Notes under the pieces: generated by a model | What the model was told of the DNA's origin: nothing | Database searches by the model: none | Seen by the model: only the letters and a program-made list of their open reading frames with translations | Assembly (NCBI GenBank): GCA_903916735.1 | Contig: CAIWXX010000064.1 | Coordinates: 1-33,939, forward strand | Source of the DNA: an uncultured Acidobacteriota bacterium | Lineage (GTDB): Bacteria; Acidobacteriota; CAIWXX01 | Reading direction: 5' to 3' | DNA length: 33,939 bases | In this document: positions 1-33,939 of the stretch, piece by piece | How positions within the stretch are numbered: the first letter of the stretch is position 1 | How the letters are laid out: the number at the start of each line of letters is the position of its first letter | Position numbers and translations under genes: made by a program

Positions 1-51
1 CGGGACGGTCGTCAGCAGCACCCAGCGTAACGCCTTGGCGCCTACTGGAGG

Positions 52-521
52 ATGAGGCTCGAAGACCGACAGAGCGTATATCTCCACAGTGTCTCAGGCG
101 GATCCAAGCAACGGAGAAACGTTCACGTCGTTGTCTGCAATCAAAGCCGGGAGCGTATCGACAACGAGACGGGTGAAAAGCTGATGCAAACCTCACGGCA
201 TGCATGGCTCTCCAGCAAACCCCTGCATCGCGGCAACGTCCACGAACGCCGCAATATCGGAGCACGGCATCGCTGGGTTATCGAATCCGCGTTTCTCGTC
301 GAAAAGCGTCACGGCTACAACTACGAGCACTGTTTCTCGTTCGACTGGAAAGCCATGAAGGGCTATCACTACCTGATGCGTCTCGCGCACACCCTCAACG
401 TCTTGGCCATCTACTCCACCGCTCTTATCAAAATCGTCCGGTCTTTGGGCGTGCGTGCGTTCATCGAATTTTTCAGAGAGACCCTTGCTAGCCCTTGGCT
501 CGATCGGATCTGGGCTTTTCA
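52..521 (+). pseudogene. C-terminal fragment of a DDE-type transposase
   Basis: The reading frame encodes the tail of an IS transposase. The stretch around HRWVIESAFLVEKRHG and KGYHYLMRLAHTLNVLA is the kind seen at the C-terminus of IS4-like DDE transposases, where the Glu of the triad sits in a W-x-IE-x-x-F context. In-frame stops lie upstream (a TAA at 28-30), so the N-terminal catalytic part is missing or in another frame. At about 522 the transposase sequence stops and the reading frame merges into a tetratricopeptide fragment, so this is a deletion or insertion junction. Family recognition is from memory of the motif pattern, and the exact IS family is not certain. Confidence 0.6.
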
Positions 522-685
522 CAAAGGGCATCACCCTCGATCAACTCAAACGGTATGACGAAGCAATCGCGGTCTACGATGAAGTGATCAACCGGTTCGG
601 TGACTCCAGGATGCCGAACGTACAAGAAATGATAGCGAATGCAGGCGTCAGCAGGGATGCCATCCGGAATATAAAAAACTCATGA
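522..685 (+). pseudogene. Tetratricopeptide-repeat (TPR) protein remnant
   Basis: The frame ending at 685 reads KGITLDQLKRYDEAIAVYDE and then VINRFGDSRMPNVQEMIANA. This is a canonical TPR helix pair (LKRYDEAIAVYDEVI) of the type found in long tandem-repeat TPR proteins. Only about one and a half repeats survive. It begins exactly where the transposase fragment loses similarity, in a different frame, so the larger TPR gene was cut off by the insertion or by later deletion. It has no start codon of its own with a ribosome binding site. Confidence 0.55.
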
Positions 686-1031
686 CATTCTTTCCAAATT
701 AACTAATGGGAGTAAGTTCCGTTGACTCCCGTCCGGCAGAAATGGTGCAGTTTCCGGTGAAGTGATAGGAAAAAGGAAAAACAAGAGGACGTACGCTTTG
801 ACAGCACTGACGCATGAAGGATGTTTGGGTGTCAAGGATGCGTTCGTGTGAGGCCTCTTTGGGACCTGGGGACGGATTGTGTGCGAGTGAGTGCGAAGTC
901 TGTGGGCAATCAACCGATGGTGGGACGTACTTGAATGCAGTTCCGATCGGGGTTGGGGTAAGGCTTCGGCGTGTTTACGAATGGGATTATCTGAATTGCA
1001 TTAGTCCCACCCGGAAGTTGGAATGTGGTGT
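686..1031. other. Intergenic stretch, no gene recognised
   Basis: Short open frames on both strands here show no recognisable domain, no ribosome binding site and no coding-like composition. The stretch lies between the TPR remnant and repeat copy 1. Confidence 0.5.
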
Positions 1032-1287
1032 TGCCTGATCCCCAACCTGATTTCCCGGATTTCCATACCGAGTCTGTCAAATTTTCGATTCGCATTGACA
1101 CCAGCCAGCTGCAAGTCTACATTTTGATTGTGTTCCATCATCGACTGCCGCCAAATAACTGTCCGCCGTGCCATCCTTCGTCCCCGGGGACGGAGGATGG
1201 GTGCCGATATCGACGCGAGGACACTCAATTTACTACGCCCGTGGCATTTGAGCATCCAGAGCAGTAAAGCGAAATTCTATATACCTC
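1032..1287 (-). repeat. Dispersed non-coding repeat, copy 1
   Basis: Read on the minus strand, this block matches copies at 27188-27466 and 28644-28849. Shared landmarks in order are GCTCTGGATGCTCAA, GTAGTAAAT, CGATATCGGCACCCA, the perfect palindrome CGTCCCCGGGGACG (1179-1192 here), AACACRATCAAAATSTARAC-like sequence, GACTTGCAGC, and GCGAATCGAAAATT. Similarity to copy 2 goes past that to a GGTTGGGGATC block near 1033-1046. No reading frame is conserved among the copies. It lies immediately upstream of the sugar operon. Confidence 0.8.
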
Positions 1288-1323
1288 CCCGCTTGATCCT
1301 TCTCGAACCTTCGGTTCAGAAAG

Positions 1324-2322
1324 GTGGCCCCTCGACTCATGGTCAAGAAGATGAACGTCGCCGTGACGGCAGCCGGCAGTACCAATGCCATCTCCGTGAT
1401 CAAGGCGTTGCGTTGCCAGAGCGAATTCGATGTCGCGATCGTCGGCCTGGATTTGAATCGCCGGACGCACATAGCCGGCTCCGCCTTCTGCGACGCCTTC
1501 GAAACGGTGCCGCCGGTGGCCGAGGAGCCAGCCTACATCGAGGCCGTTCTGGGAATCACATGGGAGTGGAAGATCGATCTTCTCATCCCTATCCTCGACG
1601 CCGAACTCGACGTCCTCGCGCGCCACCGGAACCGGTTCGATCCGCGCTGCTGCCTGCTGGTCTCGCCCCACGAGACAATCGCCTGCTGCAACGACAAGGA
1701 AGCCACGATCCGGTTCTTCCTCGATAATGGCATCCCGACGCTGCCCACGGTCGCCGTCCCGGACGGCACGCCGGTGGCGGGGCTGCTGGAGGAGAAGGGC
1801 CTCCGCTATCCGCTCATCGCCAAACCCCGCCGGGGGCACGGTGGCCGAGATGTCCACGTGATCATGTGCGAGGAGGATCTCGTCCTCTTGCGCCGCGTGC
1901 ACGACCCCCTGCTGCAGCAGATGGCCGACGGCTTGGAGTACAGCATCGACATCTTTTGCGAGGAGGGCGGCCGACTGCGCGCCGCAGTCCCCCGGGTGCG
2001 GCTCGAGCTTCGCGCAGGGATCTGTTACAAGGGGAGGACGGAACGCGACCCGGCGATGGTCGATCAGGCCCGCCGGATCGCGGAGGGACTCCGGATCCTC
2101 GGGCCGGCCAACATTCAGTGTTTCCGGAGCGCGGATGATGTCCGGTTCACCGAGGTTAATCCCCGATTCTCGGCTGGGCTTCCGCTGACCGTCGCGGCCG
2201 GAGTCAACACCCCGCTCATGGCACTCAGACTGGCCGCGGGCCGGCCCGTGGGCGCCGCCATGGAATTCGAAATCGTCACCATGTGCCGCTACTGGCAGGA
2301 GGTCTTCTATCATGAGTATTGA
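1324..2322 (+). CDS. ATP-grasp domain protein (carbamoyl-phosphate synthase-like)
   Basis: A cytoplasmic ATP-dependent carboxylate-amine/thiol ligase of the ATP-grasp superfamily. The N-terminal pre-ATP-grasp part starts NVAVTAAGSTNAISVIKAL, a Rossmann-like glycine region. The nucleotide-binding lysine region is YPLIAKPRRGHGGRD (residues about 160-175), and the metal-binding end is FTEVNPRFSAGLPL with the typical Glu and Asn. The GTG start at 1324 is uncertain: ATG codons at 1339 and 1351 give the more usual N-terminus (MNVAV). It overlaps the next gene by 11 nt, so it is translated together with the epimerase and the glycosyltransferase. In such settings ATP-grasp enzymes often join an amino acid or small acid to a sugar-linked product; the substrate here is not visible. 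Composition is more GC-rich than flanking DNA. Confidence 0.8.
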   Translation: MAPRLMVKKMNVAVTAAGSTNAISVIKALRCQSEFDVAIVGLDLNRRTHIAGSAFCDAFETVPPVAEEPAYIEAVLGITWEWKIDLLIPILDAELDVLARHRNRFDPRCCLLVSPHETIACCNDKEATIRFFLDNGIPTLPTVAVPDGTPVAGLLEEKGLRYPLIAKPRRGHGGRDVHVIMCEEDLVLLRRVHDPLLQQMADGLEYSIDIFCEEGGRLRAAVPRVRLELRAGICYKGRTERDPAMVDQARRIAEGLRILGPANIQCFRSADDVRFTEVNPRFSAGLPLTVAAGVNTPLMALRLAAGRPVGAAMEFEIVTMCRYWQEVFYHEY

Positions 2323-3340
2323 AAGGCTCAGAGTCGTCATCACAGGAGGTGCCGGCTTCATCGGATCATGGATCGCCGAGAGCATGGTGGCGGCAGGGGC
2401 CCGCGTCACCGTCTATGACGACTTCAGTCGCGGGTTCCATGAGAACCTGAAAAGGATCAAAGGGGACATCACAATCGTCGAAGGAGACGTGCTCGACGCA
2501 GAGCGGCTGGGAAGGGCGCTGGACGGGGCCGATGTGGTCTCGCACCAGGCCGCCGTGATCGGCGGCACGGTCGAGGATCCGATACACTGCCTGCAGGTGA
2601 ACATCGAGGGGAGCGTGAACGTCTTCCGCTGCTCGGCCCGTGCTGGTGTTCAGAAAATCATCTTCGCCTCGTCGGAGACGATCTATGGTCAGGCCCGCTA
2701 TGTGCCCGAGGACGAGGCTCATCCAAGCGAACCGCTCCTGCCCTACGCCGTCACAAAGCTCGCGACCGAGCACTACGCGCGCATCTACCAGCGGCACTAC
2801 GGGATGCAGATGATCGGGTTGCGCTACAGCAATGTGTACGGGTCGCGGGAGTGGTATGGGAGGGTGAGCACGGTCTTCCTGAAGCGTGCACTTGAAGGGA
2901 AGACGCCCGTGATCTGGGGCGGGGACCAGATTCGTGATTTCCTCTACGTGAGCGACCTCGTCGATTTCCACACGCGCTGCCTCGAGATGGAGGGTGTGAA
3001 TTTTCAGATCTTCAACGTCTCGACCGGCGTAGGAACGCCGATCGGAGAGCTGGCACGGATCATTGCGGAGATGCACGGCACCGGGGAGCCTCTCCGGGAG
3101 GACGTGGCGGCTGGTCGGCCATCACGGCTGGTCCAGGGCATGGGCAGGGCGCTCCTCGAATGCAAGGCCATGGTACTCGACAACACGCGGGCCCGGGGCA
3201 CGGGTTGGTGGCCGCGTGTCGACCTGGCCGATGGACTCGCGCGGCAGTCCATGTGGCTGAGGGAGAATCCGCAGGCATGGGGTCTCTCGCCCGAATCGCT
3301 CCGCCGGCCGTCGATCGAGCGAAGCGGGGGCGGGACCTGA
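2312..3340 (+). CDS. NAD-dependent epimerase/dehydratase (extended SDR)
   Basis: An extended short-chain dehydrogenase/reductase acting on nucleotide sugars. The NAD-binding glycine motif ITGGAGFIGS is at the N-terminus, the YDDFSRG segment follows beta-2, SSETIYG carries the active-site Ser/Thr, and YAVTKLATEHYAR contains the YxxxK catalytic pair. Length (342 residues) is normal for UDP-glucose 4-epimerase-like enzymes. The start is supported by AGGAGG (2297-2302) nine bases upstream. It overlaps the preceding gene by 11 nt, and its TGA overlaps the ATG of the following glycosyltransferase. The family includes epimerases, dehydratases and decarboxylases, and the sequence alone does not settle which reaction is catalysed. 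Confidence 0.88.
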   Translation: MSIERLRVVITGGAGFIGSWIAESMVAAGARVTVYDDFSRGFHENLKRIKGDITIVEGDVLDAERLGRALDGADVVSHQAAVIGGTVEDPIHCLQVNIEGSVNVFRCSARAGVQKIIFASSETIYGQARYVPEDEAHPSEPLLPYAVTKLATEHYARIYQRHYGMQMIGLRYSNVYGSREWYGRVSTVFLKRALEGKTPVIWGGDQIRDFLYVSDLVDFHTRCLEMEGVNFQIFNVSTGVGTPIGELARIIAEMHGTGEPLREDVAAGRPSRLVQGMGRALLECKAMVLDNTRARGTGWWPRVDLADGLARQSMWLRENPQAWGLSPESLRRPSIERSGGGT

Positions 3341-4230
3341 TGCCTCTCTTCAGCGTGGTCATGCCGTCGTACAACCACGCGCGGTTCATCGGGGAGGCGA
3401 TCGAGAGTGTCCGCGCGCAGAGTCTCCCCGACCTCGAACTCATCATCGTCGATGATGCCTCCACCGACGACTCGCCCCGGATCATCCGCGCGCTCGAGCG
3501 ACGAGACCGCCGGATCCGGTCGTTCTTCCACGGTGCGAACATAGGTATTTCGCGCACCATCAACGAGGGGATGGACGTCGCCGCCGGAACATTCGTCGGC
3601 ACGCTCGCATCGGACGACGCCTGGCGCCCCACCAAGCTCGAGAGGCAGCTGGCGATCCTGGAGGAGAACCCGGAGGCTGTTGTCTGGTGCGAGGGAGAGG
3701 TGGTCGACGCGGACGGACGGCTGACGGGCATGAGCTTCACGCAGCTGCTGAGGGCCGAGACGAGACCGAAAAGCGGGTATATTTTCGAGGAGCTGCTTCG
3801 GGGTAACTACATCTTCGGGTCGAGTCGATGCGTGCGAAGAAGCAGCTTGGCAGGCATTCGGCGAAGAGAAGATCTGAAGTACCTGAACGACTATCAGTTC
3901 CACATCGATCTGGCGAGGAGGTTTCCCTACCGCTTCATCGAGGAGCCTCTGGCGCTCTACCGGCTCCACGGGGGCAACACCGTCTTCGCCGATCTCCAGG
4001 GCTACTACGAGGATTCCAGGAAGCTCCGTAGGTACTTCCTCGCAACCTACGCGCCGGACCTCACATGGCGTTCCCGGTATCATATCTGGCGATACGGCAT
4101 TCGGATCGCATTGAAGTTACCCGCGAGCCGGTTCCGGGCTCTCCTCAACCGGTTCGCACCACACGGCACGCGCCGCCGCGCACTCCTCCGCCGCCTCCGC
4201 CGGTCCCTCGTGGGCGGCCGCTGCTGCTGA
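3340..4230 (+). CDS. Family 2 glycosyltransferase (GT-A fold)
   Basis: An inverting glycosyltransferase of the GT2 family. MPLFSVVMPSYNHARFIGEA opens the GT-A fold, LELIIVDDASTDDSPRII holds the nucleotide-binding aspartates, and FVGTLASDDAWRPTKLERQ contains the DxD-like SDD metal site. Later the segment NDYQFHIDLARRFPYRFIEEPLALYRLHG is the usual acceptor-side ED/Y-R-x-H region. The start is set at 3340, where ATG overlaps the epimerase stop (TGATG); an earlier in-frame start would lie inside the epimerase. The C-terminus is very arginine-rich, suggesting contact with the membrane surface (inference). This is the last gene of the three-gene operon, probably for a surface polysaccharide or glycolipid. 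Confidence 0.88.
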   Translation: MPLFSVVMPSYNHARFIGEAIESVRAQSLPDLELIIVDDASTDDSPRIIRALERRDRRIRSFFHGANIGISRTINEGMDVAAGTFVGTLASDDAWRPTKLERQLAILEENPEAVVWCEGEVVDADGRLTGMSFTQLLRAETRPKSGYIFEELLRGNYIFGSSRCVRRSSLAGIRRREDLKYLNDYQFHIDLARRFPYRFIEEPLALYRLHGGNTVFADLQGYYEDSRKLRRYFLATYAPDLTWRSRYHIWRYGIRIALKLPASRFRALLNRFAPHGTRRRALLRRLRRSLVGGRCC

Positions 4231-4676
4231 GCGAGGTCGGATCAGTGACCGCGACGCGCCCGGACAGAACCCGGGAGCCGCTCCTACCGGTCTCCGCGTT
4301 TATGTGACCTGGTCAAACGGAAATCGGACAGGGGCCAGGTCTTCACTTTTCATTTGGGCTTGCAGCGGCCACGGCGGGAATGGGATGGTGGTTCCGGCTT
4401 CCGCGTAGGCAATCCCAAGAATGTCATGGTTCACGCGGGGCCGCATGCGCTGCGTTGCCCAATGACGCAAGGCATGGGCATTCGCTTCTGCGGCTCACAA
4501 GTACGAACGCAGCGCGGCACACAATGTGAGCGCTCGAGGCGGTTCACAGCGAGCCGTATCACAGCCGTGAAAGCAGCAGTGGCGAGACCAGTGTCGAAGA
4601 CGTGGCTGATGAAATGGCATTCTGATAGGCTGAGCATTCCGGTTGCATTAAATCGGAGCCAATTGAGAGCGGGCCA
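4231..4676. other. Gene-poor stretch with a short hairpin
   Basis: No intact gene is seen. An inverted pair GACCTGG (4306-4312) and CCAGGTC (4335-4341) could form a hairpin just downstream of the sugar operon. The right arm lies in a GGGGCCAGGTCTTCACTTTTC-like string similar in style to sequences found at ends of RAYT/IS200-like elements. It could be a terminator or element end; there is no T-run directly after the stem. Confidence 0.35.
4327..4452 (-). pseudogene. Possible C-terminal scrap of an MscS-type mechanosensitive channel
   Basis: On the minus strand the frame reads RMRPRVNHDILGIAYAEAG followed by TTIPFPPWPLQAQ. This resembles the conserved end of small-conductance mechanosensitive channels (a charged helix, then EAGIxIPFPQ). 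Only about 40 residues are recognisable, with no membrane segments or start. It is a short match and may be fortuitous. Confidence 0.3.
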
Positions 4677-5072
4677 CTATTTCCGACCGTCCTTTTCAAA
4701 CAGGCCAGAATAGAATTTCCCGACATAGTTCTCCAAAATCTTGTCGACCGGATCTGACCCGTGCATCAGGACATGAACCCACTTGCCATCCCGCTTCTCA
4801 AGCACGCCGGTCTGGAAAACGTCTTTCATGCAATGTTCCGTGCCCTTGTAGGATCCGCAGTCATCGAGTATGCACGAATACCATACAACATCGCCCGAAC
4901 GCGAGAAGATGATGCGAAGATCCTTGAATTCGAACCGGGTCCCCCTGAAATCGGGATCCCTCCATGCATCGGCATACTTTTTGAAATTCTCCAGCCCCAC
5001 GACTTTGCTGTCGGGAAAGAGCCAGAAATGAAACATGTTGTCGGCCCATAGGCTGAGATTCCCCCCTTCCAT
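4677..5072 (-). CDS. NTF2-like (SnoaL/DUF4440-type) protein
   Basis: A 131-residue protein with the pattern of the cone-shaped NTF2-like fold. The segments FKKYADAWRDPDFRGTRFEF, DVVWYSCILDDCGSYKG and TGVLEKRDGKWVHVLMHGS correspond to the curved sheet, with the characteristic LEKRDGKWVHVLMH strand near the end. The start is supported by AAGGAG eight bases upstream. Such proteins bind small ligands or act as isomerases or hydrolases; no catalytic residue set is clear. Family members are often somewhat longer at the N-terminus, where an initial helix seems short here. It is flanked by decayed sequence on both sides and has no operon partner. Confidence 0.6.
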   Translation of the reverse strand: MEGGNLSLWADNMFHFWLFPDSKVVGLENFKKYADAWRDPDFRGTRFEFKDLRIIFSRSGDVVWYSCILDDCGSYKGTEHCMKDVFQTGVLEKRDGKWVHVLMHGSDPVDKILENYVGKFYSGLFEKDGRK

Positions 5073-5246
5073 AATTGATACTCCTTGATACGTGCGGGAC
5101 GGATCGCGTTTTTGCTGAATCCTGAAAGAGGGCGGCGAGTGGGCGCATGAGCGCCGGGCGAATATGGCGTCAAATACACAGATACTGATGTCGCCTCAGC
5201 CCTATTCAAAATTGGGCAGCGTCAGCGCGATGACTGAGTCATCCGG

Positions 5247-5690
5247 CTAATAGCGGCAAGCGCTCCGACAGCCGTGCTGGGCGATGCCTGAAGATCGTAA
5301 ACACAGCCGGTACGTCCCATTCTTGTCCACTTTGGCCATCTGCATCACTGGATGGACGTCGGGATCTGATGGGTCGATTGGATAGAGCGCGACGGTTCCG
5401 GATTTCATGGTCTTCCCAGCGGCATCCTTCACCTGCCCGGAAATCACAACCCCATCTGCAGCGGTGATGTCAATGGTCTCAGCTGATCCCGCAATAGTCA
5501 CGGAGATTGCGGTCTGTGCAGCCTTACCCGTGTACGACGCGAGCTCATCGTCGGCACGAAGATGACATCGTAGTCTCCGTCCGGCAGAATCCCGATGAAC
5601 TTGCCGTTCATGACTACAAACCCGGTCACGCCGGTCAGCAGGACAGCCGATAGGAGTTTCCTTTTCCGACCGGATACCAGGAATACTACC
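5247..5690 (-). pseudogene. Broken carboxypeptidase-regulatory-like domain protein
   Basis: Two frames on the minus strand make one product. Upstream, GKFIGILPDGDYDVIFVPT follows a hydrophobic segment (KLLSAVLLTGVTGFVVM) that looks like a signal or anchor. Downstream, in another frame, come SVTIAGSAETIDITAADG, VVISGQVKDAAGKTMKSGTV and MQMAKVDKNGTYRL. The second part is a typical carboxypeptidase-regulatory-like/CNA-B-type beta-sandwich repeat (SGxVxDxxGxPxxGxxV...G.Y.). The frame change lies near 5550, so the gene is inactive unless this is a sequence error. No intact neighbour suggests its former role; such domains usually sit in cell-surface or TonB-associated proteins. Confidence 0.45.
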
Positions 5691-5909
5691 GCTGTAGTAA
5701 TAATGGGTCAACAGGGCCTCTGCAGGCAGCCTTCTGTCACCCCCAAGGGTCGCAGAAGGGTGCCAGGAGAAGATATTTTCGGAGTGCATCTGAAACACTG
5801 GATTAAGAGTAGTGTTTTTTTGTGGGGTTGAGTCAATACGCGCGGTTGGCAAGATGGCCGGCCATGCAGAAGTTGAACGACGTGGGCGGGCGTTGTGCTG
5901 ATCAGAAGC

Positions 5910-6120
5910 AGGAGGCGTCGGAGCGGGAACCGTCGTCCCAGTCCTCGTCCGGCTCAGGGGGACGCGCTGGTGGCGTAACATTATGGGAGATTGAGAACTT
6001 CGAAGACGAACTTGATGTTCGCCAGGATCTTGCCCACGGCATTCGATTGGAACCGGGCTTGGATCACGGAGATGATTTTCATCATGCCATCGCAATCACA
6101 GAGCAAGGGGTCCGATTCGT
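5910..6120 (-). pseudogene. Possible C-terminal remnant of an IS91-type transposase
   Basis: The minus strand reads CDCDGMMKIISVIQ, then AVGKILANIKFVFEVLNLP, and in a shifted frame PPARPPEPDEDWDDGS. The order cysteine pair, MKIIxxI, helix, then proline-rich acidic tail resembles the end of IS91-family transposases. The reading frame is broken. The match is by pattern only and the call is tentative. Confidence 0.3.
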
Positions 6121-6245
6121 AAACCCGCCAGATAAACTTTGCCCACGTCTTCCTTCATCAAGTCAGCCGAGTGCGCTGAGATTTCCTAACCGGGCTTGTT
6201 AGTTGATCGGGTGCCAATTGTAATAGCGAACTACGGGCAGATCAT

Positions 6246-6779
6246 TCAGACACGACGGGCTCGCAGTTGCACCTTGTATGACTGCCTGAGAGCCGCCAAC
6301 TCCGGGTCATACCGCCCGTCGCGAAAATCCGGAAAAGTCCAGGCAAAGGGCCGGTAGCGACCGCCTTCATATCGCGCGATCAGATCGGCATAAATACCGG
6401 CGCCGAGGTAAATTTTTTGCCCGCCGTATTTCATTGATGCGAGCACAATCTTGTTGTGATCCAGATAGCCGATATCGAGATTAACATGCCGGCGGCCCTC
6501 GCAACTGAGCCGCTCTTCAATGGCATTGCAGGCCAGCTTGGCCTCTCCAATGCGATCGGGATGAAAGAGCTGCTCGAATCCAATGAGTCGTCGTTGGAGT
6601 GACGCGCCCATCTCCGGCTCATAATAGTTCGTCATGTCAAATGGATGATCCGGGCCGACAAAATCGACGGGGCCCCATATTTCAGACATCTGTACGACGG
6701 ATCGATCCAACGCAGCACATTCGGACCAGAGGATGGCGACAAAAAGCTTGACGGGGTCAGCGGGATGAGGCTCAGCCAC
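6246..6779 (-). CDS. DUF4416 family protein
   Basis: A 177-residue protein matching the DUF4416 family by eye: PVKLFVAILW at the start, PFDMTNYYEPEMGASLQRRL (the conserved F-x-x-T-x-YY-x-x-EMG block), VNLDIGYLDHNKIVLASMK, and KIYLGAGIYADLIARYEGGRYRPFAWTFPDF. Function of the family is unknown. The GTG start at 6779 is chosen because AAGGAGG lies six bases upstream and because residues before it belong to the tail of the upstream gene read in another frame. It overlaps that gene's stop by eight bases (GTGGCTGA), so translation is probably coupled. A longer frame starting at 6881 exists but lacks family similarity. Confidence 0.82.
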   Translation of the reverse strand: MAEPHPADPVKLFVAILWSECAALDRSVVQMSEIWGPVDFVGPDHPFDMTNYYEPEMGASLQRRLIGFEQLFHPDRIGEAKLACNAIEERLSCEGRRHVNLDIGYLDHNKIVLASMKYGGQKIYLGAGIYADLIARYEGGRYRPFAWTFPDFRDGRYDPELAALRQSYKVQLRARRV

Positions 6780-7605
6780 GGGCGCCTCCTTTTCCAGCGA
6801 GAATATCAAAGGCCGCCTGCACAACCTGCAGCGCAATCCCAAAGTGGCGACTGATCCAAGCAGCCATTTCATCATGATCAAGCACCGTGCGCGAAACGCT
6901 CTGCCTGTCGCGCATCATGATCCGATCCTTTTGGATGTAAATCTGCCGGCCTTCTCGCACCTGAGTCAGAATCGGATAGTGCATCATGTCCCATGAGAAG
7001 GATTTTTCCCATGCCGCCAGAAACTCCACGTCGTCGACCGGCGCTGTTCGATAGGTGAGGCGACGCTTTTCGCCATTCTGATCAGCCGTCCGAAGTTCGA
7101 GCGTCTCGCCATTATTGCCTCCAACCAGGATCAGCCGATTAAAGGCCGTTTCCAGGTGCTGAGTGGTGTTGCTGAAAAGTGGTACCGGTTCTGAAATAAG
7201 GAAGCCGGGATCGAGCAGATGAGGCGCATCATCAATCCAGACGCAGAGCGCGCAATGAGTGTCGGGGCCGTAAAAACGATCCGCCAGAATCGGCTCGGCA
7301 CGGAATCCAAGCGAGCGGACGAGGTGGAGCAGAGTTGCGGTGAGCGAAAAGCAGGTGCCTCCAGTACCCCAACGATAGTGACCGGCAAGAATTTCCGCCG
7401 GTCCTTCCATGCCGGCATTCGGATGAGATGCCCCAGCGGCACGCACGACCTTGCTCAGGTTCTCATAGGGGATGTTATTGAAAGCGTGAACAACTTTTGA
7501 AAGAGCCGGCCGAGGCGATCCGGAAATTGAGAGTGAGAAATATTTCGTGTACTCGGCCAGGAGAGTCGAATCCGAAGAGGGCAAAACGAGAGGGTTAATA
7601 GCCAT
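6772..7605 (-). CDS. Arylamine N-acetyltransferase-like (NAT family) protein
   Basis: A 277-residue protein of the NAT/transglutaminase-like fold. The catalytic triad is visible: Cys85 in RWGTGGTCFSLT (family R-G-G-x-C-F), His117 in DTHCALCV, and Asp132 in LLDPGF. The spacing matches known arylamine N-acetyltransferases, which move an acetyl group from acetyl-CoA to arylamines. The N-terminal YFSL...IPYENLSK segment also fits. The C-terminal half is less conserved, so the acyl donor and acceptor are unknown; in other bacteria NAT homologues act as amide synthases in natural-product pathways. An AGAGGT sequence lies upstream of the ATG. The gene is coupled to the DUF4416 gene by an eight-base overlap. 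Confidence 0.78.
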   Translation of the reverse strand: MAINPLVLPSSDSTLLAEYTKYFSLSISGSPRPALSKVVHAFNNIPYENLSKVVRAAGASHPNAGMEGPAEILAGHYRWGTGGTCFSLTATLLHLVRSLGFRAEPILADRFYGPDTHCALCVWIDDAPHLLDPGFLISEPVPLFSNTTQHLETAFNRLILVGGNNGETLELRTADQNGEKRRLTYRTAPVDDVEFLAAWEKSFSWDMMHYPILTQVREGRQIYIQKDRIMMRDRQSVSRTVLDHDEMAAWISRHFGIALQVVQAAFDILAGKGGARG

Positions 7606-7906
7606 TGACCTCTGCTATGCCTTAGATGTTTTTGATTCCATACAGAAAAAAAATCCATTTCGCAACATCATATCCAACCAAAGAGCAGAGAACAGAAAAG
7701 GCACCTTCAGCAAAAATAGAGTCTTGAGCGATTCCCAGTATGAGATATCATGATCGGGGTTTTATTATCCATTTTGCCACACTTGTAGTAAATACGGCCC
7801 TTCTGCCTCTTGCAGGCCTACTGCTTTGACGTCGATAATTTTCACGGAAGTCGGCTCCAGAGGATATTCCAACAGCGCCGGCTTTATTCGGCCCCTTCGT
7901 GCCGGC
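7606..7906. other. Intergenic stretch between purQ and the NAT-like gene
   Basis: No convincing gene is seen. The stretch is AT-richer near 7620-7700 and probably holds the promoter for the NAT/DUF4416 pair (read leftwards) and the end of the purQ transcript. The palindromic GCCGGC occurs twice near 7880-7905 and could pair, but there is no T-run. Confidence 0.4.
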
Positions 7907-8743
7907 TCACAGAAGATTCTCCTTTGCATACTCCACGGCATTTCTCCAGATCCTGATTCCGTCCCCTTCTTCGGGCAGCGGCTTTTGAGAGCGTGCGAAT
8001 TCTTCTCGGCGCCGCGTGTAGTGCGGATGATTTGTGATGTGGTTGAACGCTTCCGGATGCGGCATCATTCCGAAGACTCGACCTGATTCATTGCAGATAC
8101 CGGCAATCGCCTCCATAGAGCCATTGGGGTTCGTCGGGAAGTCCATTGTGGGCCGGCCGTTCGAATCAGCATACTGCATGACGATATGCCCCTTCTCCCA
8201 CAACCTGTTCATCACCTCTTTATCGGCAGGGATGAACTTGCCTTCGCCATGCCGGATCGGCGCATCCAGAAAATCCATCCCTTTTGTAAAGATGCACTGA
8301 GATTTCTGATTGATCGTGAGATGCACCCAGCAATCCCGGTAGCCTCGGTCATTGTAAAAAATGGCAGCCGTTCGGGCTGAATCATCGTTATCGAACGCAG
8401 GGAGCAATCCCATGTTGACAAGAATCTGAAATCCATTGCAAATGCCGATCATCAGCTTCCCATCATCAATGAAGCGCCGGATATGGTCCATCATGAGTCC
8501 GCGACGAGTTCGGGCATAAAGGAGCTTGTTGGCGAAAACTTGGCCGCTCCCTAAATCATCCCCGTATGAGAAGCCTCCTGGAAAATTCAGGATGTGATAG
8601 TGGTTGATGTCGATGTGACCATCGATGCAGTCGTTGATGTGGGCAATCGTGGTTTCGGAGCCTGCCAACTTATTGGCATAGGCCATCTCCATCTCGCAAT
8701 TGATTCCATATCCGGTAAGTACCAACGATTTGACGATTGCCAT
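7907..8743 (-). CDS. purQ: Phosphoribosylformylglycinamidine synthase, glutaminase subunit
   Basis: Supplies ammonia from glutamine for the fourth step of purine synthesis, acting with PurL in the cytoplasm. It is a class I glutamine amidotransferase: the nucleophile Cys is in MIGICNGFQILVNMG, the oxyanion turn is in HILNFPGGFSYGDDLGSG, and the His-Glu pair is in GMMPHPEAF. At 278 residues it belongs to the longer PurQ type. The start at 8743 is supported by GAGGTGG six bases upstream; a further-upstream ATG at 8770 lies inside purL. The gap from the purL stop is two bases, so both are in one operon in the order purL, purQ. A separate purS is not seen, consistent with the PurS-like N-terminus in this PurL. 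Confidence 0.93.
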   Translation of the reverse strand: MAIVKSLVLTGYGINCEMEMAYANKLAGSETTIAHINDCIDGHIDINHYHILNFPGGFSYGDDLGSGQVFANKLLYARTRRGLMMDHIRRFIDDGKLMIGICNGFQILVNMGLLPAFDNDDSARTAAIFYNDRGYRDCWVHLTINQKSQCIFTKGMDFLDAPIRHGEGKFIPADKEVMNRLWEKGHIVMQYADSNGRPTMDFPTNPNGSMEAIAGICNESGRVFGMMPHPEAFNHITNHPHYTRRREEFARSQKPLPEEGDGIRIWRNAVEYAKENLL

Positions 8744-8745
8744 CT

Positions 8746-11727
8746 CTACCACCTCAAAGGCGACTGCCACGCTTCTTTTAATTCGTCGATGACTGTTTCG
8801 ATGATTCGTTCGCCGGCGACGCCGTTTATGAGGAAGCGGTTATCATGGCGCACCGTGCCGATCGGCGCGCATGTGACGCCCGCCATCATCTGTTCAAAAT
8901 CCTCTACTCGATCCGGCGCCACAGTGACAATGAACCTGCTGGCCGACTCGGAGAACAGAATCTGCGCATCCATCATCGATCCTTCTCGCGGCACTTTGCC
9001 CAGGTCCATCTCGGCGCCGAAGCCGCCGGCGAAGGAGGTTTCCGCTACAGCCACGGCCATTCCTCCATCTGAGCAGTCGTGGCAGGACGCCACTAGTCCC
9101 GCATCAATGGCGGCAGACATTGCATCATATGTTTTTCGGGCAGATCGAGCATCAACCATCGGCACAGTGTTACCTTTGAACCCAAGATGCGCCAGGAAAC
9201 GCGATCCACCCAGCTCGTCTCTTGTCATCCCGACAAGGTAAATGACATCATCCGGCATCTTGATGTCCATAGTGACGCACTTTCTGACGTCGGGCACGAT
9301 GCCGACCGCTGAAAACAGCACAGTCGGAGGGATGGAAATTTTGTACTCGCGGCCATCGTCACCTCGCAGCTTGTAATCGTTCTTCATTGAATCCTTCCCC
9401 GATATGCACGGGGTTCCGAAGGCGATTGTGTAATCATAGAGCGCCATGTTGGCCCGGACGAGTTGCGCGAGCTTGTAAGTCCCATCGGGTGTTTTTTCGG
9501 GGTCATAGATCGGATCACACCAGCAGAAGTTATCAAGGAGTGCGATCTGCCTGAGACTGCCTCCGACGGCGATGATGTTCCGGATCGCTTCATCAATGGC
9601 ATTCGCTGTCATATGATACGTATCAATATCGCCGTAGAATGGATTGATGCCATTGGAAACGGCGATCCCTTCCATTCGATCGAGGAGCGGCCGCACGACG
9701 CCGGCGTCACTTGGCCCATCGTTATCACGACCTGTCAGAGGCTTGACAACCGATCCCCCCTGAACTTCGTGATCGTACTGCCTGATGACCCATTCCTTGC
9801 TGGCGATGTTGTAATCCGAAAGGAGCCGCAACAAATGGCCGGTGAATCCGTCTCGCGGCAGATCCGGATCCGGAAAGACCGGCCGTGTCCATTCTGCAAC
9901 CAGATTCATCGGAGGCAGACCGTTGTGAAGAAATTCCATGTCGATGCAGGCGACGGTTTTGCGATCATAGAGCACATGGAACTTGCCGCTGTCCGTATAG
10001 GCTCCCACAACTGTAGCTTCCACGCCACGACGCCGGCAGAGCGCTCGCAGTTCGCCGATCTTCTCAGGCGGAACAGCCAGGGTCATGCGCTCCTGCGCCT
10101 CTGACAGTAATATTTCCCAGGGATCAAGGCCGTGGTATTTCAGCGGAGCCTGCTCGAGATGGATCTCGCATCCGCCGGAAAATTGCGCGGTCTCTCCGAT
10201 GGATGATGAAAGTCCCCCGGCACCATTATCGGTGATGCATCTGTACAAGCCGAGATCGCGGGCTTCGAGAAGCATATCGAGCATTTTTTTCTGAGTGATC
10301 GGGTCGCCGATCTGGACCGCCGTTGCCGGCGATCCTTCATGCAGCTCTTCGGAGGAGAACGTCGCGCCGTGGATACCATCCTTTCCAATCCGGCCCCCGA
10401 CCATAACGATGAGATCGCCTGGATCGGAGCGCTTCTCGTGCGTGTGCTTGCCATTGATGACTGCCGGCATCATTCCCAGCGAACCACAATAAACAAGAGG
10501 CTTTCCGCCATATCGATCATCAAAGAGCACCGCGCCATTGATGGTGGCTATTCCGCATTTATTGCCGCCGTCCTTAATCCCACGCACCACTCCTTCCATG
10601 ACCCGTCGCGGATGAAAAATACGCGGAGGCAACTTGCCGCTATAGTCGGGCGGTGCGAAACAGAGGACGTCGGTGTGAGCGATGAGCTTCGCGCCCTGGC
10701 CGGTGCCTGCTGAATCCCTGTCGCATCCAACGATACCAGTGATGGCACCGCCATAAGGATCCAGCGCAGATGGGCTGTTATGCGTTTCAACCTTGAAAGC
10801 CAGGTTGTAACTTTCGTTGAATCTGACGACACCGGCGTTATCTTTGAAGACCGAAACCAGCCAGTCGACATTCTTGGAAATCTCATCGGTCGACTTCTTG
10901 ATGAAGGATTTAAAAAGGCTCTTGATAAGCGTATGCCGATTTTCTTCAATGTAATCGATATTCGCATTGAAGATTTTATGCTTGCAGTGTTCACTCCAGG
11001 TTTGGGCGAGTGTTTCGAGCTCGACGTCCGTCGGATTCTCCCCCAGACCGTATTTTCGCCTTTGTGCGCGAACGTCATGCGAATTGAAATAGTCCCGGAT
11101 ACAGATCATTTCATCAAGAGTCAGAGCCAGCGTGCCCTTTCGGCTGATTTCCATCAAGTCGCTGTCGCCGACATTCAGATCGATTTCGGTCACTCGCGGC
11201 TTATGAGTATCTCTGACGAGGGGAACGCAAGCGGAGATGCCTTTTCTTTTATCCCATGATCGACCATCAGCCACATCGAACCGCTCGATGAGCTCGTTGC
11301 CGAGGAGTTGCTTGCAGATGACATCAATCAGGTCCCTGCTTAAATCGCCCGTGACCAGGTATTGCATGGAAGTGTGAACGCTCTCGCCATCCGCGAGCTT
11401 CCGTCCAAGCATGTCCTCGATGGCTTCCCGGCCGGTTTTGCCTTCGTTGTCGGTTACACCCGGCAGGAAGCCGACTTCGACAAGCCAATCAAAATCCCGG
11501 GCGAGTGGTTTATCGATTGAGTACATCTGGACAACCGGGTTTGAAAAAGGCCCCCGTGCGATTTTTGCACTCTCGTTATCACTCAGTGCCGCATTGATGG
11601 TGAAAACCTTGATGGTACGAACATCGGCGACGTCAATGTGCAGGTTCGTCCGGATCGAATTCCGGACGCCCTCACCCGCTGCGTCCCTGAACCCCGGTTT
11701 GAGCCCGACCTCGATTCTGAAGGCCAT
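8746..11727 (-). CDS. purL: Phosphoribosylformylglycinamidine synthase, synthetase subunit with fused PurS-like N-terminus
   Basis: Converts formylglycinamide ribonucleotide, ATP and ammonia to formylglycinamidine ribonucleotide in purine synthesis. The 993-residue chain is intermediate between the small PurL (about 740) and the large fused enzyme (about 1300). Residues 1-75 and 77-155 look like two PurS-like halves (FRIEVGLKPGFRDAAGEGV and FDWLVEVGFLPGVTDNEGK). The catalytic core begins with ETLAQTWSEHCKHKIF, the linker histidine motif, followed by FKVETHNSPSALDPYGGA and later CISGKDSMKND. The glutaminase domain is absent and is supplied by purQ two bases downstream. AAGGAG lies about eleven bases before the ATG. 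A 12-bp inverted repeat lies 66-117 bp upstream of the start. Confidence 0.93.
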   Translation of the reverse strand: MAFRIEVGLKPGFRDAAGEGVRNSIRTNLHIDVADVRTIKVFTINAALSDNESAKIARGPFSNPVVQMYSIDKPLARDFDWLVEVGFLPGVTDNEGKTGREAIEDMLGRKLADGESVHTSMQYLVTGDLSRDLIDVICKQLLGNELIERFDVADGRSWDKRKGISACVPLVRDTHKPRVTEIDLNVGDSDLMEISRKGTLALTLDEMICIRDYFNSHDVRAQRRKYGLGENPTDVELETLAQTWSEHCKHKIFNANIDYIEENRHTLIKSLFKSFIKKSTDEISKNVDWLVSVFKDNAGVVRFNESYNLAFKVETHNSPSALDPYGGAITGIVGCDRDSAGTGQGAKLIAHTDVLCFAPPDYSGKLPPRIFHPRRVMEGVVRGIKDGGNKCGIATINGAVLFDDRYGGKPLVYCGSLGMMPAVINGKHTHEKRSDPGDLIVMVGGRIGKDGIHGATFSSEELHEGSPATAVQIGDPITQKKMLDMLLEARDLGLYRCITDNGAGGLSSSIGETAQFSGGCEIHLEQAPLKYHGLDPWEILLSEAQERMTLAVPPEKIGELRALCRRRGVEATVVGAYTDSGKFHVLYDRKTVACIDMEFLHNGLPPMNLVAEWTRPVFPDPDLPRDGFTGHLLRLLSDYNIASKEWVIRQYDHEVQGGSVVKPLTGRDNDGPSDAGVVRPLLDRMEGIAVSNGINPFYGDIDTYHMTANAIDEAIRNIIAVGGSLRQIALLDNFCWCDPIYDPEKTPDGTYKLAQLVRANMALYDYTIAFGTPCISGKDSMKNDYKLRGDDGREYKISIPPTVLFSAVGIVPDVRKCVTMDIKMPDDVIYLVGMTRDELGGSRFLAHLGFKGNTVPMVDARSARKTYDAMSAAIDAGLVASCHDCSDGGMAVAVAETSFAGGFGAEMDLGKVPREGSMMDAQILFSESASRFIVTVAPDRVEDFEQMMAGVTCAPIGTVRHDNRFLINGVAGERIIETVIDELKEAWQSPLRW

Positions 11728-11792
11728 TATTGATGATCTCCTTGAGCGTCACTCATGATTGCGCAAGTCGACAGGTCGACTCGTCCTTCTCA

Positions 11793-11844
11793 GTGATCAC
11801 TTTCAATAAATGAAATCGTTCGTGCTCGTCTCGAAAGTGATCAC
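11793..11844. promoter_or_regulatory. Inverted repeat upstream of purL
   Basis: GTGATCACTTTC (11793-11804) and GAAAGTGATCAC (11833-11844) are perfect 12-base inverted repeats separated by 28 bases. Each arm contains the palindrome GTGATCAC, so each could be an operator half for a dimeric regulator, or both could form a hairpin. A second small pair, GTCGAC at 11768-11773 and 11775-11780, is closer to purL. Position suggests control of the purL-purQ operon; no T-run supports a terminator. Confidence 0.4.
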
Positions 11845-11984
11845 GCACTCCTCTACCAACTGCCACACAGCGAATCTACCGCAGTCAGTGAGGGAGGTCA
11901 AGACGAAGTGACCACTCCCGCGCCTACATCCCATTATTCCGTTCGCATATCATGAAAGAACGGCATCGATATCGAGTTTGGGGC

Positions 11985-12893
11985 TCACGACATGCTGTCG
12001 GAACCGCGCCGATAAACCGTATTCCTGCGCCTCTGGATGTGGTTCCCGGATTCATGAATGGCATAGGTGAAGTAGGAATAGAGCGGGTGCGAATCCTCGT
12101 ACGAAGACGGCTCAGTCGTCGCGCCGGCCCCGGCGATTCGTAGACCCCCGACCCGCCGATCCTCGTCCAGGTGAACATGACCATGGAGGATGAGACGAAC
12201 ATGATGGCTCAGGCACAGCAAGCGCAGCGCCCGCCGATCTTGTTGCGGGAGTTGGAGTGAAAGCCGTTCGACCATGCTGAGCCGCTGCTGGCCGCGCCGA
12301 ATGGCGACTTCTTTGCTTGTGATGTTGGGACTATGATGCAGGGTCACAATTTTCACAGAGGCATCACGGTATTTATATAGAAGACGAGCCAGTCGCTCTA
12401 ATTCGAAGTAGCTGAGCTCACCGCCGGCCGTGCCGGTGGCTCTGGTTTCCTGGAGGTTATTGGAATTCAAACCGAAGATCGCGATCCCCGGATTCGGCAT
12501 AACCACCCAAGGGAAAGCCGTTGGCTGACCTCCGATTCTGAGCCCCTCAATCGTCATCTGCAGGCCGGCCTTTCCGTAGATCCGCCCGAGTCCGAGACAA
12601 CCCACATCATGATTCCCGGGAATGACCAGGACCTTTTTCGTAAGCCCTGCTGCATCCAGGATGCTCCAAAAGGTTTCCCATGCCTTGAGTTCGCCGCGGT
12701 CGGTCACATCTCCGGTGATGAGAATGAGGTCGGCTTCCCGAATGGCCGCACTGCAGATAATCTGTCGAAATGCATCATTCATTCCGCAGAGCCGCCTTCC
12801 AAAAACCCTGAATTCGGATCGCTCCGCTTTGTCATCCGCCGTCATGTGAAGATCCGACAAGTGGGCGATCTGAAAAGGCCGGCGGTCTACCAT
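11985..12893 (-). CDS. Calcineurin-like metallophosphoesterase
   Basis: A two-metal phosphoesterase of the calcineurin superfamily. All five metal/catalytic motifs are present in order: HLSDLHM (D-x-H), LITGDVTDRG (GDxxDRG), VIPGNHD (GNHD), TLHHSP and LILHGHVH (GHxH). The substrate could be a cyclic nucleotide, nucleotide-sugar or phosphoester; there is no signal peptide or membrane segment, so it is probably cytoplasmic. The start at 12893 (MVDRRPFQIAHLSDLH) is preferred because it places the first motif near the N-terminus as in the family. The upstream ATG at 12947 would overlap the end of the preceding acetyltransferase frame. It reads in the same direction as that truncated gene. Confidence 0.85.
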   Translation of the reverse strand: MVDRRPFQIAHLSDLHMTADDKAERSEFRVFGRRLCGMNDAFRQIICSAAIREADLILITGDVTDRGELKAWETFWSILDAAGLTKKVLVIPGNHDVGCLGLGRIYGKAGLQMTIEGLRIGGQPTAFPWVVMPNPGIAIFGLNSNNLQETRATGTAGGELSYFELERLARLLYKYRDASVKIVTLHHSPNITSKEVAIRRGQQRLSMVERLSLQLPQQDRRALRLLCLSHHVRLILHGHVHLDEDRRVGGLRIAGAGATTEPSSYEDSHPLYSYFTYAIHESGNHIQRRRNTVYRRGSDSMS

Positions 12894-12924
12894 GAGTGTG
12901 CTTTCACGGTGCTCATGAGAAAAT

Positions 12925-13290
12925 TCATCGCAGGGTTCCTCTATCACCTTGCAAGGTCCAGATGCCCTGATGCTCGAATTCAGCGATGATCGCTTTCAAT
13001 AAGGCTCTGCCAATCCCCCGTCCTCGATGGCCGGCGCTCACATAAACGCCGACTTCAGCCACCCCTCGATATGCGGGTCGCTTGGAAACCGGGCTCAATG
13101 CTGCCCATCCCACGATCATGCCATCGGAACGGGCAGCCAGACGACAGATCTGCAAGTGAGCTACATCCCACTGTTCCCAGGTCGGTACTTCAACCTCAAA
13201 TGTTACCTGACCCGATTCAATGCCTCCACTGTAGATGTCACGGATATCCGCCCAGTCGATAGAGCCGAATGATCCGATCGATAGGTTCAT
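12925..13290 (-). pseudogene. GNAT N-acetyltransferase, C-terminally truncated
   Basis: Resembles phosphinothricin/MddA-type N-acetyltransferases: IDWADIRDIYSGGIESGQVTFE at the N-terminus, MIVGWAALSPVSKRPAYRGVAEV in the middle, and the acetyl-CoA loop AGHRGRGIGRALLKAIIAEFE (motif R/Q-x-x-G-x-G/A). Family members have about 165-175 residues; this one stops at 121, just after GIWTLQ, where the family normally continues with a strand, NxxSxxLHxxxGF and a final hairpin. The missing third forms part of the substrate site, so activity is doubtful. AAGGGTGG precedes the ATG, so the start looks genuine. The cut-off lies next to the metallophosphoesterase start, suggesting a deletion joined the two genes. 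Confidence 0.65.
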
Positions 13291-13380
13291 CTGCCACCCT
13301 TGGTGAAATTCGACGTCGAGTTTTTTATCGATAGATGTTTATGATTAATAAGTCAGAAAGTCAATCGTATTTTCGTCTTT

Positions 13381-13540
13381 CTGAGATTCGGAGTAGAGCC
13401 TGAGCGAGTGTCGATGGGCTGGTGTCAGCCACAGCACCGCCCCTCCTCGTTGCAGGCACTCTTGCGCTGTGCTCAGCGCTGCGCAAGGCATAAGATAGCC
13501 GCTGCCGCCTGCTTCGGCTCGCCGCTACTCCGAATCTCAG
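13381..13540. mobile_element. 160-bp miniature element derived from the IS at 28850-31462
   Basis: The ends are perfect 15-base inverted repeats, CTGAGATTCGGAGTA and TACTCCGAATCTCAG. The first 42 or so bases match the left end of the element at 28850 with about one mismatch, and the last 97 or so bases match its right end (31367-31462) with a few mismatches. Everything between is deleted, so this is a non-autonomous (MITE-like) derivative that could be moved by the full element's transposase. No clear target-site duplication is seen. It abuts an IS91-type transposase fragment. Confidence 0.85.
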
Positions 13541-13824
13541 GAAGAGGTGTAGTATGAAGTGCATGTCAGCGCCAGGAACTTCTCGGCGCCGCAGTTCTCG
13601 CATCTGAGGCGCGCGAAACCTCCCAGGTAAGTGCCACATTGAAAATATTTGCTAACCACCTCGTCGATCACACCACGCCAGCGGCCGTACTCTTTCTGAA
13701 AACATTCCTCATAGACAGCCTTGAATTTGTCGTAATAGTGATAAACAACGGAATAAAATGGGGTCTTTTCGGGATGGCGCGGCTTGTAGGTCTTGACGGT
13801 CGCCGCGGTGTGTACCTCTGCCAT
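13541..13824 (-). pseudogene. N-terminal fragment of an IS91-type transposase
   Basis: The minus strand encodes KTYKPRHPEKTPFYSVVYHY, then FQKEYGRWRGVIDEVVSKYF and CGTYLGGFARLRCENCGAEKF. This is the zinc-binding N-terminus typical of IS91-family transposases, which continue with further cysteines and a Y2-type HUH rolling-circle domain. The similarity ends at LALTC, a few codons before the 160-bp miniature element, so the catalytic part is lost. ATG at 13824 (MAEVHTAATVK) is the likely original start. Confidence 0.65.
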
Positions 13825-14029
13825 AATGATAAAGCAGAGAATTCCGATTTCGCGCCAAAGCGGCATTAGCCACAAGTTGCTGAAAATAAAGAGATGGAAC
13901 CAGACCCGCCATTTGTTCTAATGTAAACAGTCGTTGACGGGAATCCATGATGTTCCTGAATATTCGCAGTCTTTTAAGGAGAAATCGGCACTGTCAACGG
14001 AAATTGACAGCCGACGGCTTAAGGTTCGC

Positions 14030-14415
14030 TTGCCGACCTGATCACGCGCGTACAGGACCAATCGGCGCAGCGACTCGACGAATCGCTCCCGGGCTCGGTA
14101 AAAGTACCCATCGCCCGGCGCGTAGCCGCTGCGCTCGGCGCACCGGAAGAGGTCGGTATTGGGGTAATGTTTGGTCAGGTGGATCGCCAGGATGTTGGCG
14201 CGCTCCCGCGGCGCCGGCAGGTCGATGAAGAAGACCTTGTCGAAGCACCCCTTTCGCAGCAACTCGGGCGGCAGCCCCTCGATGTTGTTCGCCGTGGCGA
14301 TGGTGAAGACCTGCTTCCTGTTCTCTTCCATCCAGGTCAGGAGGGAGCCGAACACGCCCGGGTCGTTGAGCTCCAGCCGGAACGGCAGGATGCGCTTGGG
14401 GTCGGCCGGCTTCAT
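14030..14415 (-). pseudogene. AAA+ ATPase fragment lacking Walker A and B
   Basis: The frame reads GVFGSLLTWMEENRKQVFTI, ATANNIEGLPPELLRKG, then FFIDLPAPRERANILAIHL. These are the sensor-1 asparagine, the arginine-finger helix and the lid-domain entry of an FtsH/CDC48-like AAA+ ATPase. The P-loop and Walker B acidic pair that should precede them are absent. The finger motif is RKGCFD rather than the family's RKGRFD, replacing an arginine with cysteine. The end of the frame (to 13918) is not family-like. It is read as a decayed tail of a larger gene, abutting the YcaO locus. Confidence 0.6.
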
Positions 14416-14588
14416 TTCGGTGGTGCAGAGCCCGCGCGATACCGATCAGATGTAAAGCTTGCGCATGGCCAGATCGGCTTAGTATCAGTCAAGGAAAGCG
14501 GACTGCGGGAAAGCCACCGCGAAGCGGTTTCGTTCAAGATATCTTTCGAGAAGCAAAATGTCGAAAAGCCAGACGGGCGCGGACAGAA

Positions 14589-14618
14589 TTGACAGAAGAA
14601 GGTCTGTGCCTTTATCGT
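14589..14618 (+). promoter_or_regulatory. Possible promoter of the ankyrin-YcaO gene
   Basis: TTGACA (14589-14594) is followed after 18 bases by TATCGT (14613-14618), 38 bases before the ATG. The -35 box is perfect and the -10 is weak (4 of 6). Confidence 0.35.
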
Positions 14619-14655
14619 AGAACGAAAAGAAAAACGGCAATCAAGGTGAGAGCAT

Positions 14656-17106
14656 ATGGCGGGAAAGAAGAAAATACGATCCTTCAAATCCAGTGCGCAC
14701 GGGACGCATAAGGGTACAGGTATCAATGAAGCACTTTTGCTCGCGGCGGAGAAAGGGGACATCGAAGCAGTCAGGACAGCGATCGATGCCGGTGCGGGCC
14801 TCGCTGCGAAAAGTTCCCTGGGTAACACTGCCCTGTGTGTTGCGGCAAGCGCAGGTCACATCGACATTGTCGGGCTGCTGCTGGAGAAGGGCGCCGACGT
14901 CCACGCTCAAGACGACCGCTGCATGGACCCGCTCTCGTGGGCTGCGTTGCGGGGTTATGATGCGATTGTACGGCTGTTGCTTGATCACGGCGCGGTTATC
15001 AACACGCTCAACGGGTCCGGTTGGCCCCCAATCGGCCAGGCTTGCAGCCAGGGAAGACTCGATGTGGTGAAGACCCTGATCACGTACGGGGCGGACGTCA
15101 ATCTTGCGTTCGACAGCGGGCGCACTGCGCTTATGTGCGCCGCCTACCAAGGGCATACCGAAATCGTGAAGGAACTCCTGAAAGCAGGCGCGGACAAGTC
15201 GCAGCAATACCAGGGGATGAAGGTACGCGATCTCGCCGAGCAGCAGGGGAACATCGATGTCGTGGGAAACAGCGTTAGCCGAACAGAAAGTGTTCAACGT
15301 CACAATCCAATGACGTCAAGATCTTCTCTCGGCGGTTACGACTTCCACAAGGACCGAAAGCCTAGCCGGACGGTCGAACGGATCAAGTCACGATTGGAGC
15401 GGCTTGGTTTCCTGGAAGAAAACGCTTACCTGAACTGGAAACAGCCCTATGAAAATTGCTTCTCCTGTTTCCTCACATTCCGTGACTACCCATTCTTCAT
15501 CTCCAATGGCAAGGGGATGACAGCGGAGTTCGCGCTGGCGAGTGCCTACGCCGAGTTCATCGAACGGCTGCAGTGCAAAGGGGGCTTTCACTTCGCCCGC
15601 CTGGGACTTATCAAGAACCAGGACGAACTGCCTGCCCTCCGAAGGACGCGGAATCGTGATGAGCTCTATGTTGATCACCCGGTTCTCTTCGAAAAGATGG
15701 ATCCCCGCCTTTCCCCCCTCCTTCCGGATGAACTACCCTGTCTGCCCGTTTGCGATATCTTCAGCCGGTCAGTCGTGGATCTCCCCATCTCCCTGATGTA
15801 CGCGGCTTCAGGCACGACCGGGATGTGCTCGGGGAACAGTTTTGAAGAGGCCTGCAGCCAGGGGCTCTGCGAGATCATGGAGCGCCATGTCCTTCACCGG
15901 TTTTACACCGGCGAGGTCGATGAAGTTCCCACGGTCGACTTGAGGAAGATCAGGCTCCGGAGTTCTCTTTTGAAAAGCCTGGTTGAGAAGATCCAGGAAA
16001 GCGGATGTGTTATCACCGTTAAGGATTTTACCCTGGAGGGGAAATTCCCTGTCCTCGGAATGGTTCTCAGGGAGAGGAAGACAGGCAAAGTCGCCGTCGC
16101 TCTGGGTTCGGACCCGATCCTGGATATTGCCCTCCAGCGCTGTCTGACCGAAGCACTCCAGGGGCGTAGCAGGCCGGAACTGGACCCGGCTGAGCGAAAT
16201 ACCGGTGTGAGTAAACCCGACAGCGTCTACAATGCGCCACACCTTGTCGCGGAGCGACTGCTGCGCGGCGCCGGGGAATCCAGATTCGAAGATGCTTTCC
16301 TCGATCAGCCGGCAACCAACCAGGAATATCTTCGGTTCCTGCTAACAAGGCTCAATCCCGGGGAGAAGGTCTTCATCCGTGATTTCTCCATCCTCGGTTT
16401 TCCCAGCTACTATCTCTACGCGGAGAATATGTCGCCGATCAATCCCGACCTTCTCCTTGACGTGAAACTGGTCGGTGACACTGACCGTATCCTGGATGTC
16501 ATATTCCACCTCCCGGAGGCTTCCCGTGTCCAGATCAAGGATGTCGCCGCACTCCTTTTTGAATATGCGGAGCGACACGAAAGCTCCTTTCTGCTCCAGC
16601 TGGGAAAGCTCTTCACGCGAGTCCCAGTCTTTTCCTGGCTTGACCCCCGGTGGCTGCTCGCGTTCTTGCTTGTCGAAGCGGAGGAGTACGAAAAAGCCTT
16701 CGTCACATTGAAGCAGACCGTCCCGGGACTCGCCGGCATCGCGATTGTCCCGGATCCGCCGGCCGCAGCCATCCTCGCACGCTATTGCCGAATGAAGGCG
16801 TCGGGGGAGCGGGACCAGGATGTTCTGAAGCGACTCCGCGAGGAGTTTGGGAACACGAAATATACCCCGCGTTTGGAACACCTCGTGAACAAAAACTATG
16901 CGGGGTTTGCCGGAGAAGATCCGAATGGATGGAAGTTCGACGGTTTGCCGATACCACGGTGTCATGACCGGAGTTCCTGCCGAGGATGCCCGTGCCGGAA
17001 GGATTGTTTCCAGGAGAGATGGTATGAGCTGCGATCTGCCTTCAAGGAGCGCGCCCGCAAGATAGACCAGCGAGGTATCCTGGCAAAGATTGCTTCATTC
17101 CGTTGA
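14656..17106 (+). CDS. Ankyrin-repeat/YcaO fusion, RiPP-modifying enzyme
   Basis: An 816-residue fusion. Residues 22-205 hold about five ankyrin repeats (GNTALCVAASAGHIDIVGLL, GRTALMCAAYQGHTEIVKEL). From about 240 a YcaO domain follows: SNGKG (283-287), AYAEFIERLQ, GTTGMCSGNSFEEACSQGLC with EIMERH (386-411), and GSDPILDIALQRCLTEALQG (484-503). YcaO enzymes use ATP to activate peptide amides, giving azolines, thioamides or amidines. The C-terminus lacks the PxPxP end of azoline cyclodehydratases and instead has a cysteine cluster C-x5-C-x2-C-x-C-x3-C (769-784) that could bind zinc or an Fe-S cluster. No E1-like, TfuA or dehydrogenase partner is nearby. The precursor peptide follows 74 bp downstream. 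The ankyrin array may hold the peptide or dock a partner (inference). AAGGTGAGAG precedes the ATG. Confidence 0.88.
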   Translation: MAGKKKIRSFKSSAHGTHKGTGINEALLLAAEKGDIEAVRTAIDAGAGLAAKSSLGNTALCVAASAGHIDIVGLLLEKGADVHAQDDRCMDPLSWAALRGYDAIVRLLLDHGAVINTLNGSGWPPIGQACSQGRLDVVKTLITYGADVNLAFDSGRTALMCAAYQGHTEIVKELLKAGADKSQQYQGMKVRDLAEQQGNIDVVGNSVSRTESVQRHNPMTSRSSLGGYDFHKDRKPSRTVERIKSRLERLGFLEENAYLNWKQPYENCFSCFLTFRDYPFFISNGKGMTAEFALASAYAEFIERLQCKGGFHFARLGLIKNQDELPALRRTRNRDELYVDHPVLFEKMDPRLSPLLPDELPCLPVCDIFSRSVVDLPISLMYAASGTTGMCSGNSFEEACSQGLCEIMERHVLHRFYTGEVDEVPTVDLRKIRLRSSLLKSLVEKIQESGCVITVKDFTLEGKFPVLGMVLRERKTGKVAVALGSDPILDIALQRCLTEALQGRSRPELDPAERNTGVSKPDSVYNAPHLVAERLLRGAGESRFEDAFLDQPATNQEYLRFLLTRLNPGEKVFIRDFSILGFPSYYLYAENMSPINPDLLLDVKLVGDTDRILDVIFHLPEASRVQIKDVAALLFEYAERHESSFLLQLGKLFTRVPVFSWLDPRWLLAFLLVEAEEYEKAFVTLKQTVPGLAGIAIVPDPPAAAILARYCRMKASGERDQDVLKRLREEFGNTKYTPRLEHLVNKNYAGFAGEDPNGWKFDGLPIPRCHDRSSCRGCPCRKDCFQERWYELRSAFKERARKIDQRGILAKIASFR

Positions 17107-17110
17107 GTTG

Positions 17111-17139
17111 TTGCAAATGCCCCCGACAACGGATAGAAT
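17111..17139 (+). promoter_or_regulatory. Likely promoter of the precursor peptide gene
   Basis: TTGCAA (17111-17116) and TAGAAT (17134-17139) are spaced by exactly 17 bases, a good sigma-70-type arrangement. The start point would be near 17146, about 35 bases before the ATG. This would let the precursor be made in excess over the YcaO enzyme. Confidence 0.5.
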
Positions 17140-17180
17140 AGTGGCGACCTTAATTTAGCAAGAGCAAGGGAGGTAGCAGT

Positions 17181-17438
17181 ATGCCGTTGAAACCGTTTCT
17201 CGAAAAGTTGAAGAGTGACAAGGAGTTCCGACAGCAGGTTTTCACAGAAGTCCTTCCCGGGTTGGTGGCCATCGCCAAGAACGATGGGTACGATGTCTCG
17301 GAGGAAGGGTACCAGAAACTGCTGGCGAAGCACAAACACACGCTTACCGATACTCAGCTTGAGGCTCTGAGCGGCGGCAGCGATTGCCGTTGGATCGAGC
17401 AGTGCGCGAATGGGGGGGACTACACAGTCGGAAACTGA
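17181..17438 (+). CDS. Nif11-type RiPP precursor peptide with double-glycine leader
   Basis: An 85-residue precursor. Residues 1-62 are a Nif11-like leader (LKPFLEKLKSDKEFRQQV, then VAIAKNDGYDVSEEGY), the domain that RiPP enzymes and C39 transporters bind. LSGG at 63-66 is the cleavage site, leaving a 19-residue core, SDCRWIEQCANGGDYTVGN, with cysteines at 69 and 75 (C-x5-C). These are candidates for azoline or thioamide chemistry by YcaO and for thioether bonds by the radical SAM enzyme. A second GG at 78-79 could allow trimming. AGGGAGGTAG precedes the ATG at good spacing. It is convergent with the radical SAM gene (11 nt between stops). The two glutamates, tryptophan and aspartates make the core hydrophilic and acidic, unlike typical membrane-active bacteriocins. 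Confidence 0.9.
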   Translation: MPLKPFLEKLKSDKEFRQQVFTEVLPGLVAIAKNDGYDVSEEGYQKLLAKHKHTLTDTQLEALSGGSDCRWIEQCANGGDYTVGN

Positions 17439-17446
17439 CCGGTCAG
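17435..17446. other. 12-bp palindrome between convergent genes
   Basis: CTGACCGGTCAG is a perfect palindrome. It overlaps the precursor stop codon and ends three bases before the stop of the convergent radical SAM gene. It is too short for a standard terminator and lacks a T-run; it may be chance or a regulator site. Confidence 0.35.
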
Positions 17447-17449
17447 GCC

Positions 17450-18901
17450 CTACTTCAATAGATCTCCCAGTTCCCGCTGAAAGACGGCGAAGAACGAGCC
17501 ATGTGCCGGGTGGGACTTTTGCTGTAGACGTTGTGTCTCCTCCATCAGCCAATCCCGATCGACTTGCTCCAGCCCGCAGTACAACTCGATCGCCATCTCG
17601 ATCAGCAGTTTCAAATCCTCGCAGAACGAACGGGAGGGAGTAAATCGGTCCCCTGTCATAGCGAGGTTGTCGTAGTAACATCCGCCCGCGCAGATGGCAA
17701 GAGCCCAGCAGGAGTAACACGGCTCCCGGTTCCGCATCGGCGTCTCCAGATACTCCTCTCGCGCCAGTCCGCGGGAATCAATCCTGCCGATCCGGTAGTC
17801 GCTCACACCGAGGAAGCGGTGGCAAGGGTAACATGTGCCGTCGGTGGAAACGCCAATGGCTTCCCGTCCGGCGGAGCAGGGGAAGATGATCTTCTTGTGC
17901 GCGGTCAGCCTCCTCAGCAGTTTGCCGTAGACCTGCATGGGGGTGAATGCCCCGCGATCCTTCTCCTTTACTGCTCGCCGGAAACGAACTGCGTCTTGTT
18001 CGAAATGACGGATCAACTGCTGGCGGTATTCCTCACTTTTCCTTAATTGCCGGACTGTCTCCCTGTACCTGGCGGCCCCGGGTGCCGGCAGCGGGGGAGA
18101 GACGGGCTTGATATCGACGGTGGGAAACCCCAGTCCCCGTAGCGCAGCGTAGACATTCTCCACTTCAGTCCGTCCGCAGAACGTCGCACGGCAGGAGATA
18201 TGATCCCCTTCCATTACTTCGAGCAAGCGTTTGATCCTCGGTACTGTGGCCAGGTAGGATCCCACACCCCCCTGGCAGGGTCTGTTCCGATCCTGTATCT
18301 CCAACGGGCCGTCAAGACTTACCAGGACGAAAAAATTGTGCTCGCGAAGGAAGGCGATCTGATTGTCATCAAGAAGAATCGCGTTGGTCGTAATCGAGAA
18401 AGAGAATCTCTTCCCGACCTCTTCCCCTTTCCTCCTGGCATATGTGACTACGCGCTTGATAAGCGAGAAGTTGAGCACCGGTTCGCCGCCGAAGAAGCAG
18501 ATCGAAAGATCGCTCCCTTGTTTTGATTGCCCTATGAGCCAGTCGACGGCCAGGAGAGCGGTCGACTCAGTCATCTCGTTTTCTCCCCTGCTGCCGAAGC
18601 AGTATGTGCACCGAAGATTGCAGTGTTCTGTTACAAGGAGCGACATTGCGGAGACGGCGGCATCCTTCTCCAGTTCGATATCTTTGAGGGCCCGTTGGTC
18701 CGGCTCGTTTTCCGGGAACCCCAGGTCCTTGAGCTCCGATCTAACGGAAGGTGATAAGGGAGCCCCAGGAGTTTGCGACAGATGATCTAGCGCAGCGGCG
18801 GTCGAGGCACTTACCTCTGCTGCGATCAGTCTGTCCAGATTGAGAAAATAGGTCTTCCCGTTACGACCAAAAATATGAAATGGGAAAATCGATTTCGCCA
18901 T
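17450..18901 (-). CDS. Radical SAM/SPASM peptide maturase
   Basis: A RiPP-modifying radical SAM enzyme. CNLRCTYC (residues 94-101 from the chosen start) binds the SAM-cleaving cluster, SICFFGGEP is the GGE motif, and SITTNAILL and LVSLDGP are further barrel strands. The C-terminal SPASM domain holds CSAG...GTCYPCHRF and CYSCWALAICAGGCYYDN plus a last Cys, binding auxiliary clusters. Such enzymes make thioether (sactipeptide or ranthipeptide) or other crosslinks in peptides, often with Nif11-type leaders. The N-terminus FHIFGRNGKTYFLNLD is the leader-binding wing type. The start at 18901 (483 residues) fits homologues; 18955 is possible, and neither has a clear ribosome binding site. It lies 125 bp downstream of the second ABC transporter on the same strand. 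Confidence 0.88.
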   Translation of the reverse strand: MAKSIFPFHIFGRNGKTYFLNLDRLIAAEVSASTAAALDHLSQTPGAPLSPSVRSELKDLGFPENEPDQRALKDIELEKDAAVSAMSLLVTEHCNLRCTYCFGSRGENEMTESTALLAVDWLIGQSKQGSDLSICFFGGEPVLNFSLIKRVVTYARRKGEEVGKRFSFSITTNAILLDDNQIAFLREHNFFVLVSLDGPLEIQDRNRPCQGGVGSYLATVPRIKRLLEVMEGDHISCRATFCGRTEVENVYAALRGLGFPTVDIKPVSPPLPAPGAARYRETVRQLRKSEEYRQQLIRHFEQDAVRFRRAVKEKDRGAFTPMQVYGKLLRRLTAHKKIIFPCSAGREAIGVSTDGTCYPCHRFLGVSDYRIGRIDSRGLAREEYLETPMRNREPCYSCWALAICAGGCYYDNLAMTGDRFTPSRSFCEDLKLLIEMAIELYCGLEQVDRDWLMEETQRLQQKSHPAHGSFFAVFQRELGDLLK

Positions 18902-19025
18902 AGGAATATCAACAGAAAAATCGTCCCGGTCATTCGTTCCCCCGGATGGAGTCATTATCAATGAAGGCCTGAAAAAATGCAACAAAAGTGGGCGACGAAG
19001 CACTGCGCAGCAGCGGCATACCCGT

Positions 19026-21917
19026 CTAAAGCAGTTGTCGGCGAGCCAGTTCGGCGAACACACCCTGCTGCTGCAACAGTTCATGATAATTTCCGACCTG
19101 AACCACACTGCCGGCATCCATGACGTAGATGCGGGTTGCATTCTGAATGGTGCTCAGGCGGTGCGCAATCACAATGCGCGTTGCCTGAAGCTTGTCGAGG
19201 GCCTCGCTGACGATGGACTGGGTCTGGTTGTCCAGGGCACTGGTCGCTTCATCAAAGAGCAGGACTCGCGGTTTGCGGACAATGGCCCGTGCAATCATGA
19301 GCCGTTGGCGCTGGCCGCCTGATAGGTTGCCGCCGCCCTCGCTGACAACCGTGAACATCCCCATCGGCATTTGTTCCAGATCCTTGTCGAAGCCGGCCAT
19401 CCTTGCAGCTTCCCACGCATCTTCCTGCGTGAGAATGGAGGAGCCGACAATATTCGAAAAGATGTCCCCGGGTAGAAGCTGGCTGCTTTGCAACACGACT
19501 CCGACCTGGCGGCGCACCGCACGGGGATCCAGGGCGGCGACGTCCATGCCGTCGTAGTAGATGGCCCCGCTTTCCGGTTCTTCGAAATTCAGCAGCAGGC
19601 GGAAGAGTGTGGACTTGCCGCAACCGGAAGCGCCACAGATGGCAATAAACTCACCGGGGGTTGCCTTGATGGAAACGTCGCGCAGGACCAGGGGGCTGTC
19701 CGGAGCGTAGCGAAAAACAACATGGCTCACTTCGATCGCACCGTTCAATTCACCCGGGTCGGCCCTGGTCGCATCCATTTCCGGCAGTTCTTCCAGAATC
19801 GATCGACACATGTCGAAGATCGGGAGCGCAGTCATGGACGAAACAATCGATCTGTTGAACTGAAGCATGCCGGCCAGAAACCCGACAAACGCTGCATAGA
19901 AAGAGAGGAATTTCCCTGTCGGCAATGTCGCTTGGGCGACCAGTCCGACCCATGCGAAGATGCACAAGGAGGAGATGACCGGGAACGCGGCATCGAACGT
20001 TGCCTGCCAATTGGCGACGTTACGCGCATCCACCGAATGCTTCTTCTGCTGCGCGAACTGCCGTGCCCACGCCGCGTAGGCGCGCGGTTCCGCCGCGGCG
20101 ACCCTCAGCTTGGCAATGCCGCTGATGAACTGGAAGACCATGCCGGCGATCTTGCTTTGCAGGAGCAGCAGCGGTCGTTGGTGCCTGACCTGATAATATC
20201 CAGAGAGAGACGTGACCACTACTGCCAGCAGCACCAGGATGGTCCCAAGCAGGGCTAGTTGCCAGTCGTAGTAATAGAGCAATCCGAAATTAAACAACGA
20301 AAACATGCTTCCCAGCACTGCAGAGACCATGTTCGTGGAAAGGATCTGACGGATCATGTCGAGCCCGGTCGCGCGCGAGGCCAGTTCCCCGGTGGTATAG
20401 TTGCGGAAAAAAGGCACAGGCAAGTTCAGCAGGCGATCCCACAGCCCGGCCTGGACAGCGAAATCCATTTTGCCTTCGATCCGCAGAACGGCGATTGACT
20501 GCGTCACCTGGAAGACGGCGACGGCGACAGCGCCGATGACCAGCGCCAGCGTCAGCTGAAACAACTGGCCCCGATTCGCCGTGGGGATCACGGAGCCGTA
20601 CACTTCCCCCGTGATGATGGGAAGCATCAGCCCGATAAGTCCGATCCCGATCCCCATCAGCACAACGAATCCGATATCCTTCCCGGTTCCAAGGAGTCCG
20701 AACCGAAGAAGTTCTCTCGCTCCGAGTTTCATGTCCGGGAATGGCCGGTAGAAGATATATGCAGTCCCTGTCAGCGAGGCTGCGTTTTCGGGAGTGACCG
20801 GTGTGCTGGAATGGTTCGAAGGGTTGTACAGCGTGTACTTGCCCGCCGCTTGCGGAAGAAGCGCCACCGGAACATTGCCGTCTTCAAGATAGGCCAGCAA
20901 CGGGCCCGAGTCTTCCCGCCACCAGGCTCCCTTGAGCAGGACTTTGCGAGTCCGGAAACGGGAGGCTTTTGCGATGGATGCGAGGGGATCGGCAAACGTG
21001 CTGGCGGACTTCGAAATCAGGTGGGCGGGGGCGACCTGAATATTCACTCGTTCGGCAACCATTCGGCAGGCGCGCAGGAGAAGATTGTCGCCGGCTTCCA
21101 TGCTCGCCGGAGCGACGCCTTTCTTGTCCAGAACAGCAGCGAGATCGGAAACGGCGCGCATCATGGAGAGCTGGTCTGCTTCGGCCCGTCGCTCAAACAG
21201 ATCCCGGTCCTGCTTTTCTTCCATTACCAAATCCGCAAGCAGACAGGACATTACCAGGGAATGAAAAGCAGAGAGCGAATCGTACAGCCTGCCCTGCCCG
21301 AACATGTTCACCGTGTCCATGACATGCACATTTGCTTCGGAGGCGCATCGGATCCACATGCGGTCAGAAAGCGGGTAGTAACTGGCGGGACTGAGGGGGG
21401 GCAATTCCGCACGGCCCAGGAACTGAACATCACCGCGAGCCGGCCGAACCCACAAAACCCCGTTCCTGCACAGGACATCTACGCCGCACGGAACAGCCAC
21501 TTCCGCTTTGGCCTGCAATTCGACAGCCCCCCGCTGTGGATTCTCCCATCGGACCGACCGGGACAGAGATGTCACCCAGTTCTCCACCAGGGTCACAGGG
21601 TCCTTGAAATCGGCCGGAAAATTCGGAAGTTCCTGGAGAAAAGAAAGAGGGAATTCGATAACATTCGTGCCTGGGCCGCCCACCGCGATCAGGCTGATCC
21701 GCTCCTGGAACCCATTCAACGAAATTCCAAAGATCGCCTGACCTCTCTCCACTCGCACAACGTGCCGGTTCCTGCCGCCGGTACCCGCTCTGGCGAAAAC
21801 ATCCACTTGTCCCTCCCGGACAAGCCAAACACTTTCCGGCCGGGTGGGTGCGAATGGTTTGTTGGCTCCGAGTTCCATCAGGACGCCTTCCGGTCGGAGA
21901 CCCCGTTGTTCTGTCAT
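19026..21917 (-). CDS. NHLM-type bacteriocin ABC transporter, second subunit (no peptidase)
   Basis: A 963-residue ABC exporter half. The N-terminal 300 or so residues are a cyclic-nucleotide-binding-like region (SVWLVREGQVDVFARAGTGG). A six-helix transmembrane domain spans about 390-680, and the nucleotide-binding domain follows: Walker A ICGASGCGKSTLFRLL, signature NLSGGQRQRLMIARA, Walker B VLLFDEATSALD, and the H-loop IVIAHRLSTIQ. Layout and length match the second ABC protein of the NHLM (nitrile hydratase leader microcin) export systems. It has no C39 peptidase domain, so it should work with the preceding transporter, probably as a heterodimer. Its ATG is two bases from that gene's stop, and the gene is the fourth in the export operon. 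Confidence 0.9.
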   Translation of the reverse strand: MTEQRGLRPEGVLMELGANKPFAPTRPESVWLVREGQVDVFARAGTGGRNRHVVRVERGQAIFGISLNGFQERISLIAVGGPGTNVIEFPLSFLQELPNFPADFKDPVTLVENWVTSLSRSVRWENPQRGAVELQAKAEVAVPCGVDVLCRNGVLWVRPARGDVQFLGRAELPPLSPASYYPLSDRMWIRCASEANVHVMDTVNMFGQGRLYDSLSAFHSLVMSCLLADLVMEEKQDRDLFERRAEADQLSMMRAVSDLAAVLDKKGVAPASMEAGDNLLLRACRMVAERVNIQVAPAHLISKSASTFADPLASIAKASRFRTRKVLLKGAWWREDSGPLLAYLEDGNVPVALLPQAAGKYTLYNPSNHSSTPVTPENAASLTGTAYIFYRPFPDMKLGARELLRFGLLGTGKDIGFVVLMGIGIGLIGLMLPIITGEVYGSVIPTANRGQLFQLTLALVIGAVAVAVFQVTQSIAVLRIEGKMDFAVQAGLWDRLLNLPVPFFRNYTTGELASRATGLDMIRQILSTNMVSAVLGSMFSLFNFGLLYYYDWQLALLGTILVLLAVVVTSLSGYYQVRHQRPLLLLQSKIAGMVFQFISGIAKLRVAAAEPRAYAAWARQFAQQKKHSVDARNVANWQATFDAAFPVISSLCIFAWVGLVAQATLPTGKFLSFYAAFVGFLAGMLQFNRSIVSSMTALPIFDMCRSILEELPEMDATRADPGELNGAIEVSHVVFRYAPDSPLVLRDVSIKATPGEFIAICGASGCGKSTLFRLLLNFEEPESGAIYYDGMDVAALDPRAVRRQVGVVLQSSQLLPGDIFSNIVGSSILTQEDAWEAARMAGFDKDLEQMPMGMFTVVSEGGGNLSGGQRQRLMIARAIVRKPRVLLFDEATSALDNQTQSIVSEALDKLQATRIVIAHRLSTIQNATRIYVMDAGSVVQVGNYHELLQQQGVFAELARRQLL

Positions 21918-21919
21918 TG

Positions 21920-24130
21920 CTACTCGCTCTTGATCAGCGCGGCATATTCGCCGCCTTCAGCCATCAACTGTTCGTGGGTCCCGCGCTGCACGACGGAACC
22001 CTGGCGCAAAACGATGATTTCCTCGCAGTCGCGGATGGTGCTGAGCCGGTGGGCGATGATGAAACAGGTGCAACCTCGCCGGCGAAGATTGTCGTCCACG
22101 ATCATTTCGGTTTTCGCATCCAGTGCACTTGTCGCTTCATCCAGGATGACGATGGAAGGATTGCCCACGAGCGCGCGGGCAATCTCAAGACGCTGCCTTT
22201 GTCCCCCGCTCAGGTTTCGTCCACCCTCGGCCACCCTGGTCTCGTAGCCCCCGGCGCGAGCGGATATGTCTTCATGAATGCATGCGTCTCTCGCCGCCGT
22301 CACGATGTCGGCATCCGGCCTGCTCGCGTCCCACATCGTCAGGTTCTCGCGGGCCGTTCCTTCGAATACAAAGATGTCCTGGTCGACCATGGCAAGGGAA
22401 TTCGCAAGCACAGAACGCGGGATGACGTTTCGGCTCTTGCCGTCAAACAGGATCTCGCCTTCCCACGGGTCGAAGAGGCCGCTGATGAGCTTGGCAATAG
22501 TGGATTTCCCCGAACCGGACCCTCCGACAATCGCCACCCGTCCGCCCGGTCTCACCACCAGACTGAAATCCCGAATCAACGGATCGGCCAGCCGACTGTA
22601 CCCGAAAGTCACCCCGCGCAGTTCCACCTGACCGGCCAATCGTACGCCCCCGATCTGCGAAGTTGAAGGTCGATCCTCTTCTTCGCTCAAGCCCGGATGC
22701 ATCTTGTAGCGAAGCACATCATCCAGCCTCTTCAAGCTTCCGTCGACTTCCTGCAGTGAACTGCCCAGTGACACCATTCGATTTACCGGATTCGTAAAAC
22801 CGATCATCAAGCTCTGGAACGCCACCAGCGCCCCGACGCTCAAGAAACCGTCCATCACCTGCAGCCCACCCAATCCCAGGATGATTGCGGTAGTGATGGA
22901 TGACAGCAGCGGAGGCACGGCAGCCAGTACCTGTGTCGAAACGCCGAGTTGCTGCTGTGCATTGAGCAGCTTGGCGTGATAACCGGACCAGCGCGAAAAG
23001 AAATCAGATTCCAATCCTGTTGCCTTAAGGGTCTCAATGGCAGCCAACCCCTGCATGGAAGTGCCCATCAGCTTGCCGCGTTCCTGCATGAGTTTCTGAT
23101 TCTGATCCTTTCGCTTGCGCGAGATGAAAGAGAGCGCCGCCAGGTTCAAACCGGCAACCAGCACACCGACCAGCGTCAGAACCACGTCGTAGCGGAACAT
23201 GAGCAAGGCGTAAAAACCGATCATGACGATGTTGAGCACCGCCGTGGCAAGTTCACCTGAGAGCAAGGAGGCCACACGATCATTGATGGACACTCGCGAG
23301 CTGAGGTCACCGCTGAACCGCTGAGCAAAGAACTCCACAGGAAGCCTGAGCACATACCACAGGAACTTCCCGGAGTTGCAGAGCGCCAGCTTCATTTCCA
23401 GTCGCAACAGGTACTTCTGCTGCAGCCAGGTGAGACCGGCCATCAACATTGCCGTGACACCCATCACGATCATGAGAGGGGTCATCCAAGATGTCATACG
23501 GTTTACCAGAAAGCCGTCGACAAAGACCTTGTTGAAAATCGGCACGACCAATCCGGGCATTACCAGGGCCAGTCCGGTCAAGACGGCAAAGGTCAAGGCC
23601 ATCTCGTTACCCGGCAAACGCCCGAGCAAGCCGCGCACCATGCTCGGCTTCTCACCCCCTGTCTTGAATTCGGCCGTGGGTGCAAAGGTAAGCACGACGC
23701 CTGTGAAAGATCGGTCGAATTCCTCGTTGGACACGGTACGAGGGCCCGAGCCCGGGTCATTCAGATAAACACGCTTGGGACCAAAGCCTTCGACCACCAC
23801 AAAGTGATTGAAATTCCAGAAGGCGATCATCGGAAGAGGCAGGGACGGCAGTTCGGCCAGTTCCACCTGCATGCCATTCGCTTCAAGACCGAACCGGCGT
23901 GCGGCTTTCGCAATGTTCGACGCCTTACTGCCGTCGCGGGACACGCCAGTCTCCTGCCGCATCCGTTCCAGCGGCACCCACAAGCCGTAGTAGCCCAGAA
24001 TGCTGGCAAGGGCGGCGGCGCCGCATTCCAGGGCTTCCATCTGCAACACAGTCGGCGTTCTCACCCGACGGTGTTTCGGCCCGGCCCTGCGGGGTCCCGA
24101 TCCCATCGCGGTCGTTTCCTGCTGTGTCAT
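21920..24130 (-). CDS. NHLM-type bacteriocin ABC transporter with C39 peptidase domain
   Basis: Cleaves the leader and exports the peptide across the inner membrane. Residues 20-160 are a C39 cysteine protease: catalytic Cys in LQMEALECGAAALASILGYY, His in FNHFVVVEGFG, and Asp in LNDPGSG. About 190-460 are transmembrane helices. The nucleotide-binding domain has Walker A IVGGSGSGKSTIAKLI, signature NLSGGQRQRLEIARAL, Walker B IVILDEATSALD and the H-loop FIIAHRLSTI. C39 peptidases cut after double glycine, matching LSGG in the Nif11 precursor. The 736-residue length fits the first ABC protein of NHLM export systems. It starts four bases after the HlyD gene and ends two bases before the second transporter. 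Confidence 0.93.
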   Translation of the reverse strand: MTQQETTAMGSGPRRAGPKHRRVRTPTVLQMEALECGAAALASILGYYGLWVPLERMRQETGVSRDGSKASNIAKAARRFGLEANGMQVELAELPSLPLPMIAFWNFNHFVVVEGFGPKRVYLNDPGSGPRTVSNEEFDRSFTGVVLTFAPTAEFKTGGEKPSMVRGLLGRLPGNEMALTFAVLTGLALVMPGLVVPIFNKVFVDGFLVNRMTSWMTPLMIVMGVTAMLMAGLTWLQQKYLLRLEMKLALCNSGKFLWYVLRLPVEFFAQRFSGDLSSRVSINDRVASLLSGELATAVLNIVMIGFYALLMFRYDVVLTLVGVLVAGLNLAALSFISRKRKDQNQKLMQERGKLMGTSMQGLAAIETLKATGLESDFFSRWSGYHAKLLNAQQQLGVSTQVLAAVPPLLSSITTAIILGLGGLQVMDGFLSVGALVAFQSLMIGFTNPVNRMVSLGSSLQEVDGSLKRLDDVLRYKMHPGLSEEEDRPSTSQIGGVRLAGQVELRGVTFGYSRLADPLIRDFSLVVRPGGRVAIVGGSGSGKSTIAKLISGLFDPWEGEILFDGKSRNVIPRSVLANSLAMVDQDIFVFEGTARENLTMWDASRPDADIVTAARDACIHEDISARAGGYETRVAEGGRNLSGGQRQRLEIARALVGNPSIVILDEATSALDAKTEMIVDDNLRRRGCTCFIIAHRLSTIRDCEEIIVLRQGSVVQRGTHEQLMAEGGEYAALIKSE

Positions 24131-24134
24131 GGGG

Positions 24135-25385
24135 CTATAGTCCGGTTCTTCCTTTCAAATGAGGAAACATCAAGGAGATCGGCGCCTGTTCACTGGTGAC
24201 GATGTTGCCGGTACAAAGCGTGCCGCTGGATATCTGGAACGGTGGATCCCTTCTTGAGGACCAGCGGAAACCGCTGGCAGTTGCCGGATCGTGTTCCAAT
24301 TCCACTTCCACCTGGTAGGGGTTCCCGGCTGTGCAGAACTGCTGAACCAGATCGTCGTTCTCCAGGAGGGCCTGCATTTGCTGCCTGGGAGCCGGAAACT
24401 GGCTGACCACAACGACTCTGGCAACCATGTACCCGTACTCCTCCTGCTTGACGTTTGCCGGAGAAAGCTGAACACTCATTCCGGGCTGCACCCTCTTCCC
24501 GTCCATGGGACTCACGTACAGAACGGCCGAGATCCGCTTCTGGGGAAGCTCCAACTGAATCACTGCGGTTCCCGGCCCGACAATGTTTCCTTTTTCGACA
24601 AGTACCGAGGTCACGAACCCATCGTATGGCGTGGCAATCTGCGTGCTGTCTTTCAGTTGAAGTTCCAGGGTTGATAGCTTGTTTTTCGCATCAGTGAGCT
24701 GCCCCTTGGCCTGGTCAAGTGCCGATGATTTCTGATTCATCAGGTCAAATTCCTGAGTCTTGAGTTGCTTCAAATTGTCTTCACACCGGGACAGGGTTTG
24801 CCTGGCAGCCTGCTCATCATCTTCGGCAGAATCCAGCAGATCTTTGTTGATCAACCCTTTGCTCAGCAATTCCTTCATGTTGGCGGTTTTCTCCTGGAGG
24901 TTCTGCAGTTTCGCCTTCGCAATTTCGATCGATTTGACCTGATAGTCTTCCTGCCGTTTCAGATCCTGCATCCCGAGACGAAGTCCTTCATTGTAGTCAA
25001 CCAAGGCATCGTCGTAGAGGCGCTGGTTCTGCAACACAATGCTTCTCGCATCCTCCACGTTCTTGACGACGTCCGGTTGGGCCATCGTTACCACGACTTG
25101 GCCGGACGCTAACCGGTCCTTGGCGCTTACTTTCACGTCCAGGACCATGCCGCTGGAGTTGGAAAAGACGCTGTGGATTCCTCCTTTCCGAAGGAGGATC
25201 CCCGTGCCGGAAACAAGGACGGGAACGCATCCGATGAAGCCCCAGACAACTGCGGCCATGAGAAATGCACCGAAGGCAATCAGAGCAATCCAGCCTTGCG
25301 GGTTGGTCACCCGAACTGTTTGATCGAGTTGTTCAAGTGACGATATTCGCTTCAGTGCTACTTTTTGAAAGATCGGTGATTCCAT
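24135..25385 (-). CDS. HlyD-family (NHLM system) periplasmic adaptor
   Basis: The membrane-fusion protein bridging the inner-membrane transporters and TolC. A single membrane segment at about 34-60 (GWIALIAFGAFLMAAVVWGF) follows a short cytoplasmic tail. GGIHSVFSNSSGMVLDVKVS and YDGFVTSVLVEKGNIVGPG are the two halves of the lipoyl domain. Between them (about 120-250) lies a long coiled coil with AKLQNLQEKTANMKEL and KGQLTDAKNKLSTLELQLKD. Length (416) and the C-terminal beta-barrel with VARVVVVSQFPAPRQQMQ fit the adaptors of NHLM bacteriocin systems. The gene is four bases from its neighbours on both sides. Most of the product lies in the periplasm. Confidence 0.9.
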   Translation of the reverse strand: MESPIFQKVALKRISSLEQLDQTVRVTNPQGWIALIAFGAFLMAAVVWGFIGCVPVLVSGTGILLRKGGIHSVFSNSSGMVLDVKVSAKDRLASGQVVVTMAQPDVVKNVEDARSIVLQNQRLYDDALVDYNEGLRLGMQDLKRQEDYQVKSIEIAKAKLQNLQEKTANMKELLSKGLINKDLLDSAEDDEQAARQTLSRCEDNLKQLKTQEFDLMNQKSSALDQAKGQLTDAKNKLSTLELQLKDSTQIATPYDGFVTSVLVEKGNIVGPGTAVIQLELPQKRISAVLYVSPMDGKRVQPGMSVQLSPANVKQEEYGYMVARVVVVSQFPAPRQQMQALLENDDLVQQFCTAGNPYQVEVELEHDPATASGFRWSSRRDPPFQISSGTLCTGNIVTSEQAPISLMFPHLKGRTGL

Positions 25386-25389
25386 CGTT

Positions 25390-27030
25390 TCACCTGCCTG
25401 GCGAAGGCGCAGTTGCAGCCAGATCGATGTCGTTTTTCGACAGGATCATTCCGGTTGCCCGTTGGAACTCCACCTGCGCCTTCTGGTAGTTGACGACTGC
25501 GGCCAATTCAGTAGAGCGTGCCGTGAAGTATTCATCCTGACGCTGCAGCACAAGGAAGTTTGTCGATTTTCCTGCTTTGTATTTCTCCACTTCCCCTTCC
25601 ATCATCCTCTGGGCGGCAATCCGCCCCGCGCGCGAGGTTTCAACCAGGATTCCGGTTGACTGGAGTTCCTGCACGGCGTTTCGCACTTCCTGGGCAATCT
25701 CCTTCATCAATTGCTCGCGTTTTGCTTCCTGCTGCTGCTTTTGCAGCGTGGCCTTGGCCCAATTTGCGCTGGCAGTCTTGTTCCCCCAGGGAAACGAAAT
25801 GAGAACTCCAAGCTCAAACTTGGGGAAATCCCAGCCAACCATACTCTTGAATGCATCTCCGTAGCCTCCGACAAACTGCTCAGGCACTTTCCCCAGCATT
25901 TCGGGAACGGCAGTACCGGCAAGAGCCGCGCTGCTTGCCGTTCCAACAAGGTCTACCTGCGGCGTCATCTGATTTCGGAAAAAGCGCACATCCAGTGCGC
26001 TCTGTTCTACCTGCAGGTCCTGCTGCCGGACCTCCGGGCGCTTGTTCAAGGCCAGTTCGATGGCGTCTTGAACGTCTGGTGTAGCCGCCGATCGGTCCGG
26101 AAAAGCCGCCGGTTCCAACCGGGCAAACCAGATGGAATCTGAATGGTCTCTCGTCAACAACGCTTTCAGCGTATCTTCCATCTGAGCGAGTTGTTGCACG
26201 GAGACGACCAGCCAGCCTTTTCTTGTCTCGATGCTCGACTCGTTGGAGCGCAGTTCTATAGCCGCAATCAGGTTCAACCTCACCGCTTCCCGGTTCGCTT
26301 CCAACTGTTCGTAGGAGATCCGCACTGCGTCTTCCTGGTCGCGCACATTCTGGATTGCGCCAAGAAGGTCGAGATAAGTCGTCTGAACCGAATTCACGAT
26401 TGCAATGACTTGCATTTCGAACTGCACGTCGGAGAGCAGGTTGCTCTGTTTCAGACGGGTTACCCGGTAGCGCCCGGAATCGATCGACCCGTTCCGAACC
26501 AGCGGTTGAGTGTAGGTGAAAGACAGGTTCGTGTTGTACTGAGGAGAAAGCGTCTCGAAACTCGCGTTTGTCGTCATTCTCGAATTGTCGAACTCCAGTT
26601 GAAGAGTTCCGCCACCCCAGGGAACGTACTTCAGAAGCGAAAAATCAGCTGCGTACTCATCCTGATCGAACGATCCTTGCGTTCCTCCGCCGCCATAGAT
26701 CGAGGTGACCGGTGTCTTTTCATACAGGCTGTTCAGGCTGAAAGTGCTGGTGTAGTCGTAGTAGCCATCAGCCGAAACGACATCGTAATGGCTGATCTCT
26801 GCGTCCATGCGGAATACGGCAATGTCCGTGTTCTTCTGAAGAGCCAGACCTATCGCCTCGTGCATGTCCAGCGATCTCGTCTGGTCGGCACGAATTCCCG
26901 GCCGAGCCTCAACTCTGTTGACAAAGTCCTGAATCGATTCGCCGGGAGCGACCTCGGGTGCCTGCCCGAGAACCCCTGCTGGAAGAAAAAGGCAAATGAC
27001 GAGAATACAAATGCTTCTGTGCACGAACAT
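25390..27030 (-). CDS. TolC-family outer-membrane efflux protein
   Basis: Forms the outer-membrane and periplasmic exit duct. The start at 27030 gives a signal peptide, SICILVICLFLPAGVLGQ, ending near Gln23-Ala; upstream in-frame ATGs lack one. The mature part has the TolC plan: LDMHEAIGLALQKNTDIAVF at the first helix, extended strands (GTLQLEFDNSRM, NTNLSFTYTQPLVRNG), a coiled-coil half (IRISYEQLEANREAVRLN-like region), and the repeat with AIELALNKRPEVRQQDLQVE and VVNYQKAQVEFQRATGMIL. At 546 residues it is somewhat longer than E. coli TolC (493). First gene of the four-gene export operon. No strong ribosome binding site or promoter is visible before it. Confidence 0.88.
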   Translation of the reverse strand: MFVHRSICILVICLFLPAGVLGQAPEVAPGESIQDFVNRVEARPGIRADQTRSLDMHEAIGLALQKNTDIAVFRMDAEISHYDVVSADGYYDYTSTFSLNSLYEKTPVTSIYGGGGTQGSFDQDEYAADFSLLKYVPWGGGTLQLEFDNSRMTTNASFETLSPQYNTNLSFTYTQPLVRNGSIDSGRYRVTRLKQSNLLSDVQFEMQVIAIVNSVQTTYLDLLGAIQNVRDQEDAVRISYEQLEANREAVRLNLIAAIELRSNESSIETRKGWLVVSVQQLAQMEDTLKALLTRDHSDSIWFARLEPAAFPDRSAATPDVQDAIELALNKRPEVRQQDLQVEQSALDVRFFRNQMTPQVDLVGTASSAALAGTAVPEMLGKVPEQFVGGYGDAFKSMVGWDFPKFELGVLISFPWGNKTASANWAKATLQKQQQEAKREQLMKEIAQEVRNAVQELQSTGILVETSRAGRIAAQRMMEGEVEKYKAGKSTNFLVLQRQDEYFTARSTELAAVVNYQKAQVEFQRATGMILSKNDIDLAATAPSPGR

Positions 27031-27187
27031 GCTGATGCAGCATCGCGGCGCGATTCCACTCAAATTGAGCGTCGAATGTTCTCGAAAAGCGGAGTCCCGG
27101 CCCGATTCCTGGAGCAAACATTTTCGGCTCTCTGCCCTAGACAATGACCGCCGCCTTCCGAGCATCAAATTTCGGGTCAGGATACCA

Positions 27188-27466
27188 GGATATAGGAATA
27201 TCTCCTTTTCCGCTCTGGATGCTCAATTGCCACGAACGTAGTAAATCGATCATCCCCGTGCCGATATCGGCACCCATCCTTCGTCCCCGGGGACGGAGCA
27301 TGGCGCGCCCGGCTGTCATTTTGCGATGATTGAGTGTGAAACACGATCAAAATCTAGACTTGCAGCGGGATTGTGTCAAGTCGAATCGAAAATTGGACAG
27401 ACTCAGCCTGAGAATCCGGATACTTAAAGATAATAGGAATCCGAAAAATCCGGTTGGGGATCGGAA
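27188..27466 (+). repeat. Dispersed non-coding repeat, copy 2
   Basis: The longest copy of the repeat, in the same orientation as copy 3. It starts AGGATATAGGAATATCTCC, has GCTCTGGATGCTCAATTGCC, the palindrome CGTCCCCGGGGACG at 27282-27295, and runs through AAACACGATCAAAATCTAGA and GTCAAGTCGAATCGAAAATT. It ends in GACAGACTCA...GGTTGGGGATCGG, which is also present in copy 1 but cut off in copy 3. It borders the upstream side of the TolC gene. Confidence 0.8.
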
Positions 27467-27831
27467 GAATCTAAAGGGTCCGGTGGCGGGGATCGCGATG
27501 GAAGCTGCAGAACGTCGAAATGGTATTTGATGTGCTTCAATATTTTGACCACCAGATTCGGCTGAGTGCGGAGACGCCGTCTTCTGCTGTATGCTCAGCG
27601 CATGCACTCGATACTTCGGCCGGTAGAAATCGGGCGGAGATACGGCCGATGGAATTCAGCAGTGGCCATGGCGGTGCGGGCAATTGAAGCGAGACGCGAA
27701 CCAATACCGGGCTGGTCGAGCGTCTGTCCAAATTGACGTCGACGCTGCCAAAAGTGACGACACGGTCCGCATCCCCTGATACCCTGTCGTAACATACAGT
27801 GTGGGTCTCTGATTAGCGAATGGAAAAACTC
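27467..27831. other. Stretch without recognised gene
   Basis: Short open frames on the minus strand (27537-27795) show no domain I can recognise and have no clear ribosome binding site. It could be old IS debris. Confidence 0.4.
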
Positions 27832-28215
27832 CTATCCAATCCCCAATGCTTCTCTGGCTACCGCTCGAAAACGACGGCAGCGTTTGCGTCCTTCCAGGGC
27901 AGTTTCCTTTTCGGCGGATTCACCCGGATACCGGAAGGTTACAGAGAAATCGGATAGGTAAGCCAAGTCTTCCCGTAAGAATTCAAACATGGGCCGAATC
28001 GGTAATAGCTTTTCCAGCAGGAAAACGAGATCATGACTTTTTGGCACCGGTAAACCAGTCTCTACTATCTGAGCCTTGAGATACTTTTCGGCGCACTGTT
28101 GCGCGTGGAAACAAACTCCATCGTAATTGGGCTCTTTTCGGACTCGATATTCCCTTTCCATAGTAGAAAAGTCACGCTCCGCCTTTTCAATCCATTCAAG
28201 GGTGAGGGGCTTCAT
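27832..28215 (-). CDS. HEPN-domain protein of a HEPN/MNT pair
   Basis: A 127-residue all-helical HEPN protein of the COG2250 type: WIEKAERDFSTMEREYRV at the start, the conserved CFHAQQCAEKYLKAQIV helix, then GLPVPKSHDLVFLLEKL and YLSDFSVTFRYPGE. HEPN proteins paired with MNT nucleotidyltransferases act as toxin (often an RNase) and antitoxin (which modifies the toxin). The classical RNase motif R-x4-6-H is not obvious; instead there is the RYPGE ending seen in this subfamily, so RNase activity is uncertain. It overlaps the MNT gene by 20 bases with MNT first, which is normal for such pairs. Confidence 0.85.
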   Translation of the reverse strand: MKPLTLEWIEKAERDFSTMEREYRVRKEPNYDGVCFHAQQCAEKYLKAQIVETGLPVPKSHDLVFLLEKLLPIRPMFEFLREDLAYLSDFSVTFRYPGESAEKETALEGRKRCRRFRAVAREALGIG

Positions 28216-28531
28216 AAAGCACCTTTCCCTTCTCCAGTATTTCCTGAATGAAAGAGTCCCCCAGGGATACTCGCTCAGCGATCTTTTCCGGGGTGCGAAC
28301 CAGGATATCGACGGGGAAAGAAGGTTTGATCTTCAACCTTACTTCCACCGCCTTGTCGATTTGCTTTCCCTGATAGGGCATAATAATTAATAGGTCAACA
28401 TCCGAATCTACCGATGGATTACCGTCGGCACAGGACCCAAATAGAATGATTCTATTCGGGTGAAAAGCATCGGCAATTTCCCTGCCCAATTTCTGAATCT
28501 GAGATTCCTCGATAGCCATAGATACGTCCAT
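28196..28531 (-). CDS. MNT-type nucleotidyltransferase (antitoxin of HEPN/MNT)
   Basis: A minimal nucleotidyltransferase of 111 residues. The signature is ILFGSCADGNPSVDSDVDLLII, that is G-S-x-x-x-G with the D-x-D metal pair, and the third acidic residue is in FPVDILV. Family members transfer AMP or another nucleotide to the partner HEPN toxin and so block it. Two starts are possible, 28531 (MDVSMAIEES) and 28519 (MAIEES); neither has a strong ribosome binding site. The pair lies alone between repeat copies 2 and 3. Confidence 0.85.
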   Translation of the reverse strand: MDVSMAIEESQIQKLGREIADAFHPNRIILFGSCADGNPSVDSDVDLLIIMPYQGKQIDKAVEVRLKIKPSFPVDILVRTPEKIAERVSLGDSFIQEILEKGKVLYEAPHP

Positions 28532-28643
28532 TTCGTCTCATAACGAATAGTAGACAAACGCTTTTTTGAATTTCCTAGTACTTTGGGATTATAGCCGCTT
28601 GGAGGGGAACCGTCAACGAACCGTCAACAGCCTTATATCCTAG

Positions 28644-28849
28644 AGGATATAGAAATTTCCTTTTCCGCTCTGGATGCTCAATTGCCACGAACGTAGTAAA
28701 TCGAGCACCACCGAGTCGATATCGGCACCCACCCTTCGTCCCCGGGGACGGAGCATGGCGCGCCCGGCTGTCATTTTGCGATGGTTGAGTGTGAAACACG
28801 ATCAAAATCTAAACTTGCAGCGGGCTTGTGTCAAGTCGAATCTAAAATT
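28644..28849 (+). repeat. Dispersed non-coding repeat, copy 3 (cut by the IS)
   Basis: Matches copy 2 from AGGATATAG through GCTCTGGATGCTCAATTGCC, the palindrome CGTCCCCGGGGACG (28737-28750) and GTCAAGTCGAATCTAAAATT. There similarity stops abruptly at the first base of the IS at 28850. The remaining tail is not found beyond the right end of the element (31463), so the insertion was accompanied by, or followed by, loss of flanking DNA. Confidence 0.8.
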
Positions 28850-28942
28850 CTGAGATTCGGAGTAGAGCCTGAGTGAGTGTCGATGGGCTGGGACAGCGCG
28901 GCGGGGTGAGGTCAGTAGGCCGGGATTGTTGGGAGCAGAGGG

Positions 28943-29804
28943 CTATGCAGTGAGGATTTGGCGGGAGTGTGGTTCGAGTGGGAGCACCCATACGCTTTTG
29001 ATTGGGAGGGCGCATGCGTGGGCGGTGTCGAGCTTGCCGCGCCCCTTGGTGTCGCCCAGGCAGAGCCAGTTGGCGGCCCGGTAGCAGGTGCCGGCGAAGC
29101 GAGGCTTTTCTACAAAGGTCTCGAGCAGGACTGGTTTGTAGCCGTAGCGATGCAGCCACTGGTCTGGGAGTTGGCGTGCAGCGAGCCCGAGGAGCCGGGA
29201 GGCCAGATGCCTGGAGGTGATCCAGGGGAGGATGAGGAACCTCGCGTTGTTGACTACCAGGGGTGCAGGCGAGCAGCGCGTTGATGGTCGGTTCAGCCGA
29301 TGAAGCGGTCACGGGGGACGGTTTTCCATGCGGCTGCGCCGAATCCGAAGAGGGCCAGCGTGCGGCCTTCGGCACGGGCGAAGTAGCGTATCTGGGCGCC
29401 GGGCAGCGGGGCTGGTAGCCCAGATAGTGGTACCGATCGGCGTACTCGTTCCACAGCGCGGACTCGCGCCGGGTAGCCACTGGATCGAGGCGCAGGTCGC
29501 GCAGCTCGCCGGCGGGGACGGCGAATGCAGGCTCCGGCTCGGCCTGCGCCGTGCGGTGCGTGCGCAGCTTGCCGCAGCGGCCTGGGTGGCGCGGTGGCGG
29601 CAGCCGGATGTGTCCGTTGCGATGCATGCGCAGCAGCGCCACCCGGCAGCTCATCTCCTTGAGAGCGCCGTCGGGTTTGCGCCATGAGATCGCCTCGCAC
29701 ACCAGCCGCGAGATAGCCAAACGCGTCAGGCCCGGCTCCTGCCCGGCGATGCGTCGGATGCCATCGAGTTCCGTATCGCTGAAATCCCGGCCGCAGTATT
29801 TCAT
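28943..29804 (-). pseudogene. DUF4338 (DruA-like) protein, decayed
   Basis: A gene of about 287 codons with a good start: ATG at 29804 preceded by GGAGGGG. The N-terminus MKYCGRDFSDTELDGIRRIA, then LAISRLVCEAISWRKPDGAL, and WNEYADRYHYLGYQ match DUF4338, the family of the Druantia defence protein DruA. It continues in other frames with IRYFARAEGRTLALFGFGAA and RDRFIG, then VVNNARFLILPWITSRHLAS and FAGTCYRAANWLCLGDTKGR, ending at 28943. Three lesions are seen: a frameshift near 29418, a TGA where the family has Trp (about 29295), and a frameshift near 29250. It starts 30 bases after the transposase stop, inside the same IS. Confidence 0.75.
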
Positions 29805-29833
29805 CACAAGCACCCCTCCAACCGTGTCCATAT

Positions 29834-31166
29834 TCAGGATGTGTTGGCCCTGGCACGGCACCGCTCCAGCACGCTCTGCGCCGACTCCCCCATGATCGCA
29901 CGCTCACGCACCCCGGCGCCGAGCAGCAGCATCTCACCTCGTAGTTGCGGAAGATCCCGAAGTGCTCCCCGCAGAAGACGACGACCTTGTCGCGGTTGCG
30001 CAGCTCGAGCCGGCGGCGGTAGCGGCTGATGCCGGTTTCCTTGCCTGCGCTCTCGGCCTGCTCGCACTTATGCCGGTGCAGGCGGAACGCGGCCGTCAGC
30101 GCCATGCACAGGAAGACGAACCAGGCGTGGATTCGTACGCCGGCCTCGCTGCGCTTGCGATGGCGCTCCAGAAACCAACTTTCCTTCGCCTCGCGGTTGC
30201 AGCTGTTCTCGATGAGGCTGCGTGAGTCGTAGGCGTCGAACCCGACGAAGGCGCCGGCCGCCCGGGTCGGTATGCAGGAGGACTACCTCCTTCTCGGCTT
30301 CCTTGGGCGCGCCGCGCGATCTCCCGCGCGTCGGCTGTGACCGTCATGTTCGACTTTGCCGGAATGTAGATGATCGCGCTTTTGTCGATCCGCGACAGAA
30401 GCTTCCCGTCCAGGAACCCACGGTCCAGCGCCACAGACCGGATGGTGGCGTACACCTCGACGTTCGTGCACGCCTGAGCCCAGACATCGAACGCGTGCTC
30501 GTTGTCACCCACGTTGATCCCGTCGATCTTCATGGCGAGCGGGATTTTCGACACCGGCTCGAAGACGATCCAGATCTTCCAGCCGAAGACGGCCACCTTT
30601 ATCTTGTGCGCGTGCTTGTTGGCCCGTACATCAGGACGCTTCTCGCGCGTCACGCTCGGCACCTCCAGCCCGTCATCGGTCTTGTACTTCGGCGTCGCCT
30701 CGTCGTCGGTCGCATCCAGCACGGCGTCGATCCGCTTGGGAAACATCCTCTGCGCTGCCAGACACCGGATCGCTCCGTTGAACATCTCCGCCAGCCGTCC
30801 CTCGCCTATCCGCACGATGTTGTCCGCGGCCGTCTCAAACGAAAACGCCCCCCGGATATCCACCGGCCGGGTGCGTCGACTCAGCCCACGCCTGTTGGCG
30901 CCATTGTTCCCCTGCACCGCGTTGAACCCCAGCAACTCCATGAGCCCTTCATCGGTCAGCAACACCTCACGCGTGGCGAGAAGGCTCTGAACTCCACCCA
31001 TGCAACGCATGATCGTGAACAGCACCAACCGGATAAACGGCAGGAGCGGCCTTTCCCGGTCCTTCGGATTCAACGCCTCCAGCAGCGGCCACAAGCCAAC
31101 CTCCCGCATGTAGGCGAAAAACTCGTCAAAGAAGGCCGCCTCGCCCAGCGACTTGACCCTATCCAT
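29834..31166 (-). pseudogene. DDE transposase of the 28850-31462 element, frameshifted
   Basis: The first 270 or so residues are open: FFAYMREVGLWPLLEALNPK, the first catalytic Asp region AVLDATDDEATPKYKTDDG, and the second Asp region RSVALDRGFLDGKLLSRIDK. The Glu region, SLIENSCNREAKESWFLERH, follows in another frame. The tail AWFVFLCMALTAAFRLHRHK, then AGKETGISRYRRRLELRNRD and EHFGIFRNYE, is in that frame, and the end (RERAIMGESAQSVLERCRA) is in yet another. Frameshifts are placed near 30320, 30260 and 29945. The reconstructed enzyme of about 440 residues resembles IS4-superfamily DDE transposases. Neighbouring host genes are intact, so true decay is likelier than sequencing error. Confidence 0.7.
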
Positions 31167-31308
31167 ACGTGCGCGTCCGCTGCAACTCCTCTGCCACCGC
31201 CATATCGTTGCGCGTCGCCGTCTGCCAGCAGGACAGCTCCGCCAGCCTCGTTTCCAGATTCTCCTTGCGGGCTGCTCCTCGATCCACGCCTGCTAGAATA
31301 CACGCCAT
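31159..31308 (-). CDS. Small 49-codon frame overlapping the transposase start
   Basis: ATG at 31308 opens a frame with ENLETRLAELSCWQTATRND and MAVAEELQRTRTYG that ends in TAG at 31159, overlapping the transposase ATG by eight bases (TATGGATAG). The sequence is helical and charged and looks protein-like. GAGGAG lies inside it about 20 bases before the transposase start. It may be a leader frame coupling translation of the transposase, or the remnant of an N-terminal part. Function unknown. Confidence 0.35.
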   Translation of the reverse strand: MACILAGVDRGAARKENLETRLAELSCWQTATRNDMAVAEELQRTRTYG

Positions 31309-31462
31309 TGGCAAATGTGTCCGGCTCTTTCTTTCTACCTCCTGCCGCCCACTGCCAGGCCCCCCTCCTCGTACCAGGCCCTCTTGCGCTCTGCTCAGCG
31401 CTGCGCGAGGCGTAAGATAGCCGCTGCCGCCTGCTTCGGCTCGCCGTTACTCCGAATCTCAG

Positions 31463-31774
31463 AGGGTATCGCATTCGTTGACTTTTCGCTCCTCAGGAAC
31501 TACCTTTATGAGCAGAGCAATGCCATGGAGGGTAAGGGGAGGCGCTGCCGCCTCCGAAACAGGGCCCTTTCTCGACGGAGACCACAGATTCCGTCAACAA
31601 ACTGGCCGTTTGTACGAGAATCCAGAGTAGCAGGGAAACGCATGTCAGAGGGCGACATCGACGACGCTTTCTCGATAGCGGTTGTCAATTCCTGATGCCG
31701 GGGAGCGTTGATTGACGAGCGATCACGAGGCGTTCGAATCCATAGAGTCATAAGCATCACAAGGAGGCATCACA
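31463..31774. other. Intergenic stretch upstream of the cysteine protease
   Basis: No gene recognised. A small hairpin GGAGGC (31538-31543) and GCCTCC (31550-31555) is present. The last 15 bases hold the ribosome binding site AAGGAGG of the protease gene. The promoter should lie here, but no clear box pair is visible. Confidence 0.4.
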
Positions 31775-33235
31775 ATGCGTAGGAAGGACGGAAGTCCTCA
31801 TGGGATTCTGGTGCTGGCAGTTGTAGCCGGGCTTTTGCTGCTTTGCGCATCGACTCTCATCGCGCAGGAGAAGATCGTTCCCAGCAAGGCTCCATTGAAC
31901 CCGGAATTCCTGAGGTACATGCAGGCGCGTGCCGAGGGGAGGGTCCAGCAATACACACCTGGCGGCATGCCGCTCGGGCACATCCCTGCACCGCTCGATC
32001 TGTCGTACATGAAAGGCATGCAGGTCTTCCCGGCCCGGGCGAAGTCGATTCCCGCAACCTACGACCTTCGCACGAAGAATAAGCTAACCCCAGTCAAGGA
32101 CCAGGGGCAGTGCGGGTCGTGCTGGGCGTTCGCCACATTCGGATCAGGCGAATCCTGGCTCAAGCCCGGGGAATCACGTGATTTCGCCGAATGGCACATG
32201 TGCCAGAACCACGGATGGGACTGGACATCGTGCGAGGGCGGTAACTCATGCCTCGCCACGGCGTATCTCGCCCAGTGGAAAGGACCCTATAACGAAACGG
32301 ATTTTCCGTATCCCTACTACGTCGAGCTGGGTCACGACGCTGCCATCCAGAAGCACGTCCAGGATGTCTACTGGCTCCCGGGCCGCGCGAGCTACACCGC
32401 CAACGACACGGTCAAGAAGGCGGTCATGGACTACGGAGCCGTTACCATTGATTTCTTCGTCGATGACACACCGTCCAAGTACTTTAACGCCGACCGGACC
32501 ACCTACTACATGAACGTCGTGTCCGATGGGACGAATCACGAGGTTTGCATCGTGGGGTGGGACAACAACTACAGCAAGACCCGGTTCTACCATCAAGCCC
32601 CTGGCAACGGCGCCTTCATCATAAGGAACAGCTGGGGCACGGCCTATCACGACGACGGCTACTTCTACATGTCTTACTACGACAAGAACCTGAAACTCGG
32701 CGCCTGCTTCAACGGCTTCAAGGCTACCGACAACTTCGGAGGCTTCTACTACGTCGATCCGCTCGGGTGCATCAACTTCAGTGGCTATGGCACAACGACC
32801 GCGTGGGGCGCCAATGTCTTCAAGGCGACCAGCACGGCCAGACCGATCAAGGCGGTCAGCACGTACTTCGCGGTGCCGAACACGGCCTATCAGATCTACG
32901 TCTACAACAACGTGACATCTACCACCAACCCCAGAACCGGCACGCTCTTGGTGAGTAAAACCGGAACGCAGAGCCTTCCGGGTTATCACACGATCACCCT
33001 GCCTACCCAAGCGGCGATCACGGCTGGGAAGAAATTCTCTGTGGTCATCAAGTACACGACCCCTGGATACAACTATCCGGTCCCGATTGAGTATAAGTAC
33101 GCGGGCCTGACGAGCAAGGCGACAGCGAAGCCTCAGGAGAGCTACATGAGCTCCAACGGGACCTCTTGGGCGGATACCACCACCTACGATAAGACGGAGA
33201 ACGTCTGCATCAAGGCTTTCGACGTAAAGAGGTGA
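31775..33235 (+). CDS. Secreted papain-family (C1A) cysteine protease with C-terminal lectin-like domain
   Basis: A 486-residue exported protease. Residues 1-31 are a signal peptide (RRKDGSPHG, then ILVLAVVAGLLLLCASTLIA). After a short propeptide the mature enzyme starts near PATYDLRTKNKLTPVKDQ. Active-site residues are Gln110 and Cys116 in KDQGQCGSCWAF, His255 in TNHEVCIVGWD, and Asn285 in IIRNSWGTAYHDDGYFYMSY. From about 310 a beta-rich region (GCINFSGYGTTTAWGANVFK, TAYQIYVYNNVTS) resembles the lectin-like domain found after bacterial C1A proteases. It probably digests proteins in the periplasm or outside. A strong AAGGAGG lies nine bases before the ATG. It stands alone, with no inhibitor gene next to it. 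Confidence 0.9.
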   Translation: MRRKDGSPHGILVLAVVAGLLLLCASTLIAQEKIVPSKAPLNPEFLRYMQARAEGRVQQYTPGGMPLGHIPAPLDLSYMKGMQVFPARAKSIPATYDLRTKNKLTPVKDQGQCGSCWAFATFGSGESWLKPGESRDFAEWHMCQNHGWDWTSCEGGNSCLATAYLAQWKGPYNETDFPYPYYVELGHDAAIQKHVQDVYWLPGRASYTANDTVKKAVMDYGAVTIDFFVDDTPSKYFNADRTTYYMNVVSDGTNHEVCIVGWDNNYSKTRFYHQAPGNGAFIIRNSWGTAYHDDGYFYMSYYDKNLKLGACFNGFKATDNFGGFYYVDPLGCINFSGYGTTTAWGANVFKATSTARPIKAVSTYFAVPNTAYQIYVYNNVTSTTNPRTGTLLVSKTGTQSLPGYHTITLPTQAAITAGKKFSVVIKYTTPGYNYPVPIEYKYAGLTSKATAKPQESYMSSNGTSWADTTTYDKTENVCIKAFDVKR

Positions 33236-33289
33236 GCTGAGTCAGCGCACACCGCTCTCCTGATCGCTTCGTGTCATGGGTTATGCGGC

Positions 33290-33601
33290 CTAACAGCTGG
33301 GGAGCGCTTTCTGACGAGGCTTGTTACAGGTGGTTCGGTAGTTGTTGAACAAACCAAACCTTGCATATAGTCCAGCCGTACTCCACCTCTTCCACCCATA
33401 GCCTCCACGCTTCTGGGCGTACGTGATGTGCCGTCGGATTTTCTTCTCGACCCAGAGGCGCAGATTGGAGAAGCACCGGCTTGAATGACCAATGGCGAAG
33501 TAGTTGACCCAGCCTTTGAGCTTCGGGTTGATCTCTGCGATCACCTTTTGCACGGGCTGGGATCTGTGTCTCCGGAAGACCTTCTTCAATATAAGACGCA
33601 C
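33290..33601 (-). pseudogene. C-terminal (maturase) fragment of a group II intron reverse transcriptase
   Basis: The 103-residue frame reads VIAEINPKLKGWVNYFAIGH, FSNLRLWVEKKIRRHITYAQ and KRGGYGWKRWSTAGLYARF. This is the GIIM/X maturase domain at the end of group II intron-encoded proteins (INPxLxGWxNYF, then W-x-x-x-KxxR). The reverse transcriptase catalytic part with YADD is absent. A domain V hairpin is not evident in the following 60 bases. It is an intron relic. Confidence 0.75.
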
Positions 33602-33662
33602 GACCGTGTCTTTACATTTTACATTTATTGACGACCGCTTCCGTTCCCGTTAGACTGGGACA

Positions 33663-33939
33663 ATGAGCCGCGCGACCAGGGTTGAAATCAAGGGGGCGAT
33701 GTACCATGTCATGACGAGAGGCGTGGCTCGGATGCCGGTCTTTCTCGACGATACAGACCGGACCGATTTTCTGGACCGAGTGGGCGGACTGGTTGGGTGC
33801 GGCGATATCGTGATTCACGCCTTCTGCCTGATGCCGAATCACTACCACCTGCTGTGCGAGACGCCGCACGCGAGATTGTCGATGCTGCTCAGACATATCA
33901 ATGGAGACTATGCGCGCGTATTCAATAACCGTCGCCGTC
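33663..33939 (+). CDS. REP-associated tyrosine (Y1, IS200-like) transposase, partial
   Basis: The frame opens at ATG 33663 and runs off the window. It reads SRATRVEIKGAMYHVMTRGV, VFLDDTDRTDFLDRV and AFCLMPNHYHLLCETPHARL, then LLRHINGDYARVFNNR. HYH in PNHYHLL is the HUH metal-binding motif; the catalytic tyrosine region lies beyond the window. The opening x-x-YHVxxRG and the FCLMPNHYHLL block are typical of RAYT proteins, which recognise REP-type palindromes. AT-rich sequence with repeated TTTACATT precedes it (33611-33628). Confidence 0.88.
   Translation, partial: MSRATRVEIKGAMYHVMTRGVARMPVFLDDTDRTDFLDRVGGLVGCGDIVIHAFCLMPNHYHLLCETPHARLSMLLRHINGDYARVFNNRRR

Follow-up and report, generated by a model that had tools for sequence, protein, structure and literature searches.

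The question raised by this locus is why a YcaO protein should carry an array of ankyrin repeats at its N-terminus, and what the resulting fusion (ANK-YcaO) acts on. The window, meaning the whole 33,939-nucleotide stretch of DNA that was analysed, contains the gene and its parts as follows.

14656-17106, plus strand: ANK-YcaO fusion gene, 816 aa, an uninterrupted single ORF (Pfam)
14719-15270, plus strand: ankyrin array, residues 22-205, five repeats with a C-terminal cap (Ank_2 1.9e-32, Ank 8.6e-30; DARPin matches in Foldseek)
15271-15327, plus strand: low-confidence linker, residues 206-224, holding Met219 (pLDDT <50 for residues 194-228; alignment)
15505-16416, plus strand: YcaO domain PF02624, residues 284-587 (1.1e-43; NF040716 143 bits, cut-off 700; 4q84)
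15826-15885, plus strand: ATP/Mg motif CSGNSFEEACSQGLCEIMER, residues 391-410 (key residues invariant in the alignment; aligns with EcYcaO)
16147-16167, plus strand: second ATP motif TEALQGR, residues 498-504 (T, E and Q kept in the alignment of relatives and in EcYcaO)
16444-16887, plus strand: C-terminal helical domain, residues 597-744 (helices in the model; Foldseek alignment with 4q86 over about 600 columns)
16960-17007, plus strand: four-Cys motif C-x5-C-x2-C-x5-C, residues 769-784, a possible Fe-S or Zn site

The preliminary description of this DNA placed five ankyrin repeats (residues 22-205) in front of an apparently complete YcaO domain, and both parts were confirmed. The Pfam ankyrin match covers approximately residues 25-186 with E-values far past chance, and the repeats can be read by eye as 22-53, 54-86, 87-120, 121-153 and 154-186, followed by a half-repeat cap (187-206). 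The YcaO domain covers model positions 1-319 of the 325 in PF02624, and the motifs NGKG...ExxER, SGNSFEEACSQGLCEIMER and TEALQGR align with those of EcYcaO and are invariant across 20 relatives, indicating that the catalytic (ATP) motifs are intact. Behind this domain lies a 230-residue C-terminal extension that the preliminary description passed over. No Pfam or NCBIfam model matched residues 588-816; the first part (residues ~597-744) is helical and EcYcaO-like in the predicted model and in the Foldseek alignment with the C-terminal part of EcYcaO, and it is followed by the four-Cys motif (CHDRSSCRGCPCRKDC) and a short tail. The protein ends in ...QRGILAKIASFR, and a C-terminal Pro-rich PxPxP tail was not found. 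The best fold match of the fusion was 4q86 (3.6e-18, Foldseek), although it should be noted that the AlphaFold model is of moderate confidence (pLDDT 64), with the linker and the Cys region below 50.

Relatives were collected by a motif scan of GTDB genomes, which gave at least 82 YcaO frames at no fewer than 80 loci, with more members added through profile searches; when the whole fusion served as query, ankyrin proteins crowded the results. In a maximum likelihood tree of 33 proteins ANK-YcaO groups with EcYcaO in a clade of 16 rows (support 100/100) and, inside this clade, in an 8-row branch (86/85), its exact sister being unsure (84/55, long branches). The pattern C-x(2-5)-C-x2-C-x(3-5)-C lies near the C-terminus of 10 of the 11 clade members outside the EcYcaO subgroup, and the remaining 22 YcaO proteins of the tree all lack it; it was present in three of 82 scanned frames among the matches listed, all of them EcYcaO-clade members. 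Judged from its sequence, this Cys4 motif may be an Fe-S or Zn binding site. YcaO proteins of the ANK-YcaO type are rare in the host phylum, where five of 396 genomes gave any match at E<=1e-15 and a full-length one was found only in the host's own. A single-protein scan of genome contigs and the viral contigs found no relative, plasmid records yielded distant EcYcaO-like proteins only, and phage records contained separate ankyrin proteins plus one ycaO. The phage record PV468777.1 holds E. coli ycaO, probably as host sequence in the record.

The genes on the 3' side of the fusion are these.

17111-17139, plus strand: promoter-like TTGCAA-17-TAGAAT ahead of the precursor gene (consensus scan, putative only)
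17181-17438, plus strand: Nif11-leader RiPP precursor, 85 aa (TIGR03798 37.7 bits, cut-off 32.3; PF07862 over cut-off)
17450-18904, minus strand: SPASM radical-SAM peptide maturase, ~484 aa (TIGR04064 397 bits; SPASM over cut-off; CteB 5wgg 2.9e-49)
19026-21917, minus strand: NHLP exporter permease/ATPase (TIGR03797 938 bits, over cut-off)
21920-24130, minus strand: NHLP exporter peptidase/permease/ATPase (TIGR03796 1095 bits, over cut-off)
24135-25385, minus strand: NHLP secretion HlyD-like protein (TIGR03794 319 bits, over cut-off)
25390-27168, minus strand: TolC-type outer-membrane factor (OEP PF02321 1.6e-29)

The RiPP context proposed earlier is therefore borne out by the Nif11 precursor, the radical-SAM enzyme (rSAM) and the NHLP exporter. 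The claim that an E1-like/TOMM-type partner is absent nearby also held, as no E1-like/RRE C domain was found in the fusion or, apart from the N-terminus of the rSAM protein, in the scanned neighbours. The precursor gene lies 74 bp 3' of the ANK-YcaO gene on the same strand, and the rSAM, exporter, HlyD-like and TolC-like genes are convergent to it. The precursor has LSGG at residues 63-66, with the double Gly at 65-66, and a predicted core (SDCRWIEQCANGGDYTVGN) that holds CRWIE, i.e. Cys-x3-Glu, and ends in ...YTVGN, its last residue being Asn. Nif11 leaders are helical and folded; a solved Nif11 domain gave a weak match. For the rSAM protein the best model, TIGR04064, scored under its equivalog cut-off of 518.7 and the PapB model (248 bits) under its cut-off of 340, and the closest solved structure is CteB. 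Relatives of the rSAM within the phylum share about 35% identity with it; none of five contexts read showed a recognisable Nif11, YcaO or NHLP set, which leaves no sister cluster to compare. ANK-YcaO is the only YcaO of the host genome (5.37 Mb) and the cluster precursor the only Nif11 gene over cut-off; no match to PF07812 (TfuA) was found in this genome. Elsewhere in the window an AAA ATPase fragment (13918-14415, minus strand; domain end only) lies directly upstream of the fusion and has the look of a gene remnant, a HEPN + nucleotidyltransferase (MNT) gene pair, likely a toxin-antitoxin, lies just upstream of the exporter genes (27832-28531, minus strand), and 31775-33235 (plus strand) encodes a papain-family cysteine protease whose C-terminal domain is lectin-like.

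The contexts of the relatives vary. In one cluster from Eubacteriales (L087/L162) the precursor is of the Nif11 type (34.1 bits, above the cut-off) and is accompanied by LanM, an rSAM and an NHLP-like exporter; one of the YcaOs in this cluster has an N-terminal methyltransferase. The Bacteroidales members L050 and L082 lie beside SPASM-type rSAMs and short ORFs, L209 has as neighbours a B12-rSAM C-methyltransferase of the RiPP kind, which scores over its cut-off, and a 56-aa ORF with the end AGGATIAISYAFAF, and L208 has a YedF sulfurtransferase-like gene (over cut-off) three genes away. For L093, L208 and L166-L170 a RiPP context was not evident in the stretch read, and ankyrins, an E1-like partner and a TOMM C domain were recognised in none of the relatives' contexts read. 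As separate observations, the Eubacteriales S38M_St_31 cluster (L161:7090-15999 and L162:203-4805; Nif11, LanM, methyltransferase-YcaO, second YcaO, SPASM rSAM and NHLP-like exporter) is an unusual mix of modifying enzymes for one leader, and the 56-aa ORF, Cys4-motif YcaO and B12-rSAM that lie in a row at L209:9225-13380 make a possible uncharacterised RiPP cluster. The YedF-like gene (L208:11668-12489), which is upstream of a Cys4-motif YcaO, is a hint that this enzyme may use a sulfur donor and make a thioamide.

Assignment of ANK-YcaO to better-known YcaO types was considered and rejected. A TOMM azoline cyclodehydratase (SagD/D protein) is contradicted by the TIGR03604 score of ANK-YcaO (46.9 bits vs a cut-off of 219), by the lack of an E1-like/RRE C domain in the fusion and the scanned neighbours, and by the lack of the PxPxP tail; a uL16-thioamidating YcaO is contradicted by the NF040716 score (143 bits vs 700) and by the pI of the YcaO part (7.5-8.05, not strongly acidic), and a TfuA-assisted thioamidating YcaO by the lack of a TfuA gene in the genome.

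Among characterised enzymes, EcYcaO (PDB 4q84-4q86) resembles ANK-YcaO in clade, ATP motifs, fold including the C-terminal helical part and lack of an RRE, but it is acidic (pI 4.38), has neither the Cys4 motif nor ankyrins and acts on a ribosomal protein. It installs a thioamide on uL16 without an RRE, binding directly a substrate that must be folded, and non-acidic EcYcaO-like enzymes have already been reported in RiPP contexts (PMC13063428). ItfB is described in a review (PMC11002830) as installing a backbone amidine and as carrying an [Fe-S]-recognition domain joined to its YcaO part. Compared by published description only, ItfB from the Bacteroides itf cluster (PMC11002830, PMC10352776) has a C-terminal [Fe-S]-recognition-like domain to which the Cys4 part of ANK-YcaO may correspond, and its cluster likewise contains a SPASM radical-SAM enzyme along with an ABC exporter of the C39-peptidase type, while the review names no E1-like partner; it differs in having no reported ankyrins, another leader type and a precursor that ends in Ile-Thr-Phe as opposed to Asn. 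ItfB presumably belongs to the same clade. The S38M_St_31 YcaOs (L087/L161/L162) share the Nif11 precursor, NHLP-like exporter, rSAM and Cys4 motif, but one of them has an N-terminal methyltransferase in place of the ankyrins, and the cluster has a LanM in addition and another rSAM type. Nif11/NHLP TOMM clusters (PMC4603692) likewise combine a Nif11 precursor with a YcaO, but they build their cyclodehydratase from two proteins, the E1-like C and the YcaO D, whereas ANK-YcaO is without a C domain. The enzyme group is known in outline; new are the fusion to ankyrins and the Cys4 pattern that runs through the clade, together with its Nif11 association.

From these comparisons we put forward, with about even confidence, that the gene encodes a RiPP-modifying YcaO in the style of EcYcaO and ItfB, with an N-terminal ankyrin docking module added, acting on the Nif11 precursor. 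The rSAM enzyme would act first, making one or two thioether links in the core; the CRWIE sequence is of the Cys-x3-Glu type that PapB takes and cross-links (CX3E; PMC9413430), and by this analogy the rSAM is probably thioether-forming. The YcaO part would bind the folded Nif11 precursor directly and activate a backbone amide of the core with ATP for attack by ammonia or sulfide, so that O would be replaced by N (amidine) or S (thioamide) and azolines would not be formed. Direct recognition of the precursor is the simplest reading, since the Nif11 leader is folded and EcYcaO requires a folded substrate without using an RRE. The ankyrin array would make a second contact, be it with the leader, with the maturase or with the transporter complex, but catalysis would not depend on the array. 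The NHLP transporter would cleave after Gly-Gly and then export the product. By analogy with ItfB (amidine) and EcYcaO (thioamide), non-cyclising backbone amide replacement is the most likely chemistry, azoline formation being less likely because of the low TOMM score and the lack of a C domain and a Pro-rich tail; the C-terminal Asn of the precursor, compared with Phe in ItfA, speaks against an ItfB-like amidine. In favour of the pathway are the position of the sole YcaO gene and the sole over-cut-off Nif11 gene in the genome, which lie 74 bp apart on the same strand and adjoin a SPASM rSAM and an NHLP exporter, the clade mates L087/L162, L050, L082 and L209 in rSAM clusters and the Cys4 motif in 10/11. 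Against it are the precursor's own promoter-like site and the convergent rSAM and exporter genes (co-expression is presumed only), the members L093, L208 and L166-L170, for which the stretch read shows no clear RiPP setting, the presence of the fusion in one genome and its weak placement within the clade (84/55, long branch).

Some of the same points bear on the possibility that ANK-YcaO stands outside a RiPP pathway and has a cellular protein as its target, like uL16 for EcYcaO, with the precursor adjacent by chance. The best-characterised clade member does act on a ribosomal protein, some members have no visible RiPP context and the precursor has a separate promoter-like site, but the fact that the only YcaO and the only Nif11 gene of the genome adjoin, the repeated occurrence of clade members in rSAM clusters and the pI of the YcaO part (7.5-8.05, compared with 4.38 for EcYcaO, uL16-type enzymes being acidic) make this unlikely.

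As to the ankyrins themselves, they were found in one of the 63 YcaO proteins scanned, i.e. the fusion under study, which bears out the rarity of this architecture. TPR repeats were found in about 43 of the 63, so that fusion of repeats to YcaO is common and it is the ankyrin type and the N-terminal position that are uncommon. The DVU2210-type TPR-YcaOs of sulfate reducers (PMC7774982) are likewise helical-repeat fusions with no partner protein, but their TPR is C-terminal, the tree sets TPR-YcaOs apart as a clade of their own and the Cys4 motif is absent in those tested. As an aside, Elusimicrobia bacterium ADurb.Bin231 (L041, L090, L095) has at least five YcaO-TPR genes, some in tandem, in a 1.8-Mb genome. 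A literature search gave nothing on ankyrin-YcaO fusions, co-mentions of both words being incidental. The array looks like a lineage-specific extra docking module for a putative ligand. It may, at well below even odds, have been recruited in cis for leader or enzyme docking, which would give a self-contained, ankyrin-guided enzyme for backbone modification; together with the putative metal-binding Cys4 site this would make up a RiPP enzyme architecture new to the literature searched.

The preliminary description went further, proposing that the ankyrins may stand in for an absent E1/RRE partner, in which case the array would be the main binding site of the Nif11 leader. Ankyrin arrays do bind proteins, this one is fused in cis and no TOMM-type partner lies nearby. 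The proposal is nevertheless weakened by the finding that the EcYcaO-type group (100/100) never had such a partner to be replaced, its characterised member binding substrate directly without an RRE (PMC13063428), and by close relatives in radical-SAM RiPP clusters that have Nif11 or other precursors and, as far as recognised, neither partner nor ankyrins; we regard it as improbable. Also improbable is a tether, in which the protein-binding ankyrins would hold the rSAM enzyme or the exporter of the same cluster and couple both modifications and export, as similar rSAM+YcaO clusters carry no ankyrins.

The fusion is known in single copy from one draft genome. A Shine-Dalgarno-like AAGGTGAG precedes the Met1 start codon and none lies upstream of the in-frame Met219, the start position of stand-alone relatives, which argues for a single translated fusion. 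With, in addition, 816 codons free of stops and frameshifts and third-position GC alike on either side of the junction (0.69 vs 0.67), it is very improbable that two neighbouring genes were joined by an assembly or base-calling error, as the single draft genome and the natural start at Met219 might suggest. If the ankyrins do guide the substrate, they would be a modular device, open to engineering, that could direct a peptide-modifying enzyme in place of the RRE. Regardless of their role, a conserved C-terminal Cys4 motif marks an EcYcaO-like group that is found repeatedly with radical-SAM RiPP clusters, and this group makes a testable set for how YcaOs without an RRE find their peptides and for the role of the Cys site.

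Follow-up and report, generated by a model that had tools for sequence, protein, structure and literature searches.

Genes of the DUF4338 family (PF14236) are recurrent companions of transposases, together with which they have moved inside shared ends across several insertion sequence (IS) families. One such element, now decayed, lies in the window, the whole 33,939-nucleotide stretch of DNA from an uncultured Acidobacteriota bacterium that was analysed. With moderate confidence, we read it as a two-gene DDE IS in which the second gene encodes a dedicated accessory acyltransferase of the Mom kind, perhaps acting on DNA bases. This reading is based on co-mobility, tight linkage across transposase families, fusion, purifying selection, a GNAT prediction and a Mom-like motif; catalysis, DNA as the substrate and a benefit to transposition are what we infer. 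The window carries the following features of the element and of a short derivative.

28849–28864, plus strand: left terminal inverted repeat, 16 bp, DruA-distal end
31448–31463, minus strand: right terminal inverted repeat, 16 bp, transposase promoter end
28850–31462, minus strand: degenerate two-gene insertion sequence, 2613 bp compared with 2822 bp in the copy on contig C127
29831–31287, minus strand: transposase pseudogene (DDE_Tnp_1), frameshifted and with a 242-bp internal deletion; C127 homologue of 564 aa
28943–29804, minus strand: DUF4338/DruA-type accessory pseudogene with two frameshifts; C127 homologue of 285 aa
13381–13540, plus strand: 160-bp MITE-like internal-deletion derivative of the window IS, without genes

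The window element is a real insertion sequence that has decayed. The original prediction described 15-bp inverted repeats enclosing a DDE transposase gene and, 30 bp downstream in the same direction, a DUF4338 gene. The enclosure and the common orientation are borne out, while the repeats (28849–28864 and 31448–31463) measure 16 bp with 100% complementarity and the two remnants are 26 bp apart, wider than the 6 bp of the C127 copy because of a 20-bp insertion. Both genes are pseudogenes disrupted by frameshifting small insertions, and the copy is dead. The transposase remnant scores 21.7 bits against Pfam DDE_Tnp_1, under the 23-bit cut-off, and the DUF4338 remnant is detected in two pieces (29012–29260 and 29263–29409); both family assignments hold, as seen in the intact C127 copy, to which the window IS is 85.9% identical. 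The 15-mer CTGAGATTYGGAGTA, allowing at most one mismatch, occurs at 8 sites in the 5.37-Mb genome as compared with 0 for a reversed control pattern, and all eight are ends of the window-type element or its relatives. The 160-bp derivative consists of 42 bp of one IS end and 101 bp of the other, with both 15-bp ends perfect. No target-site duplication was found at the derivative or at the window IS copy.

A search for further full copies recovered an intact one of 2822 bp, with shared ends and both genes, on contig C127 of the same genome. Its transposase of 564 aa scores 29.7 bits against PF01609 (cut-off 23), and its DUF4338 protein of 285 aa, encoded 6 bp downstream, scores 145.1 bits against PF14236 (threshold 27) over model positions 44–227 of 297. 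The focal transposase matches PF01609 only, and the IS66 domain (DDE_Tnp_IS66) is absent from it. The terminal repeats of this copy are 15-bp ends with one Y variant. It is flanked on both sides by an 8-bp target duplication, GTGTGGAC, and rejoining the flanks into an empty site restores the interrupted ORF; the two genes therefore moved together.

The gene is nevertheless an optional accessory of the window IS family, since related transposases without DruA exist. Contig C49 of the same genome carries a decayed transposase with 54–64% amino acid identity to the window family, preceded by a DUF6788 gene (PF20586) and followed by an IS-type 3' end, and no DruA/DUF4338 gene was found there. A copy with the same ends but no DUF4338 had been named as the case that would expose a chance insertion. 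C49 does lack the gene, but it is diverged, its 3' end differs from the family ends at 1 of 15 positions, and the 43- and 80-locus samples described below argue that the gene is no chance insertion. Of 297 genomes from the phylum, only its own yielded a match to the focal transposase family, which was not found beyond that genome among 99 relatives, nor in plasmids or viral contigs. Because it is so rare, the count of DUF4338 pairing that the original prediction called for rests on other IS families.

In that count, a DUF4338 gene was taken as linked when a transposase lay within 300 bp on the same strand or was fused to it. PF14236 is present in 26 of the 297 phylum genomes, where 34 of 43 loci are linked or fused (own genome included). 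Across phyla, 72 of 80 loci are linked or fused, these being the best 80 of at least 587 matches and leaning towards the query type. By comparison, only 5 of 181 control ORFs from the same loci are linked to a transposase. The count as a whole leaves aside the window's own broken copy as well as L019 and L089, whose PF14236 matches are too weak for the profile. Three of the eight unlinked cross-phylum loci do have a transposase, at a contig edge (L108), split (L154) or 448 bp away (L143), and none was found in the DNA around the other five (L142, L157, L161, L167 and L170). The exemplar transposases were taken partly from the scored loci, and the listed ones were then tested against Pfam, the exceptions being L069 and some later ones (e.g., L096, L112, L118, L122 and L150).

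The Pfam-tested partners comprise PF03050 IS66 (five proteins), PF01609, PF14706/PF02281 Tn5, PF13808 ISAs1, PF13546, PF05598 and PF14104. The families represented include IS66, Tn5-like, ISAs1 and IS4-like ones among other DDE families. We presume that IS701, IS1634, IS1182 and IS630 are the family labels of partner transposases, the domains being what was tested; one interrupted gene is putatively IS630-like. The DUF4338 gene, upstream or downstream of the transposase gene, often overlaps it by 4 bp (start/stop). In the L017-type IS66 loci, the order is a tnpA-like ORF, TnpB (PF05717), DruA and TnpC. Among the closest relatives of L017 TnpC (at least 39% identity over a long stretch; own-genome C72 included, own-genome fragments C91, C15 and C9 left out), DruA is present at 10 of 12 places and missing at L204 and L206. 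Furthermore, single-ORF fusions of PF14236 with a transposase are confirmed by Pfam at L066, L067, L074 and L082, and the ISAs1 fusion L082 retains the GNAT part without the N-terminal domain. An independently annotated example of fusion is a plasmid gene (L243:3971–5305) that is annotated as an ISAs1 family transposase and contains a DruA-type domain.

Shared ends were read at several of these loci. Acididesulfobacillus acetoxydans has two 2714-bp copies (L151 and L152) that are 99.7% identical; inverted ends enclose an IS66-type TnpC and DruA, and the repeats TTATTACT and GGTAACGG, each of 8 bp, were read off the flanking sequence. Three copies on one Arenicellales chromosome (L137, L140 and L156) have a 13–16-bp terminal inverted repeat in common; L137 has an 8-bp target-site duplication, AACTAGTG, and no target duplication was found at L140 or L156. 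L072 and L074 have a 2327-bp unit in common that carries the fused ORF. That ISs spread DUF4338, as had been suggested, is thus borne out: in several IS families the gene has travelled between common ends. IS66-type and other DDE ISs with accessory genes share with these elements terminal inverted repeats, an 8-bp target-site duplication and a tightly packed accessory ORF and transposase. The DUF4338 accessory differs from IS66-type accessory genes in its GNAT fold and in being shared by several DDE families that are unrelated to one another; the focal element also has a PF01609 transposase and not an IS66 one.

A tree built from 105 DruA domains shows clustering by partner class (0 of 200 shuffles as low), yet 20 changes are required; this is a quick tree with several long branches, from which domains under 200 aa and the duplicates L092, L093 and L111 were left out. 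The clustering and the changes fit partnerships that are stable but have repeatedly been exchanged among IS families. The dN/dS values of DruA are 0.08–0.28 in 15 of 16 pairs, dS being saturated in the remaining pair; these values show purifying selection.

Mom is the phage Mu enzyme that modifies DNA bases by acyl transfer, its family being marked by adenine modification, and several comparisons place the IS-type protein close to it. In the structure model of the L101 IS-type DruA (pLDDT 88.9), a GNAT domain follows a helical N-terminal one. Against 350,542 chains in Foldseek, Mu Mom (8bv8) takes ranks 1–2, with an E value of 1.4e-6 at rank 1, and RNA cytidine acetyltransferases take ranks 3–5 and 7; in VIA, 8bv8 is at rank 1 (Z 14.4, rmsd 3.5, 165 aligned residues) and the next entry has a Z of 12.9. 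The GNAT superfamily is huge, and many protein and small-molecule acetyltransferases follow Mom closely in Z. The Mom PHROG is matched by 34 of 37 IS-type members (best 2.2e-7) with no competing family, and hhalign of the profile of 37 IS-type proteins against eight phage Mom proteins gives an E value of 3.5e-6 over 164 columns. Among proteins in which the columns are covered, residues aligned to the Mom-invariant H48, Y49, R101, Y149 and N153 are all present in 24 of 30 phylum-sample proteins and in 77 of 79 cross-phylum proteins. In the cross-phylum sample, though not in the phylum sample, the scan pattern itself partly imposes columns Y, A, N and W. The fused lineage L072/L074 has HP and F in place of HY and Y.

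The Mom family (PHROG 1384, PF25680, PDB 8bv8) and the IS-type protein thus have in common the GNAT fold, the motif H-Y...R...[ST]F[AV][DE]...GTxYxAxN[WF] and partnership with a transposing element. They differ in that identity in the profile alignment is about 20%, that IS-type proteins score 12.5–18.9 bits against Pfam Mom, below the cut-off of 27.1, and that the IS-type protein has an extra N-terminal helical domain, a gene adjoining or fused to an IS transposase, and an activity that is predicted. Folded alone, the N-terminal domain gives weak matches of the HTH type (LexA Z 5.2 at most; Foldseek best E 1.0), and we read it as probably a winged helix. The DruA profile gave chance-level matches only (E 0.06 or worse) against the sequences of solved structures, and no relatives of the C127 DruA were found in 50,697 phage records. 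PMC10853773 describes DUF4338 as a GNAT domain fused to DndF, an assignment to the GNAT superfamily made independently of ours; the setting of that description is phosphorothioate defence and not insertion sequences.

DUF4338 had also been said to include DruA of the Druantia anti-phage system. This is correct at the level of the Pfam family, which Druantia type I DruA (PF14236) has in common with the IS-type, and the two profiles match with an E value of 6e-9 over 87 columns; the IS-type protein is, however, not Druantia DruA as such. Druantia-type DruA is about 410 aa long, aligns over the entire Pfam model, stands beside large helicases (some of these proteins are annotated as Druantia beside very large helicases) and is without the Mom-type motif, whereas the IS-type is about 285 aa long, aligns to part of the model only and has a different N-terminal domain. 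The IS-type form matches PADLOC DruA in part (18.4 bits, positions 123–174 of 407) and, with partial PADLOC and Pfam matches, lacks the full-length DruA architecture. At the IS loci read, neither druB–druE nor a large helicase was found, the neighbours being transposases and IS boundaries. These observations give no support to a role of the IS form in defence. Druantia-type DruA has no link to the Mom profile (E 0.029), and none of six Druantia-type proteins matched the Mom PHROG. Since the IS-type is linked to both Mom and Druantia DruA while Druantia DruA has no link to Mom, the IS-type sits between them. This pattern would fit a path to Druantia along which the Mom-type motif was lost, and the IS-linked form fits, without proving, recruitment from a mobile element to defence. 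The original prediction of a transposition accessory later recruited to defence is accordingly well supported in its first part, by linkage, fusions and shared ends, and in its second part compatible with the comparison of sequences.

Three other arrangements involving DUF4338 were noted. At L052 (4884–9013), a full-length DUF4338 gene precedes genes for NurA (PF09376) and a HerA-type ATPase (PF01935), and large ORFs are similarly placed at L053 and L054; this layout is possibly a further DUF4338 defence arrangement. At L079 (4788–8528), an IS-type-like DUF4338 gene has no transposase, and directly after it come two ORFs, of 352 and 581 aa, that lack a Pfam match. On the Pseudomonas putida plasmid pKF715A (L241:1785–5685), an annotated Druantia DruA has an IS66 element (TnpB, TnpC) upstream of it, at a distance of about 440 bp.

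The linkage and fusions would be equally expected if the protein were a dedicated IS accessory that tunes transposition by using its GNAT domain to acetylate a host factor or the transposase, and most GNAT neighbours in the fold list are indeed protein or small-molecule acetyltransferases. As a DNA-base modifier heads the fold and profile matches, followed by RNA-base acetyltransferases, and the Mom-type motif is kept, we regard protein acetylation as somewhat unlikely. We judge it quite improbable that the protein lacks catalysis and serves as a regulator binding DNA or as a cofactor at the ends, built of a winged helix and a degenerate GNAT scaffold and comparable to TnpB of IS66. The HTH-type best matches of the helical N-terminal domain, the position of the accessory between tnpB and tnpC in IS66-type loci and the loss of motif residues in L072/L074 speak for such a role; but most members keep these residues, and fusion L082 has dispensed with the N-terminal part while keeping the GNAT part.

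A DruA-like passenger defence gene, useful to the host and carried along by ISs, would account for the Pfam family and the 87-column profile similarity (E 6e-9) to Druantia-type DruA. This explanation is very improbable, as no DruB–E genes adjoin the IS-type gene at the IS loci read, the gene is translationally overlapped with transposases or fused to them, and Druantia-type DruA has neither the Mom-type motif nor the N-terminal domain. As for chance insertion of a DUF4338 gene into one IS, the C49 relative, with its matching 3' end and no DUF4338, is what such an event would leave; the explanation retains next to no probability and is already refuted as a general account by the linkage counts (34 of 43 and 72 of 80 loci), the many IS families, the fusions and purifying selection.

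On the favoured reading of a Mom-kind accessory, the protein would combine an N-terminal helical, probably winged-helix, DNA-binding domain with a following GNAT-fold acyltransferase domain, and would be made together with the transposase, as the 6-bp gap in C127 and the 4-bp overlaps and fusions elsewhere suggest. It would most likely work on DNA at or near the element, moving an acyl group onto a base as Mom does. Such a modification could protect newly made or excised DNA of the element against host nucleases, or change how the transposase recognises the ends. More tentatively, a large unrecognised class of ISs from several unrelated DDE families may carry a Mom-type DNA-base acyltransferase, with chemical marking of DNA serving transposition or protection of the element and with Druantia DruA as a defence-side derivative without the Mom-type motif.

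No report of DUF4338 in insertion sequences was found in the open-access literature searched; new here are the fusions, the link to Mom and how broadly DUF4338 genes associate with transposases. Annotation routinely assigns DUF4338 genes to the Druantia anti-phage system; since most of those in our samples sit in ISs, many of these annotations are probably misleading. The resemblance to Mom in fold and motif provides a concrete, testable biochemical prediction for DUF4338, and suggests that DNA-modifying enzymes may be carried by ordinary ISs as well as by transposing phages such as Mu. It also offers a candidate origin for DruA.

The surroundings of the window IS hold further features. A dispersed repeat of about 205 bp occurs at 28644–28848, 27187–27393 and 1081–1287, and, counting the repeat itself, the genome has 27 places that match it over at least 140 bp. 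In 14 of 15 other copies read, it runs on into a GGACAGACT-like stretch, which beside the IS is cut at 28850 by the IS end and is not resumed beyond the IS; the junction thus lies inside a repeat copy and involves a rearrangement. An Rfam scan of 26000–33939 gave no match, the repeat copies there included. A C-terminal fragment of a group II intron maturase (PF08388) lies at 33290–33601, with no Rfam intron match in the same scanned region. Two overlapping minus-strand ORFs beside the IS (27832–28531) are presumably HEPN/MNT nucleotidyltransferase toxin–antitoxin-like genes, and the ORF at 31775–33235 is one that we take to resemble a papain-type cysteine protease with a signal peptide.
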